A stretch of DNA of 64,000 nucleotides from Chamaesiphon minutus PCC 6605. Its GTDB lineage: Bacteria > Cyanobacteriota > Cyanobacteriia > Cyanobacteriales > Chamaesiphonaceae. Made by a program: the position numbers and the translations under genes. The notes beneath the pieces were generated by a model. The model made no database searches, was not told where the DNA came from, and saw only the letters and a list, made by a program, of their open reading frames with translations. The DNA lies in the NCBI RefSeq assembly GCF_000317145.1, contig NC_019697.1, positions 5,282,886 through 5,346,885 on the forward strand. The letters are read 5' to 3'. Positions within the stretch are counted from its first letter, which is position 1, and each line of letters opens with the position of its first letter. Shown here one piece after another: positions 1 to 64,000 of the stretch.

Positions 1-1
1 A

Positions 2-283
2 AGTTTTGCCCAACTGGTGCAGCATCTCGATAATGGCATTATCATCGACCAAATTCTTGGTAGTGGAGCCGGAATGTCTGGGGATTTTTCGATTAATGTC
101 GAGTTGGGCTATCGCGTTCGCAAGGGCGAAATTGTCGGTCGGGTCAAAGATACGATGGTTAGTGGCAATGTTTACACCGCACTCAAACAAGTCGTCGCCA
201 TCGGTGCCGATATCGACTGGAATGGACCCTGTCATACGCCATCTCTGATTGTTGAGGGGTTGTCGGTGACGGGTCGGGGATAG
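2..283 (+). CDS. TldE/PmbA-type metalloprotease family protein, C-terminal fragment
   Basis: Only the last ~93 codons are in the window; the reading frame is open from base 2 to the TAG at 281-283. The tail ends in VEGLSVTGRG, nearly identical to the end (VEGLSVTGE) of the complete TldE/PmbA-like protein at 62487-63830. The preceding region has the glycine-rich beta-strand character of the TldD/PmbA C-terminal domain (GMSGDFSINVELGY, then KDTMVSGNVY). Family members act as TldD/TldE heterodimers that degrade or mature modified peptides. This appears to be a second, diverged TldE-like gene; its N-terminus lies outside the window, so domain completeness cannot be judged. Confidence 0.8.
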   Translation, partial: SFAQLVQHLDNGIIIDQILGSGAGMSGDFSINVELGYRVRKGEIVGRVKDTMVSGNVYTALKQVVAIGADIDWNGPCHTPSLIVEGLSVTGRG

Positions 284-290
284 AGGGTCG

Positions 291-456
291 TGAATAGTGG
301 ATAGTAGATAGTAGATAGTAATTAATATGTGGTTTTGGAGTTAAGGCTTAGGACGCTTGCGTCCTCTAGGTTTGCTATGGACTTTAGTGGCTATTCATTA
401 CCCTGTATTCACTAGTACTAACTATCCACTATCCACTATTCCCTATTCCCTAATTC
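291..456. repeat. short tandem repeats (TAGATAG / CTATCCA type)
   Basis: After the TldE-like gene, the units GTGGATA/GTAGATA repeat at about 294-324, and the complementary-looking units ACTATCC/ACTATTC repeat at about 415-452. This resembles the heptanucleotide STRR class known from cyanobacteria. No gene is seen here. Confidence 0.6.
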
Positions 457-543
457 ATAGTTATTCTCAATAAGGCTTGCTTCTTGCAAATAGATCCCAA
501 GTCCGATATGATGGTGAGTGACGATAAAAATTGGGTGATGAGT

Positions 544-996
544 ATGTCATTCTATACAGCAGACTCCCTCAAAGCTGAGCTACACGAACGGGGTTGGCGA
601 TTAACACCCCAACGAGAAATCATCCTGGATATTTTTCAGAACTTAGCTGAAGGCAAACATTTAAGTGCGGAAGATCTGTACGAACTGCTCAAAACTGAGG
701 GACACGATATCAGCTTGTCCACCATTTATCGTACTGTCAAACTTATGGCGCGGATGGGGATTTTACGCGAGCTAGAGCTAGCGGAGGATCACAAACACTA
801 TGAAATCAACCAACCGTACCACCACCATCATCATTTGATCTGCGTGCGTTGCAATCAAACGATCGAGTTTAAGAATGAATCTGTCCTCAAGATTGGCGAT
901 AAAACTTCTAAAAAAGAAGGCTATCATTTACTCGATTGTCAGTTAACAATTCATGCTGTTTGTCCGAGTTGTCAGCGATCGATTTTACCTGTTTAG
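544..996 (+). CDS. fur: Fur family ferric uptake regulator (FurA-type)
   Basis: An iron-responsive DNA-binding repressor, about 150 aa from this start. The N-terminal winged helix (SLKAELHERGWRLTPQRE, LSLSTIYRTVKLMARMG) is followed by the His-rich metal site (NQPYHHHHHLICVRC) and two Cys pairs (CVRC and CPSC) of the dimerisation domain. The frame opens further upstream from a TTG at 484, but the protein beginning MSFYTADSLKAEL matches the usual FurA N-terminus, so ATG 544 is preferred; ATG 538 and ATG 508 are alternatives. The family represses iron-acquisition genes when loaded with Fe2+. The gene is monocistronic here. FurA is favoured over PerR or Zur by the conserved N-terminus. Confidence 0.9.
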   Translation: MSFYTADSLKAELHERGWRLTPQREIILDIFQNLAEGKHLSAEDLYELLKTEGHDISLSTIYRTVKLMARMGILRELELAEDHKHYEINQPYHHHHHLICVRCNQTIEFKNESVLKIGDKTSKKEGYHLLDCQLTIHAVCPSCQRSILPV

Positions 997-1052
997 TGGA
1001 TAAGTAGGTAGGTGCAATTACTTATAAAATAGATTATGCCTGAAACCTAGAT

Positions 1053-1069
1053 GGTGGGCAGTGCCCACC
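1053..1069. repeat. palindromic repeat GGTGGGCAGTGCCCACC
   Basis: An 8-bp stem around a central G. The same element, with one-base variations, recurs at 62244-62260, 62324-62340 and 62416-62430. An ORF predicted over it (1051-1266) has no protein-like character and is not accepted. The rest of 997-1319 holds only a terminator. Confidence 0.75.
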
Positions 1070-1282
1070 CTACTGGGACGACAAGCTTAAAAATGTGGGT
1101 AAAGCGATCGCTTAAAGTATTACTGGTTGTATTTTTTACGGTTCTGAATGCCCACAATTTTAAGCGTGTCGAGCCACTACGAGGTATTTTATATTTAATT
1201 ACGCCCATGTACTTAGTGGCTCGTAGTGTTGAGATTATCCACCATCTAGGACTTACGTTACTTTAATATAGACGAGTACATA

Positions 1283-1310
1283 AACCCGGCTTTTCAAAAA
1301 AGTCGGGTTT
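1283..1310. terminator. bidirectional terminator between fur and cry-DASH
   Basis: AAACCCGGCTTTT pairs with AAAAGTCGGGTTT (one G-T pair). Each strand has an A or T run next to the stem. It lies directly after the convergent 3' ends of fur and the cry-DASH gene. Confidence 0.7.
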
Positions 1311-1319
1311 GTTGTAACA

Positions 1320-2831
1320 TTACTTAGAACGTCGATTGGGAACGGGTCGTTCGCGAGCACCGCCAGAGACATTAAAAGCCATATTATAAATCAGTTCGTT
1401 AGTGCGAGCGGACTTAAATAAATCGACCACAGGCTGTGGATAATCGACTCCAATACGCACCCCAAAACTCTCCTGTTCGGCTGGTGAAAGTTTCCAAGGC
1501 TCGTGGACTTTAGCTGCGGGAACTTGCGCCAGTTCTGGCAGCCAATGTTTGACGTAATTTCCTTCTCGATCGTAATCTAGAGACTGCTTAGTAATGTTAA
1601 AAACACGAAAAACTCGCGCGTCATTGCCGACTCCGGCTGTATAGTTCCAGTTGCCCCAATTACTACAGACATCGTAATCGATTAGCAAAGATTCAAACCA
1701 TTCGGCACCCATCCGCCAATCGATACCCAGATTTTTAGTTAGGAAACTCGCAACATTTTGACGTCCGCGATTGGACATGTAGCCAGTTGCGGCTATTTCG
1801 CGCATATTAGCATCGACTAGTGGATATCCAGTTTTACCTTCGCGCCAAAGATCGAATCTCACCCAATCTTGCTTCCAATTGAGATTGACACCTTGAAGTC
1901 CCGATCTTTTAAACATATTGTTGCCATGTTTGGCACAAATAAACCGAAAATAATCTCGCCATAACAGCTCAAAAATCAACCAATAAGTAGAGTCATTTTC
2001 GATCCGCTCGTCCTCATATTTTTTCACCTGTTGGTAGATATAGCGCGGCGACAGACAGCCTAACGCCAACCAAGCCGAAAATTTGGACGAGTAATCTGCA
2101 CCTAACATGCCATTGCGAGTTTCTTTATAGACTCGCAATCGATCGCGTTCCCAGATATACTCATTTAAGCGATCGATTCCTGCCGTTTCGCCCCCGCGAT
2201 ATGCCAACACTCGCCGCGAGTCGGGTTGAGGTGCTGTTACTCTCAGATCTTCGATCGTCGGTAGAGTTCCCGGATCGATATTTACTGACAGCGGTGGTAG
2301 ACTCGTCGGTGCTGGTAAGCATGTTGGCGTCGGTGCCTTGCGTTCTACCTCTTTGCGAAAATTGGTAAATAATTCGGGCACGTTTGGCAAGGTAAACGGC
2401 AAATCCTGGAGTAGATGCAGGGTATGACCCCAAAAAGATCGACAATTAACATTAACTGCCTTGAGAGCGGCTTCTAGTGCGGTACTGACGGCAATTTCTT
2501 CGGGGGTAACTTCCTGATGATAGTAGACATCGGTAATTCCCAACGGCTCGACTAATTGGGGAATAATTTCTTCTGTCAATCCCCGCCGAATTATGAGTTC
2601 GCTGCCGAGAGAGCGATAGGAATGTTGAAAATCGGCAACACTTTCGAGTAGAAACTGCGCTCGAAAGCCACCCGTTTTGGGAAATCCAAAACTCGTCTGT
2701 CCGAATTGACGATCGTCAAAGCAATAGAATGGAATTATGCTAGCACCGTCTTTAAGAGCCTGAGTCAGCGGTTGATGGTCGTGCAAGCGCAAATCGTTAC
2801 GATACCAGATTAAAATCCGTTTGGTAGTCAT
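1320..2831 (-). CDS. cry: DASH-family cryptochrome (cry-DASH)
   Basis: A 503-aa flavoprotein of the photolyase/cryptochrome superfamily. The N-terminal alpha/beta (MTHF-binding) domain starts IWYRNDLRLHDHQPL and contains FYCFDDRQFGQT, typical of DASH proteins. The C-terminal FAD domain has RDYFRF, WREGKTGYPLVDANMRE, GYMSNRGRQNVASFL and WRMGAEWFE. The extreme C-terminus is basic (RPVPNRRSK). Members repair cyclobutane dimers in single-stranded DNA and may act as blue-light sensors. ATG 2831 gives the normal DASH N-terminus. It is convergent with fur and otherwise isolated. A class I CPD photolyase is less likely because of the N-terminal DASH signature. Confidence 0.9.
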   Translation of the reverse strand: MTTKRILIWYRNDLRLHDHQPLTQALKDGASIIPFYCFDDRQFGQTSFGFPKTGGFRAQFLLESVADFQHSYRSLGSELIIRRGLTEEIIPQLVEPLGITDVYYHQEVTPEEIAVSTALEAALKAVNVNCRSFWGHTLHLLQDLPFTLPNVPELFTNFRKEVERKAPTPTCLPAPTSLPPLSVNIDPGTLPTIEDLRVTAPQPDSRRVLAYRGGETAGIDRLNEYIWERDRLRVYKETRNGMLGADYSSKFSAWLALGCLSPRYIYQQVKKYEDERIENDSTYWLIFELLWRDYFRFICAKHGNNMFKRSGLQGVNLNWKQDWVRFDLWREGKTGYPLVDANMREIAATGYMSNRGRQNVASFLTKNLGIDWRMGAEWFESLLIDYDVCSNWGNWNYTAGVGNDARVFRVFNITKQSLDYDREGNYVKHWLPELAQVPAAKVHEPWKLSPAEQESFGVRIGVDYPQPVVDLFKSARTNELIYNMAFNVSGGARERPVPNRRSK

Positions 2832-3093
2832 TTGTGAATTAGGCGGCTGGGACGTAAATGAAGTTACTCTTCTGTGGGGAGCGGGGAGATTGACTCGTAC
2901 CTTCTAGTATTAGATGAGACAATCGCTGAGTTTGAGAGATCGATTGACAGATTCGATCGATAAAAAAGCAGGCATGGCACCTGCGGATCTGTCATGACTG
3001 AGATTCAATCGTCAATCAAATTTTGGTTCTGTAATCTATATTTTAGTTATTAAACAACCTAAGTTGCTAGTCGCTCGAGTGACGGCTCTTGGA

Positions 3094-3128
3094 TTGGCGT
3101 GTGCGCGTTCGCACAGCACGCACGCCAA
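3094..3128. repeat. hairpin in the cry/PadR intergenic region
   Basis: TTGGCGTG (3094-3101) pairs with CACGCCAA (3121-3128), with an inner TGCG/CGCA pairing. The rest of 2832-3175 shows no gene. The stop of the PadR gene lies just downstream, so the hairpin could terminate that transcript, although it has no clear T run. Confidence 0.5.
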
Positions 3129-3175
3129 CCATTTTCGCTTAAAGTCGAGCGAGCGATTAGATCCAGCGACTGGGT

Positions 3176-3556
3176 TTAACTACCTGTGGACAATGCTCGC
3201 TCGTCCACAGATTTTGGATGCGCACCAGAATATCGCTCCCAAAAATATGCTAGCTCTTTAGCTTTGCCTACCCACTCAGAATCGATTTGATACATGCGGC
3301 GAGGTCGTCCGCGACCTTCAACTTTTTTCCAGTAGCCGACAATGGTACCGTTAGCTTCCAAAAATTTAATCGCACTATATAACACTGTATCCGAGAGCCG
3401 ATAGGTTGAAGATTCATGCTCCAATCTGGCAATCAACTCAGTACCGTAAGAATCTCCCTGAAGCAGAATGTCGAGAATGTAACAAACGGCCAACTCTTGA
3501 TTTAGATAGAGTGGTGGGGGGTTGCGGAAAAAGCAATAGATATCTTCAAAGTTCAT
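3176..3556 (-). CDS. PadR-like winged-helix transcriptional regulator
   Basis: About 126 aa from the ATG at 3556; the frame extends to 3601, but MNFEDIYCFFRNPPPLYLNQELAVCY is the usual start in cyanobacterial relatives. A winged-helix PadR core follows: ILLQGDSYGTELI, TYRLSDTVLYSAIKFLEANG, then the wing with GRGRPRRMYQID. The basic wing (KKVEGRGRPRR) is typical of DNA contact. The cyanobacterial clock-associated protein Pex also has a PadR fold, but I cannot assign this gene to Pex. The target is unknown and no operon partner is adjacent. Confidence 0.8.
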   Translation of the reverse strand: MNFEDIYCFFRNPPPLYLNQELAVCYILDILLQGDSYGTELIARLEHESSTYRLSDTVLYSAIKFLEANGTIVGYWKKVEGRGRPRRMYQIDSEWVGKAKELAYFWERYSGAHPKSVDERALSTGS

Positions 3557-3825
3557 AGCTGTTACCACCTTATAATATTGGTGTGCGTTAGTTCGTTTCA
3601 ATCCTCACCTAGCCCGAAAGCTGGAGGCAATGTCGATAACGTAAGCGGTGCTTTGGCAAATCGCAATAGATCTGTCAAAACTAGACAGGAAGACAATTTC
3701 TACAGATAACGGGTTTAACTAATCGATCGAGCAAGTCTATTGGTACCCAGTTTTTAGCTTAACTCATCCAATTTACGTTAAGGGACAATTATTCTAGTTT
3801 CTTACCAATTTCTTAACTAATATTT

Positions 3826-4398
3826 ATGTCAAATCTAGAAATTAACGGTAATACACCTCAAGCTGTCAAAAAAATTGCCGCTCAGCTCAAACGAGTTGGC
3901 TGGGCGGGATTTTGGTCGCAACTTGCTTTAGCGGTGGTTTCGAGTTTGATTTTTCTATTTGCCATTCCCTTTGCGAGTACGGGAGCCAGCAATCCGGGGA
4001 CGGGTGGCAGTTTGCTATTTGCAGTGGGTGGATTGGTAATACTTTACGGAAGTACTTACTGGTCGTTTAGATATGTGAGGCTCTCGCGCCAGCTTAAAAA
4101 TCCCAACTTGCGCCCCAAAAAAGCTGAGACGATTCAGATCGTTCGCTGGGGTCTGTTGGCGTCGTTGCTGGGCATGGGATCGAGCGTGTTAGGTGCCGAA
4201 TCGATTGGCGGCACGCTATTGGGTAAGTCACTTTCAACAGCATTACCAGGAGCGATTTTTAGTCCTGATGCTTTGAGCAAAATTATTCAACCGTTGGATA
4301 TATTTATCGTTTTGGCAAATACACATACGATTACGGCGCATTTTATTGGGATCGTATGTTCTCTGTGGCTGCTAGATCGAATTCAAAAACAGGGTTAA
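3826..4398 (+). CDS. DUF3611 family membrane protein
   Basis: A 190-aa integral membrane protein with four hydrophobic segments: about residues 28-47, 62-82, 105-125 and 155-182. The N-terminal QAVKKIAAQLKRVGWAGFWSQLALAVVSS motif and the central WSFRYVRLSRQL loop match the DUF3611 family, which occurs in cyanobacteria and as a plastid-targeted protein in plants. Its biochemical function is unknown. ATG 3826 lies just downstream of an AT-rich leader. The next gene starts 47 bp downstream on the same strand, so cotranscription with the MATE-like gene is possible. Confidence 0.8.
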   Translation: MSNLEINGNTPQAVKKIAAQLKRVGWAGFWSQLALAVVSSLIFLFAIPFASTGASNPGTGGSLLFAVGGLVILYGSTYWSFRYVRLSRQLKNPNLRPKKAETIQIVRWGLLASLLGMGSSVLGAESIGGTLLGKSLSTALPGAIFSPDALSKIIQPLDIFIVLANTHTITAHFIGIVCSLWLLDRIQKQG

Positions 4399-4445
4399 TC
4401 GATCGTGTTTATCAAAGTTCGATCGATATTTCTTTAAACTAACTA

Positions 4446-5741
4446 ATGCATCGCGATCGTCAATTAATCAAACTGTGGCAGCAATTTATCCCCCTATCTT
4501 TGTCCGATGTGACAATGGCACTGGGAGATCCTTTAACCACTACAACTCTGGCTCGTTTACCAGATCCGCGCACTAATATTGCCGCTGTCGGCGTCGCCAA
4601 GGCGATCGCCATTTTTTGTGAAAGTCCAATTATCATGTTACTCCATGCGAGTAATGCGCTCGCGCCCACTCAAGTATCCCGACGGGCATTATGGAAATTT
4701 ACCTTAATTGCTAGCGGGGGGATGAGCTTATTGCTGGCACTGACAACTTTACCCTGGATATTTGCGATCGTCGGTGAAGGGTGGTTGGGTGTCTCGCCGA
4801 GCTTGAGTGGGACGATTCGATCGACACTGGCGATCGTCATTTTATGGCCATTCGCGATCGGGTGGCGGCGGTATTTTCAAGGATTATTAATTCATAGCGG
4901 TCAAAGTAATGCTATCGCCCAGGCGGGCCTCATCCGCCTGCTGGTAGTCGGCGGCATTCTCGCGGGGGGATTTAGCCTCAAAGCAAATGGCGCAGTCGTC
5001 GCGGCGATGAGCCTAGTCTGGGGCGTAATTGCCGAAGCTGTCGCCGTCACATATCTGGCGCGAAAATGGGGTGCGACGAAACCACCAGAAACATTATCTA
5101 CCCCAGAATTACCCCAAGATTTAGCAAGTGTCTGGAAGTTTTACGCCCCCTTGGGCGGGACGATGATGCTGGCATGGGGTGCGCGGGCGGCTTTAGTCGG
5201 CATCGTCGCGCGAGCCAATGATGGAGCGATTGCCCTGGCTGCTTGGCCTGCGGCTTGGGGTTTGGTCGTCGTTGTTGCAAATTCGACGCGGATGGTGCAG
5301 CAGATTATCATTCGCAATCGCAAATTATTACCCGATCGACTCTTAATTATCTTCGCAATTACCGTCGGCTTAGCCTGCTCGTTAATTTTATTTTCAGTCA
5401 GCGGCACGCCAATGAGTCAAGCAGCCATTGGGTGGTTTGTCGGCCAAGACAACGAACTGATCTCGCGCGTGCGTCCCGTATTGCTCGTTAGTGCAGTGAT
5501 GCCGTTATTAGTATCCCTCCAAAATGCAATGCAAGGTTTTTTGGTCAGCGAAGGGCGCACCTGGGGTGTAAACCAGGCTGCTTGGGTAGGAGCGGTAGTA
5601 ATGTTAGCAACAGCATATTTTGGAACGCAATCGGGTCAAAATGGAGCCGTCGCTGCTGCCCTCGGTACGATCTTGGGCGTTACCATGGAGATTGGTTATT
5701 TATTTTATATTTGGCGTAATGTCAAAATAATTGATAATTGA
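4446..5741 (+). CDS. MATE-like multidrug/flippase family membrane protein
   Basis: A 431-aa polytopic membrane protein with about 12 hydrophobic segments. The layout (pseudo-repeat halves, RRYFQGLLIHSGQS in the middle, a second half beginning SVWKFYAPLGGTMMLAWGARAAL, and LVSLQNAMQGFLVSEGRTWGV) resembles cyanobacterial MATE/MOP-superfamily proteins annotated as multi-antimicrobial extrusion proteins. The substrate cannot be read from sequence. It lies between a DUF3611 gene and a HAD hydrolase on the same strand with short gaps (47 and 40 bp), suggesting a small operon. Confidence 0.65.
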   Translation: MHRDRQLIKLWQQFIPLSLSDVTMALGDPLTTTTLARLPDPRTNIAAVGVAKAIAIFCESPIIMLLHASNALAPTQVSRRALWKFTLIASGGMSLLLALTTLPWIFAIVGEGWLGVSPSLSGTIRSTLAIVILWPFAIGWRRYFQGLLIHSGQSNAIAQAGLIRLLVVGGILAGGFSLKANGAVVAAMSLVWGVIAEAVAVTYLARKWGATKPPETLSTPELPQDLASVWKFYAPLGGTMMLAWGARAALVGIVARANDGAIALAAWPAAWGLVVVVANSTRMVQQIIIRNRKLLPDRLLIIFAITVGLACSLILFSVSGTPMSQAAIGWFVGQDNELISRVRPVLLVSAVMPLLVSLQNAMQGFLVSEGRTWGVNQAAWVGAVVMLATAYFGTQSGQNGAVAAALGTILGVTMEIGYLFYIWRNVKIIDN

Positions 5742-5781
5742 TAATTAGTAAAATTGCTCATCAATATTAAATAAAAATTTC

Positions 5782-6456
5782 ATGCGAATTATTACGGATT
5801 TTGATGGGCCGATAATGGATTTATCCGATCGCTACTATCACGTCTATCAGCTCTGTTTAAATAAAGTCAAACACCCTCATCAGTCGCTAAACATCCTAAC
5901 CAAAGATGAATTTTGGACATATAAACAGGCGCAAATTTCCGAACGACAAATCGGCATCGAGTCAGGATTGACAACGACGCAGGCAGAAGTATTTAAAAAA
6001 ATGCGCGATCGCCATGCCCATCAATTACAATATTTATCACTCGATCGCGTCGTGCCCGGATCGATCGCCGCCCTAGAACAGATTCAATCATCTGGTATCG
6101 AACTTTTAGTAATGACATTGCGGCGCACCTGCGAATTAGAAGCAGCCTTTCAACAATACGATTTAGCCAAGTTCTTTCCACCACATTGCCGCTATTGTCT
6201 GCCAGATGACTATATAAAAAATAGTGATGTGCGAGCCAAAACCCAATTGATGACTCACTCTTTGACAGAATTGAAACCAGAGCCAAACACTTGGATGATT
6301 GGCGATACTGAAGCAGATATTATCGCCGCAAAAACTAATCATATCAAAGTAATTGGCGTACTGTCTGGCATTCGCGATCGCGATCGACTGGCGCAACATC
6401 AGCCAGACAAAATCGTCTCTAATTTAGCAGATGCCGTGAAATTCATCCTTGCATAA
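5782..6456 (+). CDS. HAD family hydrolase
   Basis: A 224-aa haloacid-dehalogenase superfamily protein. Motif I is DFDGPIMD near the N-terminus (nucleophile Asp6 and acid/base Asp8). Motif II Thr lies in LLVMTLRRTCE, and motif IV is GDTEADIIAAK. A helical cap lies between motifs I and II (about residues 15-85), as in phosphoglycolate-phosphatase-like members. It is a probable small-molecule phosphatase of unknown substrate, 40 bp downstream of the MATE-like gene and probably cotranscribed with it. Confidence 0.8.
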   Translation: MRIITDFDGPIMDLSDRYYHVYQLCLNKVKHPHQSLNILTKDEFWTYKQAQISERQIGIESGLTTTQAEVFKKMRDRHAHQLQYLSLDRVVPGSIAALEQIQSSGIELLVMTLRRTCELEAAFQQYDLAKFFPPHCRYCLPDDYIKNSDVRAKTQLMTHSLTELKPEPNTWMIGDTEADIIAAKTNHIKVIGVLSGIRDRDRLAQHQPDKIVSNLADAVKFILA

Positions 6457-6649
6457 TTCAGGTAAATTGCATCCGGTAGCAATTGCTACTTCAGATCGAG
6501 ATTATTTTTGGCAAAGTGGTATCAAGGTTTTTTCAAGCGGATCGATCCAAGGTCTGAAAATTTTACTAAACTCAAGATCCTTGGTATAGCTGACCAGAAG
6601 TAATCGATCGCTGAAAATATCCCCGCTTAAACTCTGGAGGATACTAAAA

Positions 6650-6910
6650 ATGACCGGACAACTCTGCTGGATTCCGACCTTTGCGTCTAAGGGAAAACTC
6701 ACTTTACACCTTAGATTAGATCCCTTTCAGCCCTGGAAACCACACACCGCTTTTCCAAATTTGTGCGCTCCAGATTACCCAATTCCACGCGGCTCGATCG
6801 GTTGGGCAACTAGTCAAAAGCTGCTTAAAGCGGGTTGGGAAATCGTACCTACCGCACAAGTAAAAATCTCTTTTAGAGATGATTTTGAAGATGATTCTTT
6901 AGCGGCTTAG
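6650..6910 (+). CDS. small conserved hypothetical protein
   Basis: 86 aa with no recognised domain. The start is supported by a strong ribosome binding site (GGAGG at about 6636-6640, roughly 9 bases before ATG 6650). A rho-independent terminator follows 28 bp after the stop, so this is a complete small transcription unit. The protein is soluble with a basic middle and an acidic tail (RDDFEDDSLAA). It contains three Trp and two Cys. Function unknown. Confidence 0.65.
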   Translation: MTGQLCWIPTFASKGKLTLHLRLDPFQPWKPHTAFPNLCAPDYPIPRGSIGWATSQKLLKAGWEIVPTAQVKISFRDDFEDDSLAA

Positions 6911-6937
6911 GTAATAAGTCTTCCATTTGCACAGGTG

Positions 6938-6966
6938 AAAACCCGACTTCTTCCAAGTTGGGTTTT
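6938..6966 (+). terminator. rho-independent terminator
   Basis: AAAACCCGACTT pairs with AAGTTGGGTTTTT (one G-T pair) around a 5-nt loop, followed by T residues. It lies just past the 86-aa gene. Confidence 0.8.
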
Positions 6967-7186
6967 TGTATACGGTGGAGGAGAAAAGTCAATATTTCCG
7001 AACATCTTAAGGATCTCATAATGAGATAACCCAGGTCTTTCTATTAGCTCATCGTTTTTGTTCTAATTCCCGAATCTTTTTCGGCATGTAATCGAATAAA
7101 CTTTGGATTAAAACTTGGCTAGATACACATCATTTTCGCAATTCGATCGAGTCGATCGGACTATTGGCAAGCGAAATAATAGATGT

Positions 7187-7247
7187 ATGGTGGGCAAACC
7201 TTGAGTAACAAATCAAAATCGAAGCATTAGCTCATTTGCCCACCATT
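7187..7247. repeat. inverted repeat ATGGTGGGCAAA / TTTGCCCACCAT
   Basis: Arms at 7187-7198 and 7236-7247 flank about 37 nt. It lies just past the stop of the convergent oligopeptidase gene. The rest of 6967-7272 has no visible gene. Confidence 0.55.
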
Positions 7248-7272
7248 ACAAGTCCTGCTAAATTATCGCAGA

Positions 7273-9387
7273 TTACTTCGTAGCAACTAACCCATTGTGA
7301 CGTAACAACGCCGATGGATCTGGCTCCCGTCCACGGAAGGCGGTAAACACCTCCATTGGGTGCTTGCTACCGCCCAGCGATAATACTGTATCGCGGAACC
7401 GTCGTCCGGTCGTGCCGATCGCATCTGCATCATCTAAACCAGCATCTTCAAACGCTGCGAACGCATCCGCACTCAAGACTTCCGCCCACTTGTAGCTATA
7501 ATAACCAGCCGCATAACCGCCAGCAAATATATGTCCGAAGGAGCAGAGGAAATTGTCTTCAGGTAATGGGGGAATTACCATGCTGATTTTGGCGAGGCGA
7601 TTGCGAACATCGGCGATTGTTTCGGTACCACCTGGTTTGTAGCTGCTGTGCAGTGCGATGTCCAACCAGCTAAAGTGGATCTGACGGAGCATTCCGCTAC
7701 CGCTCATAAATGTGCGTGCGGCGAGGAGTTTTTGGTAATAGTGTTCGGGTAAGGGTTCGCCAGTTTCGTAATGTTTGCCCAAACTTAGCAGGGTGGGGCG
7801 ATGGTAGCACCAGTTTTCCATAAATTGGCTGGGTAACTCGACGGCATCCCATTCGACATTACTAATGCCTGCCGCGCCGACATAATCCACGGTGGTGAGC
7901 ATGTGTTGTAAGCCGTGCCCGAATTCGTGGAAGAGGGTTTCAACTTCGCCGAAGGTCATCAGACTGGGTTTACCGTCTACTGGTGGCGTTTGATTGCAAG
8001 TTAGATAAGCAACGGGCAAACGGACTTTAGACCCATCTTTATCGGTCAACTTGGAGCGACTGATGCAATCTGCCATCCAGGCACCACCGCGTTTTTCAGC
8101 AGGACGGCTATATGCGTCTAGGTAGAAGTAGGCAATCGGTTGGTTTTGCTCGTTGGCGACTTGGAAATAGCGCACATCAGGATTCCAGACTGGTGCTTGT
8201 CCATCGGCGGCGGTGATGGTGATGCCAAACAGACTGTGGGCGAGATTAAATAAGCCCGAAAGTACCTGTTCTAAGGGAAAATACGGACGCAATTCTTCAG
8301 CATTAAAGTCAAATTTAGCTTCCCGCAGACGTTCCGACCAGTAGGCGAGATCCCAATGTTCAAGATCGTTGGCTTCGGGTGCATCTTTAGAGATAGCATA
8401 GGCACGCAGATCGTCTAGATCCTGTTTGGCTGCTTCAAAGCTGGCACTGCGGAGGGATTCGAGTAGATTTTCAACGGCAGCGACGTTGGGTGCCATTTTA
8501 CTGGCGAGACTGAGTTCGGCGAAATTGTCGAAGCCGAGGATATTCGACATTTCACGCCGTAATTCGAGGATGCGATCGATATTGCCGAGATTATCATATT
8601 CCCCAGATGCCGCGCGACTGACATAGGCTTTATAGATTTGCTCGCGCAAGTCTCGCCGTTGACTGTGTTGCATGAATGGCATGAAACTGGGTGCATCTAA
8701 AGTAATTACCCAGGGGCCATCGGTTGGCGTAGCAGCTTCATGTCCGGCGGCTCTGGCAGATTGTGCGGCTTGACCGAGTAAACTTTCGGGTAGTCCTGCA
8801 ATTTCTGCTGGCTCAGTCAGCTTCAGACTATAGGCTTTGGTGGCATCGAGGACGTTATTAGAGAACTTATTAGCAAGTTCGGCCAGTGCTAATTGAATAT
8901 CATTAAATCGCTGCTTGGGTTCGCCAGTCAAACCGACTCCAGATAGCTCCATATCGCGGATGGCGGCATCGATAATCCTTTTTTGGGCAACATCGAAGGT
9001 TGCAAATTCGGGGCTGGCTTTAATCGCTTTATAACCCTCATACAGAGCCGCGCTCTGTCCCAACCGCATCCAAAACTGAACGACTTGGGGCTGCATTTCT
9101 TCATGAGCGGCGCGCAGTTCGGGACTATTTTGGACGCCCATTAGGTGTCCGACGATACTCCAAGCCCAAGAGATCCGCTCGACAATGCGATCGAGTGGTT
9201 CGACCAATCCCGCCCAGGTTGGGACGATTTTCGCTTCGAGATCTGTCAATTTTGTATTCGCTTCTGCAAGCAGTTCGGTAATATCGGGAACGACTTGTTC
9301 GGGTTTAATTTCTGGAAATGGGGGCAATCCCTGGCCTTGTAATAGGGGCTTCATAAGTAAGTGTGATGAGAACTGATATATTCCCAT
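7273..9387 (-). CDS. prlC: M3 family oligopeptidase (oligopeptidase A-like)
   Basis: A 704-aa cytosolic zinc metallopeptidase that degrades short peptides, such as cleaved signal peptides. The M3 zinc motif HEFGHGLQHML lies near residue 490, and the third ligand Glu follows in the NVEWDAVELPSQFMENW segment. The N-terminal part is the helical lid (LPPFPEIKPEQVVPDITELL), and the C-terminus has the conserved FGHIFAGGYAAGYYSYKWAEVLSADAFAAF. Length matches PrlC/OpdA. ATG 9387 is used; a second Met at 9354 (MKPLLQGQGLPPF) is an alternative, since homologs vary before the PLLQG motif. Monocistronic. Confidence 0.9.
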   Translation of the reverse strand: MGIYQFSSHLLMKPLLQGQGLPPFPEIKPEQVVPDITELLAEANTKLTDLEAKIVPTWAGLVEPLDRIVERISWAWSIVGHLMGVQNSPELRAAHEEMQPQVVQFWMRLGQSAALYEGYKAIKASPEFATFDVAQKRIIDAAIRDMELSGVGLTGEPKQRFNDIQLALAELANKFSNNVLDATKAYSLKLTEPAEIAGLPESLLGQAAQSARAAGHEAATPTDGPWVITLDAPSFMPFMQHSQRRDLREQIYKAYVSRAASGEYDNLGNIDRILELRREMSNILGFDNFAELSLASKMAPNVAAVENLLESLRSASFEAAKQDLDDLRAYAISKDAPEANDLEHWDLAYWSERLREAKFDFNAEELRPYFPLEQVLSGLFNLAHSLFGITITAADGQAPVWNPDVRYFQVANEQNQPIAYFYLDAYSRPAEKRGGAWMADCISRSKLTDKDGSKVRLPVAYLTCNQTPPVDGKPSLMTFGEVETLFHEFGHGLQHMLTTVDYVGAAGISNVEWDAVELPSQFMENWCYHRPTLLSLGKHYETGEPLPEHYYQKLLAARTFMSGSGMLRQIHFSWLDIALHSSYKPGGTETIADVRNRLAKISMVIPPLPEDNFLCSFGHIFAGGYAAGYYSYKWAEVLSADAFAAFEDAGLDDADAIGTTGRRFRDTVLSLGGSKHPMEVFTAFRGREPDPSALLRHNGLVATK

Positions 9388-9786
9388 TATCTCTCGATCG
9401 CTCTACTCGCCGATGTCTGGTTTACCGTCATTTGAAACTACAACATTTTCAAAGATACTTTTTTGCTTAACTCCAGCAGTTAAAAGACGATGGCGGACAT
9501 GGATCGATCGAATTCTACACCACTGTTTTAGCATTTACCAAGATTGCCGATTGCCAAACTACAGGCGTCGAAGCCGTCGATGAATCATGCTTAGCAGCAG
9601 ATCGAGTAGCCACATGCCGCCAAAATTTAACTGCGAGTAGTCGAACTGCATCGGCTAGTCGATCGCTAAAAAAAAGCAACTGTAAACCACTACTAAAATA
9701 GCGTGAAAACCGCTCGACATAATCATCACAGCCTATTCGATCGGCTCTATAATAGATGTATAGAGATAGAAAAGGATAAGCCGAGC
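9388..9786. other. 400-bp intergenic region without an accepted gene
   Basis: It separates two divergent genes. An ORF on the minus strand (9515-9985) mostly mirrors the RemA-like gene and is rejected. The only signal I support is a -10-like TATAAT at 9748-9753 upstream of the RemA-like gene. Confidence 0.5.
9748..9753 (+). promoter_or_regulatory. -10 element (TATAAT) upstream of the RemA-like gene
   Basis: A perfect consensus hexamer 33 bp before the GTG start at 9787. The matching -35 position (9725-9730, ATCACA) is poor, so activator help or a weak promoter is likely. Confidence 0.45.
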
Positions 9787-10143
9787 GTGAAGATTCAACC
9801 CTCTGTACTAGTTCACCTGGGATTTGGCAAATACGTTCGATCGGACAACGTGGTCGCACTGATTCCCCTAGAGCAGGAACGCGGCCCCGGACGACGCACG
9901 ATCGTGTATCTCCAAGGCCAAGAAGAACCGATTGTGGTTTCTCGATCGGAAGATACGATCGTCCGCGACTTAGTACAAGAGCCACATGAAGTTACCCAAT
10001 CCCGTCAACAACAAGAAATCTTGCGGGACTTATTGCAAAACCTCGATGGCGTCAATGCCACCGTCCGACGCATCAGTCGTGACGAAGGCGGTCTCGATCT
10101 CGATCGTTTAGAGGATCGGATTAGCAAGGTGCTCGAAAATTAG
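9787..10143 (+). CDS. RemA/DUF370-like small regulatory protein
   Basis: 118 aa from the GTG at 9787. A purine-rich RBS (AAAAGGA, ~9769-9775) precedes it, and the longer in-frame start at 9703 would precede the TATAAT box. The N-terminal part (VLVHLGFGKYVRSDNVVALIP, then RRTIVYLQGQEEPIVVSRSEDTIVRDLV) resembles the extracellular-matrix regulator RemA/DUF370 fold, here followed by a helical, charged C-terminal half (about residues 75-118). RemA in Bacillus binds DNA and controls matrix genes; the role in cyanobacteria is not established. A terminator follows. The C-terminal extension beyond the DUF370 core is unusual. Confidence 0.65.
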   Translation: MKIQPSVLVHLGFGKYVRSDNVVALIPLEQERGPGRRTIVYLQGQEEPIVVSRSEDTIVRDLVQEPHEVTQSRQQQEILRDLLQNLDGVNATVRRISRDEGGLDLDRLEDRISKVLEN

Positions 10144-10162
10144 ATTCTGAGATTGCATAGCA

Positions 10163-10193
10163 CAAACCCGACCTCTCGCAGAAGTCGGGTTTG
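10163..10193. terminator. terminator between convergent RemA-like and HDAC-like genes
   Basis: CAAACCCGACCTC pairs with GAAGTCGGGTTTG (one mismatch) around a 5-nt loop. It belongs to the same CCCGACTTC hairpin family as those at 1283 and 6938. Confidence 0.7.
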
Positions 10194-10210
10194 TTTGGAT
10201 TAAATCTACT

Positions 10211-11119
10211 TCATAAGCATCGCTCGATCGTCGCTACCACTGATGCTCCCAAAGCATTAAAATCATACCCACCTTCCAATCCAAACACGATTTTGCGCGT
10301 TATTTGCAAACAATAATCGGTAAAGATGCCAAAATCTTCGGGATAGAGAGATATATTCGCTAGCGGATCGTCATGATGGGCGTCGTATCCCGCACTCACG
10401 ATCAATAGATCTGGATTGAATGCCTTTAAAAAAGGCAGCACTCTAGTTTCAAATAGCGGCTGATAATCCGAGATCGTACTTCCCGCCTGCATTGGCAAAT
10501 TTAACAGATTTTCGTACCCGCCCCGCTCTGTAGCCTTACCAGTACCGGGATAGTGCGGAAACTCATGCAGCGAACAGTAAGCAAGCTGCGGATTTTGAGC
10601 TACTACGGCTTGGGTACCATTACCATGATGGACGTCCCAATCGAGAATTGCCACCCGTTCGGCACCATTTGCCAGCGCGTAAGTTGCCGCGATCGCTGCA
10701 TTACTAAAAATACAAAATCCCATCCCCCGCGCTGGCTCGGCATGATGCCCTGGCGGACGCGCCAATACAAACGTGGGTTCGCCTGTCTTTAGTGCGAGAG
10801 CGACCCCATCCAACCACGCATTTACAGCCAGGAGAGCCACATCATAGGTTTTAGCCGAGACGGGTGTATCCGGATCGATCGAGCCACCTTCGTTGCCAAG
10901 CTCCTCTACCAAGTGAATATAGCCAGCGGGGTGAATTTTCTCGATCCAAGCAAATGGCGATCGCGTTTCAATCGATGTCGGCTGTTTCCAATCGAGTTGG
11001 TTCGCCCATACTGCCCGTTCTAATGCCGATTTAATAGCGGTCAATCGGGCGGGTTTTTCGGGATGAAATGCCCCAGTCTGATGTAATAAAAACTTGTCTG
11101 AATAAATAACTGGAAACAT
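10211..11119 (-). CDS. histone deacetylase-like / acetylpolyamine amidohydrolase family protein
   Basis: A 302-aa zinc amidohydrolase of the HDAC superfamily. Visible motifs are RPPGHHAEPARGMGFC (active-site His pair), ILDWDVHHGNGTQ (zinc Asp and His), VSAGYDAHHDDPL (zinc Asp) and GLEGGYD near the C-terminus. Bacterial members deacetylate polyamines, acetoin or proteins; the substrate here is unknown. The start lies only 24 bp downstream of the stop of the DUF2228/HPF1-like gene on the same strand, so the two are probably cotranscribed. Confidence 0.9.
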   Translation of the reverse strand: MFPVIYSDKFLLHQTGAFHPEKPARLTAIKSALERAVWANQLDWKQPTSIETRSPFAWIEKIHPAGYIHLVEELGNEGGSIDPDTPVSAKTYDVALLAVNAWLDGVALALKTGEPTFVLARPPGHHAEPARGMGFCIFSNAAIAATYALANGAERVAILDWDVHHGNGTQAVVAQNPQLAYCSLHEFPHYPGTGKATERGGYENLLNLPMQAGSTISDYQPLFETRVLPFLKAFNPDLLIVSAGYDAHHDDPLANISLYPEDFGIFTDYCLQITRKIVFGLEGGYDFNALGASVVATIERCL

Positions 11120-11143
11120 GAGATTTTTATTTATATTTAGCGT

Positions 11144-12037
11144 CTAATTGTCAACTCGTGCTTTCCAACCAGTACCGTCTACCATATAAAGTTTCGATTC
11201 ATAAACTTTTTCTAAAATAGCTATCAATTTAGGTCGATCCATGATTTCATAAGCGGTTTTCATCAATCCGCGAGCTTGTAATAATCTGGCTCGATTCTTT
11301 TCTTGAGTATCTTCATCCCAAAACCAAAGCGAACGACCTTTTTTTAATAAAGCCACCGCTCGCTCGTTTTCTACCGCACTAATGCGATCGGACAGAATGA
11401 TACTCAACCCAGTATCAGATTCAACCCCAACGGGTCTAGCATCATCTATATTCAATTCATTATCGATAATAAATCGATCGAATCGCGGCTGCCAAAGTTG
11501 AGCTGCTGCTAAAAACCCATCTTTGTTATCCTTATCATCTTCATAATTTTCAATTACTTCTTCAAATCGATCGCTAATAGCAGCTAAAATACTTTCATGT
11601 ACACTGATACCGCTACCATCACCATTATAAAACATTCCTACGCCCCGAAATCCCAAAGCTGGATCGTCTAATAACAAGCCCCAATGCTCTCCGGCAATTT
11701 CACCCTTGAGGCAAGTTAAAAACTCTGGCGGGTCGTCATAATATTGACCATCTAGCCACCAAGTGCTCCAATCGGTAGTAATATCGAGATAGTGTACGGC
11801 TTGATAATCTGCCAGAATTTGGTGCAAGGATTTACCCTCAGCTAGCTGTAATAAGAAATAGATCGGGCCAACAGGTTCGACGTTACAAAGTGCGCTCCAA
11901 AAATCTTCTCTTTCTGCGGCGGAGAGTCCCACAACAAATTCACAGAACCAGAACAATGAATCGGGAAATTCGATATTTTCAAGTCCATAAATGGATTGCA
12001 ATTGTCTTTGATAGCGATCTTTGAGTTGGCTGCTCAT
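11144..12037 (-). CDS. DUF2228/HPF1-like (ADP-ribosylation family) protein
   Basis: 297 aa, soluble and acidic. The segment YYDDPPEFLTCLKG followed by EHWGLLLDDP matches the conserved core I remember for the DUF2228 family (human HPF1 has YYDPPEF then HMGYFRDSP). The N-terminal FPDSLFWFCEFV also fits. HPF1 completes the PARP active site in animals and directs ADP-ribosylation to serine; the role of bacterial relatives is unknown. The catalytic Glu of human HPF1 cannot be placed confidently here. It precedes the HDAC-like gene by 24 bp. An alternative is a Smi1/Knr4-like or other immunity-type scaffold, which I consider less likely. Confidence 0.6.
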   Translation of the reverse strand: MSSQLKDRYQRQLQSIYGLENIEFPDSLFWFCEFVVGLSAAEREDFWSALCNVEPVGPIYFLLQLAEGKSLHQILADYQAVHYLDITTDWSTWWLDGQYYDDPPEFLTCLKGEIAGEHWGLLLDDPALGFRGVGMFYNGDGSGISVHESILAAISDRFEEVIENYEDDKDNKDGFLAAAQLWQPRFDRFIIDNELNIDDARPVGVESDTGLSIILSDRISAVENERAVALLKKGRSLWFWDEDTQEKNRARLLQARGLMKTAYEIMDRPKLIAILEKVYESKLYMVDGTGWKARVDN

Positions 12038-12170
12038 GAAAGTTTAGATATAAACCCAAGGTTAACTATTTATTAACGACTGTTTCGATCTAAGATCGAA
12101 GATAAACCGACTCCCATCGAACTATCTCGATCGCAAATTTATCGATCGAACTTACTGTTTGAGTTCCAGC

Positions 12171-12902
12171 TTAAATCTGCACCGCTGCATACTTCAACAC
12201 TTCCAATACCCGCACGGGATCGCAGCCATAAAGTCCGGCTCCCCAGGCGGCATTTTGCTCTACCACTGCCCAACCACGATCGCAAATTACACCCACATCC
12301 AATACCGCCGTGCGGGGCAACTCGATCCGAGTATCTGCCAAGACTAGATCGACAAAGGACTCTACCTCTGCTAATTCGGCATCAGCGGCTGCAAAATCTC
12401 GATCGCGTTGCAGTTCTCCATTCCTTAAATATACCGAAATTGCACGGATCTGGCGATCGAGCACAAAGCACCGAAATTCTTTTTCCCATGCCACCACTTC
12501 AGCCACCAAGACGGGCGTATCGTTATCGTATTCGAGCGGCAACTCCGCACCAGTATATACCCGCGCTGGGAAGCTCTTATCATTCGGCGGCTTGATAAAT
12601 GCTGGCTCCACCAACTCTCGACAAGCTTCCAATGTCGATAGTGATCCCCATCGCTTGCGGAATTCTCTAGGTAAGTTCGGCAGCCAATCGAGTGGCGGTT
12701 CTAGGAGTCGCAGTCCAAATTCGGCGGCGAGCGTTTGTCCGAATAACCCCTCTAGATACAATACCGGATCGGCGATCGATCTCAACTCATCCAGCACCTG
12801 CCAACTTCGCAATCGTTCGACATCCCAGCCAAGGCGATTGGCGGCGCGCCACAAAGCTTGAGCATCTTCAGTAAACCGTGGCGTCAGAATTAATGTTGGC
12901 AT
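12171..12902 (-). CDS. ATP-grasp domain protein of the R2K clade
   Basis: 243 aa. The motif EPAFIKPPNDKSFPARVYTG (nucleotide-binding Lys), then PVLVAEVVAWEKEFRCFVLD (hinge and Arg) and AVLDVGVICDRGWAVVEQNAAWGAGLYG (metal-binding Asp, Glu and Asn) is typical of the R2K ATP-grasp group, predicted to be peptide or protein ligases. The N-terminal domain (MPTLILTPRFTEDAQALWRAANRLGWDVERL) is common in this clade. The gene lies 133 bp upstream of the HPF1-like gene on the same strand; cotranscription is possible but not shown. No carrier or small peptide substrate gene is evident. Confidence 0.8.
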   Translation of the reverse strand: MPTLILTPRFTEDAQALWRAANRLGWDVERLRSWQVLDELRSIADPVLYLEGLFGQTLAAEFGLRLLEPPLDWLPNLPREFRKRWGSLSTLEACRELVEPAFIKPPNDKSFPARVYTGAELPLEYDNDTPVLVAEVVAWEKEFRCFVLDRQIRAISVYLRNGELQRDRDFAAADAELAEVESFVDLVLADTRIELPRTAVLDVGVICDRGWAVVEQNAAWGAGLYGCDPVRVLEVLKYAAVQI

Positions 12903-13133
12903 CGGCGATTAAGGCGCTGTGGGAGTGGGATAACAATTATTCATGAAATTTAGGCGTTGCGGGATTCAGGTGTGAAGCATAGATCTGATACTGTCGCCCT
13001 CACCCCCAACCCCTCTGTCTTGTCTTGTCTCGTCTCGATCGCTCGTTCCCGGCAGGTTTCCCGCCGAGCGCGAGCCGCAAAATCCAAAATCCCTGGCATA
13101 CTAAGATCTAGTCGATCGCTGCTGCTGAATATC

Positions 13134-13955
13134 ATGTCTTCTGTAACCAATCTCACCACATTTAGCTTTGAAACCGTCAGTGTCGATCGCAATGGTGAAA
13201 TAATCGATCGACGATCGGGTAAGGCTCAATACTTTACACTCAGCTTAGGCGATGGTATTGGATTGGATCTAGTCTCGATTCCTGGTGGTACATTGATGAT
13301 GGGCGACGAGCGACACCATCAAGACGAGCAGCCAGTTCATCAAGTGACAGTACCAGCATTTTTTATAAGTAAATATCCGATTACTCAGGCGCAATATCGA
13401 TCGATTATGGGCGAAAATGCCGGAAGTGGAATGGGAGATAATTACCCGATCGAGAAGGTTAGTTGGGATGATGCGATCGAATTCTGTAATAAATTATCGC
13501 AACAAACTGGCGATCGATATACTTTACCCAGTGAATCTCAATGGGAATATGCCTGTCGCGCTGGCACTACTACAGCATTTTACTTTGGGGAGACGATCGT
13601 GCCGGATTTGGTGAATTATCACGGGGATTATCCCTACCAGGGCGCACCCACAGGTGAAAATAGAGAACAAACGACACCTGTCGGGAGTTTCCCGCCGAAT
13701 GCTTTTGGGTTATCTGACATGCACGGGAATGTGTGGGAATGGTGCCTGGATGAGTACCAACCCAGTTATCAAGGCGCGCCCATAGATGGCAGCGCGTGGA
13801 TTTCGAGCGTGGAGGAAAGCAATCTCAAAAGAGTGATGCGCGGTGGTGCTTGGGATTACGTCGCGCGCGGATGTCGAAGTGCCGTGCGCGGTAGTCTAGC
13901 ATCGCAGATTCGGCTGGCTGGGTGTGGATTGCGGGTGGTAAGGGCGGATGGGTAG
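13134..13955 (+). CDS. formylglycine-generating enzyme-like (SUMF1/FGE-sulfatase domain) protein
   Basis: About 273 aa from the ATG at 13134; an upstream extension to 12957 has no protein-like character. The SUMF1 fold runs from LDLVSIPGGTLMMGDE through VTVPAFFISKYPITQAQYRSIMG, PIEKVSWDDAIEFCNKLS, GDRYTLPSESQWEYACRAGT, GLSDMHGNVWEWCLDEY, to RVMRGGAWDY and SAVRGSL. True FGEs use a C-terminal cysteine pair or copper site; only isolated Cys residues are seen, so it may be a non-sulfatase member. Cyanobacterial paralogs are often stand-alone with unknown targets. No sulfatase gene is in the window. Confidence 0.85.
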   Translation: MSSVTNLTTFSFETVSVDRNGEIIDRRSGKAQYFTLSLGDGIGLDLVSIPGGTLMMGDERHHQDEQPVHQVTVPAFFISKYPITQAQYRSIMGENAGSGMGDNYPIEKVSWDDAIEFCNKLSQQTGDRYTLPSESQWEYACRAGTTTAFYFGETIVPDLVNYHGDYPYQGAPTGENREQTTPVGSFPPNAFGLSDMHGNVWEWCLDEYQPSYQGAPIDGSAWISSVEESNLKRVMRGGAWDYVARGCRSAVRGSLASQIRLAGCGLRVVRADG

Positions 13956-13986
13956 ATGGAGATCTGCAATCCAAAACCCAAAATCT

Positions 13987-14154
13987 CTACTTCCCCTCCA
14001 TACTTGGCGTACATCTCTCCGTACAATCGCTAACGACAGTGCTTTGGGTAATGACGGTTTCGGGTTCCTTCGGGGGTGGCTCGGCGCAGACTTGGAGTGC
14101 AGTTGGGATCGTGGCGAAAGCAGCAATTAATCCACAGCTTAAGAACTTACGCAT
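13987..14154 (-). CDS. short putative secreted protein (55 aa)
   Basis: An ORF from the ATG at 14154 to the TAG at 13987. It reads MRKFLSCGLIAAFATIPTAL followed by QVCAEPPPKEP and a Thr/Val/Cys-rich tail. The first ~24 residues form a convincing signal peptide (basic n-region, hydrophobic core, AxA-like cleavage site VCA|E). The mature part is about 31 residues and contains two Cys. The start context has no strong Shine-Dalgarno, so expression is uncertain. It lies between the FGE-like gene (convergent) and the GST gene (same strand, 56 bp beyond). Function unknown. Confidence 0.45.
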   Translation of the reverse strand: MRKFLSCGLIAAFATIPTALQVCAEPPPKEPETVITQSTVVSDCTERCTPSMEGK

Positions 14155-14209
14155 AGTTAAAGAGAAAATCGGGGTGTTTTCACAATTTAACTAGTAAAAT
14201 TGGCAGAGC

Positions 14210-14977
14210 CTACGATCGCGATCGCATTTTGTGGTGTCTGTACTCTTGGTACATGCGTAATCCAAATTTGCCCGCTGGGGTGGCTTGAGCGTTGCTAATA
14301 TCGGATTGCATCTGGGTGGGTAAAGACGTCAGCGCAGCGGGCTTAATGTAGTGTTCTGGAGGCTGAATTATCGGTGCGGCAAGGGCGGCAAATGTAATAT
14401 CGATCGCCGAAAACTTGTCGCCTAATAAATATTTACGTCCATCGGCTAGCAATCCATCGACTCGATCGAATACTATCTCAATTTCTCGATAGGATTCCGT
14501 ACCGGATGTATCGGTAACATTGTAGGTCGATCGGACGATCTTGCCTACTCTGGGAAAGATAGCGGGGAACAATAACTTCTCCCAAAATGGCACGCCCAAA
14601 GTCCAACGTGGATAGATTAATTGCGGAGAAAGGATATAAGAATATCCCCAACGGCGAATATGTACGCCTAATGTAAGATTGAATAAGTTTTCTAGCTCTA
14701 GAGTGAGTACTTGTAGGTTGGGATCGATCGGGTACAGCTTTTCGGGATACAGTCTGTCTAAATATCTCAAAATATCTGTCGAATCAGTTGCGGCACCCGT
14801 ATCCGTTACCAAGACAGGAACGCTCCTACCGCCATATTTTTTAGTCGCATTCCGATGAAATGGCGGCATGTGCGCCATTTCTCGATATGGAACTTCTAAG
14901 TAGTCTAGTGCCCACCTTGCTTTCTCGCTGTAATGGCTCACAGGTATCGTAATCAGTCGAAAGTTGTTTGGCAGCAT
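14210..14977 (-). CDS. glutathione S-transferase family protein
   Basis: 255 aa. The N-terminal thioredoxin-like domain has RLITIPVSHYSEKARWALDYLEVPY, the cis-Pro/VPVLV motif and TDSTDILRYLD. The C-terminal helical domain contains KYLLGDKFSAIDITFAAL, the usual GST C-domain signature. The catalytic residue would be the Ser/Tyr pair in the HYSEKARW segment. It is a probable detoxification or redox enzyme. It lies between the tiny secreted ORF and the mrp operon, same strand, but 31 bp from the end of mrpB, so it could be the last gene of that transcript. Confidence 0.85.
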   Translation of the reverse strand: MLPNNFRLITIPVSHYSEKARWALDYLEVPYREMAHMPPFHRNATKKYGGRSVPVLVTDTGAATDSTDILRYLDRLYPEKLYPIDPNLQVLTLELENLFNLTLGVHIRRWGYSYILSPQLIYPRWTLGVPFWEKLLFPAIFPRVGKIVRSTYNVTDTSGTESYREIEIVFDRVDGLLADGRKYLLGDKFSAIDITFAALAAPIIQPPEHYIKPAALTSLPTQMQSDISNAQATPAGKFGLRMYQEYRHHKMRSRS

Positions 14978-15008
14978 GAGCTAGGGAATATAATCGCACG
15001 ATCTGTCC

Positions 15009-15671
15009 TTATAACAAACCACGATAACGGATAAAGAGCAACATTACTGCCCACGAACCCAAGGCAACTTTAATGGCGACGAGCACATTCAGGAGCGGGA
15101 TAAACCCACCACTGATTAATGCCCCTAACTCGCCGTGGGGCAATTCTACACCAGAGAGATTAATCGCCGCGATGATGATGAAAGCGATCGCGGAGATTTT
15201 TTCCCAGGTAGCGGCGTGCCAACGCTGGTATAGTCGATCCATCTCTTCGGTAGAGGAGGTAATTGCCACTAAGCCGATGGCGGTACCACCCGCTACACCT
15301 GCGGCAAAACCACCACCAGGGCTGAGATGTCCGCGAATTGCCAATTCGATACTAACTAGTGCGGCAATTGTCGCGCCCAATCTGGCTAAAACGATCGAGG
15401 GTGAATCGGTAAATTGGTAGACTGTGGTGGCAGGTTGCTCGGTAGAGAGCAAGAATTTGACACCTAAGATGGCGATCGTAAACACGACGACTTCAAAGAT
15501 CGTGTCGTAGAGCCGATTTCGGAGGATGATACCCGATACGGCATTGGGGATACCTGTCTCGCGGACGATCGTTTCGACGATGGTTAGTTGTGATAAGTCT
15601 GGGAGCGCGTTGGAAGTCAGCAGGATTTTGATACCCAGCGCGATACCTGCGATTAGATAAATCCATCTCAT
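15009..15671 (-). CDS. mrpB: Na+/H+ antiporter MnhB/MrpB-related subunit
   Basis: 220 aa, membrane protein. The central RGHLSPGGGFAAGVAGGTAIGL is the hallmark of the MnhB domain; about six hydrophobic segments are visible, including an N-terminal extension (residues 1-75) with two to three. It is the last mrp gene; its start overlaps the stop of the DUF4040 gene by 4 bp. It is part of the multisubunit Mrp complex that exchanges Na+ for H+ in alkali or salt stress. Confidence 0.85.
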   Translation of the reverse strand: MRWIYLIAGIALGIKILLTSNALPDLSQLTIVETIVRETGIPNAVSGIILRNRLYDTIFEVVVFTIAILGVKFLLSTEQPATTVYQFTDSPSIVLARLGATIAALVSIELAIRGHLSPGGGFAAGVAGGTAIGLVAITSSTEEMDRLYQRWHAATWEKISAIAFIIIAAINLSGVELPHGELGALISGGFIPLLNVLVAIKVALGSWAVMLLFIRYRGLL

Positions 15672-16210
15672 TGCTGTGGCTCCGTGACAGTCAGTTTACT
15701 AGCTAATGGGTTGATGTAGGTTAGGTTTGTGTCTGAGGGGAGTTGCGATCGCATCATCTCATAAAGACTGGAAATTCTGGTGGCGATCTCAGGCGCTCGA
15801 TCGGGATTTAGAACGATCGTGGTATGAATGGTTCGATCGAGTAATGCTTGGCGCAAAGTCTGTGGATCTGGATAAGTAACTAGTTCGAGTCGCAGATAAT
15901 GTTTGCTAAAAATCGTGCGTAACTCATTCTCCACGGAAGAATCGACAGTAGTTTCGTCGCTCAAGATGCCCAGCCGCACTACCATTGAAGATCGCACCGC
16001 GATCGCATATAAAGAAATCGATAATAAGGTGCCCATCAAAGCTTCGGTTAAAGCGACATCCGCCGCGCCGAGAATTGAATAGATGAGGGCGGCGATGGCA
16101 CCGAGAATACCACGCATAATCAGTGCGTTGTAAGGATTGGACTGAAATACCAACATCAGCGCAGTGATGGGCAGCAGGGCAACGATCGCATAGATATAAG
16201 GATCTGTCAT
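15668..16210 (-). CDS. DUF4040 / MrpA C-terminal-like subunit of the Mrp antiporter
   Basis: About 180 aa from the ATG at 16210, which overlaps the stop of mrpG. The first ~90 residues are membrane-embedded (three segments) with SNPYNALIMRGILGAIAALIYSILGAADVALTEALMG, the DUF4040/MbhD signature found in the C-terminal part of full MrpA. The remainder is a soluble tail that is unusual for the domain. In the cyanobacterial arrangement, the MrpA role is taken by this short protein plus MrpD-type large subunits. Confidence 0.8.
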   Translation of the reverse strand: MTDPYIYAIVALLPITALMLVFQSNPYNALIMRGILGAIAALIYSILGAADVALTEALMGTLLSISLYAIAVRSSMVVRLGILSDETTVDSSVENELRTIFSKHYLRLELVTYPDPQTLRQALLDRTIHTTIVLNPDRAPEIATRISSLYEMMRSQLPSDTNLTYINPLASKLTVTEPQQ

Positions 16211-16482
16211 GACTCCTCCTGACTGCTCGCGCAATAGGCTAATACATAGCCTAACATTGTATTCCACACTGCCAACGAGATAATTGCGAGTATCAGTAAT
16301 TGCCATTCACTAGGGAGTTTTAGCAACAATCCAAACACGATCGCCATCGAGCCGAGGGTATCTGAGACTGAGAGACTGTGCAACTTAAATAATACCGAGC
16401 GTTTGCCCAGTAGCGGTATCGTCCCCCAAAACCAGAAGATAATCCCCACACCGATGCAGAAATAACCGAGAATGTCTATCAT
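16207..16482 (-). CDS. mrpG: Na+/H+ antiporter subunit G (MnhG/MrpG)
   Basis: 91 aa from the ATG at 16482, which overlaps the mrpF stop (ATGA type overlap at 16479-16482). Three hydrophobic segments and the LFKLHSLSVSDTLGSMAIVFGLLL motif identify MnhG. It is a small stabilising subunit of the Mrp complex. Confidence 0.85.
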   Translation of the reverse strand: MIDILGYFCIGVGIIFWFWGTIPLLGKRSVLFKLHSLSVSDTLGSMAIVFGLLLKLPSEWQLLILAIISLAVWNTMLGYVLAYCASSQEES

Positions 16483-16742
16483 ATTTTCTCCATCTGGTTG
16501 AGTAAATGCGCCAACAACATAAATCCAGCATTGCCTACACTCAAGACGATCGCACCGACTACGCCAATCATCCAATCATCTCGGAGGACAGATACAACCA
16601 AGATGATAATCGATGCTTTACTAGAGACGCTGGCTAATGCCAGCATTTTTTGCCAAATATCATTAGACTTATAAGCTGCATAGATCGGAATTAACATTGC
16701 TGTAATCATCAATATCAAGATGAAGTTCAAGATTGAATTCAT
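16479..16742 (-). CDS. mrpF: Na+/H+ antiporter subunit F-like (MrpF)
   Basis: 87 aa with three transmembrane segments. Position between mrpE and mrpG and overlaps of 4 bp on both sides support MrpF. The family signature (RAxxGPxxxDRvvAld) is poorly conserved: SNDIWQKMLALASVSSKASI occupies its place. It is therefore a diverged MrpF-like subunit. Confidence 0.7.
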   Translation of the reverse strand: MNSILNFILILMITAMLIPIYAAYKSNDIWQKMLALASVSSKASIIILVVSVLRDDWMIGVVGAIVLSVGNAGFMLLAHLLNQMEKI

Positions 16743-17152
16743 AAATTTCTTCTCCGTTTAACTCGATGAACTTCATAGCCACCATCTCGATCGTATTTAC
16801 GAACGATTGTTTTGGGGGTAAAAGTAATTAGAAAAATATCTAAAAATACTAGCCCAGACGATCGATTTGGCGGCACCCGTTCGATCTCGATATCTTCAGC
16901 TTGATGGGGACGAAAAATCATTTCAATCGCTTCGATATAAGCGATCGGAATTGCCATCACAATTTTACCGAATACCCGCAGCCAATCCCTCAACGTACCG
17001 TTGGTGGAGCCTCCGCTGTGCGGAATCGAGCGGTGATTGCGGGGTAAGATTAAGGAGATAACAATCCCGATCGCGATATTTTCTGGACTCAAATCGGATG
17101 TGAGTAGCAGCCAAATAGTGAGTCTGAGGATGATGTTTAGATAACCACTCAT
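16739..17152 (-). CDS. mrpE: Na+/H+ antiporter subunit E (MnhE/MrpE)
   Basis: About 137 aa from the ATG at 17152 (4-bp overlap with mrpD). It has an N-terminal membrane segment (LNIILRLTIWLLLTSDLS), a second one around residues 60-80 and the cytoplasmic half (FLDIFLITFTPKTIVRKYDRDGGYEVHRVKRRR) typical of MnhE. A longer ORF starts at 17167 but would eliminate the tidy overlap. It is part of the Mrp complex. Confidence 0.8.
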   Translation of the reverse strand: MSGYLNIILRLTIWLLLTSDLSPENIAIGIVISLILPRNHRSIPHSGGSTNGTLRDWLRVFGKIVMAIPIAYIEAIEMIFRPHQAEDIEIERVPPNRSSGLVFLDIFLITFTPKTIVRKYDRDGGYEVHRVKRRRNL

Positions 17153-18585
17153 GTAAATGTCGCCCAAAACAGTAAAATTGACACCAACGTCATCACGCCG
17201 ATTAAATTGTCGAATTGCTCTAATACTCGGGGTATTTTTAGTGCCATTCGCTTAAATATAGTGATATAAGCTAACCAACCCCCAGCAATAATTGCGATCG
17301 CTTTAATGGTATTTGTCGGATCGTAAGCCTCAAAATAGACAACATTTGCCACGACTAAGCCACCGATTAGTAAGCCGATTGCTAGCCAAAATCCCAGCTT
17401 AATCGGTTTGGTATTTACACCTGGCTGGTGTGGTAAAAAGATAAATTTAGCAAACGAAATTGCCGTGCCTACCGCCACCACATTCATCGCGATTTCTTGC
17501 CACGGCAAGAGATTTTTCATCGTCAATACCTTCGCCCCAAACCCAGATAGTAATGGGAAGCCAGAAATCGAGAATCCAGCAATCGCCAAGAAAATCCACA
17601 GCGTGCGATCGATTGGTTGATGCTGCAATTCCTTAAAATTACGACTCGGTAAAGCTCCCGCCAGCATAAATAGGCTCGATTTCACCAAGCCATGCGTCAG
17701 GGCATAAAATCCGCTCACTTCAGGAGCCGCCAGCATAAAACCCAATTGGGAAACGGTGTGAAATGCTAACATCCGTTTGGTATCCTTCTCAAATACTGCG
17801 TAGGAAACGCCCAGAACCGCTGTCCCGACCCCGAAAACTCGAATAATGGGGTCAACATCATCCAAAATCAGCGCACACCTAACTAGCGGATATACCCCCG
17901 CTTTCACCACAATCCCCGATAACATCGCTGCAACTGGAGTTTCTGATTCCGATTCGGCTAGCGGTACCCACAAACCAGAAACAAATACTCCACCCTTAGT
18001 CAGTAGCCCCATAAAGATCAGCGCGAGTGCCTCCGGCGGCGATCCGCGCAAACCTGCAAAGGTAAAGGAATGATGCGTTTTATAAACCAGCACCGCACCG
18101 ACTAGATAAAACAACATGCCTACATTACTAACAAACAGATACCGCAACGCCACCCAAATCGTGCGATCTGTGCGCGGATAAGCTATTAACAGTGCCGCAG
18201 CAATGCCACTGACCTCCAAGGCAACATACAAACTGATAAAATCCGTACAGGCAAACGCCGCATTTAAACTGCCATGCAGGATAATTAATTGCCCATAAAA
18301 AAACGCCACCTTCTCAGTTTGCCAACAGTAGAGAATTACCGCCGCCGTGACGAGGGCATTAGTGAGAATAAAATAACCGCTGAGTGAATCTATTAATAAA
18401 GTTACGCCAAAATTATCGAGTAACTGAAGCGCGATCGACGATCGAGAAATGATTAGCTGTAACGCATATCCCACCGAACAGATCGCTGCAAATATTGCCA
18501 GATAGCGATCGAGTTTTGGGAATAAAAAAATTAGAAATCCCGCCACAAATGGGAGAACAATCCAGGCGATCGAGATGGTATTCAT
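17149..18585 (-). CDS. mrpD: Mrp antiporter large subunit (MrpD/NuoL-N-like)
   Basis: 478 aa, about 13-14 hydrophobic segments. The proton-conducting membrane transporter core is recognisable in LYVALEVSGIAAALLIA (acidic residue), LLTKGGVFVSGLWVPLAESESETPVAAMLSGIVVKAGVYPLVR (key Lys and Glu residues) and TKRMLAFHTVSQLGFMLAA. It is homologous to complex I antiporter-like subunits and carries the ion path. Start overlaps mrpC by 4 bp. It is the only large subunit in this operon; other organisms have two (MrpA and MrpD, or D1 and D2). Confidence 0.88.
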   Translation of the reverse strand: MNTISIAWIVLPFVAGFLIFLFPKLDRYLAIFAAICSVGYALQLIISRSSIALQLLDNFGVTLLIDSLSGYFILTNALVTAAVILYCWQTEKVAFFYGQLIILHGSLNAAFACTDFISLYVALEVSGIAAALLIAYPRTDRTIWVALRYLFVSNVGMLFYLVGAVLVYKTHHSFTFAGLRGSPPEALALIFMGLLTKGGVFVSGLWVPLAESESETPVAAMLSGIVVKAGVYPLVRCALILDDVDPIIRVFGVGTAVLGVSYAVFEKDTKRMLAFHTVSQLGFMLAAPEVSGFYALTHGLVKSSLFMLAGALPSRNFKELQHQPIDRTLWIFLAIAGFSISGFPLLSGFGAKVLTMKNLLPWQEIAMNVVAVGTAISFAKFIFLPHQPGVNTKPIKLGFWLAIGLLIGGLVVANVVYFEAYDPTNTIKAIAIIAGGWLAYITIFKRMALKIPRVLEQFDNLIGVMTLVSILLFWATFT

Positions 18586-18932
18586 GGCGTATTTTCCTTC
18601 TCGATTTCACTGGTGTCCAAGGTGGGATGATCCTGTGCCAATTTCATTGCCCCAACCAACATCAGAGCCTGAATCGAAAACCCAATCACGATCGCTGTCA
18701 AAATCACCGATTGGGGCACTGGATCGGCGTAAGTTCCATTATTTTTGGCATTGCCAGCAATCGGTGTAAATAAACCTCCCCGCGCAGCAATCAGCACATA
18801 ATAGGCAATTACCCCAGTACTCATCACATCCATTGCAAAAATTTTCATCACCAAATTTCGCTTAAAAATAATGGCGAAGAATCCACATAATATCGTCGCT
18901 AGTGTAAATGCTTCTAACACGATCGTTGACAC
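18582..18932 (-). CDS. mrpC: Na+/H+ antiporter subunit C (MnhC/MrpC, NuoK-like)
   Basis: 116 aa with three membrane segments. RNLVMKIFAMDVMSTGVIAYYVLIAARGG and DPVPQSVILTAIVIGFSIQALML are the NuoK/MnhC signature. It is the first gene of the operon; 175 bp separate it from the divergent merR gene. Confidence 0.85.
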   Translation of the reverse strand: MSTIVLEAFTLATILCGFFAIIFKRNLVMKIFAMDVMSTGVIAYYVLIAARGGLFTPIAGNAKNNGTYADPVPQSVILTAIVIGFSIQALMLVGAMKLAQDHPTLDTSEIEKENTP

Positions 18933-19107
18933 TTTAGCCTCCCAATTGATTATTTACGATTGACTCTCCAGTTAACTAGTCCGAAACGGTAGAAATGAAG
19001 CTACCATTTTTTGCCAACTCCCCGCTCCCCGCCAAAATAGTACCTAGATTTACGACGTACACTACTAGATACTTTATCTTGGTAAGTGATAGTTTCAATC
19101 GATCGCT

Positions 19108-19521
19108 ATGCGCGCCTTACCAGCAACTACCATCAAAATCGGTGAATTGTCGGCTAGAAGCCAAGTCCCCATTAAAACGATTCGTTACTATGAGGAGATT
19201 GGATTATTACCGCAGCCCGATCGAACCGAAGGTCATTTTCGATTATTTCCGCTGGAGACTGTTTCTCGCTTATTATTCATCAAACGTCTGCAATTATTGG
19301 GTTTGAGCTTGCAAGAAGTCAAAGAATGTTTAACCGTATTCGATCGGGGCGAGCTACCTTGTGCCGATCTGCGAGTTAAGCTAGAGAGCCATATTGAGGC
19401 GATCGATCTCCAAATTCAATCCATGTCGGCGTTGCGTCAGCAACTGGGAGAAATTCTCCAAGACTGGGATGAAAATCCCACACCCCAAGCGAATATTATT
19501 TGTCCAAATTTACAGACTTAG
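19108..19521 (+). CDS. MerR family metal-responsive transcriptional regulator
   Basis: 137 aa. The N-terminal MerR helix-turn-helix is intact (IKIGELSARSQVPIKTIRYYEEIGLLPQPDR). A long dimerisation helix follows from about residue 88 to 120. Cys74, Cys85 and Cys132 are present; Cys85 sits at the start of the dimer helix, like the metal-binding Cys of ZntR/CadR types, and Cys132 is in a C-terminal tail. MerR proteins twist promoters with a 19-20 bp spacer. Such a promoter lies just downstream, in front of the metallothionein-like ORF, which is its probable target. Divergent from mrpC. Confidence 0.85.
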   Translation: MRALPATTIKIGELSARSQVPIKTIRYYEEIGLLPQPDRTEGHFRLFPLETVSRLLFIKRLQLLGLSLQEVKECLTVFDRGELPCADLRVKLESHIEAIDLQIQSMSALRQQLGEILQDWDENPTPQANIICPNLQT

Positions 19522-19525
19522 GGGC

Positions 19526-19557
19526 TTGACTCTCCACTAGAGTGTAGATTGTAAGAT
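19526..19557 (+). promoter_or_regulatory. MerR-type promoter/operator upstream of the metallothionein-like gene
   Basis: -35 TTGACT (19526-19531) and -10 TAAGAT (19552-19557) are separated by 20 bp, longer than normal. Between them lies the perfect dyad ACTCT-N5-AGAGT (19529-19543). This spacer and dyad placement is the classic architecture for MerR-activated promoters. It overlaps the last bases after the merR stop (19521) and is 35 bp before the ATG at 19592. Confidence 0.7.
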
Positions 19558-19591
19558 GCGTTTATTCTCTCAATTGGCAGTACTTTAAGCT

Positions 19592-19744
19592 ATGACTACG
19601 ACATCAATGGTGTGTACTTGCAACCCCTGCACTTGCACAGTTTGTCTGTGTAGCACAATGGTAAAAAATAATTGTTGCTGTACCCCCAAACAGACTACTG
19701 ATAACTCATCGGATGCGGCTAGCTCGATCGATACCAACAGTTAA
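19592..19744 (+). CDS. metallothionein-like Cys-rich protein (50 aa)
   Basis: 50 aa with nine Cys and no His. The cluster reads CTCNPCTCTVCLC (positions 8-20) and then CCC (28-30), followed by a Cys-free polar tail. The N-terminal pattern resembles the first half of cyanobacterial SmtA-type metallothionein (CACEPCLC), but the second, zinc-finger half of SmtA is absent. It would bind soft metal ions (Zn, Cd, Cu). The upstream MerR-type promoter and adjacent merR gene support metal-inducible expression. No Shine-Dalgarno is obvious. The ORF is below common length cutoffs and easily missed. Confidence 0.75.
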   Translation: MTTTSMVCTCNPCTCTVCLCSTMVKNNCCCTPKQTTDNSSDAASSIDTNS

Positions 19745-19775
19745 ATTAATTAATAATTATTAATTAATAATTGGG

Positions 19776-19810
19776 TTTTTAGGGTGGGGTTTAAATCCCC
19801 ATCCTAAAAA
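19776..19810 (+). terminator. hairpin after the metallothionein-like gene
   Basis: TTTTTAGGGTGGGG pairs with CCCCATCCTAAAAA (one G-T pair) around a short AT loop. It lies 31 bp past the stop at 19744. The T run is on the 5' side, so it could also act on the opposite strand. Confidence 0.55.
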
Positions 19811-19822
19811 CGATTCACCTAA

Positions 19823-20274
19823 GAGGATGTCTGAAAACTCAATTCCGTTAAGCTTAAACCCTAGTACATCCCCCCTATCCCCCCTTAAAAAGCTACCGTG
19901 TATACACAAGTCTGATTGACTTCGTTTCTAGATCTAAATCCCCCAAACCCCCTTAAAAAGCTTGCTCAGATCCGGTCAAAGTCCCCCTTTTTAAGGGGGA
20001 TTTAGCGGCTCCCGTAACTCCTTTGGAGTGGCTGCGCCAACGTCGGGTTCCCCGACGGATTAGGGAGACAAGACAGGGGGATTTCTAGGGTTTTCGCTTC
20101 CCTCCAGACTTGTGTATACACGGTAGCTTTTTAAGGGGGGAACCGACTCTTAGTCCCCCTTTTTAAGGGGGATTTAGCGGCGCATCGAACGGGAGGTTCC
20201 CTCCCGTTTGTGTGCGACAAGACAGGGGGATTTACCCACTGCAAACGAAGCAATTAGACTTTTCAGACATCCTC
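19823..20274. mobile_element. 452-bp MITE (non-autonomous, IS5-like ends) with nested repeats
   Basis: Terminal inverted repeats: GAGGATGTCTGAAAA at 19823 and its exact complement ending at 20274 (15-16 bp). Both ends are flanked by TAA (19820-19822 and 20275-20277), consistent with a 3-bp target duplication as in the TNA-target IS5-type elements. There is no transposase gene. Inside is a second perfect 36-bp inverted repeat (19879-19914 and 20105-20140) and a pair of direct repeats beginning AGTCCCCCTTTTTAAGGGGG at about 19979 and 20152. The inner pair suggests one element inserted within another. Confidence 0.75.
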
Positions 20275-20375
20275 TAAAGGAGGGGAATTTAGACCCCTTA
20301 TTCTCGTTAAGCAGTAGATCTGAGGTTGCGATCGTCACCTCATATCTATTATAAATTTGCCAACAGGATTGAAAA

Positions 20376-21761
20376 TTACTCACTAGTGGATTCGATCGGC
20401 GGGGCAGTTTCGACAGATTCACCAAAGGCGACGCGGAGAAATGGTGGAGCGACAAACGTCGTCAGAATCACCATAATAATAATCGACACCTGCAACGGCT
20501 TATCTAAAATACCGCTAGCTGCACCAATCCCGGCAAATACCAAGCCAACCTCACCACGAGGAATCATCCCTACCCCGATCGCCCAACGGTTAACGCCGGG
20601 GATGCCGAATACCGCCCAACCAGTTACTAATTTACCGATCACTGCCACGACGACTAAAAAGACAGCAATTAATAGTCCTGCCCGATTTTCTGGTACGGTG
20701 GGGTTCAAAACGCCCAAATCTGCCCGTGCGCCGACAGTCACAAAAAAGATCGGCACGAGTAAATCGGCGATCGGTTTAATTAGTTCGTCTAACTCGTCTC
20801 TTGCATCGCTTTCATCTAATACTAATCCAGCCGCAAACGCGCCCAAAATTGCCTCCAGATGAATGGCATTGCCTAAAAATGCCATAAAAAAGGCAAAGAT
20901 AAACGCCGGAATAATGATGTTGCCACGAGTTTTTAGTTTCGCGACGATCGATGTAAATGCTTTATTAAAAAAGCCACCCAATAAAATCGAACCGATCAGA
21001 AATACTGTGGCACTGACGATTAAATAAATCACATTCGTCACGTCAATCTCGCCTGTTTTAGCAAGACTAGCAACTACAGCGAGAACGATAATTCCCAGCA
21101 CATCATCAATTACCGCCGCACCGACAATAATTTGACCCTCTTTAGACTTTAGTTGCCCCAACTCCGATAATACCTTCGACGTAATCCCGATACTCGTTGC
21201 CGTCAATGCCGCCCCTGCAAAAATCGCCGGAATCGCTGCCACATGGAAGACGAGCATCAATCCCGCTGTACCCGCAGCAAAGGGCGCAGCCACACCCACA
21301 CAGGCAACCACGATCGCTTGAATCCCTACCTCTTTGAGTTGGCGCAGATCGGATTCTAGCCCAATTTCAAATAGCAGGATAATCACGCCGAGTTCGGCAA
21401 GCACTGAGATTACTTCGCTCTGGGACTCAAATACCGTCTCGATTCCCTCCGGTGAAAGTTGGTTGAGAGCTTGCAGTGCCGTCATCAATAATGAATCCGT
21501 CGCTGCTAGTCCGCCTTCGGGGAAAATCACCAGATGTAAGGCGGAAACTCCGACAATCACACCTGCCACTAATTCCCCCAGTACTGGTGGAAAATCTAAC
21601 TGTTTAGCCACTTCTGAACCAATTTTACTGGCGATAAAGATCGTTACCAGCGTGAGCAATACTCCAGACAAAATAATCGGCGAATATTCTGCTGCGACTG
21701 TCGCCAATAGTGGCGGTGTGCTGACAGCACTCCATAAAGCAAGGGTGTCGTTCAAAAACAT
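20376..21761 (-). CDS. nhaS3: CPA2-type Na+/H+ antiporter (NapA/NhaS3-like)
   Basis: 461 aa with 12-13 membrane segments. The inner repeat contains KQLDFPPVLGELVAGVIVG and VISVLAELGVIILLFEIGLESDLRQL. The ion site appears in ALTATSIGITSKVLSELG followed by IVGAAVIDDVLGI (conserved Asp pair), as in NapA-like CPA2 proteins. A C-terminal tail is short, with no TrkA-N domain, so Kef-type is less likely. Synechocystis NhaS3 has similar length and is a thylakoid/essential Na+/H+ antiporter; the assignment rests on family resemblance. Single gene. Confidence 0.75.
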   Translation of the reverse strand: MFLNDTLALWSAVSTPPLLATVAAEYSPIILSGVLLTLVTIFIASKIGSEVAKQLDFPPVLGELVAGVIVGVSALHLVIFPEGGLAATDSLLMTALQALNQLSPEGIETVFESQSEVISVLAELGVIILLFEIGLESDLRQLKEVGIQAIVVACVGVAAPFAAGTAGLMLVFHVAAIPAIFAGAALTATSIGITSKVLSELGQLKSKEGQIIVGAAVIDDVLGIIVLAVVASLAKTGEIDVTNVIYLIVSATVFLIGSILLGGFFNKAFTSIVAKLKTRGNIIIPAFIFAFFMAFLGNAIHLEAILGAFAAGLVLDESDARDELDELIKPIADLLVPIFFVTVGARADLGVLNPTVPENRAGLLIAVFLVVVAVIGKLVTGWAVFGIPGVNRWAIGVGMIPRGEVGLVFAGIGAASGILDKPLQVSIIIMVILTTFVAPPFLRVAFGESVETAPPIESTSE

Positions 21762-21836
21762 GGGTTTGTTGTAATAAAAACGAAGAAGAATAGAAACATC
21801 ACCGCCACCGATTGAAATCGGGGCTAACTTTACAAA

Positions 21837-21852
21837 GTCCGCGTAGGCGGAC
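21837..21852. repeat. palindrome GTCCGCGTAGGCGGAC
   Basis: A 6-bp stem and 4-nt loop. It is one of several copies in the window (23464-23479, 23490-23505, 25690-25704 with variation) usually next to GATGCAAAG/GCATCAC sequences. Confidence 0.7.
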
Positions 21853-22034
21853 TTCGCATCACGAGCAGAGACTTCCAGTCTCTAGGCTCTTCTTATCCCG
21901 TTGGCGGAGCCTCTCCCATCGGAGAAACTCCCGTTATGTTAAAGCATTAGAGCGATCTAAATCGTTCCTAGTGATGCAAGTCCGCTTTTTTGCAAGTTAA
22001 CCGAATTGTTTGCATTGCTACGAACCTTGAGGAC

Positions 22035-22067
22035 ACATCCCCAACTTCTTCAAGAAGTTGGGGGTGT
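22035..22067. repeat. hairpin with CCCCAACTTCTT arms
   Basis: ACATCCCCAACTTCTT pairs with AAGAAGTTGGGGGTGT (one G-T pair) around a 2-nt loop. No T run, so it may be an interspersed repeat rather than a terminator. Confidence 0.5.
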
Positions 22068-22129
22068 AAGATCGGGCTAGGATAGATTTGTTATCGATCG
22101 TAAGCCTTCAACTTTAACAGTAATCAGCC

Positions 22130-22441
<312 letters not shown>

Positions 22442-22563
22442 TTATTTTGATAATCATAAGAATAGCTTATTTTCTTAAGAACATATTACGAATAGTTTGA
22501 AATTAAGAAAACGCCATTTTTGATAGATTCTTTCTATCGGTTTCAGCAAAAAATTAATTTAAA

Positions 22564-23385
22564 CTAATGAGCATTCCCACTATATAAAAATTCGAGAGCG
22601 CGATTGCGTAAATCGTAATAGCGAGGATCTTCGAGCATTTGTTCGCGATCGCGTGGACGCTCGAAGGGAATCTCTAAAATTTCCCCAATGCCAGCCGATG
22701 GACCTTCTGTCATCATCACTAATCGATCGGCCAGGAATAAACATTCATCGATATCGTGAGTTACCATCAGCACTGTACAGCCAAACTCGCGCACAATTTC
22801 CGAAACTTCTTCCTGCATTTCTTCTTTAGTAATGGCATCTAGTGCGCCAAAAGGTTCGTCTAAAATCAAGACTTCAGGACGCAGACAAAAAGCCCGCGCG
22901 ATCGCCACCCGCTGACGCATCCCACCCGATAATTGGGGAGGAGTTTTTTCCATTGCCTCGCCCAAACCAACCATTGTCAGGGTATCGCGGACGATCCGAT
23001 CTTTTTCCGATTTCGATTTATTGGGATGGACTGAATCTAACCCAAAATAGACATTTTCATAAGCTGTCATCCAAGGCATCAAAGAGTAGTTTTGGAACAC
23101 TACCATTCGCTCGGGACCTGGCTTGGTAATTAACTTACCATTCATGGTGACTTGACCTTCGGTCGGCATGGCAAAGCCAGAAAGTGTATTTAATAAAGTT
23201 GATTTACCGCAACCAGAGTGGCCAATAATACAAATAAATTCGCCTTGTCCAACAGCGAGATCGATATCCTTAATTACGACATTTAATCCCGTTCTAGTAG
23301 GATAAGTTTTAGTAACTTTTTGAAAGCTGATAAAATCTTGTTTAGTATTTTTCGATCTTCCTGGCAGAGGTGCAGTAGCAGTCAT
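22564..23385 (-). CDS. nrtD: nitrate/bicarbonate ABC transporter ATPase, NrtD/CmpD-type
   Basis: 273 aa ABC ATPase. Walker A is GHSGCGKS, the signature is LSGGMRQRVAIARA, Walker B is VLILDEPFGALD and the H-loop is VTHDIDE. The C-terminal extension (RPRDREQMLEDPRYYDLRNRALEFL) is characteristic of NrtD/CmpD. It is the last gene of the operon, 257 bp after nrtC, an unusually large gap that contains a palindromic repeat. It works with the NrtC-type ATPase, permease and binding protein to import an anion (nitrate/nitrite or bicarbonate). Confidence 0.85.
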   Translation of the reverse strand: MTATAPLPGRSKNTKQDFISFQKVTKTYPTRTGLNVVIKDIDLAVGQGEFICIIGHSGCGKSTLLNTLSGFAMPTEGQVTMNGKLITKPGPERMVVFQNYSLMPWMTAYENVYFGLDSVHPNKSKSEKDRIVRDTLTMVGLGEAMEKTPPQLSGGMRQRVAIARAFCLRPEVLILDEPFGALDAITKEEMQEEVSEIVREFGCTVLMVTHDIDECLFLADRLVMMTEGPSAGIGEILEIPFERPRDREQMLEDPRYYDLRNRALEFLYSGNAH

Positions 23386-23456
23386 AGGATTTAAGATTTG
23401 TAATAGTTGATGTTAAAAAGTTGACAGTTAGTCAGCGACTAAAGTCACCGCTAGTG

Positions 23457-23512
23457 GTGCGAAGTCCGCGTAGGCGGACTAGTTTCTTAGTCCGCTTACG
23501 CGGACTTCGCAC
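23457..23512. repeat. long hairpin: inverted pair of GTCCGC palindromes between nrtC and nrtD
   Basis: The 25-bp arms GTGCGAAGTCCGCGTAGGCGG... and its inverted copy (one mismatch) enclose 6 bp. Each arm itself contains the GTCCGC-N4-GCGGAC palindrome. It lies between two genes of one operon. Confidence 0.75.
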
Positions 23513-23642
23513 TCCGAGCAGCGGTTTCTAACCGCTGGAGTTATTGGTATCGCAATTGCCAGGGCGGTTGTTAGGACATTTGGGAGGTTCGATCCCCTGT
23601 CCCCTTTCTCCATCGACAACCCATAACTAGCAACTTGGGTTA

Positions 23643-25613
23643 TTAGTGAATTTCCGCTAGGGTAATATCACGCTTAATTTCGAGATTGTTGAGATAGCGA
23701 ATCGGATCTTCAGCATCGAATTTAGTACCATCGACTAGTTGAATCGAACCGCGACTGTAGGAAATCTCGGTCAAACCTAATTCCCTTGCTGCGGTACTAA
23801 ATACACCGACGCGACAGGTATTTTCGAGTACCTCTACCCAGTTGCGCGGGAAAGGTACATCACCCCACCGCGCCATCTCAACCATGTGCCACAGATGCTC
23901 GGTCCGACTGGGACGATTGACACCATCGCCGAAAAAGACATGATGGGCGACCGATTCTACCCCAGGGACAACATCATTGGGACCCCCAAGATGGATAAAA
24001 TCTAGACTCGTACCGATATATTCTTTGCGGGCTAAGATTTTGCGAATTTCTTCAGCATTAGCGGGATCGGCGCAGTAGCGGCAAGCGTCTAAAAGTGCTT
24101 TGGTGAGCGCGATCGCGGTATTGGGAAACGCCTGTGCCCAATCTTGGCGAAAACCCAAGACTTTGCCGGGATGACCGCTCCAGATATCGATATCGCGGGC
24201 AACGGTAAATCCAATCCCTTCGATCTCAGCGCGGAGGTTCCACGGATCGCCGACGCAGAAACCATCAATTGTGCCGTTTTTCAAATCTACGACCATTTGG
24301 GCGGGCGGAATTTGTTTTAAGTGTAACTCGCGATCGGGATCGATCCCCGCACTTGCCAGCCAATAACGCAGCAAGAGGTTGTGCATAGAGGAAGGGTGTA
24401 CTACACCCATCCGGTGGTATTCATCGGGGGTGGCGCGGATCGCTGCGCGGAAATCGGCGAGGGTTTTGACACCACGCTGCTTAAATTTTTTACCGAGGGT
24501 AATGGCGTTACCATTGCGGCTGATAGTCAGGGAGCTAACCACGGGTGTGCTTTGATTCCCCGCACCGCCAAGGGTAATCCACAGGGGCATTCCCGATGGC
24601 ATGGCTGCGGCATCGACATAACCACCGATCAGTCCATCGACAACCCCGCGCCAACTCGATTCTCTTACCAAGGAGACCTGTTCTAAGCCGTGTTTGACAA
24701 AGAAGCCTTTTTCTTTGGCGATAATCATCGGCGTGCACGCTGTTAAGGGCACGAAACCGAGTTGCAAGTTAACTTTTTCTAACCCGTGGGCGGCAACATT
24801 TTGAACTTTCTGCGCCCGCATTTTCTTGACTTGTTTTTGCTGGTTGAGAAAGTAAATAATTTCGCTGCGGAGCTGATAGTAACTCGGATGTTTAACGGCT
24901 TCCAACCGCTTACGCGGACGGGGAATATCGACATCTAAAATCGAGCCAATTTTGGAAGCTGGGCCATTAGTAAGCATCACCACTCGATCGCTCATCAGTA
25001 CGGCTTCATCAACTTCATGCGTCACCATCAACGCCGAAATTTGATTATCTTCGCAGATTTTGACTAGCTGTTCTTGCAATTTACCCCGCGTCAGGGCATC
25101 GAGTACGCCAAAGGGTTCATCTAATAATAATAAGCGCGGTTGGACAGCTAAAGCGCGGGCGATCGCCACCCGTTGGCGCATCCCTCCAGACATTTCTCCA
25201 GGATATTTGTCAATCTCTTTGGCAAGTCCAACGACATCGACGTAATGCTCGATGATTTCTGTCCGCTCTTGGGCTGTTTTTTCAGTCAGCACTTCATCGA
25301 CAGCAAAAGCGACATTTTCCCTCACTGTCAGCCAGGGTAATAGTGAATAGTTCTGGAAAACAACAATTCGATCGGGGCCAGGTTTGGTAATTGTTAATCC
25401 TTCTAAGGTAACTATTCCTTCTGTCGCTAAATCCAATCCTGCAATCATATTGAGCAAGGTGGATTTGCCACAGCCAGAGTGACCAATCAGGGAAATAAAT
25501 TCACCGCGTTTAATTTGGAGATCGATGCCGCGTAGGGCGATATATTCGCGTCCACCGCCGAGTGGAAAGGTTTTTCCCGCGTCTTTAATATTGACTAATT
25601 CGACTGTTGACAT
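23643..25613 (-). CDS. nrtC: nitrate/bicarbonate ABC transporter fusion ATPase, NrtC/CmpC-type
   Basis: 656 aa. Residues 1-270 are an ABC ATPase (GHSGCGKS, SGGMRQRVAIARA, LLLLDEPFGVLDAL). Residues about 285-656 are a NrtA-like solute-binding domain (VNLQLGFVPLTACTPMIIAKEKGFF, AAMPSGMPLWITLG, DGFCVGDPWNLRAE). In the family the C-terminal domain is regulatory and senses substrate or nitrogen status. The ATPase half looks closer to NrtC than to CmpC as I remember them. It sits 176 bp downstream of nrtB and 257 bp upstream of nrtD. Confidence 0.85.
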   Translation of the reverse strand: MSTVELVNIKDAGKTFPLGGGREYIALRGIDLQIKRGEFISLIGHSGCGKSTLLNMIAGLDLATEGIVTLEGLTITKPGPDRIVVFQNYSLLPWLTVRENVAFAVDEVLTEKTAQERTEIIEHYVDVVGLAKEIDKYPGEMSGGMRQRVAIARALAVQPRLLLLDEPFGVLDALTRGKLQEQLVKICEDNQISALMVTHEVDEAVLMSDRVVMLTNGPASKIGSILDVDIPRPRKRLEAVKHPSYYQLRSEIIYFLNQQKQVKKMRAQKVQNVAAHGLEKVNLQLGFVPLTACTPMIIAKEKGFFVKHGLEQVSLVRESSWRGVVDGLIGGYVDAAAMPSGMPLWITLGGAGNQSTPVVSSLTISRNGNAITLGKKFKQRGVKTLADFRAAIRATPDEYHRMGVVHPSSMHNLLLRYWLASAGIDPDRELHLKQIPPAQMVVDLKNGTIDGFCVGDPWNLRAEIEGIGFTVARDIDIWSGHPGKVLGFRQDWAQAFPNTAIALTKALLDACRYCADPANAEEIRKILARKEYIGTSLDFIHLGGPNDVVPGVESVAHHVFFGDGVNRPSRTEHLWHMVEMARWGDVPFPRNWVEVLENTCRVGVFSTAARELGLTEISYSRGSIQLVDGTKFDAEDPIRYLNNLEIKRDITLAEIH

Positions 25614-25681
25614 AGGTATTTTTAATTTTTGATTGTTAACTCAAGTTGATATCCACTCAAAGTGGTTAAAACCACTCCTCA

Positions 25682-25714
25682 TGATGCAAATCCGCGTAGG
25701 CGGACTTTGCATCA
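25682..25714. repeat. hairpin of the GTCCGC palindrome family between nrtB and nrtC
   Basis: TGATGCAAATCCGC pairs with GCGGACTTTGCATCA, with one base unpaired. It is a second copy within the same operon. Confidence 0.6.
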
Positions 25715-25789
25715 CTAGCGGCGTCTACCCTACGGGAACGCTCCGCGAACAGTCGCTGGAGAACCAAACCGTATCGATCCTCGATCGAG

Positions 25790-26623
25790 TTATTGTTTGA
25801 CAATTTTATTTTGCAACCAACCCATTGCCGTATCGAGCAATAAACCAACCGCACCGATCCAAACCAAAGCCAGAATTACTTCGCTGATGTAGTTATTTTG
25901 ATATGCTTCCCAGATAAAGAAACCAATCCCGACGATACCCGACATGACGATTTCAGCAGCAATAATTGCCAACCAAGCTAAACTGATCGCGACGCGCAAG
26001 CCAGTGAAAATATAAGGCAGTGCGGAAGGTAGCAGAATTTGGAAGAAGTATTTTTGCTTGGAAGCTTGGACAACTTTGGAAACGTTAATATAATCTTGAG
26101 GGATCTGTTTGACCCCAACTGCGGTATTGATTAAGATCGGCCAGACTGCGGTAATAAAGATTACAAACAGGGCAGCGGGTTCGTTTTTATTTAAGGCAGC
26201 GAGGGAAATTGGTACCCAAGCCAGAGGAGGAACTGTTCTTAAGAATAGGAACAAGGGATCGAGAGCTTTGGAGAGCATCTTACTGGTACCGATCGCAATT
26301 CCGAGCGAAATCCCGACGATCGCGGCTAATGTATAGCTGATGCCGACCCGTTGTAAGCTTGCCCAAGTCTGCCAGAACATTCCTTTATCGATGCCGCCGC
26401 GATCGTAAAAAGGATATTTTACTAATTCAAAAGTCCGCGCATCGGTAAACAGGCTCGAAGGGCCAGGTAAGAGGGTAATGCCCGAAGCTGATAGTAATTC
26501 CCAAGCACCCAAGAACGCAGCAATGGCGATCGCTGGTGGCAGGACATTGCTCTTGATAGTTTTGGCAGATATTTCCATATTGCCAATCCGAAATCCCGAT
26601 GACTTACGTACACTAGAGGCCAT
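25790..26623 (-). CDS. nrtB: nitrate/bicarbonate ABC transporter permease, NrtB/CmpB-type
   Basis: 277 aa binding-protein-dependent permease. About six to seven membrane segments are present, and the cytoplasmic EAA-like loop is DYINVSKVVQASKQKYFFQILLPSALPYIFTGLRVAI. The segment LFLFLRTVPPLAWVPISLAALNKNEPAALFVIF is typical of the NrtB/TauC/SsuC group. It follows nrtA by 81 bp. It forms the channel that works with the NrtC and NrtD ATPases. Confidence 0.88.
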   Translation of the reverse strand: MASSVRKSSGFRIGNMEISAKTIKSNVLPPAIAIAAFLGAWELLSASGITLLPGPSSLFTDARTFELVKYPFYDRGGIDKGMFWQTWASLQRVGISYTLAAIVGISLGIAIGTSKMLSKALDPLFLFLRTVPPLAWVPISLAALNKNEPAALFVIFITAVWPILINTAVGVKQIPQDYINVSKVVQASKQKYFFQILLPSALPYIFTGLRVAISLAWLAIIAAEIVMSGIVGIGFFIWEAYQNNYISEVILALVWIGAVGLLLDTAMGWLQNKIVKQ

Positions 26624-26704
26624 AATGCTGCTCCAAAATAAACTAAATTAAAACTAATCGATTGAAAAACAGAATCGAAGAAAACCAATTAATTATTAAT
26701 TAAT

Positions 26705-28054
26705 TTATGCCTTCAAATTTTTGATTTTTAAGCTATCTAAATAAGCTTTCGGCTTTTCGGGGTTGAACTCGGCACCGTCGAAGAATTTTTCGATGCCGCG
26801 AGAAGTAGATGGGGGGATATCTGCGCTGGCAATTCCCAGTTCTTGAGCAGCCTCTCGCCAATACTTCTCACCACTCACCGCATTAATAATCCGATCTGCT
26901 TCGCCCAACGCACCTTGAGGTAAAAATCCCCACCGGACGCTTTCGGTTAAGAACCAGAGATCGTGACTCTTATAGGGATAAGAAACGTTGCCGCGAGCAT
27001 CTTTCCAATAGCGAATGGCTAATTTCTCATCCTTAACTGTTTTGCGATCGGCACCAAGGATGTACTCACCTACATACGGGCCAATTAATAGATCGCTGGG
27101 CACGTTAAAGTATTTGCGCTGGGCTAAAATAGCCGCCATTTCTGCTCTATTTTTCGGATCGTCGCACCACATTTGGGCTTCCATAATGCCTTTGAGAATT
27201 GCTTTAGCGGCTTTGGGATGTTTTCTGACCCAATCTTCCCGCATAGCAAAGTATTCTTCAGGGTGCGCTGGCCAAATTTGGGCGGTTAAAACTGCCAGAA
27301 ATCCGTACTTGCGACGATCTCGTAAAATCCGCGACGGCCAAGGATCTCCCGTACTAAATCCATCCATCGAACCAGTTCGCATACTGGCGACGGTTTGCGC
27401 TGCGGGTACGGCAATCAGATCGATATCTTTATTGGGATCGATGCCACCTGCTGCCAGCCAATAGCGAATCCAAAAATCCTGATTGACGCGGGGGAAGGTG
27501 TAGGCAGCTTTGAAGGGCTTACCGTCAGCCTTCATATCTCTCACATATTCGGCTGCGCCCGATACATCTAAACCAAAGCCTTTACCAGCATGTTGGGTGG
27601 AGATAGCAATCCCATTACCTTGGGTGCTCAACTGCGCCAGCGACAACATTGGAATTTTGCGATTTCCCTTGGTAATAATCCCTTCCGAAATCAACTGCGG
27701 CATGGGCATCTGCCATTGTCCGCCATCAATCCCACCGTTAGAGGAGCCGATCTCAATATTATCTCGCGCCGAACCCCAAGAAGCTTGTTTCGATACGTCC
27801 ACATCCGTCATGCCGTGGCGAGCGAAAAAACCTTTTTCCCTAGCAATAATTAATGGTGCTGATTCAGCGATCGCAATATAGCCCAGCTTAACGGCTGTCG
27901 TCTCCGGTGTAGTTGCCGAACTTAGAGTCAGTGCTTGTGCTTTGGGAGATAAGGCGTCTGGGGAAGGTGGGTTGATGGCGCAACCTTTGAGCAGAGTTGC
28001 GCCACCAGCGGCACCAGCCGCCAGCAAAAAGTGCCGACGTGAGAGATGTTGCAT
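26705..28054 (-). CDS. nrtA: nitrate/bicarbonate ABC transporter substrate-binding lipoprotein, NrtA/CmpA-type
   Basis: 449 aa. The N-terminus has a Tat-like [10 protein letters not shown] and a lipobox LLKGC (Cys25). Ligand-region motifs [54 protein letters not shown] and [11 protein letters not shown] are NrtA-like. The [12 protein letters not shown] stretch has Pro where I recall Lys in nitrate-binding NrtA (IWKNHPEE), a CmpA-like feature. Nitrate versus bicarbonate is therefore open. It is the first gene of a four-gene operon that faces the divergent CmpR-type regulator. Confidence 0.8.
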
Positions 28055-28114
28055 GAGTTTTTAAGTGGGTATCTAAAAGTTGAGGAGATTTTAGAGCGAT
28101 CGTCGAAATTGAAA

Positions 28115-28154
28115 AAATCAATGATTTACATAAACACCATAGAAAAAATCATTG
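28115..28154. promoter_or_regulatory. inverted-repeat operator candidates in the nrtA/lysR intergenic region
   Basis: AAATCAATGATTT (28115-28127) is nearly palindromic, and CAATGATTT (28119-28127) pairs exactly with AAATCATTG (28146-28154). They lie 60-100 bp upstream of nrtA, a typical position for a LysR or NtcA-type activator. I see no GTA-N8-TAC NtcA consensus in 28055-28330. Confidence 0.45.
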
Positions 28155-28384
28155 CATAATTTTATTGCGTTTGTCAATACATCGCGGCAAGATAAATCTA
28201 GCGGATATACAGAGCGAGATCCAGCAGTCCCAGTCATTGCAAGGCAAGGAATTGTTATGCCCCTTTTCAGGTCCCTCTTTAGGCCGTGAGCTTATAGAAT
28301 AAATAATTGTTAATTCGGGGATCGATAGACTAAGTCTATGTGCTTAGTCAATTGCAGTCGATTTTAGAATAGGCAAATTAAATT

Positions 28385-28398
28385 TTAAGTGATATAAT
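28385..28398 (+). promoter_or_regulatory. TTA-N7-TAA motif overlapping a -10 box (TATAAT) of the lysR gene
   Basis: TTA-AGTGATA-TAA at 28385-28397 matches the TTA-N7/8-TAA core reported for CmpR, and TATAAT at 28393-28398 overlaps it. This would suit autorepression of the lysR gene. The motif is short and could be chance. Confidence 0.35.
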
Positions 28399-28491
28399 AA
28401 TAGAAAGTGTCTATTTAAAGAGGGCGATTACCGCTAAAACATTGAAAAAAGAGGGTAGAGGGTAGTAATGGACGGGACGCAAGCGTCCTCC

Positions 28492-28543
28492 AACTCCCTA
28501 CTCCCTACTCCCTACTCCCTACTCCCTACTCCCTACTCCCTAC
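28492..28543. repeat. CTACTCC heptanucleotide tandem repeat
   Basis: About seven copies of CTACTCC run without interruption, ending 18 bp before the lysR GTG start. It lies in the 5' leader of that gene. Confidence 0.8.
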
Positions 28544-28561
28544 CTATCCCGCCACACAATT

Positions 28562-29485
28562 GTGAAACAAGCCACAATCCATCAGTTACATGTGTTAGAG
28601 GCGATTGCGCGGCACAATAGTTTCACCCGTGCTGCCGAAGAATTGAACCTCACACAGCCGACAGTATCCCAACAAATGAAGCAACTGACTAAAATTGTTG
28701 GGATACCTTTAGTAGAACAATTAGGTAAACGCTTTTATCTGACAGAAGCAGGTAAAGAAGTGCTTGCCGCCAGTCAAGAAATTTCGGGTCGCCTCGAATT
28801 ACTCGAAAACAGTCTGAATGAATTAAAAGGTTTAGAAAAAGGCCACTTGAGCCTAGCCACGACGACGACAGCTAAGTACTTCGTACCGAGACTGCTGGGT
28901 ACCTTCAAACGACAGCATCCAGCCATCGAGCTGAGTCTCAATATTACCAATCAAGCCCAAGTACTCGATCGACTCGCTCACAATCAAGACGATCTGTATT
29001 TTACGGGCAGACCGCCCAAAGAACTTGATATCGAATTGCGCCCCATCTTACCCAATCCCTTAGTTGTAGTCGCTCCTATCAATCATCCGCTCGCCCGCGA
29101 GCAAAAAACGATTTCGCTCAAGCGATTGGCTCAAGAGCCATTTATTATGCGCGAATCTGGCTCTGGGACTCGTGCCATCGTCGAACAATTTTTCGCCGAC
29201 AATCGTCTGGAAATAAAGACCGTGATGGAAATGAGCAGCAATGAAGCGATCAAACAAGGGATTGTTGGCGGTTTGGGGCTATCGATATTATCCTTGCACT
29301 GCCTATCGTTAGCAGTGCCGGGTGGCCCTTTAACTTATCTAAATGTTGAAGGTTTTCCCATTCAACAGCAGTGGTACGTAATTTATCCTTCCGGCAAACA
29401 GTTATCCCTTGCCGCTCAAACATTCCTGGATTTTTTACTCGATGAAGGTAAAGCCATCGTCGAAGGTAGGTTAGACCATTCGTGA
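28562..29485 (+). CDS. cmpR: LysR family regulator, CmpR/CbbR-type
   Basis: 307 aa with GTG start at 28562. The N-terminal helix-turn-helix is HQLHVLEAIARHNSFTRAAEELNLTQPTVSQQMKQL, closely resembling cyanobacterial CmpR/RbcR rather than NtcB. The effector domain begins at about residue 90 (GHLSLATTTTAKYFVPRLLG). CmpR activates bicarbonate transport genes in low CO2. The gene is divergent from the nrt/cmp operon, the standard place for cmpR. Its start follows the heptamer tract, so the RBS is not clear. Confidence 0.8.
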   Translation: MKQATIHQLHVLEAIARHNSFTRAAEELNLTQPTVSQQMKQLTKIVGIPLVEQLGKRFYLTEAGKEVLAASQEISGRLELLENSLNELKGLEKGHLSLATTTTAKYFVPRLLGTFKRQHPAIELSLNITNQAQVLDRLAHNQDDLYFTGRPPKELDIELRPILPNPLVVVAPINHPLAREQKTISLKRLAQEPFIMRESGSGTRAIVEQFFADNRLEIKTVMEMSSNEAIKQGIVGGLGLSILSLHCLSLAVPGGPLTYLNVEGFPIQQQWYVIYPSGKQLSLAAQTFLDFLLDEGKAIVEGRLDHS

Positions 29486-29670
29486 CAAGTTAAGGCGCGA
29501 TCGCAATTGTCAAGCACGTTTGGCGATCCTTCGATCGACCGTTACATCAGATATTCAGAGATCGAATACATTAGCACTATCAATCGAGTTTTTTGATATA
29601 TAGTGAGACCGAACCAACAGCCACGCTATATATGGGTGTTGACATTCGATCGAAAACCTTAACTTGTCAC
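29482..29670. repeat. 14-bp inverted repeat spanning 189 bp downstream of cmpR
   Basis: GTGACAAGTTAAGG (29482-29495) and its exact complement (29657-29670) flank about 160 bp; GGTTAGAC occurs near both arms in direct orientation. It starts inside the last codons of the lysR gene. No transposase is present. The remaining 29671-30103 shows no gene. Confidence 0.5.
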
Positions 29671-30103
29671 AGATGAGGTTAGACGATCTTTCAAACTTGA
29701 GTGTTTTTAATCCGCAGCAGGCAATCGATCCGATTGCTATGTAGTTGAATCTGACTTTTCGATCGAGGCTAGATTGAATGCTTTTTTAAAGACCTCAACC
29801 TTGGTGATTGGGGTAAGCACAACACTAATCTGGATTATTCATTTGAGTCCTACCAATATATTGTTGGTGGGACTTATTTGGTTTAAATCTCAGTCATAGC
29901 AGCTAAATTTGAAAGACTGAAATAACCAACTGACATCGGTAATTTCAACTAAATCGATCGACGATCGCAAAAATCCGTAGATCTACTTACGTCGGTCACA
30001 GAGTGAGTGGGAATAATAGTTTCATCCACTAAATTTAAGATTTAACTTGATAGCGACAGGCCCAAAGTTGGATTTTGAGTTTTTAATTTTGAATTGCGAT
30101 GCG

Positions 30104-32029
30104 ATGGAGTTAAAACAGCAGGCTAAATTCGATCTATTAGTCCAGCAATTAGAACGATCGAGTAGTCATCGATCGACTACCAAATATCAACTGCGGGTAG
30201 CTGCATTAGCCGCCATTGGTTATGGATATATCGCGATCGTTTGTTTGAGCATATTTAGTAGTTTGTGGATGGTGAGATGGGCGATCGAAATCGCCCAAAA
30301 GCGACCGATTAGCCTCGATCCGAGTCAACTCTGGATTTTATTTGGGCTGGTGGCGATTGCGACTTTTTGGGTGCAATCTCCGTCACTGAGCGATCGCGAA
30401 ATCCATCGCGCTGAATTTCCCGAACTATTTGCGGTTATCGACGAACTTAGAGAGCGACTAAAAACTCCTAAAATTCATCATGTGGTAATTAATTACGACC
30501 ATAATGCCGCGATCTATCAAACACCACATTTCGGTTGGGGTGAATGGCATCGTAATTATTTACTCTTAGGCTTGCCATTACTTCAATCGCTTTCACCAGA
30601 ACAATTCAAGGCAACGTTAGCACATGAGTTGGGTCATTTGTCAAAAAATGACAGTAGCTTTACGGGCTATATTCTCCGCGTTAGACAGATGTGGGAAAAC
30701 CTCACAGCCGATAATAATTTATTTATTTTCCAGTGGTTCTTTCGCTGGTATGAGCCATTAATTAAGGCATATTCATTTGTCTCGATCCGCGATCGAGAGT
30801 ATGCCGCCGATGCGCTAGCACAACGCATGACTAGTCCCGAAATTGCCGCTAGCGATTTAATTCAAACTTATATTTATCAATATTATTTGCAAGAGTGCTT
30901 CACTCGTCAACTCGATCGTCAAGCACGGGAGCGAGAGACACCACCACCGGATGTAGTTACTCAAATGCTAGCGGCTTTGCGCCAACCGCTCGATCCGCAA
31001 GCAGCACAAATTTGGCTCGATTTTATCTTATCAGAGGCGACAGATACCGATGATACTCATCCGTGTTTGAGCGATCGATTAGCGGCTGTAGGCTATCCTA
31101 CCCCTAAATCCTGGACGCCTACACCCATCGAGCGAACGGCTGCGGAGTACTTTTTTGGCGATCGGTTGATGGATTTAGCTGTGGAGCAGGATTTGCGCTG
31201 GTACGAGCGTCATCAAGCTGAGTGGTGGCGACAATATCACCACGCACGATACCAACATGAATATTTAGCCACCGTGAATGTTAAAGCGACTACTACACCA
31301 TTAACATTGGCGGAAGCGACAATCCAAGCCAATCTAACTACAGAGTTACACGATACATCGTTAGCTTTGCCATTATGGCAAGAACTCTTAGCGCGAGATC
31401 CCAAACATGCTAATGCAAATTATCAAGTCGGTAAATTTCTTGTCAGTCGCGGACATATGAGCGGCTGTGTTTATTTAGAACAGGCGATCGCTTTAGATCC
31501 AGATTTAGCGATTTCTAGTTGTGAGGAATTATATAAATTTTATATTTACCAAGGCGATCTAGATTCCGCCAGAATCTATTTGGAGTGGCGACAACAGCAT
31601 TTACCCAAACAATGGCGATCGAGATTGGAACGCAATCTCCTGGAAACCGATCGATTCATCTCGCACGATCTCGAACCGGATTTAATTACAGAAATTTGTC
31701 AAAAGTTAGCTAATTATCCGGCGATCGATCGGGCATATTTAGTCTGTAAGCCGATGCAAATTTTTACCGATCGCTCTTTGTATATATTGAGTCTTAAAAT
31801 TGATAATTCTTCATCTAAGTCTGCTCGCCAGAGATCCAAAGCTCAATCGGAATCGGATGCTAAGGATTTATCGATCGAGATGTTATGCGATCGACTCCAA
31901 ATCGAGCTAAATTTTGGCAAACGCCTGGTAATTGCCACTTTCGATAGTCACAGATCTGATACTACTAACTATCGAGATTTAAAACTAAGCGAAAACATCC
32001 AGAAAATAGCTGGTGCTCGAATATTTTAA
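30104..32029 (+). CDS. M48 family peptidase with TPR-like C-terminal half
   Basis: 641 aa from the ATG at 30104 (an ORF from 30047 has an unlikely N-terminus). Two hydrophobic segments lie near residues 37-65 and 80-96. The zinc motif HELGHLSKNDSSF and downstream DREYAADALA (third ligand Glu) define an M48 (HtpX/Ste24-like) peptidase with the active site on the cytoplasmic side. The C-terminal half has tetratricopeptide-like helices (LALPLWQELLARDPKHANANYQVGKFL). Stand-alone; substrate unknown. The TPR tail may bind client proteins. Confidence 0.85.
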   Translation: MELKQQAKFDLLVQQLERSSSHRSTTKYQLRVAALAAIGYGYIAIVCLSIFSSLWMVRWAIEIAQKRPISLDPSQLWILFGLVAIATFWVQSPSLSDREIHRAEFPELFAVIDELRERLKTPKIHHVVINYDHNAAIYQTPHFGWGEWHRNYLLLGLPLLQSLSPEQFKATLAHELGHLSKNDSSFTGYILRVRQMWENLTADNNLFIFQWFFRWYEPLIKAYSFVSIRDREYAADALAQRMTSPEIAASDLIQTYIYQYYLQECFTRQLDRQARERETPPPDVVTQMLAALRQPLDPQAAQIWLDFILSEATDTDDTHPCLSDRLAAVGYPTPKSWTPTPIERTAAEYFFGDRLMDLAVEQDLRWYERHQAEWWRQYHHARYQHEYLATVNVKATTTPLTLAEATIQANLTTELHDTSLALPLWQELLARDPKHANANYQVGKFLVSRGHMSGCVYLEQAIALDPDLAISSCEELYKFYIYQGDLDSARIYLEWRQQHLPKQWRSRLERNLLETDRFISHDLEPDLITEICQKLANYPAIDRAYLVCKPMQIFTDRSLYILSLKIDNSSSKSARQRSKAQSESDAKDLSIEMLCDRLQIELNFGKRLVIATFDSHRSDTTNYRDLKLSENIQKIAGARIF

Positions 32030-32152
32030 CTTCAAGCCAATGTGCAACTGTTTAACATATAAATCGGTAATTCAAGATCGAATACTCACCACGAGTTTAA
32101 ATATCCGTACTTAAAAATCAATTCTCAATTCTCAATCTCAATTAATTAAATT

Positions 32153-32827
32153 ATGTCTAAGCCGCAGCCTAATTTTTTAAACCAATGGTTATCGATCCAA
32201 GTTGTTGGCTCGATTTTGCTCGCGATCGCGACTCAAGCGATCGTGACTTTATTAACAATACTTTTTCAGCTAGACAACTCGATCTCGATCTGTTTGCTGA
32301 GAGTATTAGCTTGTCTATTGAGCTTTACGATTCAGGGCTACTTGCAGTGGCGCGTACTCAAGCAATTTATTAAAACACTAAGTTATCGCTGGATACTTAC
32401 ATCGATGGCCATATTACCAATTAATATCTTAAACTGGGTATCGATCCATCTGGGAATTAAGTCATTGATATTAGACGAGGATGGTACCGTATTGATTATT
32501 TTAGCAGTTATTGGTGCCGTAATTGGCGGTATTGGCGGGCGGGTAGTTGGTAACTTGCAAAAATCTTTACTCAAACAAAGTCTCTACTGGCGATCTTTAT
32601 GGCTCGATTGGGATCGAGAACAGTTACTCGCTGGCGCACTTAGCGGTGTTGTGACATCGATAATTATTATCGGTTCGGTATTTTTATTTGGATGGAATTG
32701 GATCTCTTCACCGCTATCGGCATTTATTTGTTCGATCGGCTTGGCATCGATTTCGCAAGTTATGTACGGATTTATTGTCGGCGATACCATTCAAGATGTA
32801 TTCCAACAAGCTAAAATCTTAAAATAA
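32153..32827 (+). CDS. hypothetical membrane protein
   Basis: 224 aa with six hydrophobic segments: about residues 15-38, 43-62, 76-92, 104-124, 155-178 and 184-205. No domain is recognised. A glycine-rich segment (VIGAVIGGIGGRVVGNL) follows the fourth helix. It starts 123 bp after the M48 gene in the same direction and could share its transcript. Function unknown. Confidence 0.65.
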   Translation: MSKPQPNFLNQWLSIQVVGSILLAIATQAIVTLLTILFQLDNSISICLLRVLACLLSFTIQGYLQWRVLKQFIKTLSYRWILTSMAILPINILNWVSIHLGIKSLILDEDGTVLIILAVIGAVIGGIGGRVVGNLQKSLLKQSLYWRSLWLDWDREQLLAGALSGVVTSIIIIGSVFLFGWNWISSPLSAFICSIGLASISQVMYGFIVGDTIQDVFQQAKILK

Positions 32828-32842
32828 ATTTATCGATCGTCG

Positions 32843-33088
32843 CTACCTGAACCTGTAAATATTCATAGCGCGACTTGTCCGATCTGACGTAATATTTTTG
32901 TCGATCGATGATAAATATAGCGACTTCGTAAATCTGCCAATAAAGTAAAGATCTGTTGCGGTTAGCTGTGGTAGATTTTCTTGCCACTCTCTAAAAACGT
33001 CGGGTTCTTCATTTCTAGTTAAGTCAAATCTCCGCTCTGGTTCGATAATTGTGGTAATAGCTTCAATAATTGCAATAGATTGAGTCAC
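32843..33088 (-). pseudogene. truncated N-terminal remnant of a restriction endonuclease subunit R-like gene
   Basis: 81 aa. The first ~47 residues (MTQSIAIIEAITTIIEPERRFDLTRNEEPDVFREWQENLP) match the N-terminus I remember for cyanobacterial proteins annotated as restriction endonuclease subunit R, which are several hundred residues long. After QLTATDL the sequence departs into YFIGRFTK and ends. It is therefore a decayed fragment rather than a small gene. Confidence 0.5.
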
Positions 33089-33143
33089 TTTTTTTATTCT
33101 TAACAGGATATCTTTTGATATTTTAGAATCTGTAGTCTAATTA

Positions 33144-34376
33144 TTAATTCATCACTCTGAGCAGCTCTCTGGCAAATTCCAATGCCTCTGATGGTGTAGA
33201 GATCTCTCCATTAATTCTTGCTAGTTGAATTTCTGTCAATAGTTTACCGATTGTCGGTGAAGGGGGAATCTTTAAAAACTCCACCAGCTCGCGTCCGTTG
33301 ACTAGTGGCGTTGGATGTGCGACAAGATCTTGCGGATCGAGATAGCGATCGATAAGCGGAGCTAGACTCAATAACTCTACTCCAGCGGCAATTGCTAAAA
33401 CGATCGATAGCGGAAAATTATTATCTACAGCTTGAAACCAAAAATATTGCTCGGTTAAAGACATCGGTTTGCTTAATAATTGCGGTAAGTAAGTAATCAC
33501 CGTACTTGCTACCTGAATTTCTGCCGAGCTAAATGTCAGGCGCAACATTTGGGTAGTTGCGATCTGGAGATCTGAGGATAATAGCAGCATAAATCTACCG
33601 ATCGCGCGCCGCGAAATGGCAATTGTGTCCCGTAAAGGTCGATCGAGTTCGCGATCGAGTGCGGGATAATGTTGGCGGACTAATTCGCAAGCTCGATCGA
33701 ATTGACTTAATTTGGCGGCAAAATCTGCACCGATGGGTAATTCTAACCAGCCTATCAATAATTCATCTGCTACCATCGCCGCCAACCACTGACTGCTATT
33801 GGAAGTCAGCAATAAATATCGTAACTCTGCTAATACTCGTTCTGCGGCAACATTCGTCAATAAGGGCACCAACTCGCGAATCGCCTGACGAGTCTGCACT
33901 TCGATCGCGAAATTAAGCTGTGCCCCTTGACGATACGCTCTGAGCAGCCGCAAAGGATCGTCAATAAGATTATCCCTGCTGAGCATCCGAATCGTGCGCT
34001 GGTGGATATCCTGAGTGCCACAGAATGGATCGACAGTCATCCGTGTCTGAATGTCATAGGCGATCGCATTGAGCGTATAGTCGCGGCGCGCCAGATCGTT
34101 ATTAATACTTTCCCCGTCTTGTTGAGCAATATCTACCGTCATCCCCGGAAATACCACCCGCGCGATCTGACGTTCTGGATCTAGCAGCACAAACCCCGCT
34201 CGATACTCTGTGGCTAGCTTTCGCGCCAGATCTACCGCTCCCGTCGGTACCACCAAATCCAAATCTAATTCCGCCCGCACCCGCCCCAACAGCGCATCGC
34301 GAACTGCTCCACCAACTACGTAGACTGGCTTGGGCAATAAATCGAGGTTGAATGGTAGATTCTCTAAAAATTGCAT
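33144..34376 (-). CDS. cca: CCA tRNA nucleotidyltransferase / polyA polymerase family
   Basis: 410 aa class II nucleotidyltransferase. The head domain has VYVVGGAVRDALLGR and the catalytic LDLDLVV Asp residues, then LARRDYTLNAIAYD and DDPLRLLRAYRQGAQLNF (neck and body). It adds A or CCA to tRNA 3' ends. Some bacteria split this work between two related enzymes; the sequence alone cannot say if this one adds C residues too. Divergent from ycf34. Confidence 0.88.
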   Translation of the reverse strand: MQFLENLPFNLDLLPKPVYVVGGAVRDALLGRVRAELDLDLVVPTGAVDLARKLATEYRAGFVLLDPERQIARVVFPGMTVDIAQQDGESINNDLARRDYTLNAIAYDIQTRMTVDPFCGTQDIHQRTIRMLSRDNLIDDPLRLLRAYRQGAQLNFAIEVQTRQAIRELVPLLTNVAAERVLAELRYLLLTSNSSQWLAAMVADELLIGWLELPIGADFAAKLSQFDRACELVRQHYPALDRELDRPLRDTIAISRRAIGRFMLLLSSDLQIATTQMLRLTFSSAEIQVASTVITYLPQLLSKPMSLTEQYFWFQAVDNNFPLSIVLAIAAGVELLSLAPLIDRYLDPQDLVAHPTPLVNGRELVEFLKIPPSPTIGKLLTEIQLARINGEISTPSEALEFARELLRVMN

Positions 34377-34417
34377 AGAATACGAGATATAGGTTAGTCC
34401 CTAACCCCTAATATCTT

Positions 34418-34666
34418 ATGTGTATCTGTATCAATTGCGAGTACGTCGATCGCTGTACGACCTATCATGCAGTCGAAGAACAACACCAACAAGCTCATCT
34501 GACGGCTATGCCTACTTTTGAAGCTACCCAGCCGCAAATTAATGTCAATATCCGCACCCGCGATGAAGGTGTAGAGATGGAGTGGGATGTCGTCGGTTGT
34601 CTGAGCTTTACCAAAGATACTGGCAAATGGTCGCGGTTGCGTCCGGGAGAATTAATTCCTACTTGA
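34418..34666 (+). CDS. ycf34: Ycf34 family protein
   Basis: 82 aa. The N-terminal Cys cluster MCICINCEYVDRC (Cys2, 4, 7, 13) precedes TTYHAVEEQHQQAHL, a signature of Ycf34, conserved in cyanobacteria and red-lineage plastids. It binds an iron-sulfur cluster and influences photosynthetic electron flow. The start is 42 bp from the divergent cca start. Confidence 0.9.
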   Translation: MCICINCEYVDRCTTYHAVEEQHQQAHLTAMPTFEATQPQINVNIRTRDEGVEMEWDVVGCLSFTKDTGKWSRLRPGELIPT

Positions 34667-34714
34667 TAGACGGTAGAGAGTAGTTGGAATAAAGCCGCTC
34701 GATTCGATACTCGG

Positions 34715-35149
34715 TTATTGCTGTTGGCTAATTTTGGCAATTCTGCCTTCGACTAGATCGTAAGTTAATTCTAGTCGGAGGTATTCGGGTGGTAGATGCG
34801 CCAATCTTTCCGCCCATTCGATCGCAACGATGCCTAGTTCGTACTCTAGTCCCAGCCAATAGGATTCTAAATACAAATCGTCAACCTCTGCCGATGTCAA
34901 ACGGTAAAGATCGAGATGATAGAGCGGTACGCGCCCACTAAAATACTCATTGATAATCGTAAACGTCGGACTGACGATCGAGTCTGTAATCCCCAACCCG
35001 TGAGCGATCCCCTTCACTAGGGTAGTTTTACCACTACCCAAATCTCCCGTCAATAACAACACGCTACCCGCTGTCAAAGACTTACCTAAATCCATACCCA
35101 GCATCTGAGTCGCACGTTCATCTGGTAAGTTGACAATCCGATCGATCAT
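34715..35149 (-). CDS. tsaE: tRNA threonylcarbamoyladenosine biosynthesis ATPase TsaE
   Basis: 144 aa. Walker A is LTGDLGSGKTTLVKGIAHGLG, followed by VSPTFTIINEY and the YHLDLYRL motif, all typical of TsaE (YjeE). It energises the TsaBDE complex in t6A37 synthesis. It follows the YvcK-like gene (same strand, 63 bp) and is convergent with ycf34. Confidence 0.92.
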   Translation of the reverse strand: MIDRIVNLPDERATQMLGMDLGKSLTAGSVLLLTGDLGSGKTTLVKGIAHGLGITDSIVSPTFTIINEYFSGRVPLYHLDLYRLTSAEVDDLYLESYWLGLEYELGIVAIEWAERLAHLPPEYLRLELTYDLVEGRIAKISQQQ

Positions 35150-35211
35150 ATATCAATGCAAGTACTAACACCCCAATTATCAATTATCAATTATTAATGA
35201 TCGATTAAAGC

Positions 35212-36648
35212 TCAGGCTGATTTAATATTACGAGCAATTTGGGCTACTTTCAAACTGCGATCGGCAGTCGATTCTTGAGCGCGACGGTAAAAATGGATTA
35301 AGGCTTTAGCCAAACGGCGGGGATTGTGACGTAGATACCGAGTCGTCGGGTCTTCTTCCATCACGTTAACCGAAAAGATGCTCCGCCCCAACTGTTTGAC
35401 ATCTTCTCGATCGAGCAAGACAGGGAAAGAGTTCTCCTCAGCATAATTTTGGAGACAGCTCGCCGAAGGCGGACTTTTTTGAACTAAAACTGCATCGAAT
35501 AATTTGTAACCGCAAGCGCGATCGATACTTTCAATATGATCGGCAACTGTATAAGCAGTAGTTTCTCCTGGCTGCGTCATAATATTGCAGACATAAATAC
35601 GCGGTACATTGCGTGCGGCAATTGCTTGGGCGATTTCTGGCACCAGTAAATTAGAAATGACGCTGGTGTACAAACTTCCCGGCCCCATGATAATATAATC
35701 GGCCTCTGCGATGGCCGCGATCGCCGCAGGTAAGGCAGGCGGATTGGCAGGCGAGCAGCCGATTTCGACAATTTGACCGTCACAATGGCCGATACTCGAT
35801 TCACCGACGATCGTGCGTCCGTCAGCTAGTTTCGCCCACAGAGCGACATCCGTTAGCGTCGCAGGCAACACTCGTCCGCGAATGGCCAAAACTTTGGAGC
35901 TAGCAACTACCGCGCGTTCGAGATCGCCAGTAATCTCCGACATAGCAGTCAAAAACAAATTGCCAAAGCTGTGTCCCATCAAACCATCGCCAGCTTCAAA
36001 GCGATACTGAAATAACTCTGTCAATAATTTCTCTTCATCAGCCAACGCCGCAATACAGTTGCGGATATCTCCTGGCGGTAAAACGCCAAAATCTCGCCTC
36101 AATCGCCCCGAAGAACCGCCATCATCGGCTACAGTGACGATCGCTGTCAGATTGGCACTGTACAGCTTCAGACCCCGCAGCAGCGTCGATAAGCCAGTAC
36201 CACCACCAATGGCAACAATTTTTGGCCCTCGATTGAGACGGCGATTGTGCCAGAGCATATCTAGCAAAGTTTCGCCACCATCAGGGCGTAAAACTTTACT
36301 AATTTCGCCCAGCGAACGGCTATGACCCCAAAAGACTAGGAATAGCCCGCAGCCAAAAACGATCGGCCCTGAGAGATAATGGGGCACCACTCTAGCTAAA
36401 AACTCAATCGCCCGATCGACAATCTGAAACAGCCAGAAAATCGGCGTCAGCTTGAGCCAAATCGCCAAACCTAGAATTGTCATCAACACGCCGATGGAGA
36501 TAGTTAGCAACCAGCGTTTGACAAAAATTCCTGGGGACAACCATTGGAATAGCCGCCGGACATTGGAATATTTGCCGCCCGGTGATGGTAAGGTACTACC
36601 ACTGCGACTCAAATTCCTGACTGCTCGTCTAAAGAGACCGATCGACAT
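35212..36648 (-). CDS. yvcK: gluconeogenesis factor YvcK/CofD-like protein with N-terminal membrane segments
   Basis: 478 aa. Two hydrophobic segments lie near residues 43-66 and 92-107. The YvcK/CofD domain begins at about residue 143 with [18 protein letters not shown], then [28 protein letters not shown] and [15 protein letters not shown]. Bacillus YvcK is soluble; it binds UDP-GlcNAc and helps cell-wall growth and central metabolism. The membrane-anchored N-terminus is common in cyanobacterial homologs. tsaE follows in the same direction. Confidence 0.85.
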
Positions 36649-36702
36649 TATTTTCTGATTTTAAATAAAAGATTTGATGATGGATGAATGAATCTCAGAT
36701 GA

Positions 36703-36744
36703 GTGGAAGAGACTTCGCCTTGAAACGGCGAGGCTTCCTTCCAC
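36703..36744. repeat. hairpin upstream of ruvC
   Basis: GTGGAAG (36703-36709) pairs with CTTCCAC (36738-36744), with further CGCC/GGCG pairing inside. It lies between two divergent genes. The remaining 36649-36938 shows no gene. Confidence 0.5.
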
Positions 36745-36938
36745 TTCGTCAATCTTACAGGTACTCTGACGGATCGGAAAGAGGAAGTTGAAATTTGAGT
36801 AGTCTCGCAGCTATTACCAGACATCCTATATCCCCATTTAATCCGACTATAATTGCGATCGTAAAGGTTAAATCTCTAGGTTCAGCCATAATACTCACGA
36901 TCCGACTCCAGGTTTGAGATTAATTTTTGGTTACCCTA

Positions 36939-37430
36939 ATGACAATTACCAGAATTCTCGGATTAGATCCAGGGCTTGCCAGTCTTGGCTTTGGGGCGAT
37001 ATCCGTTGCCGTCCAGTCTCGTCCGCCAGCGATAACTTTGATTGATTTTGGTATCATCCAAACTCCCGCTCGCACAGAGATGGGTTCGCGGCTTCAGACG
37101 ATATATGACGATTTACACAGCTTGCTAGACGAAATTCAACCCAATTTAGTGGCGATCGAACAGTTATTTTTTTATAAAATGGGGAATACCATTCCAGTGG
37201 CACAAGCTCGTGGGGTAATTTTATTGGTGATCGCCCAACATCAAATCCCTTGGGTAGAGTTTACTCCCGCTCAAATCAAGCAAGCCGTTGCTGGCTACGG
37301 CAATGCTCAAAAACCCGACGTTCAAGCTGCTGTGGCGCGAGAATTAGGTCTCGATCGTATTCCCCGTCCCGATGATGCTGCCGATGCCTTGGCAATCGCG
37401 TTAACTGCTTGGCTGCAACTTAGTTGTTAG
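36939..37430 (+). CDS. ruvC: crossover junction endodeoxyribonuclease RuvC
   Basis: 163 aa from the ATG at 36939. It has [14 protein letters not shown] (first catalytic Asp), [13 protein letters not shown] (Glu), [22 protein letters not shown] and [13 protein letters not shown] (final Asp pair), the complete RuvC active site. It cuts Holliday junctions as a homodimer with RuvAB. Single gene. Confidence 0.93.
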
Positions 37431-37524
37431 TCAATAGTGGATAGTTGATAGTGAATGAATCCGACCCTTCTGCACGTTACTGTATATAAACAAGTTTTAA
37501 TCGATACTTTCCTGAAATAATGTT

Positions 37525-37770
37525 ATGGGTGCCAAAATTTTAAGCCTAATTAATAATTTACTGACATTTAATTTTTTCTTTGTGTTGCTGAGCTTTTTCT
37601 GGTTTATCATTGCAATTGTCGGTCAATACATCCATATTCCTCTCGGCTTGCTGGTTTGGCAAAGCTTGTGGGAACCACTGTTTCTCCCAGCTATTAGCGT
37701 CTTAATGGGTGGAGCGATCCTCAGTGGTACGGCTAGTTACATTCTTAAAGATAGTACGCGATCTTCTTGA
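37525..37770 (+). CDS. small hypothetical membrane protein
   Basis: 81 aa with two hydrophobic segments (about 14-36 and 42-72) and a Ser/Arg tail (KDSTRSS). No domain is recognised. A good terminator follows 46 bp later, which supports a real transcript. It is in the same direction as ruvC, 94 bp away. Confidence 0.6.
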   Translation: MGAKILSLINNLLTFNFFFVLLSFFWFIIAIVGQYIHIPLGLLVWQSLWEPLFLPAISVLMGGAILSGTASYILKDSTRSS

Positions 37771-37816
37771 TATTTTGTATCTATCGATCGATTCTCAAAT
37801 AATTCAGCTCGCCAAA

Positions 37817-37847
37817 AAACCGTGTTTCTAAATAGCAAACACGGTTT
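37817..37847. terminator. rho-independent terminator between convergent genes
   Basis: AAACCGTGTTT pairs exactly with AAACACGGTTT around a 9-nt loop, with an A run before it and T residues in the stem base, so it can serve both strands. Confidence 0.75.
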
Positions 37848-37907
37848 AAAACTGGTCTGAAATTAGTTCGATCGATCGTTAGTAACTTCGATCCCCTGGC
37901 TCTTGGA

Positions 37908-39545
37908 TTACCAAAAACCACCGCGTTTGCCATTGGGGAACACCGTCATAAAGTTGGTTTTAGCTTGGTTCAATTGGTCTTCAGTAACTTTAACACCCTT
38001 GAGATTTGCGCCACACAGATTTGCACCGTGTAAGTTGGCGTAATTGAGATAAGCATCGCTTAAATCTGCCCCACGCAAGTCGGCATTCTGAAGATTGGCA
38101 TAACTAAAGTAGCCCTTACTCAGGACGGTATCCTTCAAAACTGCACCGCTGAGGTCGGCTTTGTCAAACTTACCAGCGGCTAAATTTGCCCCTTGGAGAT
38201 TGATGTAAGCACAATTGGCACTACTGAGCGTAATTCCTGGCAGATGCGCTTTGGCGAGATCGAGACTACTGATATCCATCTCGCTAAAAGTCCGTTGACC
38301 GCGCCGGAATGCTGCCAAAACGCCCTGTGCGTCTAACTTTAGTTGCTCTCGCGGTACCGGAATTGCGGGAACTCCACCGAATCCCGTGCGTAGATCTGCA
38401 CCAATTTGGCTGCGATCTCCAGCATTTTTAATATTAGTCGGATCGCGCTCCAACCTCTGTTCTCTAATTTTCTCTGCGATCCGTTGGGATGCAGATGAAG
38501 AAGCTGTGTTCTGTGCATTCTGGGGCGGGTTATTGGGATTTTGGGGTAATCCTGGCCGTACTCCAGCTTTGTCAATTGGGAGCGGTTTGCTGGGACTGCC
38601 GACTGGAGGAGTAGGAACTCTGGGCGCACGCGTTTCCACGGCGACTGCTGTCGAGGCCAGTGCTTGTTGGACTTCTTCGACAGACTGATAGCGGTACCGC
38701 ACGGATACTTCTAACATTTTGCCCAAGACTTGAGTCATGTGTTTGCCCAACTGGACGTGTTTTTGCCACATCATTTCGCCAGTTGAGGGATTATATTCTA
38801 TATCTTTGGGCGATTTACCCGTCATCAAATAGACGCAAGTTACACCTAAAGCATAAATATCGCTAGCAAAAATTGGGCGCATTGCCAATTGTTCGGGCGG
38901 TGCATATCCGGAAGTACCGACGGCAAATTGGGTATTAGAACCTTGCTCTACGCCTTCGGGAACTTCCATTTGGGCGACATAGTTTTTGACGGCTCCAAAG
39001 TCGATCAGGACTAATTTGCCATCTTGATCGCGCCGAAGAATATTCGCAGGTTTGATATCGCGGTGAATCACCTGCTGGGAGTGAATATAGGTAATGACTG
39101 GCAGAATCTCGATTAGAAAGTCGCGAATTTTTTCTTCTTTAAATAGTCCAGTCTGTTTGACTTCTTGATGGATCGTATGTCCGCTGACATATTCCTGGAC
39201 GAGATAAAAGTTACGACGTTCTTCAAAAAAGTCTAATAATCTGGGAATCTGCGGATGATTGCCGATTTTACCCAGGGTTCTAGCTTCGCGCTCGAATAGT
39301 TCTCTGGCCATGCGCAGAAACTTTTCGTGATTATTGCTCGGCCTAAGTTGCTTGATCACACAAATGGGTTCGCCAGGAAGTGACACATCGATCGCTACAA
39401 ATGTGGCACCAAAGCCCCCTTGCCCTAGTGATTTGGTAACTCGGTAGCGATTGCGAACGAGTAACCGCGCGCCACAGGCTTGGCACAGAAAAGCGTCTAT
39501 TGGATTTTTAGGTTGGGGACAGTCAGGGTTTACGCAGTAGCTCAT
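37908..39545 (-). CDS. spkB: serine/threonine protein kinase with pentapeptide repeats (SpkB-type)
   Basis: 545 aa. A Cys-rich N-terminus (CVNPDCPQ and CQACG) precedes a eukaryotic-type kinase at about residues 34-300: GQGGFGATF glycine loop, VIKQLRP Lys, VIHRDIKPANIL catalytic loop and LIDFGAVKNY. A Pro-rich linker (about 310-400) leads to about 15 pentapeptide repeats (A-N/D-L pattern, from LDLAKAHL to ANLKG). This order is the SpkB architecture in Synechocystis, linked to oxidative-stress signalling. No transmembrane segment. Confidence 0.85.
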   Translation of the reverse strand: MSYCVNPDCPQPKNPIDAFLCQACGARLLVRNRYRVTKSLGQGGFGATFVAIDVSLPGEPICVIKQLRPSNNHEKFLRMARELFEREARTLGKIGNHPQIPRLLDFFEERRNFYLVQEYVSGHTIHQEVKQTGLFKEEKIRDFLIEILPVITYIHSQQVIHRDIKPANILRRDQDGKLVLIDFGAVKNYVAQMEVPEGVEQGSNTQFAVGTSGYAPPEQLAMRPIFASDIYALGVTCVYLMTGKSPKDIEYNPSTGEMMWQKHVQLGKHMTQVLGKMLEVSVRYRYQSVEEVQQALASTAVAVETRAPRVPTPPVGSPSKPLPIDKAGVRPGLPQNPNNPPQNAQNTASSSASQRIAEKIREQRLERDPTNIKNAGDRSQIGADLRTGFGGVPAIPVPREQLKLDAQGVLAAFRRGQRTFSEMDISSLDLAKAHLPGITLSSANCAYINLQGANLAAGKFDKADLSGAVLKDTVLSKGYFSYANLQNADLRGADLSDAYLNYANLHGANLCGANLKGVKVTEDQLNQAKTNFMTVFPNGKRGGFW

Positions 39546-40022
39546 TGAGCCTCACCAGTGGAACATTTCTCTTGACATACTATTTTGTTATTGGCATAGC
39601 CTCCCGTGGTGGGAATCGCGCTTCCATTGTCTAAGGAAACCAGACTATCTCGGATTAAAATTCAGATACTAGCTAAAAAATTGGTCGCAGCGTCTCTAAC
39701 ACCAGAAGGGTTTAAGTTGCTCAAGCCAGTTTGGGGTTTAGCTATTTACTCCTAATTCTACCGCTTTTATTCACACGATGCGATCTTACCTCATAGTATT
39801 ATGTGCTGTTTTCGAGTTTTTATGTTAATGAATAGACGACACTGACAGTCGATCTTCGATCGGGGGACGATCGACAATACTAAAACTGACAAGCGTAGTG
39901 TTTGGCCAAGTGAGAGATCGATGCCGATGTTCGAGTCAGCATCGATCGATCTCGTTATTTCTAAAGTACCCACAAGTGAGCGGGGATCTCTCTTTTGAAG
40001 GCGAATATTATTTCGATCCAGT
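39546..40022. other. 477-bp intergenic region without a visible gene
   Basis: It separates the kinase gene from the downstream end of the glucosidase gene (same strand). There is no ORF of credible composition, only CGATCG-rich stretches. It probably holds the kinase promoter. Confidence 0.4.
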
Positions 40023-42293
40023 CTAGGCTTCGATCGTCACCCGGAGATTGCCGCGTTTTTTGAGCACCCGACAGGAGGTGGTCGCCCGCAAGCCTTCACC
40101 TTCAGCATCGCGTTGGTTGAATTCCAAATCGAGCGAGGTCGCGCCGACCCGTAGGTTTTTGAAGGAAATTTGATGAATATTGCTGGGCAAGGCCGGATCG
40201 AGAATGCGGAGATAGTTACTCGGTGCATCTGGTACTAAATTGACCATCATCTGCAAGAGCTGAAAAATGGTACCAGTCGCCCAAGCCTGCGGCGAACAAG
40301 CCACTGGATATTGAATCGGACTTTGCCCCTCGGTACGTTCGTAGCCGCAGAAGAGTTCGGGCGGACGGTGATAGGGTTGATGCACTGTCATGTCCAAAAT
40401 ACCTTGAGCGACTTCTAAAGCCTGTTCTACCGCCCCTACAGAGCGCAAGCCCATGGTGATTAGGCTATTATCGTGCGGCCAGACCGATCCGGTATGATAG
40501 CCGATCGGATTATACGCTGGCGACTGACTGCTCAAAGTCCGAATCCCCCAACCGCTAAACATATCAGGTGCCCGCAACCGTTCGGCGACACTTTTGGCTT
40601 TCTCTGGATACAATAACCCCTGCTGGAGACATTGACCGGGATTGGAACTGATACTATCGACTTGTTTGCCCGCGCCATCAAGAGCTAACGCGATAAAATC
40701 GCGATCGGGAATCCAAAAATCGTGGTTGAAGCGTTGCTTGAGCTGTTGTGCTTCTTGTTGCCAGCGGCTGGCGAGATCGTTCTCTTGGCGAATGCGTGCT
40801 AGTTCGCTCATCCGAATTTTAGCGGCATATACATAGGCTTGCACTTCGCACAAAGTAATTGGGCCAGTGGCAATTTTACCCTGTCGGTCGACGATACAGT
40901 CACCCGAATCTTTCCAACCTTGATTGACCAATCCGCGCGCAGATGTCCGAAAATATCTCAGATAGCCAGTCTCGGCACACATCCGATCGACCCAAGCCAT
41001 CGCCGCCACTGCATTACTCCACAACCGATCTAGGGTAGCTGTGTCGTGCGTCCACGCATAGTATTCGGCATAGAGCATCAACCATAATGGTGTCGCATCG
41101 ACCGTACCGTAGTAAGGCGTATGGGGAATCTCTTGACAGCGAGCCATTTCACCCATCCGCAATTCGTGGAGAATTTTCCCTGGCTGTTCTTCCCGCCACT
41201 CGTCATCGACCTTGCCCTGATATTGAGCCAACACCATCAATGTCTCGCGGGCGATCGTCGGATCTAAAATGAGTACTTGACTGGCAGCGATAATTGCATC
41301 GCGCCCAAATAATGTACAAAACCACGGCACCCCCGCAGATAATACCGTCCCTTTACTACTAGGCTGACTGGGATTAGTGCTAGCCAGATCGAAACTTTGG
41401 CGCAATAAATATACATCTTGCTCGGCACGTTCGATCGCTTGATTTAGCTTGGGATTATCGGTGCGAATTTGGGTAATCTGCGATCGCCAGTGGTCTTCCT
41501 CCATCATTTCGGCGGCTTTGGCTTGGAATAGTGCCATCGGGCTATTTACCCGCGAAACTGGCCGATTGTTCATCAACATTTCTAGCCGATAGCCGATTTG
41601 ACAACTAGCATGAGATTCTAGTTCGATCTGCCAGATGGCGGTATAGCCTTTGAGATAATCGGGCAACCGATGTGCGAATTGGATGTGGGACTCTAAAATT
41701 GCCCCATCCAATCCGAGATAAGCCATTGTCAATTCGCTGACGGTAGCAGGCACTTGTTTATCGGGCTGGACGCGACGCAGTAAACCACCACGCTGTTTGC
41801 GGCCAAAACCGCGAATTTCAAATAAGTCCGAAAAATCAGCATCGAAGCTCAAGCTCAACTCAAAGCTGACAGGCGTCGTATTATAGTTGTGGATGGTCAG
41901 TTCTTCAAACAAACTGCCATTGAGAACTATTTCTCGTTGAATACTGATGGTTTCGGCATTGATATTGGGAATCGTCGGATTGGTACACAGTGCAGAGAGT
42001 GCAAATCCTTTATCCGCATTACAAGTCAACAAAATCGGCGATCGTCCGGCAATTTGTAATTCTAGCCGACTCAAGAAGCGGGTATCTCGACAAAATAAAC
42101 CCAGACTAGAGATCGTCTCATCTCGCGAACAACCAGAAATATTGCCCAGCGTATCCGTAATTAGAAACAGATCGTCATCTTTGAGCGTGAGCGTAGGTTG
42201 ATTTCGATCGCTAACAACACAGCCCCAGTCAGGAATATCTAACTCACTAGCCGGAACAAAGATTCTTCCTTCAAGTTCGATCTGATTAGACAT
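40023..42293 (-). CDS. amylo-alpha-1,6-glucosidase-like glycogen debranching protein
   Basis: 756 aa. The N-terminal beta-rich domain (RDTRFLSRLELQIAG, SFDADFSDLFEIRG) is the GDE_N_bis type. The catalytic (alpha/alpha)6 barrel follows with GVPWFCTLFGRDAIIAASQVL, EEQPGKILHELRMGEM, GTVDATPLWLMLYAEYY, and GSVWPHDNSLITMGL with the expected acids. It hydrolyses alpha-1,6 branches of glycogen or related glucans. It is single and separate from other glycogen genes. Confidence 0.85.
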   Translation of the reverse strand: MSNQIELEGRIFVPASELDIPDWGCVVSDRNQPTLTLKDDDLFLITDTLGNISGCSRDETISSLGLFCRDTRFLSRLELQIAGRSPILLTCNADKGFALSALCTNPTIPNINAETISIQREIVLNGSLFEELTIHNYNTTPVSFELSLSFDADFSDLFEIRGFGRKQRGGLLRRVQPDKQVPATVSELTMAYLGLDGAILESHIQFAHRLPDYLKGYTAIWQIELESHASCQIGYRLEMLMNNRPVSRVNSPMALFQAKAAEMMEEDHWRSQITQIRTDNPKLNQAIERAEQDVYLLRQSFDLASTNPSQPSSKGTVLSAGVPWFCTLFGRDAIIAASQVLILDPTIARETLMVLAQYQGKVDDEWREEQPGKILHELRMGEMARCQEIPHTPYYGTVDATPLWLMLYAEYYAWTHDTATLDRLWSNAVAAMAWVDRMCAETGYLRYFRTSARGLVNQGWKDSGDCIVDRQGKIATGPITLCEVQAYVYAAKIRMSELARIRQENDLASRWQQEAQQLKQRFNHDFWIPDRDFIALALDGAGKQVDSISSNPGQCLQQGLLYPEKAKSVAERLRAPDMFSGWGIRTLSSQSPAYNPIGYHTGSVWPHDNSLITMGLRSVGAVEQALEVAQGILDMTVHQPYHRPPELFCGYERTEGQSPIQYPVACSPQAWATGTIFQLLQMMVNLVPDAPSNYLRILDPALPSNIHQISFKNLRVGATSLDLEFNQRDAEGEGLRATTSCRVLKKRGNLRVTIEA

Positions 42294-42370
42294 ATCAATA
42301 CCTCTCTAGATGGAGTAGATGACATCAAGAACCTTAACTATACTCGATTCAGCTAAACCAATACCATGAG

Positions 42371-42460
42371 GATTAGGGGATAGGGGATAGAGGATAGGGG
42401 ATAGGGGATAGTTGGTAGTGAGTAGTGGATAGTGGTTAGTGGGTAGAGTGGGTAATGGGC
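42371..42460. repeat. GGGGATA / AGTGGAT tandem repeats upstream of the tRNA pair
   Basis: Units of 7-8 bases (GGGGATAG, then GTAGTGGAT, GTGGGTA) repeat over 90 bp. The interval 42294-42516 is otherwise empty. Confidence 0.65.
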
Positions 42461-42516
42461 AGCACCGATCGCCTAATCCTGTAAATCCTTAAATCCTGAT
42501 GAGAATTTAGACATGA

Positions 42517-42545
42517 TTGCATCAGCTTGATATTGATGATATACT
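42517..42545 (+). promoter_or_regulatory. promoter of the first tRNA-Leu gene
   Basis: -35 TTGCAT (42517-42522) and -10 TATACT (42540-42545) with a 17-bp spacer, 54 bp before the tRNA. The second copy has TCGAAT and TATGCT (42733-42738, 42756-42761). Confidence 0.55.
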
Positions 42546-42599
42546 GCCTACCTGTGAAACTTTTTACCCTATTTAAAACTGAGTAGCGTAATAACACCT

Positions 42600-42680
42600 G
42601 GGGGTGTGGTGGAATGGTAGACGCGACAGACTTAAAATCTGTTATCTTCGGATGTGCGAGTTCAAGTCTCGCCACCCCCA
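42600..42680 (+). tRNA. trnL-UAA: tRNA-Leu (UAA), copy 1
   Basis: The acceptor stem GGGGGTG (42600-42606) pairs with CACCCCC (42673-42679); the discriminator is A. The anticodon stem ACAGA/TCTGT holds loop CTTAAAA, anticodon TAA. The variable arm is short: ATC-TTCG-GAT. The TTCAAGT T-loop follows. The anticodon loop is uninterrupted, so there is no group I intron. CCA is not encoded. Confidence 0.93.
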
Positions 42681-42812
42681 TTAGCTAAAAATTGAGTAAC
42701 GCGGCAGCTTTATGACTTTACCCACAAGTTTGTCGAATTAGCTTGATATTTATGATATGCTATCTATCTGTGAAACTTTTTAACCTATTTTAAAAGTAGT
42801 GTTATTACACCT

Positions 42813-42896
42813 GGGGGTGTGGTGGAATGGTAGACGCGACAGACTTAAAATCTGTTATCCGTAACGGATGTGCGAGTTCAAGTCTCGCCACCCCCA
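42813..42896 (+). tRNA. trnL-UAA: tRNA-Leu (UAA), copy 2
   Basis: Same as copy 1 except for the variable arm, which is ATCCG-TAA-CGGAT (two more base pairs). Acceptor stem at 42813-42819 and 42889-42895. The unit is offset by 213 bp from copy 1, with similar 5' leader (CTGTGAAACTTTTTA). It also lacks an intron. Confidence 0.93.
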
Positions 42897-42968
42897 TTAA
42901 TTAAAAATTCGACATCGATCGCACTATCAATAGAACAACCCGAAAGTGCGTGAATATCCAGGTAAGAT

Positions 42969-43472
42969 TTAGATTCGATCGCCGATAGCGTATTCATACC
43001 GCGCGACGAGGTTAGCTCCGACTTGTCGATCGCTATGATATTTAAAGCCAAAATTCTCATAGATCGATCGTAAGCGTGGGCGATCGGCCATGCAATCTAA
43101 TCTTAAAAAATGTCTACCTAAATCTTGGGTGCGGTCGATCGCCCATTGGAAGATCTGTGTAGATACATTACCACCTGCAAAGCTCCGCCTTACCGCCAAT
43201 CGATGCAGAAATGTAGAATCAGACCGCTCGATATCTGGCCAATATTCCACATCTTCTAATTGAAATCGAAACACACCAGCCACAACACCATTGCAAACAG
43301 CGATATAAAATAAACCCAATTCGAGATCGCGTGCGATGGCTTTCGTACCAATTTCTGTTTCTCCCCACAGCACCATATTTTTCTGTTCGAGCCAAGCCGC
43401 CGCTTCAGACAAGATCTCTGAAACTGTATTAATATCTTCCAAAGTAGCTTGGCGCATGGAAATTGGTCTCAT
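42969..43472 (-). CDS. GNAT family N-acetyltransferase
   Basis: 167 aa. The GNAT fold is seen as IRQATLEDI-like start (MRQATLEDINTVSEIL), a central beta strand (GVVAGVFRFQLED), the FLHRLAVRRSFAGGNVSTQIFQWAID acetyl-CoA loop and the C-terminal LDCMADRPRLRSIYENFGF. The substrate is unknown. The start is Met at 43472; Met6 (43457) is another option. Confidence 0.85.
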   Translation of the reverse strand: MRPISMRQATLEDINTVSEILSEAAAWLEQKNMVLWGETEIGTKAIARDLELGLFYIAVCNGVVAGVFRFQLEDVEYWPDIERSDSTFLHRLAVRRSFAGGNVSTQIFQWAIDRTQDLGRHFLRLDCMADRPRLRSIYENFGFKYHSDRQVGANLVARYEYAIGDRI

Positions 43473-43520
43473 GGCGATCGATTACCTTTGGTATGCTTGG
43501 CGAACGAGATCGATCGACGA

Positions 43521-44144
43521 TCAATGATGAGAGAAGATATCTTCGTACTGTAATAGATCGAGCGAAACCAGAGTTGGCAAGACTTTAAAACAATTCTGCG
43601 CCAATTCCCAGCGATCTTCGCGTTGCAATTTAGTGGTTAATTTTTGACGCATACTAATTAAATAACGGACATCATTAGCAGCATAGCGAAGTTGTTCGTC
43701 CGAGAGATTTTCGGCATCGCCCCAATCTGAAGATTGAGCAGATTTATCGAGTTCGACACCTTCGAGTTGTGCGACTAATTCCTTCAAGCCGTGACGGTTT
43801 GAGTAAGTGCGAATCAATTTGCTGGCAATCTTGGTGCAAAAGATTGGCTGGGTTTCGATTCCCAACCGATGGCGTAGTTGTGCCACATCGAATCTGGCAA
43901 AGTGAAAAACTTTCGTAACAGTGGTAGATTGCATCACCTGTTGTAAATTTGGTGCGGCGGTTTGTCCTTTGGCAATCCGAATTACCGTCAGGATACCAGG
44001 CGAGAATAATTGCACCAAACATAGCCTGTCGCGGAGATAGTTTAGTCCCATAGTCTCGGTATCGACAGCGATCGATTCTGCCTGAAGATATTTGGCAGTT
44101 AAAGCATCATCTAAATCTCGATCGCAAATTTGAAAGTCTTCCAT
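43521..44144 (-). CDS. rnd: ribonuclease D-like 3'-5' exonuclease
   Basis: 207 aa from the ATG at 44144; an extension to 44171 adds nine residues and is unlikely. The DEDD exonuclease motifs are IAVDTETMGLNYL, FHFARFDVAQL and YAANDVRYLISMRQKL. The HRDC domains of E. coli RNase D are absent, as usual in cyanobacteria. It trims structured RNA 3' ends, including tRNA. It ends 49 bp before the GNAT gene on the same strand. Confidence 0.85.
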   Translation of the reverse strand: MEDFQICDRDLDDALTAKYLQAESIAVDTETMGLNYLRDRLCLVQLFSPGILTVIRIAKGQTAAPNLQQVMQSTTVTKVFHFARFDVAQLRHRLGIETQPIFCTKIASKLIRTYSNRHGLKELVAQLEGVELDKSAQSSDWGDAENLSDEQLRYAANDVRYLISMRQKLTTKLQREDRWELAQNCFKVLPTLVSLDLLQYEDIFSHH

Positions 44145-44193
44145 AGGGACGGGATGGGAAAAGGAAACCACCTACATAATAGAGGATCGATCG

Positions 44194-44784
44194 CTAATCA
44201 ACATCTTTGACATAGAATGCTTTGCGGATAAAAATTTGCGTGAAGTAATATTCCCCTTTAGCACCTCTAGCAACACCAATGCCAGTTAAGTCAAAACGAC
44301 CGAGCATATTTTTTTGGTGTCCGGGACTTTCGATCCAGCCTTGGACGGCAACGAGATCGGGCTGTCCGTAGCCCATATTGTAGGCGACGTTTTCTGCGGC
44401 ATTGCGATAGACGATCGTCTTGGCAACCGATGCCACGCGCTCGTGAAAACCATCGTGGCTCATATTACCCGATCGAGCCATCCGCTCGCTATGAGCTTTG
44501 GCTTGAGCGGAGATGTCGGAATCGGCAACTAATGGTGGTAAATTGCGAGACTGACGATACTTATTAACCAGATTATAGGTAGCTAATTCGATACTGTTCA
44601 TGGCAAGAGCAGGAGTAGATTTAGGAGCGCGCTCAGCCCGATCTTCTGCTGGTTCGAAGCTATCTTCTCGTGCGGAATCTGCATCATTTGGTACACTAAT
44701 GCTAACATCTGCTTGGGCTGTTGTCGCTGCTATGCCTATGACGGTCAATAAGGCGCAAAAAGTGCCTAGAAAATGATATTTCAT
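44194..44784 (-). CDS. secreted CAP-domain protein
   Basis: 196 aa. The signal peptide MKYHFLGTFCALLTVIGIAATTAQA is followed by an acidic linker, then a CAP/SCP domain from about residue 60: LVNKYRQSRNLPPL, AQAKAHSERMARSGNMSHDGF, AAENVAYNMG and GWIESPGHQKNMLG. Bacterial CAP (YkwD-like) proteins are extracellular, of uncertain enzymatic function. It lies upstream of the RNase D gene (gap 49 bp) on the same strand. Confidence 0.85.
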   Translation of the reverse strand: MKYHFLGTFCALLTVIGIAATTAQADVSISVPNDADSAREDSFEPAEDRAERAPKSTPALAMNSIELATYNLVNKYRQSRNLPPLVADSDISAQAKAHSERMARSGNMSHDGFHERVASVAKTIVYRNAAENVAYNMGYGQPDLVAVQGWIESPGHQKNMLGRFDLTGIGVARGAKGEYYFTQIFIRKAFYVKDVD

Positions 44785-44986
44785 CTCAAGTTAATAAGTT
44801 TTGGATACGTTCTAGATGCCACCGAGATCGAAATATAGCCAATCGGCTAAGTCTAAGATGGCATCTTGGATTTATATCCACTGCGATCGAGATCGGATCG
44901 GGATGTAATTTGCAAACTAGTAAAATTTGACAATCTCGACCGACTATTGGCTAAAATAGTAACTACGATCGATCCAAACTATCGCT

Positions 44987-45676
44987 ATGACATCCTATTC
45001 CGCTGCTTCTGCTCGCGCTGAAATGAGTGAACTGCGTCGGCTCAAAAGTTTACTCCCACCAGAACTCCAAAGCTGGGTGACGGTAGAAACTACCGTCGAA
45101 GTCAATCCCCCCCTAATTCGCAGTGAAGAATTAGGTAAAGATCAAGTGGAAATTCAAATCGATCTGGTTAAGTGGGAACGTCTGGCTCTCGATCAACGCA
45201 ACCTGCTATTTTGGCATGAAGTCGCCCGCGTCCAAAATGACACCATCTCTCGCGATGGTTGGGAAATGGCCGCATTGGCGATCGGTTTAGGCGGTGCTGT
45301 AGGCGAACTCTGGGTGCAAGACGGTCTATTATTAGTCCTAGCTCTAGGACTCTGCGGCGTCTCTGGATATCGTTTGTACGCCCGTAACAATAGCGATCGA
45401 CATCTTAAAGAAGCGATCGAGGCCGATGAAAAAGCGATCGCCTTAGCTACGCGCTTCGGATATACGCTTCCCAATGCCTATAAGAGCCTGGGCAGTGCCC
45501 TGAAAACGATCGCTGACGATACTCCCAAAAAGAGTAAACGCAAGCACTACGAATCCCGCCTCGACGCACTCAAACGCAGTGCTACTAAGGCCAAAGAAAA
45601 ATCCGATCGCGCTCGTAGTTCTTCTCGCACTCGCCCCATAGCTGACGAACGCGAAAACCGCGAAAGCTACAGATAG
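44987..45676 (+). CDS. DUF3318 family protein
   Basis: 229 aa. The N-terminal half (MSELRRLKSLLPPELQSWVTVET, LLFWHEVARVQNDTI) is the DUF3318 signature, followed by two hydrophobic segments (about 91-125). The C-terminal ~90 residues are charged, rich in Lys/Arg/Ser and probably coiled or disordered. It is cyanobacteria-specific and of unknown function. A terminator lies 73 bp downstream. Confidence 0.8.
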   Translation: MTSYSAASARAEMSELRRLKSLLPPELQSWVTVETTVEVNPPLIRSEELGKDQVEIQIDLVKWERLALDQRNLLFWHEVARVQNDTISRDGWEMAALAIGLGGAVGELWVQDGLLLVLALGLCGVSGYRLYARNNSDRHLKEAIEADEKAIALATRFGYTLPNAYKSLGSALKTIADDTPKKSKRKHYESRLDALKRSATKAKEKSDRARSSSRTRPIADERENRESYR

Positions 45677-45748
45677 ATTTTTACAAATAACCTAGAATCC
45701 TAATTTCTCAAAAGAAGTCGGGACTCTCAATTAGCAAATACGATCTAA

Positions 45749-45780
45749 AAAACCTGACTTCCTCATAGAAGTCAGGTTTT
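45749..45780 (+). terminator. rho-independent terminator after the DUF3318 gene
   Basis: AAAACCTGACTTC pairs exactly with GAAGTCAGGTTTT around a 6-nt loop and is followed by AGTTTTT. Confidence 0.85.
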
Positions 45781-45829
45781 AGTTTTTAAAAAGTTAACTA
45801 GCGGTTTCAACCGCTGCTAGTAGTGATGC

Positions 45830-45994
45830 AGAGTCCGCCTTCTTTACAAGACGCTACGCGAACGCGGACATCAAAGACACTCAACTTAGCCGAACTGTAT
45901 TGATGTTTGTGCTGTTGGGTTGAGGCACGAAACCCAACCTACATACTCTATCCACTATCCACTATTCACTATCCACTATCCACTATTCACTATC
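45830..45994. repeat. degenerate GTCCGC palindrome and CACTATC heptamer tract
   Basis: A decayed member of the GTCCGC family occurs at about 45830-45870. From 45948 to 45992, CACTATC/CACTATT units repeat about six times, right at the 3' end of the next minus-strand gene. Confidence 0.6.
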
Positions 45995-46510
45995 TCAACT
46001 TGCTAATTCTAAAATCGCTGGATGTGGATTGGTACCAGTGAGAATAATTTTGAGATCTTCAGGGAGCTTGGTTAGAAAAGTAGTTGCAGCTTCGATGCTA
46101 ATTAAACCTAATTCGATCGCCAGACTCAGATCGTCTAAAATGACCAAAGAATATTCACTCGATCGAGTTGCACCGCGAACGTGTTTCCAGAGCTGCTCGA
46201 AATTGTGTAATTCTAAATCGTTGAGATCGGCAATAGAGATATTCCGAATCAAATTACACCTAACCCAATCTAGATTTTGAGCGAGATTTATAATCCGATC
46301 GTGACCTTGACGAATTCCACCTTTGAGGAGTTGGACGATCAGAACTCGTTGTCCGGTACTGGCAATCTTGAGCGCGTTTGCTACTATTTCCGTGCAAAAT
46401 CGATCTGCTGGTGTATCGACAATCTCGATCTGTTTGTGAAGCGTGCTTACCGTGTTACAAGAAACTGAAGTATGTTCGGAATGACTATTTAGTTGTGCAA
46501 TCATATTCAA
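45995..46510 (-). CDS. BtuR/CobA-like P-loop-fold protein lacking the P-loop
   Basis: 171 aa. The pattern IASTGQRVLIVQLLKGGIRQG, LDWVRC, then SLVILDDLSLAIELGLISIEA and DLKIILTGTNPHPAILELA resembles cob(I)alamin adenosyltransferase CobA/BtuR (VVQFxKG; VLDEL). The N-terminal Walker A of active enzymes is absent, and the C-terminus ends before the usual final helix. Cyanobacteria carry such P-loop-like paralogs of unknown function. It may be a pseudo-enzyme; activity is not supported. Confidence 0.65.
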   Translation of the reverse strand: MNMIAQLNSHSEHTSVSCNTVSTLHKQIEIVDTPADRFCTEIVANALKIASTGQRVLIVQLLKGGIRQGHDRIINLAQNLDWVRCNLIRNISIADLNDLELHNFEQLWKHVRGATRSSEYSLVILDDLSLAIELGLISIEAATTFLTKLPEDLKIILTGTNPHPAILELAS

Positions 46511-46785
46511 TGTAAAATGAGCCGCATTTCATTCAAAAGGTGTTCCCTTACGGGCGAATCTGGTTCGCTCGGTAACTTATACTAGACAATATATAGTGTT
46601 TGATTACGAGCGTCTATTCAGTGAAACACTAAATATGCGATCGGTCAAGTACCTCACGAGCGACTAAGGGATAGGGATGAGGCCATAGGGTTGGGGAGGG
46701 TTCTTGCGGCTGGGCATTTAAATTCCTAATAAAAATTAACACCAATTCAATCGAGATCGTTAGATACTGTAGTACACTCTAGCCT

Positions 46786-47544
46786 ATGCACATGCCGCAA
46801 ATCCGCCCGCACCGTCAATCGAACCAACTACGTGAAGTTAGCTTCCAAAGCGACTTTACCAAGTTTTCTACTAGTTCCGTGCTGATTTGCTGTGGCGATA
46901 CACGAGTATTATGCACCGCTAGCATCAAAGATGGCGTGCCAAAATTTTTGACTGGTACGGGGACTGGCTGGCTGACAGCAGAATATCGGATGCTACCAGG
47001 TGCAACACCCCAGCGTCACGAGCGGGAAGTACTCAAGTTATCGGGACGCACTCAGGAGATCCAAAGACTCATCGGGCGCAGTTTACGATCGACCCTCAAT
47101 TTTGCCGTTCTAGGAGAGAAAACAATCTCGATCGATACAGATGTCATCCAAGCGGATGCAGGTACCCGCACGGCGTCAATAACTGGCGGATACGTGGCAT
47201 TAGCGCAAGCCATCCACAAGCTCATCGAGCGGGGAGAATTGAGTGCATCGCCAATCGTCTGTCAAGTTGCAGCGGTATCGGTAGGATTAATTGAAGGTGC
47301 AGCTTTTTTGGATCTGGATTATCCCGAAGATGTTGCGGCTGATGTAGATTTTAATGTCGTGATGACCGATAATCGGGAGCTAATTGAAGTACAAGGGACG
47401 GCAGAATCGGGCAGTTTTAGCCGTTACCAAATGAATGAATTATTAGATCTCGCCGAAACAGGTACTCAAGAATTAATGACGATCCAAAATACCGAGATCG
47501 ATCGGTGGATACAGAGTAAAAAATCAGGTCGGATCGAAAGTTGA
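46786..47544 (+). CDS. rph: ribonuclease PH
   Basis: 252 aa. The phosphorolytic core is complete: [46 protein letters not shown]-rich [15 protein letters not shown], and [19 protein letters not shown] (phosphate-binding Thr/Arg). It trims tRNA 3' ends using phosphate. ATG 46786 is used; ATG 46792 (MPQIRPHRQ) is an alternative. Monocistronic. The 46511-46785 leader shows no gene. Confidence 0.93.
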
Positions 47545-47572
47545 GCTTAGTCGTTGGCGTAGCCTCTGTCTT

Positions 47573-47614
47573 AACTGAAACACATGGGTCGGAAACCTCC
47601 GCGTGATTTCAGTC
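47573..47614. repeat. ACTGAAA..TTTCAGT hairpin repeat (copy 1)
   Basis: ACTGAAACACATG and CGCGTGATTTCAGT form an imperfect stem. A near-identical element is at 61624-61665. It lies just past rph and before the convergent pentapeptide gene. Confidence 0.6.
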
Positions 47615-47666
47615 GATCCGTCAGGAGAAAACTCGTCAACAGAAGGTACTTTTGTTGGGAGATCTC

Positions 47667-48839
47667 TTAAGCATTTACCCGATCGAGATAATCTGGCAAC
47701 TGAGTAGTTTCATCGCAAATAGCATGACTGAGTTGTTGGCGAGTCAGTCCGACAACTTTGCGAAGATCGGCCTCGATCAAATTGGTTTGTTGGAGATTGG
47801 CATCCTTGAGATTTGCACCTTCGAGATTGGCTTGCTCCAGATTTGCCTCGGTGAGATTGGCACCTTCGAGATTGGCTTTCCAGAGATAGGCACCTTCGAG
47901 ATCTGCTTGCCAGAGACTGGCTTCGCGGAGATTGGCGCGTCCGAGCGAGGCACCTGCTAACTTAGCTTGCCAGAGTTGAGCCTCGCGCAGATTGACTTTC
48001 CACAGATCGGCACCCCACAACTCGATGCCGTTGAGATCGGCATCGCGGAGATTGCTCTCGCGCAGTTCGATGGCGCGATCCGGTCGATCTTTGCTCGTGT
48101 CTCTCCGACTCAAGATTGTCATGACAGCTTGAATATCCGTCGGTACCTTTAATAATGGCGGTCGTTTGCGATTGGCGGCGACATCGCTCCCACCGACGAG
48201 CATCAGCGGACGCTCTGGAGTCTCGGGGGTGAGCCGGAGCGGCGTCAGGTGCGTATTGCTAATGGGAGAACGTTCTCGCACGAAAGCGGTCAAAACTTCG
48301 ATCGTCAGCCAGTAATAGGCAGCAGACTCCTGTGCCAGACGTTCGAGCGTGTAAATACCACCCAGTCGAATTTCCAATTTATCGCTCGCCAAATGTGCAA
48401 TGGCTTGGCTGAAGCGATCCGTAATCAGTCGCTCGTTGGCTTGTTGAAAATGTTCGTTGGTACGACGTAAATAGTGCCAACCTGCATAAGTTAAGCTGCC
48501 GAGAATACCAGCACCAATGCCCTGAAACAGGATGTTGTAGACCCCATTTTGAGAGTTAAGGCGATCTCGCTCTAGCATAATCTGTTCTTTTTCCAAGGTT
48601 ACCCGAGCTGCTGGCTCGATACTGCGATTGGAGAGTTTGTCGATATCTTGCTGAAGCTGATGAATGCGTTCGTCGAGATGTCGGAGACTGGTTTGTTGTG
48701 CAAACCAGATTCCACCTACGAGCAGACTGCTAAGAGCGATAAATAGTGGCCACCGCAAACTTCCCGAAGCGATCGAAGCTGTTGTATCGTCGTCAGACGA
48801 GCTATTCGTCCCTGCTGACGGTATTCTGGATCGATCCAT
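47667..48839 (-). CDS. pentapeptide-repeat membrane protein
   Basis: 390 aa. One hydrophobic segment (about 29-46), a coiled region (residues 50-95), then a second hydrophobic stretch around 105-118. The conserved RFSQAIAHLASDKLEIRLGGIYTLERLAQES segment precedes about 100 residues of pentapeptide repeats (A-N/D-L-x-x, from IELRESNLRDADLNGIEL to LQQTNLIEADLRK). The repeat forms a right-handed quadrilateral helix. The function is unknown. The organisation is common in cyanobacteria. Confidence 0.8.
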   Translation of the reverse strand: MDRSRIPSAGTNSSSDDDTTASIASGSLRWPLFIALSSLLVGGIWFAQQTSLRHLDERIHQLQQDIDKLSNRSIEPAARVTLEKEQIMLERDRLNSQNGVYNILFQGIGAGILGSLTYAGWHYLRRTNEHFQQANERLITDRFSQAIAHLASDKLEIRLGGIYTLERLAQESAAYYWLTIEVLTAFVRERSPISNTHLTPLRLTPETPERPLMLVGGSDVAANRKRPPLLKVPTDIQAVMTILSRRDTSKDRPDRAIELRESNLRDADLNGIELWGADLWKVNLREAQLWQAKLAGASLGRANLREASLWQADLEGAYLWKANLEGANLTEANLEQANLEGANLKDANLQQTNLIEADLRKVVGLTRQQLSHAICDETTQLPDYLDRVNA

Positions 48840-49184
48840 AATATTTACCTTCTGATGTGCTGATAGGTCACGATCGGGATCTCAACAGCATTTGGCTGGA
48901 GAAACCGAAGTTAATTCAGTGTTAAGTCGCTCGTAAATGTAGGATATATCTTCTTTAGGATTACATCATACCCGAAATTGTGCTCGCGATCGCGAAAGTT
49001 AGCGATCGGCGACACTGATGGGGATGTGGTAATGTGGCTGTCTCGATCCGCAGACGTTCCCATTTAACATTAAGCTCGAGTTACATTTACACAGCAAAAG
49101 TATTAATTTCTTCACTTTTCTATATATGTGCGATCGATTACCACCCGCACAGTAGAATCGAGAAAATCTTTTAAGTAACCCCCG
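48840..49184. other. 345-bp intergenic region without a visible gene
   Basis: It separates the pentapeptide gene and the decayed ATPase gene, which are divergent. I see only GCGATCGC-type octamers and no clear promoter or repeat. Confidence 0.4.
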
Positions 49185-51428
49185 ATGATGTCTGTAATAT
49201 TGACAGTTTCCGAGCTAACTTTTAGCACTTGGATCGATGCGATTTATCGAGCTACTCACTCCATCGTTCTACCAGCCAAAATTCCTGCTACTCAGACTAG
49301 ATTAGTCCAAATTGAGAATAAACCATCACAGATCGCGCTACACCCCAATATGCTCGACGCTGGACAGACGATCGATTATGTGTCGATCTCCGCAGCTATT
49401 GTTAATTATTAACATTAAAACTAATCGGCATCTTGGGGTAAGTATATGGAACATTTCGGCTTTAAATTAGGTGGAGCGAAGCGGGAGATTGCCCGCAAAC
49501 CTAGCGAGATCGAGTCAAAGAACAATTTAACACGGCAACTCGCAACGATCGCCGACGAGCGGCAAATTACGAATGCGGAAGCAAGTATTCCAGGAGCGAC
49601 AAACACTGGAGATCCAGCTAATTCAATCGACATTGCCGATCGTAAATCTGCGAACGATTTCAAATTAATAGCGGCGAGCGGGATTAGTGTGCTATTAACG
49701 ATCGGTTCTATTCCTCAAAGTTGGATTCCTAACTGGTTGCAGCATCCTGTCTGGCAGTAGTTTTTAGCTACACCCGTTCAATTTTGGTGTGCTAAAGCAG
49801 TCGTTATCGATGTTTGGAATGCTATTTTAGCTAGGCGATATTCATCTACACATAGGAGTATCCATGCTAATATGAATGCACTCATCGCGCTGACTACTGG
49901 AACGACTTACTTATATTCGTTAGTAAGTACATTTGCGCCTCAAACGATCGCTGGTAATAATCCGAGTCAGCCGCCTGTTTACTATTCAATTTCCACCATG
50001 ACAATCACACTGATATTTGTGGGTAGGAAATTAGAATATCTTGCTAAAAAACGTTCGCAAGCAGCAATTTCTAAACTTATCCATCGACAATTTCCATATG
50101 TATCTACACCACTTTTAGATCGGAGCTTGGCATTAGTCGATCGCCTACAAGTCAATAAATTACCCATTCCTAGATTGGTCGATCGTGTCACTAACCGATA
50201 TATTGTCCCGATTATCTTGTCACTCGCGATCGTTACTAGTTTGCTGTGGTCGATCTCGCTCCATAATCCCACAAGTGGGATCGTCTTTGGCTGGAGCATT
50301 TTAACCATTACCTGTCCCTGTACATTGGGCTTAGCTACTTCTTTAGCGATGGCGATCGGAATTAACAAAGCAGCACAACGCGAAATTTTAGTTAATAACA
50401 GCAATGCCTTAGAATTACTCAGTCAAGTAAATACGATCGTTTTTGACAAAAATGCGACCATCGTATCCGATCGACTAACAGTAACTGATTTTATTCCAAT
50501 TGTAGACAATTATCACGGCACGGAATTAGATATTTTTCAATTAGTTGCTTCGCTAGAAGTTTGCACCAAAAATTTATTAGCATCAGCAATTGTCGATCGA
50601 GCTAAAGAGCTGGCATTAGAGCTAAAACCTGTCGAGCTATTTCAGGAAATTGCAGGTAATGGCATTCAAGGCATCGTCGATGGTAAACTTATCCAAATTG
50701 GATCTAATGAGTGGATTAGTTCGCTCGATATCGATAACGTCCTGCAAGTTGCCAATCAACGCGTCTTGACTAATTATCAACACCAATGGGAGTCAACAGG
50801 AAAAACCGTAATTTGGATCGCGATCGACCGAGAAATTGCGGGAATTATCGGTATTAGTGCGGCAATCGCACCTTCAGCAATCTCGACGATATCGAGATTG
50901 AAAAGAGTAGGCTTGGAAGTAGTCTTAATCGCTACAGATAATTTAGCTACTACCGCAAACTTAGCAGATCGACTGAGAATAGAGCGAGTATTTGCTTGTA
51001 AAAATTCTCAAGATAAAGTTACAGTAGTTCAGAAATTACAATCGAGATCGATCGGCAACTATCGCGCGATCGTGGCAATGGTTGGTACTGATATACATGA
51101 TGCACCCGCATTAGCACAAGCCGATGTCAGCATGGCAATCGGTAAGACTGGAAATCTGGCGACATCCTTTAACGATCTCACACTTTTTACTTCAGATTTA
51201 CAAGCAATTATTACTGCCAGAAAGTTGAGTCGCTCGACTTTACATAAAATCGAGCAAAATCTATTTTTTACCTTTATCTATAATCTTATCTGTCTGCCGA
51301 TCGCCGCAGGTATATTTTATCTCCAATTTGGTTTGTCCCTAACTCCAGAGATCGCGATCGGTGCAATGGGAGCGAGCTTGGTATCGGTAGTCATGAATAC
51401 TTGGCGATCGAGAAAAACCATGAATTGA
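49185..51428 (+). pseudogene. decayed copper-type P-type ATPase (CopA/PacS-like)
   Basis: All remaining pieces lie in one reading frame. 49185-49412 looks like an HMA domain (LTVSELTFSTW), with both metal Cys replaced by Phe and Trp. 49446-49760 contains the first membrane region and ends in a TAG (49758-49760) where homologs have Leu; homology resumes directly as FLATPVQFWCAKA. 49872-51428 (518 aa) has the CPC helix (TCPCTLGLATS), but the actuator domain with TGE is missing. DKTGT is DKNAT, the HP motif is NLL, TGD is ATD and GDGIND is GTDIHD. It is inactive as a pump by every test I can apply. Confidence 0.85.
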
Positions 51429-51599
51429 TAATGATAATCGATGGCTAATTCTACCTCTTATCATCGCATTTGCTGAGTCAGAAGAACAGAGAATTGTGGT
51501 GACGAATAATCGGTTCGATCGACCCCATTTGGGGCGGCTTTATACCTAATTTTATTACTAAATAGAAGGTAGCAAGTCCACTATTCACTATCTGTCTAT

Positions 51600-52952
51600 T
51601 TACAATTGATTTCTAGATTTAATTTGCACGTAACGATCGACTAATCGATCGCTAATTTGGGTAGCTGGTGCATCCAAAACTAAAACGCCCTTACGTTTGA
51701 GATTGGCGAAGGCAAGTTCGCGTTGCTGGAGCAGATCGAGCGCGACGGATTGAGTGTACGCGCCAGCCAGATCGGTACCTAATTCGCGCGCGAGAATATC
51801 TACTTGCGGATCGCGCAGAGTTACACAAAAAGGCAGATAGCGCGGCGTGAGTCTGCTGAGTGCGACGAGCAGTTCGGCAGAGGCAATATCGTCGATAATA
51901 TCCGTAATGACGACAACTAGCGCGCGCCGACTCTGTTGTTTGAGGATCGTGGTAACGGCTCCCAGATAGTCAGGCTCCAGTAGTTCTGGCTGAATGCGGC
52001 TCACCCTGTCGAGAATTGTAGAAAAGTGTTTTTGTCCCTGTTGGGGTGGAATCCAGGTAGTCAGATAGCGATCGAATACCCCTACTCCCACGCGATCTCC
52101 CCGCTGGATCGCCGTCAGAGCTAACGATAGCGTCGCATTTAAGCCCAGATCGAACCGTTTGTACCCCTGAATATTGGCTGTCATCAGCCGTCCGCGATCG
52201 AGCAAGATAATCACCGTCTGTTCTTGCTCCGGCTCCAAGACTCGAATCAGCGGACGATTGCGGCGCGCCGTAGCTTTCCAATCGATCGAGCGGGGATCGT
52301 CGCCACTATTATACTCGCGCAATTCGCTAAATTCTGTCCCCATCCCCCGCTTACGAACTTGACGCATCGCGCCTGTAGATTGCAATGCCAACCGAATCGA
52401 GAGCGATTTTAAGCCGATCAGATCGGGATAGACAACCGCAGTTTGAGCTGCATCTACCCGCCATTGGTACCAAGCCAACCCCCAGCGGCTTGATTGCCTC
52501 ACCTGAATTCCTTGCCATTCGTACTCGCCACGACGATAAGGATGAACTGTATAACTCGTTGTTTGGCTGTGGCCTCTTTCTAGTTGCCCAGAGATTAATG
52601 AGGGCATTGCTGCCAAATCTTGCGGCACTCCGTCGCAAATTTGATAGCTAAATTGTCGAGCTTTGCTACTACTTTGGCTGGCTCGAATTGTCAGTGTCAC
52701 CGGATTATCGCGCCCGATCGATAATTTTCCCAATCGATCGCGACTTACCTCTACGCGATCGGCTTTACTGAGCCAAGCATCGATGCCTGCGACTAGGATG
52801 ATGCCAAGGTACCAAGCCAATGTCATCGCGATCGCTACTCCAATTCTTTGGGGAATCGGGATAAAGATGGCAAAAATCGTCGCAAACAATCCCCCACCCG
52901 CCAGCAGCCATAATGTCCGCGCACTGGGAATAAAGTCAATAAGTTGATTCAT
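51600..52952 (-). CDS. DUF58 domain protein
   Basis: 450 aa from the ATG at 52952 (an in-frame extension reaches 52976). Two hydrophobic segments near the N-terminus (residues 10-50) are followed by an extracytoplasmic or cytoplasmic beta domain, then the DUF58 signature TEFSELREYNSGDDPRSIDWKATARRNRPLIR and a von Willebrand A-like region (VIILLDRGRLM). DUF58 proteins usually associate with MoxR-type AAA ATPases, which are absent here. Function unknown. Confidence 0.82.
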   Translation of the reverse strand: MNQLIDFIPSARTLWLLAGGGLFATIFAIFIPIPQRIGVAIAMTLAWYLGIILVAGIDAWLSKADRVEVSRDRLGKLSIGRDNPVTLTIRASQSSSKARQFSYQICDGVPQDLAAMPSLISGQLERGHSQTTSYTVHPYRRGEYEWQGIQVRQSSRWGLAWYQWRVDAAQTAVVYPDLIGLKSLSIRLALQSTGAMRQVRKRGMGTEFSELREYNSGDDPRSIDWKATARRNRPLIRVLEPEQEQTVIILLDRGRLMTANIQGYKRFDLGLNATLSLALTAIQRGDRVGVGVFDRYLTTWIPPQQGQKHFSTILDRVSRIQPELLEPDYLGAVTTILKQQSRRALVVVITDIIDDIASAELLVALSRLTPRYLPFCVTLRDPQVDILARELGTDLAGAYTQSVALDLLQQRELAFANLKRKGVLVLDAPATQISDRLVDRYVQIKSRNQL

Positions 52953-53121
52953 TACAAACGTTTTGCTAATTGGCAAGATCTTAGCTCAAACAATACTCCC
53001 ATCTCGCACGGTGATAGACAGATTATTATTAGTGTAGATCTGAGGGTACTCACAAGGCTTACCCCTACACATTTATCTGGTAGGGGTGCCCTCTAGTTGT
53101 TGCTGTAATGGAATCTCTAAA

Positions 53122-53892
53122 TTAAAAGAACTTGAGCAACATCGAACTCAAACCTGTCACAAAATCGACCATATTGCCGTTACCTGGATTTATATTTGTA
53201 TCGGTTGGTTGGCTGGCGAGTTTAATTTTGGCAATCAGTGCTTGGGCTACCTGCGTGCCTTCGCGATCGGCTTGAGCGAAATATAGGCGTTCGGCAACCA
53301 TGGCATCTTCGATCGCGCCGCGATCGTTTTGGAGTCGAAATTTGGCCATCGATCTAGCCAGGTAAACACCAGGAAATTTAGGATTGAGGCTAATCGAGCG
53401 ATCGTAGTGGGCGACAGCACCAGCAAAATCATTTTTCTGCCAGTTGGCAAATCCCCACTTATAAAAATCGTCAGCGGTACCCAAACTAGTAGGAATCCCG
53501 ATCGCCCCATCCAGATAAGCCGCACTGACATCGATGCCGCTCACATTGGCATTGGTAAGATAAGCCGAGCGCAAGTCAGTACCAGCTAAATTTGCCCCAC
53601 GGAGATCTGCACCCGTTAAATTGGCACCATTGAGAGACGCGCCTGCCAAATTGGCACCACGCAAATCTGCCCCAGCCAGATTTGCTTGACTGAGATTGGC
53701 ACCAGCTAGATTCGCTCGTTCTAATTTGGCACCAGCCAGATTGTTTGTCACCAATCCCGCGCCAGCTAAATCGCACTGTTGGCAGCTTTTTGTCGAGAGA
53801 AGTTGGCGCAGATGAGACATGTTTTCAGCCTTGGCTGTCGTCACAAAACTTGTCAAGAGCAAAATGGTCGTGGCAATGATAGTGAGTTTCAT
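53122..53892 (-). CDS. secreted pentapeptide-repeat and TPR protein
   Basis: 256 aa from the ATG at 53892, which gives a clean signal peptide (MKLTIIATTILLLTSFVTTAKA); the longer frame to 53988 does not. A Cys pair (KSCQQCDL) precedes ~16 pentapeptides (LAGANLSQANLAGADLRG pattern), then a C-terminal TPR-like pair (FYKWGFANWQKNDFAGAVAHYDRSISLNP). It is exported, with unknown function. It follows the 209-aa gene by 61 bp, same strand. Confidence 0.8.
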   Translation of the reverse strand: MKLTIIATTILLLTSFVTTAKAENMSHLRQLLSTKSCQQCDLAGAGLVTNNLAGAKLERANLAGANLSQANLAGADLRGANLAGASLNGANLTGADLRGANLAGTDLRSAYLTNANVSGIDVSAAYLDGAIGIPTSLGTADDFYKWGFANWQKNDFAGAVAHYDRSISLNPKFPGVYLARSMAKFRLQNDRGAIEDAMVAERLYFAQADREGTQVAQALIAKIKLASQPTDTNINPGNGNMVDFVTGLSSMLLKFF

Positions 53893-53953
53893 AATTGAGA
53901 TTAGGGAAATAGGGGATAGCGAGTCGCGTCCAACAACCTCCCTCACGCCCCAG

Positions 53954-54580
53954 TTAAAAGGGCAAATTACGGAGATCGTCGGTATCATTTAGATCGTCTG
54001 ACTGTGTATCAGCTCGTGCTTGTTCCCAAGCGCGATCGGCTGCGGCGATCTGTTTGAATAGGTCGGCAGAATGACGCGGTGGTTGACTCAACAATCGATC
54101 GATCTGGTATTTGGATCGGATTTGAGCTAACTCTGTTGGTGAAAGTCTCGGCTCTGTCCATTCAAAGTCAGCCGCAGTATAAACTGGTAATCTAGAGCCA
54201 AGTTGTTCGATCGGCATATCTGGCAACCTTACTAATAAGTATTCCCGCACGCGGCGGATTTCTGCAAATCTTTGTTCGATTTCATTGAGAATCCCGATCA
54301 ATTGGCTCAGATGGTGTGTTGTAATTATTACACGTACCTCGATGTCATCTAAGGGAACTCCCAGTCGCTCGGCTTTGGTTAATAATTCTGGCGGAATTTT
54401 ATCTAGCGCGGGGGGATTAATCGCCGCCGCCAATTCGGCTAAAGCTGTGTGAATCTGTTCTACAGTAATATTAATAGTCTCCCGCAATGGTTGTCGCTCT
54501 GTGGGGGTTGCCGCTAATTCAGTAAGGTGCTCGGTAGCTGACTGAAGTAAGGCGATCGCCCGATTTAAATGATTAGTCAT
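53954..54580 (-). CDS. hypothetical protein with N-terminal helical region
   Basis: 208 aa from the ATG at 54580; the frame continues to 54697 but that part mirrors the opposite gene. It is soluble, largely helical (NHLNRAIALLQSATEHLTELA, LRETINITVEQIHTALAELA), with an acidic C-terminus (DDLNDTDDLRNLPF). No domain is recognised. It probably forms an operon with the secreted pentapeptide-TPR gene, and starts 15 bp from the divergent gene. Confidence 0.65.
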   Translation of the reverse strand: MTNHLNRAIALLQSATEHLTELAATPTERQPLRETINITVEQIHTALAELAAAINPPALDKIPPELLTKAERLGVPLDDIEVRVIITTHHLSQLIGILNEIEQRFAEIRRVREYLLVRLPDMPIEQLGSRLPVYTAADFEWTEPRLSPTELAQIRSKYQIDRLLSQPPRHSADLFKQIAAADRAWEQARADTQSDDLNDTDDLRNLPF

Positions 54581-54595
54581 CAGAACTCGCAGCGT

Positions 54596-54994
54596 ATGGA
54601 TTACATTCAGATCGATCGTACCAATTGTATGGAGATTATTCTCCTCAACTTTCCAGCTTTTCAAGATCGATGGGATGTCCACGTCGCAGATTGGCATCCT
54701 AGCCTCCCACGACCGATCGCGCTAGATATTTCGGAATTTGCCGACTTTGCCATCGATACGATCTGCGTGCAAAATCAGCCAGAAATCGCCAAAATCGCGG
54801 CGACGATCGAAATGATGTTGCAACAAGGCGATTCAATTGTTGAATATGCTTTTCGGACGATGTTTTTGGAGCAAATCGCCGCACGCAGTCAGCGCACTGG
54901 CTTCGATCTAGATGTATTTACCAGCCAGCTCCAGCCATTAGGTTGGTATTACTGGCAAGATCTCGATCGACAAGTTAGTATTCATCCTCTGTAG
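54596..54994 (+). CDS. hypothetical protein
   Basis: 133 aa from ATG 54596; ATG 54629 (MEIILLNFPAFQDRW) is another plausible start. The C-terminal half (MLQQGDSIVEYAFRTMFLEQIA, FTSQLQPLGWYYW) has the feel of a small helical domain reminiscent of DUF7674-like immunity or unknown-function proteins, but I do not recognise it reliably. It lies head-to-head with the 208-aa gene with a gap of about 15 bp, or 48 bp if the second start is used. Confidence 0.6.
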   Translation: MDYIQIDRTNCMEIILLNFPAFQDRWDVHVADWHPSLPRPIALDISEFADFAIDTICVQNQPEIAKIAATIEMMLQQGDSIVEYAFRTMFLEQIAARSQRTGFDLDVFTSQLQPLGWYYWQDLDRQVSIHPL

Positions 54995-55012
54995 AGCCAG
55001 ATTCCCTATCCC

Positions 55013-55279
55013 CTATCCCCCACTCACGGGTGGAATCAGTACCACTTCATCTCGATCGCACAGGAGCGTCTCCGGCTCGACAAAATCTAAATTGATGCCA
55101 AATCGCGTCACATCGCGCCATTGTGCGAGTTGAGATCGATCGGCAATCACGCGTTCTAATACGGCTTTGACGGGCGTATTCGGTGGGAATTGGTATGAAA
55201 CTTCGCTCGTGCCAAAGGCTTCTTGGTAAACCGCAAAGAGTTTGAGCGTGACGGTAATTTCCGATTGAGGAGCATTCAT
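55013..55279 (-). CDS. moaD: molybdopterin synthase small subunit MoaD / ThiS-like
   Basis: 88 aa beta-grasp protein. The fold begins with VTLKLFAVYQEAFGTSEVSYQ and ends with DEVVLIPPVSGG, the C-terminal Gly-Gly needed for thiocarboxylate formation. MoaD carries sulfur for the molybdenum cofactor, used by nitrate reductase among others. No moaE gene is adjacent. Confidence 0.88.
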   Translation of the reverse strand: MNAPQSEITVTLKLFAVYQEAFGTSEVSYQFPPNTPVKAVLERVIADRSQLAQWRDVTRFGINLDFVEPETLLCDRDEVVLIPPVSGG

Positions 55280-55392
55280 GGGCGGTGCGATCGGCGATGG
55301 TGGTAACTGAGCAGCAATTAAAATAGTGTCGATCGGCTACAGTTTTTACTCTGTCTAGGGTGTAGCCCATTTTATCCGATCTGGGAAATCGA

Positions 55393-55445
55393 TTTGTAAA
55401 AACTACTTGCTTTTTTGTAAAGATATTGTTATATTAATTTACATA
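55393..55445 (+). promoter_or_regulatory. repeated TTTGTAAA boxes upstream of hli copy 1
   Basis: TTTGTAAA occurs at 55393-55400 and 55414-55421, and TTTACATA at 55438-55445. They resemble half-sites of the HLR1 motif of RpaB, but the spacing is not the standard one. Confidence 0.35.
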
Positions 55446-55483
55446 ACTACACACTTATAAATTCGTTAAGTCGATAAACATCC

Positions 55484-55693
55484 ATGCAAACTAAAACCTT
55501 CATCGATAACGACGGCAGAGAAAACAACTTCGCGATCGAGCCAAAAATGTACGTCACTGATGGCCCTCAAGCTGGCTGGACTGACTACGCAGAGAAGCTC
55601 AACGGTCGGTTGGCCATGATCGGTTTCGTAGCATTGCTGATTCAAGAAGTATTGACCGGACACGGCATCGTTGGTTTCATTGCCAACCTATAG
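55484..55693 (+). CDS. hli: high-light-inducible protein (Hlip), copy 1
   Basis: 69 aa, single-helix chlorophyll a/b-binding family. The conserved core [30 protein letters not shown] contains the chlorophyll-binding E-x-x-N-G-R motif and one thylakoid membrane helix. The family protects photosystems and chlorophyll biosynthesis in high light. The protein is identical to copy 2, 79 bp downstream. Confidence 0.95.
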
Positions 55694-55772
55694 TCACTAG
55701 TTTTGGTAGCTGACTACCTTTAACAGTTTACATAAAAAAACATTTACAGCATTAGACACACCGGAAAGAGCC

Positions 55773-55982
55773 ATGCAAACTAAAACCTTCATCGACAACG
55801 ACGGTAGAGAAAACAACTTCGCGATCGAGCCAAAAATGTACGTTACGGATGGCCCCCAGGCTGGCTGGACTGACTACGCAGAGAAACTCAACGGTCGGTT
55901 GGCAATGATTGGTTTTGTGGCATTACTCATTCAAGAAGTATTGACCGGACACGGTATCGTCGGTTTCATCGCCAACCTGTAA
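55773..55982 (+). CDS. hli: high-light-inducible protein (Hlip), copy 2
   Basis: 69 aa, identical in sequence to copy 1 although the genes differ at about 17 synonymous sites and in the stop codon (TAG versus TAA). GGAAAG (about 55761) is a good RBS. It is probably cotranscribed with copy 1. Confidence 0.95.
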
Positions 55983-56353
55983 TCAGTAGCTTCACACTGA
56001 GACGAGCGTTTCACTATAAATTTCTTATCTTTTTCCTCGCGCTGGCATATCTGCTGGTGCGTTTTTTTGTGTGTTACAAAGATTTGCTCGATCGATCGCC
56101 TCGATTAAAGCTTATTTAACCGACTCATTGGCTCTAGCTATAGCTGCTACAAGCTCGAATGATTACTGAATTTCGCTCAAAATTTCTACGCTTCTAGATC
56201 GCTGTTTGCCCACTGTCACCACTCGATCGAGATCGTCGTAAGTGAGATCGCACAGACAAGTTTAAGCTCCAAAGTTAGTCTGTGTATTCTTACGGTATCG
56301 AATTCTCTTTATGAATATGATAATAAAACCAATTAATTCTGCAACTACAGCCA
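55983..56353. other. 371-bp intergenic region without a visible gene
   Basis: No ORF, tRNA or clear repeat is seen. A T run (56061-56067) may mark the end of the hli transcript. Confidence 0.35.
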
Positions 56354-57595
56354 ATGAAAACCTATATTGCGAAACTCAAGCAAGCTGCTTTAATGACTGG
56401 AATTGCCTTAGGTGGAATTGGTAGCAGTGGTACTTTATCACCTGTAAGTGCATTGACATTTAATTTCGTTTCCCCGTCAGGACTCGACCCACGGGCACAG
56501 GCAGGATTTGAGGCCGCAGGTATCCGCTGGTCTGCTCTTTTTACAGATACTGCGAACATTATTATTGATATTGATTTTCGTGCCTTAGCTCCGGGAGTGC
56601 TGGCACAAGCTAGTTCTACCCGTCGGATGTATGATTATAGTCAGTTTAGGGCTGCACTAGAGGCAGATCGAACTTCCGCAGACGATAATAATGCGGTTAG
56701 CAGTCTTAGTCTTGGCACCAACTTTAACGCGCTCATCAATCGCACTAGTAATAATCCTAATGGCAGTGGGAGTGCAACTCCATATTTAGATAACACTGGC
56801 GCAAATACCGCGATGGTAAATATCTCTAGTGCTAATGCTAAAGCTCTCAACTTACTAGGTGGGTTACCTGCCGCAGCTAGCACGTATGTGTCTACCGCAG
56901 GTGGTTTTGTGCTCGGCAGTCCGATTAATCCAGATTTCAGACCCAATAATCTGAATGTTTCCCCTGCCAATGCAACTGTTGGTGCGGATGCAGCGATTAC
57001 GTTTAGTACTGATTTTGACTTTGATTTCAATCCTGATGATGGTATAGATTTCGATAAGTTTGATTTTGTTGGAATTGCCACTCATGAAATCGGACATGCA
57101 CTCGGTTTTACTAGTGGTGTCGATGTTTTAGATATTAATAGTCCGCCAACTAATGGCCCGTTTGATGACAACCTCTTTACCTTTGTCAATAGCCTCGATC
57201 TATTCCGTTATTCGGAAGATAGTAAGAATGCTAGCGCGATCGATTGGACGGCAGACCTTCGCACTAAGTACTTCTCCTTAGATCGTGGACTTACGAATAT
57301 CGCTGATTTTGCAACGGGAGACAACTTTGGAGATGGGCAGCAAGCTAGTCACTGGAAAGACAATTTTGGCTTGGGGATTATGGACCCAACTTTTAGCAAT
57401 GGCGAATTAGGCGTAATTACCGAAAACGATTTGCGCGGGTTTGATGTCATTGGTTGGAATCGGGTAAACGCAACTGTCGCTCGAGTACCCGAACCTTCTA
57501 ACATCATTGGCACGTTGATGGTTGCTGGCTTTGGAGCCAAACTGGTATTTAAACGTCGCCAAAAACTCTTTAAATCAAAGACCGAATCAATCTAA
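56354..57595 (+). CDS. PEP-CTERM metalloprotease, copy 1 (NF038122-like family)
   Basis: 413 aa, secreted. The N-terminus has a signal peptide (MKTYIAKLKQAALMTGIALG, cleavage near SAL|TFNF). The zinc motif is HEIGHALGF (about residues 241-249), preceded by DFVGIAT. The C-terminus has PEPSNIIGTLMVAGFGAKLVFKRRQK: the PEP motif, a membrane helix and an Arg cluster, which mark sorting by exosortase. It looks like a metzincin-like (HExxHxxGF) protease of cyanobacteria. A strong terminator follows. It is a tandem paralog of the next gene. Confidence 0.8.
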   Translation: MKTYIAKLKQAALMTGIALGGIGSSGTLSPVSALTFNFVSPSGLDPRAQAGFEAAGIRWSALFTDTANIIIDIDFRALAPGVLAQASSTRRMYDYSQFRAALEADRTSADDNNAVSSLSLGTNFNALINRTSNNPNGSGSATPYLDNTGANTAMVNISSANAKALNLLGGLPAAASTYVSTAGGFVLGSPINPDFRPNNLNVSPANATVGADAAITFSTDFDFDFNPDDGIDFDKFDFVGIATHEIGHALGFTSGVDVLDINSPPTNGPFDDNLFTFVNSLDLFRYSEDSKNASAIDWTADLRTKYFSLDRGLTNIADFATGDNFGDGQQASHWKDNFGLGIMDPTFSNGELGVITENDLRGFDVIGWNRVNATVARVPEPSNIIGTLMVAGFGAKLVFKRRQKLFKSKTESI

Positions 57596-57614
57596 AATTC
57601 CGGTGTTCTTATTT

Positions 57615-57653
57615 CCAGATGTTGCTCCATCTAGCAACATCTGGATTTTTTTT
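57615..57653 (+). terminator. rho-independent terminator after metalloprotease copy 1
   Basis: CCAGATGTTGCT pairs exactly with AGCAACATCTGG around a 6-nt loop and is followed by ATTTTTTTT. Confidence 0.9.
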
Positions 57654-57869
57654 GGCTGACTACTCGCGATTGACCAGCGAGAAATCGACCTTATCTCGAT
57701 CTGTTAATAGTTGGTACATTTCCAGTTATGATTATCAGTCTGAGAACTCGATCGCGATGATTTATCGGATAGGGTAATTCAATATGTAAATATAATCGAT
57801 CGATATGTTTATGTAGTTACCTAATATCGGGAAATTTTTTATACCGACAATCAATTCGGAAATACAACA

Positions 57870-59072
57870 ATGAAGATCTATTTGGTTAAACTCCAACAAG
57901 CTGCTGTCATGACGGGTATTGCCTTGAGTGGAATTGAGATCGGCGGAGCGATTTCACCTGCCAATGCCTTAACATTTAATTTCACGCCAGCAGCCGGAAC
58001 ATCGCAACAGGCAATCGACGGGTTTACTACAGCAGGTTCGCTATGGTCTTCATTATTTACAGATAGTGTCACTGTCAACGTCAATATTAATTTCACGGCA
58101 TTAAGTGCCGGGACTTTGGGAGAAGCTAGTTCTAGTACTCAATTCTTTAGCTACGATCGAGTGCATGGTGCCCTCAGTAACGATCGAACATCCACAGACG
58201 ATCGTACTGCTGTCAATAGTCTGTCCAAACCACCAACATTTAACATGCTTCTCAATCGCACTGCCAATAGTCCGAACGGAGCGGGTAGTGCGACCCCTTA
58301 TCTAGATAGTAATGGCGATGCCAATAATACAACGATTAATCTCACTAGTGCTAATGCCAAGGCTCTAGGTTTGGTAGCTAATAATAACGATAACGATGCA
58401 TCGATTAGTTTTAGCAATGCATTTAATTGGGATTTCAATCCTAATGATGGCATTAGTGACGGGGCATTTGATTTTGTCGGGATCGCGGCTCACGAACTCG
58501 GACACTCATTAGGTTTTATCAGTGGCGTCGATACTCTAGACGGCAATGCTTCTGGGACTTTTTATAACGATAGTCAATTTACATATGTCAGCCCGTTAGA
58601 TCTATTTCGTTATTCTACAGATAGCAAAAATGCTAACGCGATCGATTGGACGGCGGATGCTCGCGATAAATATTTTTCGATCGACGGTGGTGCGACTAAT
58701 ATTACAGCTTTTTCCACTGGCGATGTGTTTGGCGACGGTCGTCAGAACGGACACTGGAAGGATAATCTCGGATTAGGTATTATGGACCCGACAATCTCCT
58801 CTGGCGAGCTATTACAAATTAATGAAAATGATAAGCGCGCATTAGATGTCATCGGCTGGAATCGGGTGGGTAATGGCTCACCCAACGCCCAGATCGGCAA
58901 TTTTGTTCAAAATAGTAACGGCATTGCTGGTACTGACGGTTTAGCTCGAGCGGATGCTACTGTACCCGAACCTGCTGATTTTGTCGGTACATTTATCTTT
59001 GCTACTATTACTGCCAAAATAATTATCGATCGTCGCCAGCAGCTACGTGATGCAACCGATAAATCAGTTTAA
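57870..59072 (+). CDS. PEP-CTERM metalloprotease, copy 2 (NF038122-like family)
   Basis: 400 aa, the tandem paralog of copy 1. The signal region MKIYLVKLQQAAVMTGIALSG and NALTFNF are shared. The zinc motif is HELGHSLGF. Copy 2 has a shorter middle region (VANNNDNDASI replaces a longer Pro/Thr stretch) and an extra insert near the C-terminus (RVGNGSPNAQIGNFVQNS) before VPEPADFVGTFIFATITAKIIIDRRQQL. A terminator follows. Regulation is separate because each gene has its own terminator. Confidence 0.8.
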   Translation: MKIYLVKLQQAAVMTGIALSGIEIGGAISPANALTFNFTPAAGTSQQAIDGFTTAGSLWSSLFTDSVTVNVNINFTALSAGTLGEASSSTQFFSYDRVHGALSNDRTSTDDRTAVNSLSKPPTFNMLLNRTANSPNGAGSATPYLDSNGDANNTTINLTSANAKALGLVANNNDNDASISFSNAFNWDFNPNDGISDGAFDFVGIAAHELGHSLGFISGVDTLDGNASGTFYNDSQFTYVSPLDLFRYSTDSKNANAIDWTADARDKYFSIDGGATNITAFSTGDVFGDGRQNGHWKDNLGLGIMDPTISSGELLQINENDKRALDVIGWNRVGNGSPNAQIGNFVQNSNGIAGTDGLARADATVPEPADFVGTFIFATITAKIIIDRRQQLRDATDKSV

Positions 59073-59090
59073 ATTAATCGATCGTCAAAT

Positions 59091-59127
59091 AAATAGCCCC
59101 AAATTCTTGAAGAATTTGGGGCTATTT
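59091..59127 (+). terminator. hairpin terminator after metalloprotease copy 2
   Basis: AAATAGCCCCAAATTCT pairs exactly with AGAATTTGGGGCTATTT around TGA; the stem base has T residues. The rest of 59128-59445 has no gene. Confidence 0.8.
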
Positions 59128-59445
59128 GCTAAATATTTACCGATCTTGGCGATCGGAGTCGCTTTCTTAAAGATCGTGCGAAGCCACGTTTGGGAAATCT
59201 AAGGTAGCTGTAAAACTAACAGCAACCCCAAGTTTCTTCCCGCCTCTTCCCGGTGGGAGAGTTTTTGGTTCGTAGCCATCATCGTCGCCATCATTTTCGT
59301 AACGATTCGGTCTTCTGCTATTCTTAATTAGTTGTCACGGAACTTTTCTCTGGGCATCCGTTCCGATCGTCACCAAAGGTAACAAGCGATCGAAAGTAGA
59401 GATCTTACCGATCGGGTGTAAACTACCATCACAGATTTTTGCTAT

Positions 59446-59751
59446 TTATACTGCCGCAGGTTCGACTTTCCCTCTCTGCTTGTTAGTGCTGCTGCTAGTA
59501 GTTTCGTTGACTTCGAGCGGCACGAACTCAATATGATTGAGCAAAGTCGTCACGAAGGCAAATAGTAAGAAAGGCAGAGATAAAACTAAGATCAAACCGA
59601 CTGTCGCCAGCGCGTAAATTTGGCGAGTAGTACTCCATAAAGACAGAGCAGAAGCAAGACTGATAAAAATTACCATTAACCAAACTACAATCTGCCCATA
59701 GATATCGCTAAATGTGAGGGTGCAGTTCATCCGATACTTCTGCTTGTCCAT
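59446..59751 (-). CDS. small hypothetical membrane protein
   Basis: 101 aa with two hydrophobic segments (about 20-42 and 47-70). The core IVVWLMVIFISLASALSLWSTTRQIYALATVGLILVLSLPFLLFAF is strongly patterned, and the tail is Ser/Thr-rich. Met8 (59730) is an alternative start. Function unknown; isolated between repeats. Confidence 0.6.
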   Translation of the reverse strand: MDKQKYRMNCTLTFSDIYGQIVVWLMVIFISLASALSLWSTTRQIYALATVGLILVLSLPFLLFAFVTTLLNHIEFVPLEVNETTSSSTNKQRGKVEPAAV

Positions 59752-59863
59752 AAGTTTTTACCACAACTTTTACTATCTATTTTCAGCATAGATCGTTTGT
59801 TGCAGAATGGTAACTCTTTCAATTAATCGATAGAAATTGTTATAGATGTTTACAGGACATGTG

Positions 59864-59971
59864 GATGGGTAATGGGTAATGGGTAATGGGTAGGAAGACT
59901 TTAATCCTGAAACCTAATCCCTAATCCCTATCCCCTATCCCCTATCCCCTATCCCCTATCCCCTATCCCCT
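59864..59971. repeat. GGGTAAT and CCCCTAT heptamer tracts upstream of tldD
   Basis: GGGTAAT repeats about four times (59864-59893). CCCTAATC and CCCCTATC then repeat about eight times (59914-59970), ending about 37 bp before the tldD start. Confidence 0.8.
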
Positions 59972-60007
59972 TGTTACAATAAATCAAGCACCCCAGGAGA
60001 AGCCTGC

Positions 60008-61492
60008 ATGACTATTTCGATCGATCCCAAGACATTTTTGTTATCCAAGCAACTACCAAATCTGAGTTATTCAGCGACTACACATCGATTTGATGAAACC
60101 TGGGAAGCTCCATTATCAACACTGCTGGGTTTAGGACGAGCGGCTGGTGCGGACTTTGTAGAGTTCTTTTTAGAACGATCGAATTATATTAGCTGTCTGG
60201 CAGAAGACGACCAAATCACTAGTATCTCACCTCGGCTATCTACAGGCGCAGGAGTACGGGTATTTAAGGGTAAAGCCGATTGTTATGTCAGCACCAACGA
60301 TCTCTCCTTCAATGGGCTAAAATCGGCCTTAGAGAAAGCGTTGGGGATTATGGCATTGCACTTGCCCGCGCCCAACTCTTACGTACCCGAAATCAATCTC
60401 GAACTGTTGCGCGACTACGCCACCAAAAAGGGTAAAGATAACTGGTTGAAAGAGTGTAGCTCGATGCGCGAGATGGGTGAAGTGCTCTTAGCCGCTAATG
60501 GCAAGCTCAAACAGACAGCCACCCACATTCAATCGCGACGCGCGGCTTATTTCCGCGATTGGCAAGAAGTATTAGTGGCATCTAGCGACGGCACATTCGC
60601 ACGCGATATCCGGCTGACACAATCGGTAGGTTATAACCTACTATGTGCCGATGGTACCAATCGTTCTTCGATCGGTCAACGCGTGGGCGATACTAGCAAT
60701 CCTAACTTTTTAACAACGTGGGATTATGGAGCCACGGCGGAAGATGTTTCGCAGTCAGCAGGTAAGATGCTCTACGCCGACTATGTAGAATCGGGAACTT
60801 ATCCGATTATTATGGCAAACCAATTCGGTGGCGTCATTTTCCACGAAGCCTGCGGACATTTACTCGAAACTACCCAAATCGAGCGAAATACCACTCCCTT
60901 TGCCGAAATGAAGGGTCAAAAAATTGCCCATGAAAGTCTCACGGCTTGGGATGAAGGCTTATCTGGCAATGCTTTCGGTACGATCGATATGGACGATGAA
61001 GGAATGCCAGCCCAGCGCACCTTATTGATCGAGAATGGCATCCTCAAGAATTTTATCGCCGATCGGGCCGGATCGATCCGTACCGGACATCCCCGCACGG
61101 GCAGCGGACGCCGGAATAGTTACGCTTATGCAGCGGCTAGTCGGATGCGGAATACTTATATCGCTCCTGGCGAGCATCATGTAGATGAACTATTTAACTC
61201 GATCGAGAAAGGTATTTACTGTAAGAAAATGGGTGGCGGTAGCGTCGGTGCTACCGGACAATTTAACTTTGCAGTGGATGAGGCTTATCTAATCGAAAAT
61301 GGCAAAATTACCAAGCCGCTCAAGGGTGCGACGCTAATTGGCGAAGCCAAAGAAATCATGAATAAGATTTCAATGTGTTCGGCGGATCTCGGATTGGCTG
61401 CGGGTTTCTGCGGTTCGGTAAGTGGCAGTATTTATGTAACTGTCGGACAGCCACATATTAAGGTCGATTCGATTACCGTTGGCGGACGGTAG
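60008..61492 (+). CDS. tldD: TldD metalloprotease
   Basis: 494 aa. The TldD signature [10 protein letters not shown] (HExxxH zinc motif) occurs at about residues 279-286, and the C-terminal cradle has [24 protein letters not shown] and [22 protein letters not shown]. An AGG-type RBS (CAGGAG, 59995-60000) precedes the ATG. TldD is the catalytic partner of TldE/PmbA, which degrades microcin-type and other modified peptides. The tldE gene lies about 1 kb downstream, separated by another gene. Confidence 0.92.
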
Positions 61493-61623
61493 GATTTGTA
61501 GGAGCGGGTTTATGCTTGCAGTTTTTGCGATCGGCAATTGTAGAACGAACCCGCCCGCACCTATCGATCGATTTGGTGTGCTGCGGAGATCTACCCACCC
61601 CGCCCTACGGGCACCCCTGTCTT

Positions 61624-61665
61624 GACTGAAACACATGCGGAGGGAACCTCCGCGTGATTTCAGTC
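61624..61665. repeat. ACTGAAA..TTTCAGT hairpin repeat (copy 2)
   Basis: GACTGAAACACATGCGGAGG and CCTCCGCGTGATTTCAGTC form an imperfect stem. It is nearly identical to the element at 47573-47614 and lies between tldD and the insert gene. Confidence 0.65.
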
Positions 61666-61746
61666 GCTCCGAGGAGGGGATTTTCCACGCCAGAGCTATT
61701 GCTTGAATTTAACTAAGAGGAAATCAAAAGTCAAAGCCTTCGACTC

Positions 61747-62211
61747 ATGGTTAATATAGATATTTTGTTAGAGTTTATTGTCGATGGCTCGCGGTTGATT
61801 CTAGCAGGTACGATCGGCTTTATAGTTGTCCTTCTATCTCCAATTTTAATAATATTATTTTGTATTGGGAATGCAGTAGAAAACTATCGAAAAAATAATG
61901 TAATCGACAGATTGTATTGTGAGAAATGTGGTGCTTTAATGGGAAGAAGATCTTTCGATCTGGCAAAAATAGAAAATACAAAACGATGGGAAGAATTTAA
62001 TTCAAAAATAGCAGAAGCGGAGCAAAAACGAAAGGCTACTCTAGCCGATCCTAATGCGACACCTTTAGAGATGATGCTTTCATCATCATCATCAGGAACA
62101 ATGCCTTACTATGGTTCTCCTCGTACAATAAATGCTGTTTGTACTTGTGGAGTCAAGTATGTCTATAGCAATAATAGATTTCAAATGCTTGTCGAAAATC
62201 AAGATTTGTAG
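61747..62211 (+). CDS. hypothetical membrane protein with a zinc-ribbon-like tail
   Basis: 154 aa. One strong hydrophobic stretch (about residues 15-42) is followed by a cytoplasmic part with CEKCG and, 80 residues later, CTCGVKY: a split Cys4 pattern resembling a zinc ribbon. A Ser-rich linker separates them. The base composition is more AT-rich than its neighbours, which may mean recent arrival. It lies between tldD and tldE. Function unknown. Confidence 0.6.
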   Translation: MVNIDILLEFIVDGSRLILAGTIGFIVVLLSPILIILFCIGNAVENYRKNNVIDRLYCEKCGALMGRRSFDLAKIENTKRWEEFNSKIAEAEQKRKATLADPNATPLEMMLSSSSSGTMPYYGSPRTINAVCTCGVKYVYSNNRFQMLVENQDL

Positions 62212-62243
62212 ACGTATGTATAGGTAGAATTAAGTATGTGTAG

Positions 62244-62440
62244 GGTGGGCACTGCCCACCACATCAATTTCAATAGTAGCTTAACAAACAAGAAAAGTTA
62301 TTTGAATTAAGTTGATAATGTCTGTGGGCAGTGCCCACCCTACAAAATTATTGCTTACTGCGATTGTAATTTTAGCTGTCAATAAAAGTTATTTGCATGA
62401 AGTCGGTAATGTCTGCGGGCAGTGCCCACTCTCCAAAATT
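62244..62440. repeat. three copies of the GTGGGCAGTGCCCAC palindrome and a ~58-bp direct repeat
   Basis: Palindromes at 62244-62260, 62324-62340 and 62416-62430. The flanks of the last two are also alike: AAAGTTATTTGAATTAAG.. and AAAGTTATTTGCATGAAG.., about 90 bp apart, so the unit of about 58 bp was duplicated. Confidence 0.7.
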
Positions 62441-62486
62441 ATTTCTACCCAACCTACGAATTATTAATTATTAACCCAAATTACCC

Positions 62487-63830
62487 ATGCCATTAAATAT
62501 TCAAACTGTTTCTGATTCCGCACGTCAAATTGCTACCAAATTAGGCATCTCCAAATTCGACTTATCTGGTTCGACTACTGATAGCGTCAGCGTCCAAGTG
62601 GATAAAGGCGAACCCAAGCAAGTCAAAGCTTCCAATCGATCTGGAATTACCGTGCGAGTATGGAATAACGAAAATACTGTCGGGATTACTAGTACCACCG
62701 ATGTCGATGATAACGGTTTGGAACTCGCGTTGAAAACCGCTCATGAAGCGAGTTTTTTTGGCATCAAAGAACACGCACCAGATTTTAGTCCCGAAGCGAC
62801 TGCACCGATTGCCGAAATAGAAATAGAGTCGGGAGAACCTGCAACGGTACCACAATTAATTGAGAGTTTAGTTGATGCCGAGCAGAAATTATTAGCTGCT
62901 CATGAAGCGATCGAAAGCGTTCCTTATAATGGACTATCTCAGCAATCTATAGACCAATTCTATCTCAACAGTGACGGTGCGGTACGCAGCGATAGTCGGT
63001 CATATACCTCGCTTTACTTATATACCAAAACCGAACAAGAAGGCAAAAAGCCGCGCAGTGCGGGGGCTTTTGAACTCAGTCACAGTTTCGATAAACTAAA
63101 CTTCCAAAAGTGTATCGATGAAGCTGCCGAAAAAACTATCAGTCATCTCAACTATGAGAAAGTAGCTTCTGGTAAATATACGGTAGTCTTCTCGCCCGAA
63201 GCATTCTTGAGTTTGCTCGGTGCTTTTTCTAACTTATTTAATGCCCAAAGTATTTTAGATAAACAAAGTTTGTCAACACCCGAATCTTTGGGCACGCCGA
63301 TTGCATCGCCATTATTATCGGTCGCCGATGATGCATTGCACCCGAGTAATATCGGGATCGAAACTTTTGATGGCGAAGGGACTCCTACCCGTCGGATTAA
63401 CTTGATCGATAAAGGCGTGTTGTCGTCATTCATTCACAGTGCGGGTACTGCCAAACGGATGAATGCTCAACCGACGGGACATGCCAATATGGGATCGAAA
63501 ATTACTGTTTCTCCCCACTTCTATCATGTGTCAGGTGGTGAAACAACTGACGAGAAATATAACCTAGATACGGCAGAAAATGTCATCCTGATCGACGATC
63601 TCCAAGCCCTCCATGCAGGCGTACAATCGCTGCAAGGTTCTTTCTCCTTGCCTTTTGATGGTTGGGTAATTAATAAGGGTGTAAAGACCAGTGTCGAGTC
63701 AGCTACAGTTGCCGGAGACTTCCGCGAAGTATTAAATTCGATCGTGTATATCGAGCCAAAAGAGGAGCTGACAAATAGCGGTGTCTGTCCGCGAATTTGG
63801 GTAGAGGGACTATCTGTTACTGGCGAATAA
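62487..63830 (+). CDS. pmbA: TldE/PmbA-type protein
   Basis: 447 aa. The TldE/PmbA core lacks the HExxxH of TldD, as expected for the non-catalytic partner. It contains SPLLSVADDALHPSNIGIETFDGEGTPTRRINLIDKGVLSSFIHSAGTAKRM, GHANMGSKITVSP and the C-terminal WVEGLSVTGE. It forms a heterodimer with TldD. The window also holds the end of another such gene at 2-283. Confidence 0.9.
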   Translation: MPLNIQTVSDSARQIATKLGISKFDLSGSTTDSVSVQVDKGEPKQVKASNRSGITVRVWNNENTVGITSTTDVDDNGLELALKTAHEASFFGIKEHAPDFSPEATAPIAEIEIESGEPATVPQLIESLVDAEQKLLAAHEAIESVPYNGLSQQSIDQFYLNSDGAVRSDSRSYTSLYLYTKTEQEGKKPRSAGAFELSHSFDKLNFQKCIDEAAEKTISHLNYEKVASGKYTVVFSPEAFLSLLGAFSNLFNAQSILDKQSLSTPESLGTPIASPLLSVADDALHPSNIGIETFDGEGTPTRRINLIDKGVLSSFIHSAGTAKRMNAQPTGHANMGSKITVSPHFYHVSGGETTDEKYNLDTAENVILIDDLQALHAGVQSLQGSFSLPFDGWVINKGVKTSVESATVAGDFREVLNSIVYIEPKEELTNSGVCPRIWVEGLSVTGE

Positions 63831-63949
63831 ATTTGATTCGATGTCAAATGGGGTAGATACTATCTTAAGAGTCCATAGGGACGATCGAGACAGTATCTAC
63901 TCCTTATTTAGAGATGTATATTTAGAGTGTCTTCAGTGAAAATTTGGTG

Positions 63950-64000
63950 TTACTCAGTGGCAGGTTTGAGCGTCAGCAAGACTTCAAAATTGCTGGTGTT
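63950..64000 (-). CDS. possible C-terminal end of an incoming gene (partial)
   Basis: Reading leftwards from 64000, the minus strand is open for 16 codons (NTSNFEVLLTLKPATE) and ends at a TAA (63950-63952). The stretch is too short to identify. It is the only candidate gene in the final 170 bp. Confidence 0.3.
   Translation of the reverse strand, partial: NTSNFEVLLTLKPATE

Follow-up and report, generated by a model that had tools for sequence, protein, structure and literature searches.

A MerR regulator gene paired with a metallothionein-like gene in two distant cyanobacteria

We found that a merR gene, a MerR-type promoter and a 50-codon cysteine-rich open reading frame (ORF) lie in direct succession in the window (the whole 64,000-nucleotide stretch of Chamaesiphon minutus PCC 6605 analysed here), and that all three are conserved together in Cuspidothrix. 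At the level of sequence, this bears out the original prediction of a MerR-type promoter ahead of a metallothionein-like ORF. What the sequence itself shows is the gene pair with its promoter, a conserved operator, a patchy distribution and, in both genes, non-synonymous divergence well under the synonymous divergence. We think it probable that the pair is a two-gene metal-buffering cassette, in which a MerR switch would drive an all-thiolate metallothionein; the cassette would be accessory, and Cu(I) is its likeliest signal.

The window belongs to a cyanobacterial chromosome of 6,284,095 bp (C1 of genome G000). There the module is flanked by an mrp-type antiporter cluster and a kefB-like antiporter, both on the minus strand and both named by reading their translations. 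Its features are as follows.

18960 to 18981, plus strand: further MerR-type site ahead of merR, TTGACTCTCCAGTTAACTAGTC, differing from the operator pattern at 3 positions and degenerate in its right arm
19108 to 19521, plus strand: merR, encoding a metal-type MerR regulator of 137 aa with probable ligand cysteines C85 and C132 (GELPC ... IICPN)
19526 to 19557, plus strand: MerR-type promoter, -35 TTGACT at 19526-19531, 20-bp spacer, -10 TAAGAT at 19552-19557
19531 to 19548, plus strand: predicted operator dyad, TCTcCAC-N4-GTGtAGA, centre 19539.5
19592 to 19744, plus strand: metallothionein-like gene, 50 aa with nine Cys; homologue at L147:3503-3661

The merR gene with its Pfam MerR domains, the TTGACT-N20-TAAGAT promoter and the 50-codon ORF with nine cysteines are present as predicted.

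A cysteine-rich small gene and its counterpart in Cuspidothrix

The small protein is 18% cysteine. Its nine cysteines form three CxC pairs and one CCC in the motif C-x-C-x2-C-x-C-x2-C-x-C-x7-CCC, and it contains no histidine and no aromatic residue. Under 10 kDa, high in cysteine, with CxC and CC motifs and free of aromatics, it fits, on composition, a metallothionein in the broad sense. In 6 Mb of simulated DNA (order-3), none of 38,907 ATG ORFs of 25-90 aa had at least nine Cys and at least 15% Cys, and the small ORF was the sole one of 322 ATG ORFs in the window to do so. The same criterion was satisfied by 32 frames in 464,575 bases of fetched loci, a figure that is no background rate, as these loci were partly picked for Cys-rich genes; on inspection they were SmtA proteins, Csp-like copper proteins, the window ORF and one odd frame in L021. 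The only Pfam line for the ORF at E up to 10 was a chance-level one (Mg_chelatase, E 6.9), NCBIfam gave no match, and the best PDB line was an unrelated enzyme (E 1.3). The small metallothionein-like family is absent from Pfam and NCBIfam.

The regulator led to a counterpart. Ten aligned MerR proteins (A1) served as the query for a scan of one genome per species (84,980 species); the collection scan, which covers many draft genomes, used two peptide patterns, so that distant or pattern-lacking relatives escape it, and the best 80 of 329 loci were kept. Among these 80, one close relative was found, the MerR of Cuspidothrix issatschenkoi CHARLIE-1 (L147), at 80% identity, with the next best at 58-60%. 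L147 and a match in G714 are the same contig, and they count as one second genome, not two. An 83-row tree groups the window and Cuspidothrix MerRs with 100/100 support; it has few columns and leaves many of the remaining forks open.

Right behind the Cuspidothrix merR we found TTGACT-CTCCACTCAGGTGGAGATTG-TAAGCT, again with a 20-bp spacer, and then a small ORF, MTTQSIGCTCSPCNCSPCTCSSCTCSPCTCTVCQCGTTNQNECGCNSKNTTK, of 52 codons with 14 Cys and six CxC pairs, compared with three in the window. The two promoters share 27 of 32 bases, compared with 19/32 for the next best placement in L147. Conservation extends past the promoter, with 22 of 34 bases identical (with gaps) between the -10 and the ATG, and the gap from merR to the -35 is 4 bases in the window and 27 in Cuspidothrix. 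The MerR proteins are identical at 107 of 134 residues (dN 0.13, dS 2.4) and the small proteins at 22 of 37 aligned residues (dN 0.36, dS 2.2); with dS near saturation and the small-ORF alignment protein-guided, the dN/dS ratios are rough. Shuffles with the cysteines held fixed reached the small-ORF score in 6 of 5000 cases, and the homology of these two ORFs, taken alone, rests on low-complexity sequence. Judged from these alignments, synonymous sites are nearly randomised, and the frame, the cysteines and the promoter are retained. Because a distant cyanobacterium shares both the gene pair and its control site, the 50-codon ORF is very probably genuine, not a frame that arose by chance.

Regulator, operator and the likely metal

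The window MerR matched Pfam MerR_1 (1.1e-16) and MerR-DNA-bind (3.2e-16), and PF13411, PF09278 and PF00376 all exceeded their cut-offs. No NCBIfam equivalog reached its cut-off; the top-scoring model was CadR-PbrR (96.9 against a cut-off of 151.45), followed by MerR(Hg) (87.8/150.85), CueR (75/147.4) and ZntR (66.9/167.95). C85 and C132, in the motifs xPC and [IL]CP, were both present in all 142 related MerR loci (125 distinct frames, some loci being the same genome from two collections). No cysteine lay between the two in 138 of these loci, and one did in the other 4. Aligned with solved sensors, C85 matches a cysteine of CadR, of 4ua1 (which we take to be a Bacillus MerR) and of 5gpe (presumably a PbrR relative), and the further cysteine of 4ua1 and 5gpe is replaced by a tryptophan in the window MerR. 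By its domains, its conserved cysteines and its target promoter, the protein is a predicted metal-type MerR regulator.

The dyad ACTCT-N5-AGAGT that had been proposed within the spacer is literally present at 19529-19543, but it lies off the spacer centre and is absent from the Cuspidothrix homologue; we rejected it as the operator on both counts. A disrupted frame or dyad in homologous regions had been named as a sign against the prediction; in Cuspidothrix this dyad is not kept, but frame and promoter are. The best dyad has the same centre in both promoters, between bases 14 and 15 when counted from the T that opens the -35 box. It reads TCTCCAC-TCAG-GTGGAGA in Cuspidothrix, where the arms are perfect, and TCTcCAC-TAGA-GTGtAGA in the window, with one mismatched pair and a half-site unlike the genome's other operators.

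Genome-wide, the operator-type pattern TTGACTCTCCAGTNNACTGGAG gave 19 matches with up to 3 mismatches, at 16 places of which three were matched on both strands, and the reversed-pattern control gave 0. Two of the 19 flank the window merR. The upstream one, at 18960-18981, has no -10 at 20-bp spacing and no counterpart in the corresponding gap of the same-genus genome G001, and it is possibly a decayed autoregulatory site. The genome's other MerR operators have the same centre (CTCTAGT-TG-ACTAGAG), and many have a 20-bp spacer before a -10-like hexamer. Nearby genes are of the Csp-like, DUF305 or flavodoxin-like kind (DUF305 tested in one). At least one site of the general operator type (up to 4 mismatches) was found in 94 of the 142 related loci, a count in which palindromic sites are often included on both strands.

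The gene context of related MerRs bears on the metal. Seven annotated plasmid loci were opened, hand-picked among 20 listed matches of 4,913 matching records, and in six of them a cupredoxin-domain protein and a heavy-metal P-type ATPase lie beside the related merR, joined in two of the six by a four-helix copper-binding protein. The seventh carries RND efflux and glutaredoxin genes, and its MerR is 60% identical to that of Cuspidothrix. The MerRs from clear-cut copper loci share about 50% identity with the window or Cuspidothrix MerR; nearer relatives (55-60%) adjoin DUF305 or unknown genes, or RND efflux with glutaredoxin. Individual neighbours include a DUF305 protein (L023), a glutaredoxin-like start identified by reading (L074), a Csp-like protein next to a MerR of 50% identity (L084) and, in Microcystis, an unknown secreted-looking protein (L064). 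Because relatives of the MerR often sit with copper genes, Cu(I), perhaps also Ag(I), appears to be the likeliest signal.

It is possible, if rather unlikely, that the same module answers instead to Hg(II) or a divalent metal (Cd, Pb or Zn), which the small protein would then detoxify. The alignment of C85 with the cysteines of CadR, 4ua1 and 5gpe and the top rank of the CadR-PbrR model, below cut-off as it is, would suit such a signal. In addition, the Synechocystis MerR Slr0701 is reported to respond to mercury and to bind upstream of its own gene (PMC6741143). That report would point away from copper, for a MerR only putatively of the two-cysteine group. Against this stand the tryptophan in place of the further cysteine of 4ua1 and 5gpe, the lack of a cysteine between the conserved pair in nearly all related loci (138/142) and the copper-type neighbours in six of the seven plasmid loci.

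Two other groups of merR loci were observed. In ten loci (L064-L073, assigned to Microcystis by matching contigs) merR is directly followed by a gene for a 406-aa protein with a signal-like start, a candidate metal protein that had no Pfam match above cut-off where tested (L064). In the genome of the window itself, other merR genes are gathered in clusters rich in operator sites (L120-L132 and L135-L138, on C1 near 1.74 and 2.00 Mb and on C3), accompanied by Csp-like Cys-rich proteins and DUF305-type and flavodoxin-like genes, with similar copies on C1 and C3. We describe these clusters as an apparent large, partly duplicated copper-type regulon.

Likeness to SmtA and proposed mechanism

The original prediction took the ORF for a half-length, SmtA-like protein whose second zinc-finger half had been lost or never existed. 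Elsewhere in the same genome we found a complete smtA of 55 codons followed by an ArsR-like gene (named by reading its translation), and PF02069 matched only that locus (E up to 0.001); even with E values up to 10 allowed, the small ORF did not match this model. 'Half-length' does not describe an ORF of 50 codons next to an SmtA of 55. The small protein has neither histidine nor the C-terminal zinc-finger part, and its C-terminus is CCCTPKQTTDNSSDAASSIDTNS. Loss of a zinc-finger half is not supported either, given the missing PF02069 match, the full-length smtA retained in the genome and a Cuspidothrix homologue that extends by CxCxx repeats.

The SmtA likeness itself held for one of the two proteins. 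Residues 2-26 of the window protein align without gaps to residues 3-27 of the genome's own SmtA, with 11 of 25 identical, and the resemblance goes beyond cysteines: shuffles with fixed cysteines did as well in 0 of 2000 cases against the own SmtA and in 2 of 2000 against an SmtA set (6 of 2000 in a repeat). The Cuspidothrix protein shows no such likeness (1422 of 2000 shuffles as good). Third codon positions are identical at 9 of 25 between the small ORF and the own smtA, and the small ORF does not look like a recent half copy of it. The likeness may be partly a coincidence, or else a trace of SmtA origin kept by the window ORF but gone from its homologue with the expanded repeats. A truncated or diverged N-terminal half of SmtA captured by a MerR promoter would explain the ungapped match and the rarity of equally good shuffles; we regard this as unlikely, as the homologue has no SmtA likeness beyond cysteine spacing and grows by CxCxx repeats, and the window ORF matches no PF02069 and carries no histidines.

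For the MerR-metallothionein cassette, we propose a mechanism that, like the metal binding and the metal, draws on known MerR and metallothionein biology. A MerR dimer would sit on the over-long 20-bp spacer behind its own gene and keep the promoter off. Binding of a thiophilic metal to C85 and C132 would lead MerR to untwist the spacer, and RNA polymerase could then make a short mRNA for the 50-residue all-thiolate metallothionein. This protein would bind the metal in a cysteine cluster, both protecting the cell and ending the signal. The pair would be accessory and perhaps mobile, supplementing the genome's own smtA and the ArsR-like gene beside it.

The peptide might instead be a metal carrier, or set the sensitivity of MerR or of an exporter, without acting as a bulk buffer. 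It has only nine cysteines, is paired one-to-one with a regulator and comes in a module without a transporter gene, but CxC repeats and a change of repeat number between members better fit a storage thiolate cluster, and we hold this role to be improbable. A chance frame behind a promoter that makes a small RNA or is idle would account for the lack of a family match and the orphan status in single-sequence searches, but is very hard to reconcile with a homologous ORF that keeps start, motif and frame downstream of a conserved promoter, with non-synonymous change well below synonymous change and with the absence of any such frame from the 38,907 simulated ORFs.

Distribution and comparison with known systems

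A MerR of the window type was found in none of eight other genomes of the genus or two other family members (E up to 1e-20); relaxing the threshold to 1e-15 brought up two distant MerRs in one of these genomes, G003. In G001 the mrp and kefB-like genes lie about 160 bp apart with neither merR nor a Cys-rich ORF between them, different genes flank mrp in G003, and an mrpC-like query had no match in the other eight genomes (E up to 1e-10). Among 388 genomes of the order, no close MerR was found besides the window's own, the best others being 58-59% identical. Of 291 genomes drawn around Cuspidothrix, four had a match at E up to 1e-45, namely Cuspidothrix (80%) and three at 58-59%. Inspection of Cys-rich frames found the pair of merR and CxC-repeat ORF in one of the 80 loci kept from the collection scan (L147; best 80 of 329), in the window alone among 30 loci and in none of 28 in a second set. 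L188, L195 and L224 have 7-Cys frames without a CxC repeat.

A small-ORF sequence search, the route suggested by the original prediction, did not reveal relatives: among the rows examined, single-sequence searches gave no in-frame small Cys-rich gene. The window ORF gave 75 pattern stretches in genome contigs, none confirmed. Against 60 relatives (E up to 1) it gave 46 other rows, of which the 19 examined were frames in or across other genes (e.g. ribosomal protein S1-like and clpX-like) or the SmtA N-terminus. Against 388 genomes of the class (E up to 0.01), none of 12 other rows was a small Cys-rich gene in frame. A profile of two small-ORF sequences, run against 388 genomes of the order, gave four weak other rows, three of them with internal stops. 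The Cuspidothrix ORF had no match among plasmids by BLAST, whose low-complexity filter may mask the query, and its 17 stretches in viral contigs were not confirmed. The small-protein family has two known members, and these results show that genes of this kind, though overlooked by family models and single-sequence search, can be reached via regulator and promoter.

The patchy distribution would fit gain of the module by transfer; loss in the other genomes may explain it instead. The merR-metallothionein pair is perhaps a rare mobile module, with mobility, too, drawn from what is known of such systems. A TnpB-like frame (assigned by reading its translation) lies immediately upstream of the Cuspidothrix merR. 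The G+C content of the module (0.41-0.45) is not unlike that of its surroundings (0.43-0.51), and composition thus gives no support for recent transfer. A terminator scan found no intrinsic terminator behind the small ORF, and an 18-nt inverted repeat (89%) lies at 19775-19811. Further on, in 19822-20275, an outer pair of inverted repeats measures 19 nt (95%) and an inner, perfect pair 37 nt; with 30-nt perfect direct repeats as well, this stretch looks like a MITE or a composite of repeats. Two Pseudomonadota bins, a gammaproteobacterium (L197) and a Moraxellaceae bin (L225), carry MerRs that fall among cyanobacterial rows of the tree, by either transfer or bin contamination.

In a bolder reading, to which we give tentative credence somewhat short of even, the two small proteins would found a new family of cyanobacterial copper thioneins with a variable number of CxCxx units, carried on a mobile merR-metallothionein cassette as a self-contained Cu(I) switch-and-sponge beside the host SmtA system. 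To our knowledge, the cyanobacterial metallothioneins otherwise known are SmtA-type and under ArsR-family repressors. In the open-licence literature, nothing linked Chamaesiphon or Cuspidothrix with metallothionein, and no title among the matches listed concerned a MerR-controlled cyanobacterial metallothionein. If the proposal is true, cyanobacteria would have a second way of building metal buffers, based on a short metallothionein that MerR activates and that varies in repeat number, and the pair would be a ready-made compact sensor-plus-sink module.

SmtA/BmtA proteins with SmtB/AzuR regulators (PF02069; Synechococcus SmtA, Anabaena NmtA) are likewise small, cyanobacterial and Cys-rich, with nine cysteines in the own SmtA too, and they share the N-terminal C-x-C-x2-C-x-C-x-V-x-L spacing with the window ORF. 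In contrast to them, the window ORF lacks the PF02069 match, histidine and the zinc-finger part, has an extra CLC and CCC, and stands behind a MerR-type promoter instead of an ArsR-type repressor site. MymT, the mycobacterial copper metallothionein, is regulated by RicR of the CsoR family, which differs from the window MerR. MymT is described as a tiny, Cys-rich, non-annotated ORF product predicted to bind up to six Cu(I) (PMC7558416), and the window protein is like it, by description only, in being tiny and Cys-rich. NmtA is controlled by AzuR (PMC8790569).

Cyanobacterial copper MerR loci with Csp-like proteins belong to the same MerR subgroup or operator type and have a Cys-rich protein nearby, but the Csp-like proteins examined in full are annotated four-helix bundles of about 110-120 residues, whereas the window protein has 50 residues and CxC repeats. 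Slr0701 of Synechocystis is likewise a cyanobacterial MerR with a conserved inverted-repeat site, whereas its target is the mercuric reductase MerA, encoded elsewhere (PMC6741143); the word metallothionein has 0 occurrences in the main text of that paper. The nearest precedent that we met for a MerR-controlled metallothionein-like protein is CadR with Zrd in Pseudomonas aeruginosa, where a metal sensor of the MerR family switches on a Cys-rich protein likened to metallothioneins by its authors (PMC12301328). Zrd is described there as a zinc-ribbon protein with two predicted Cys4 sites, whereas the window encodes a CxC-repeat protein whose gene adjoins its own merR, of another, unnamed subgroup.
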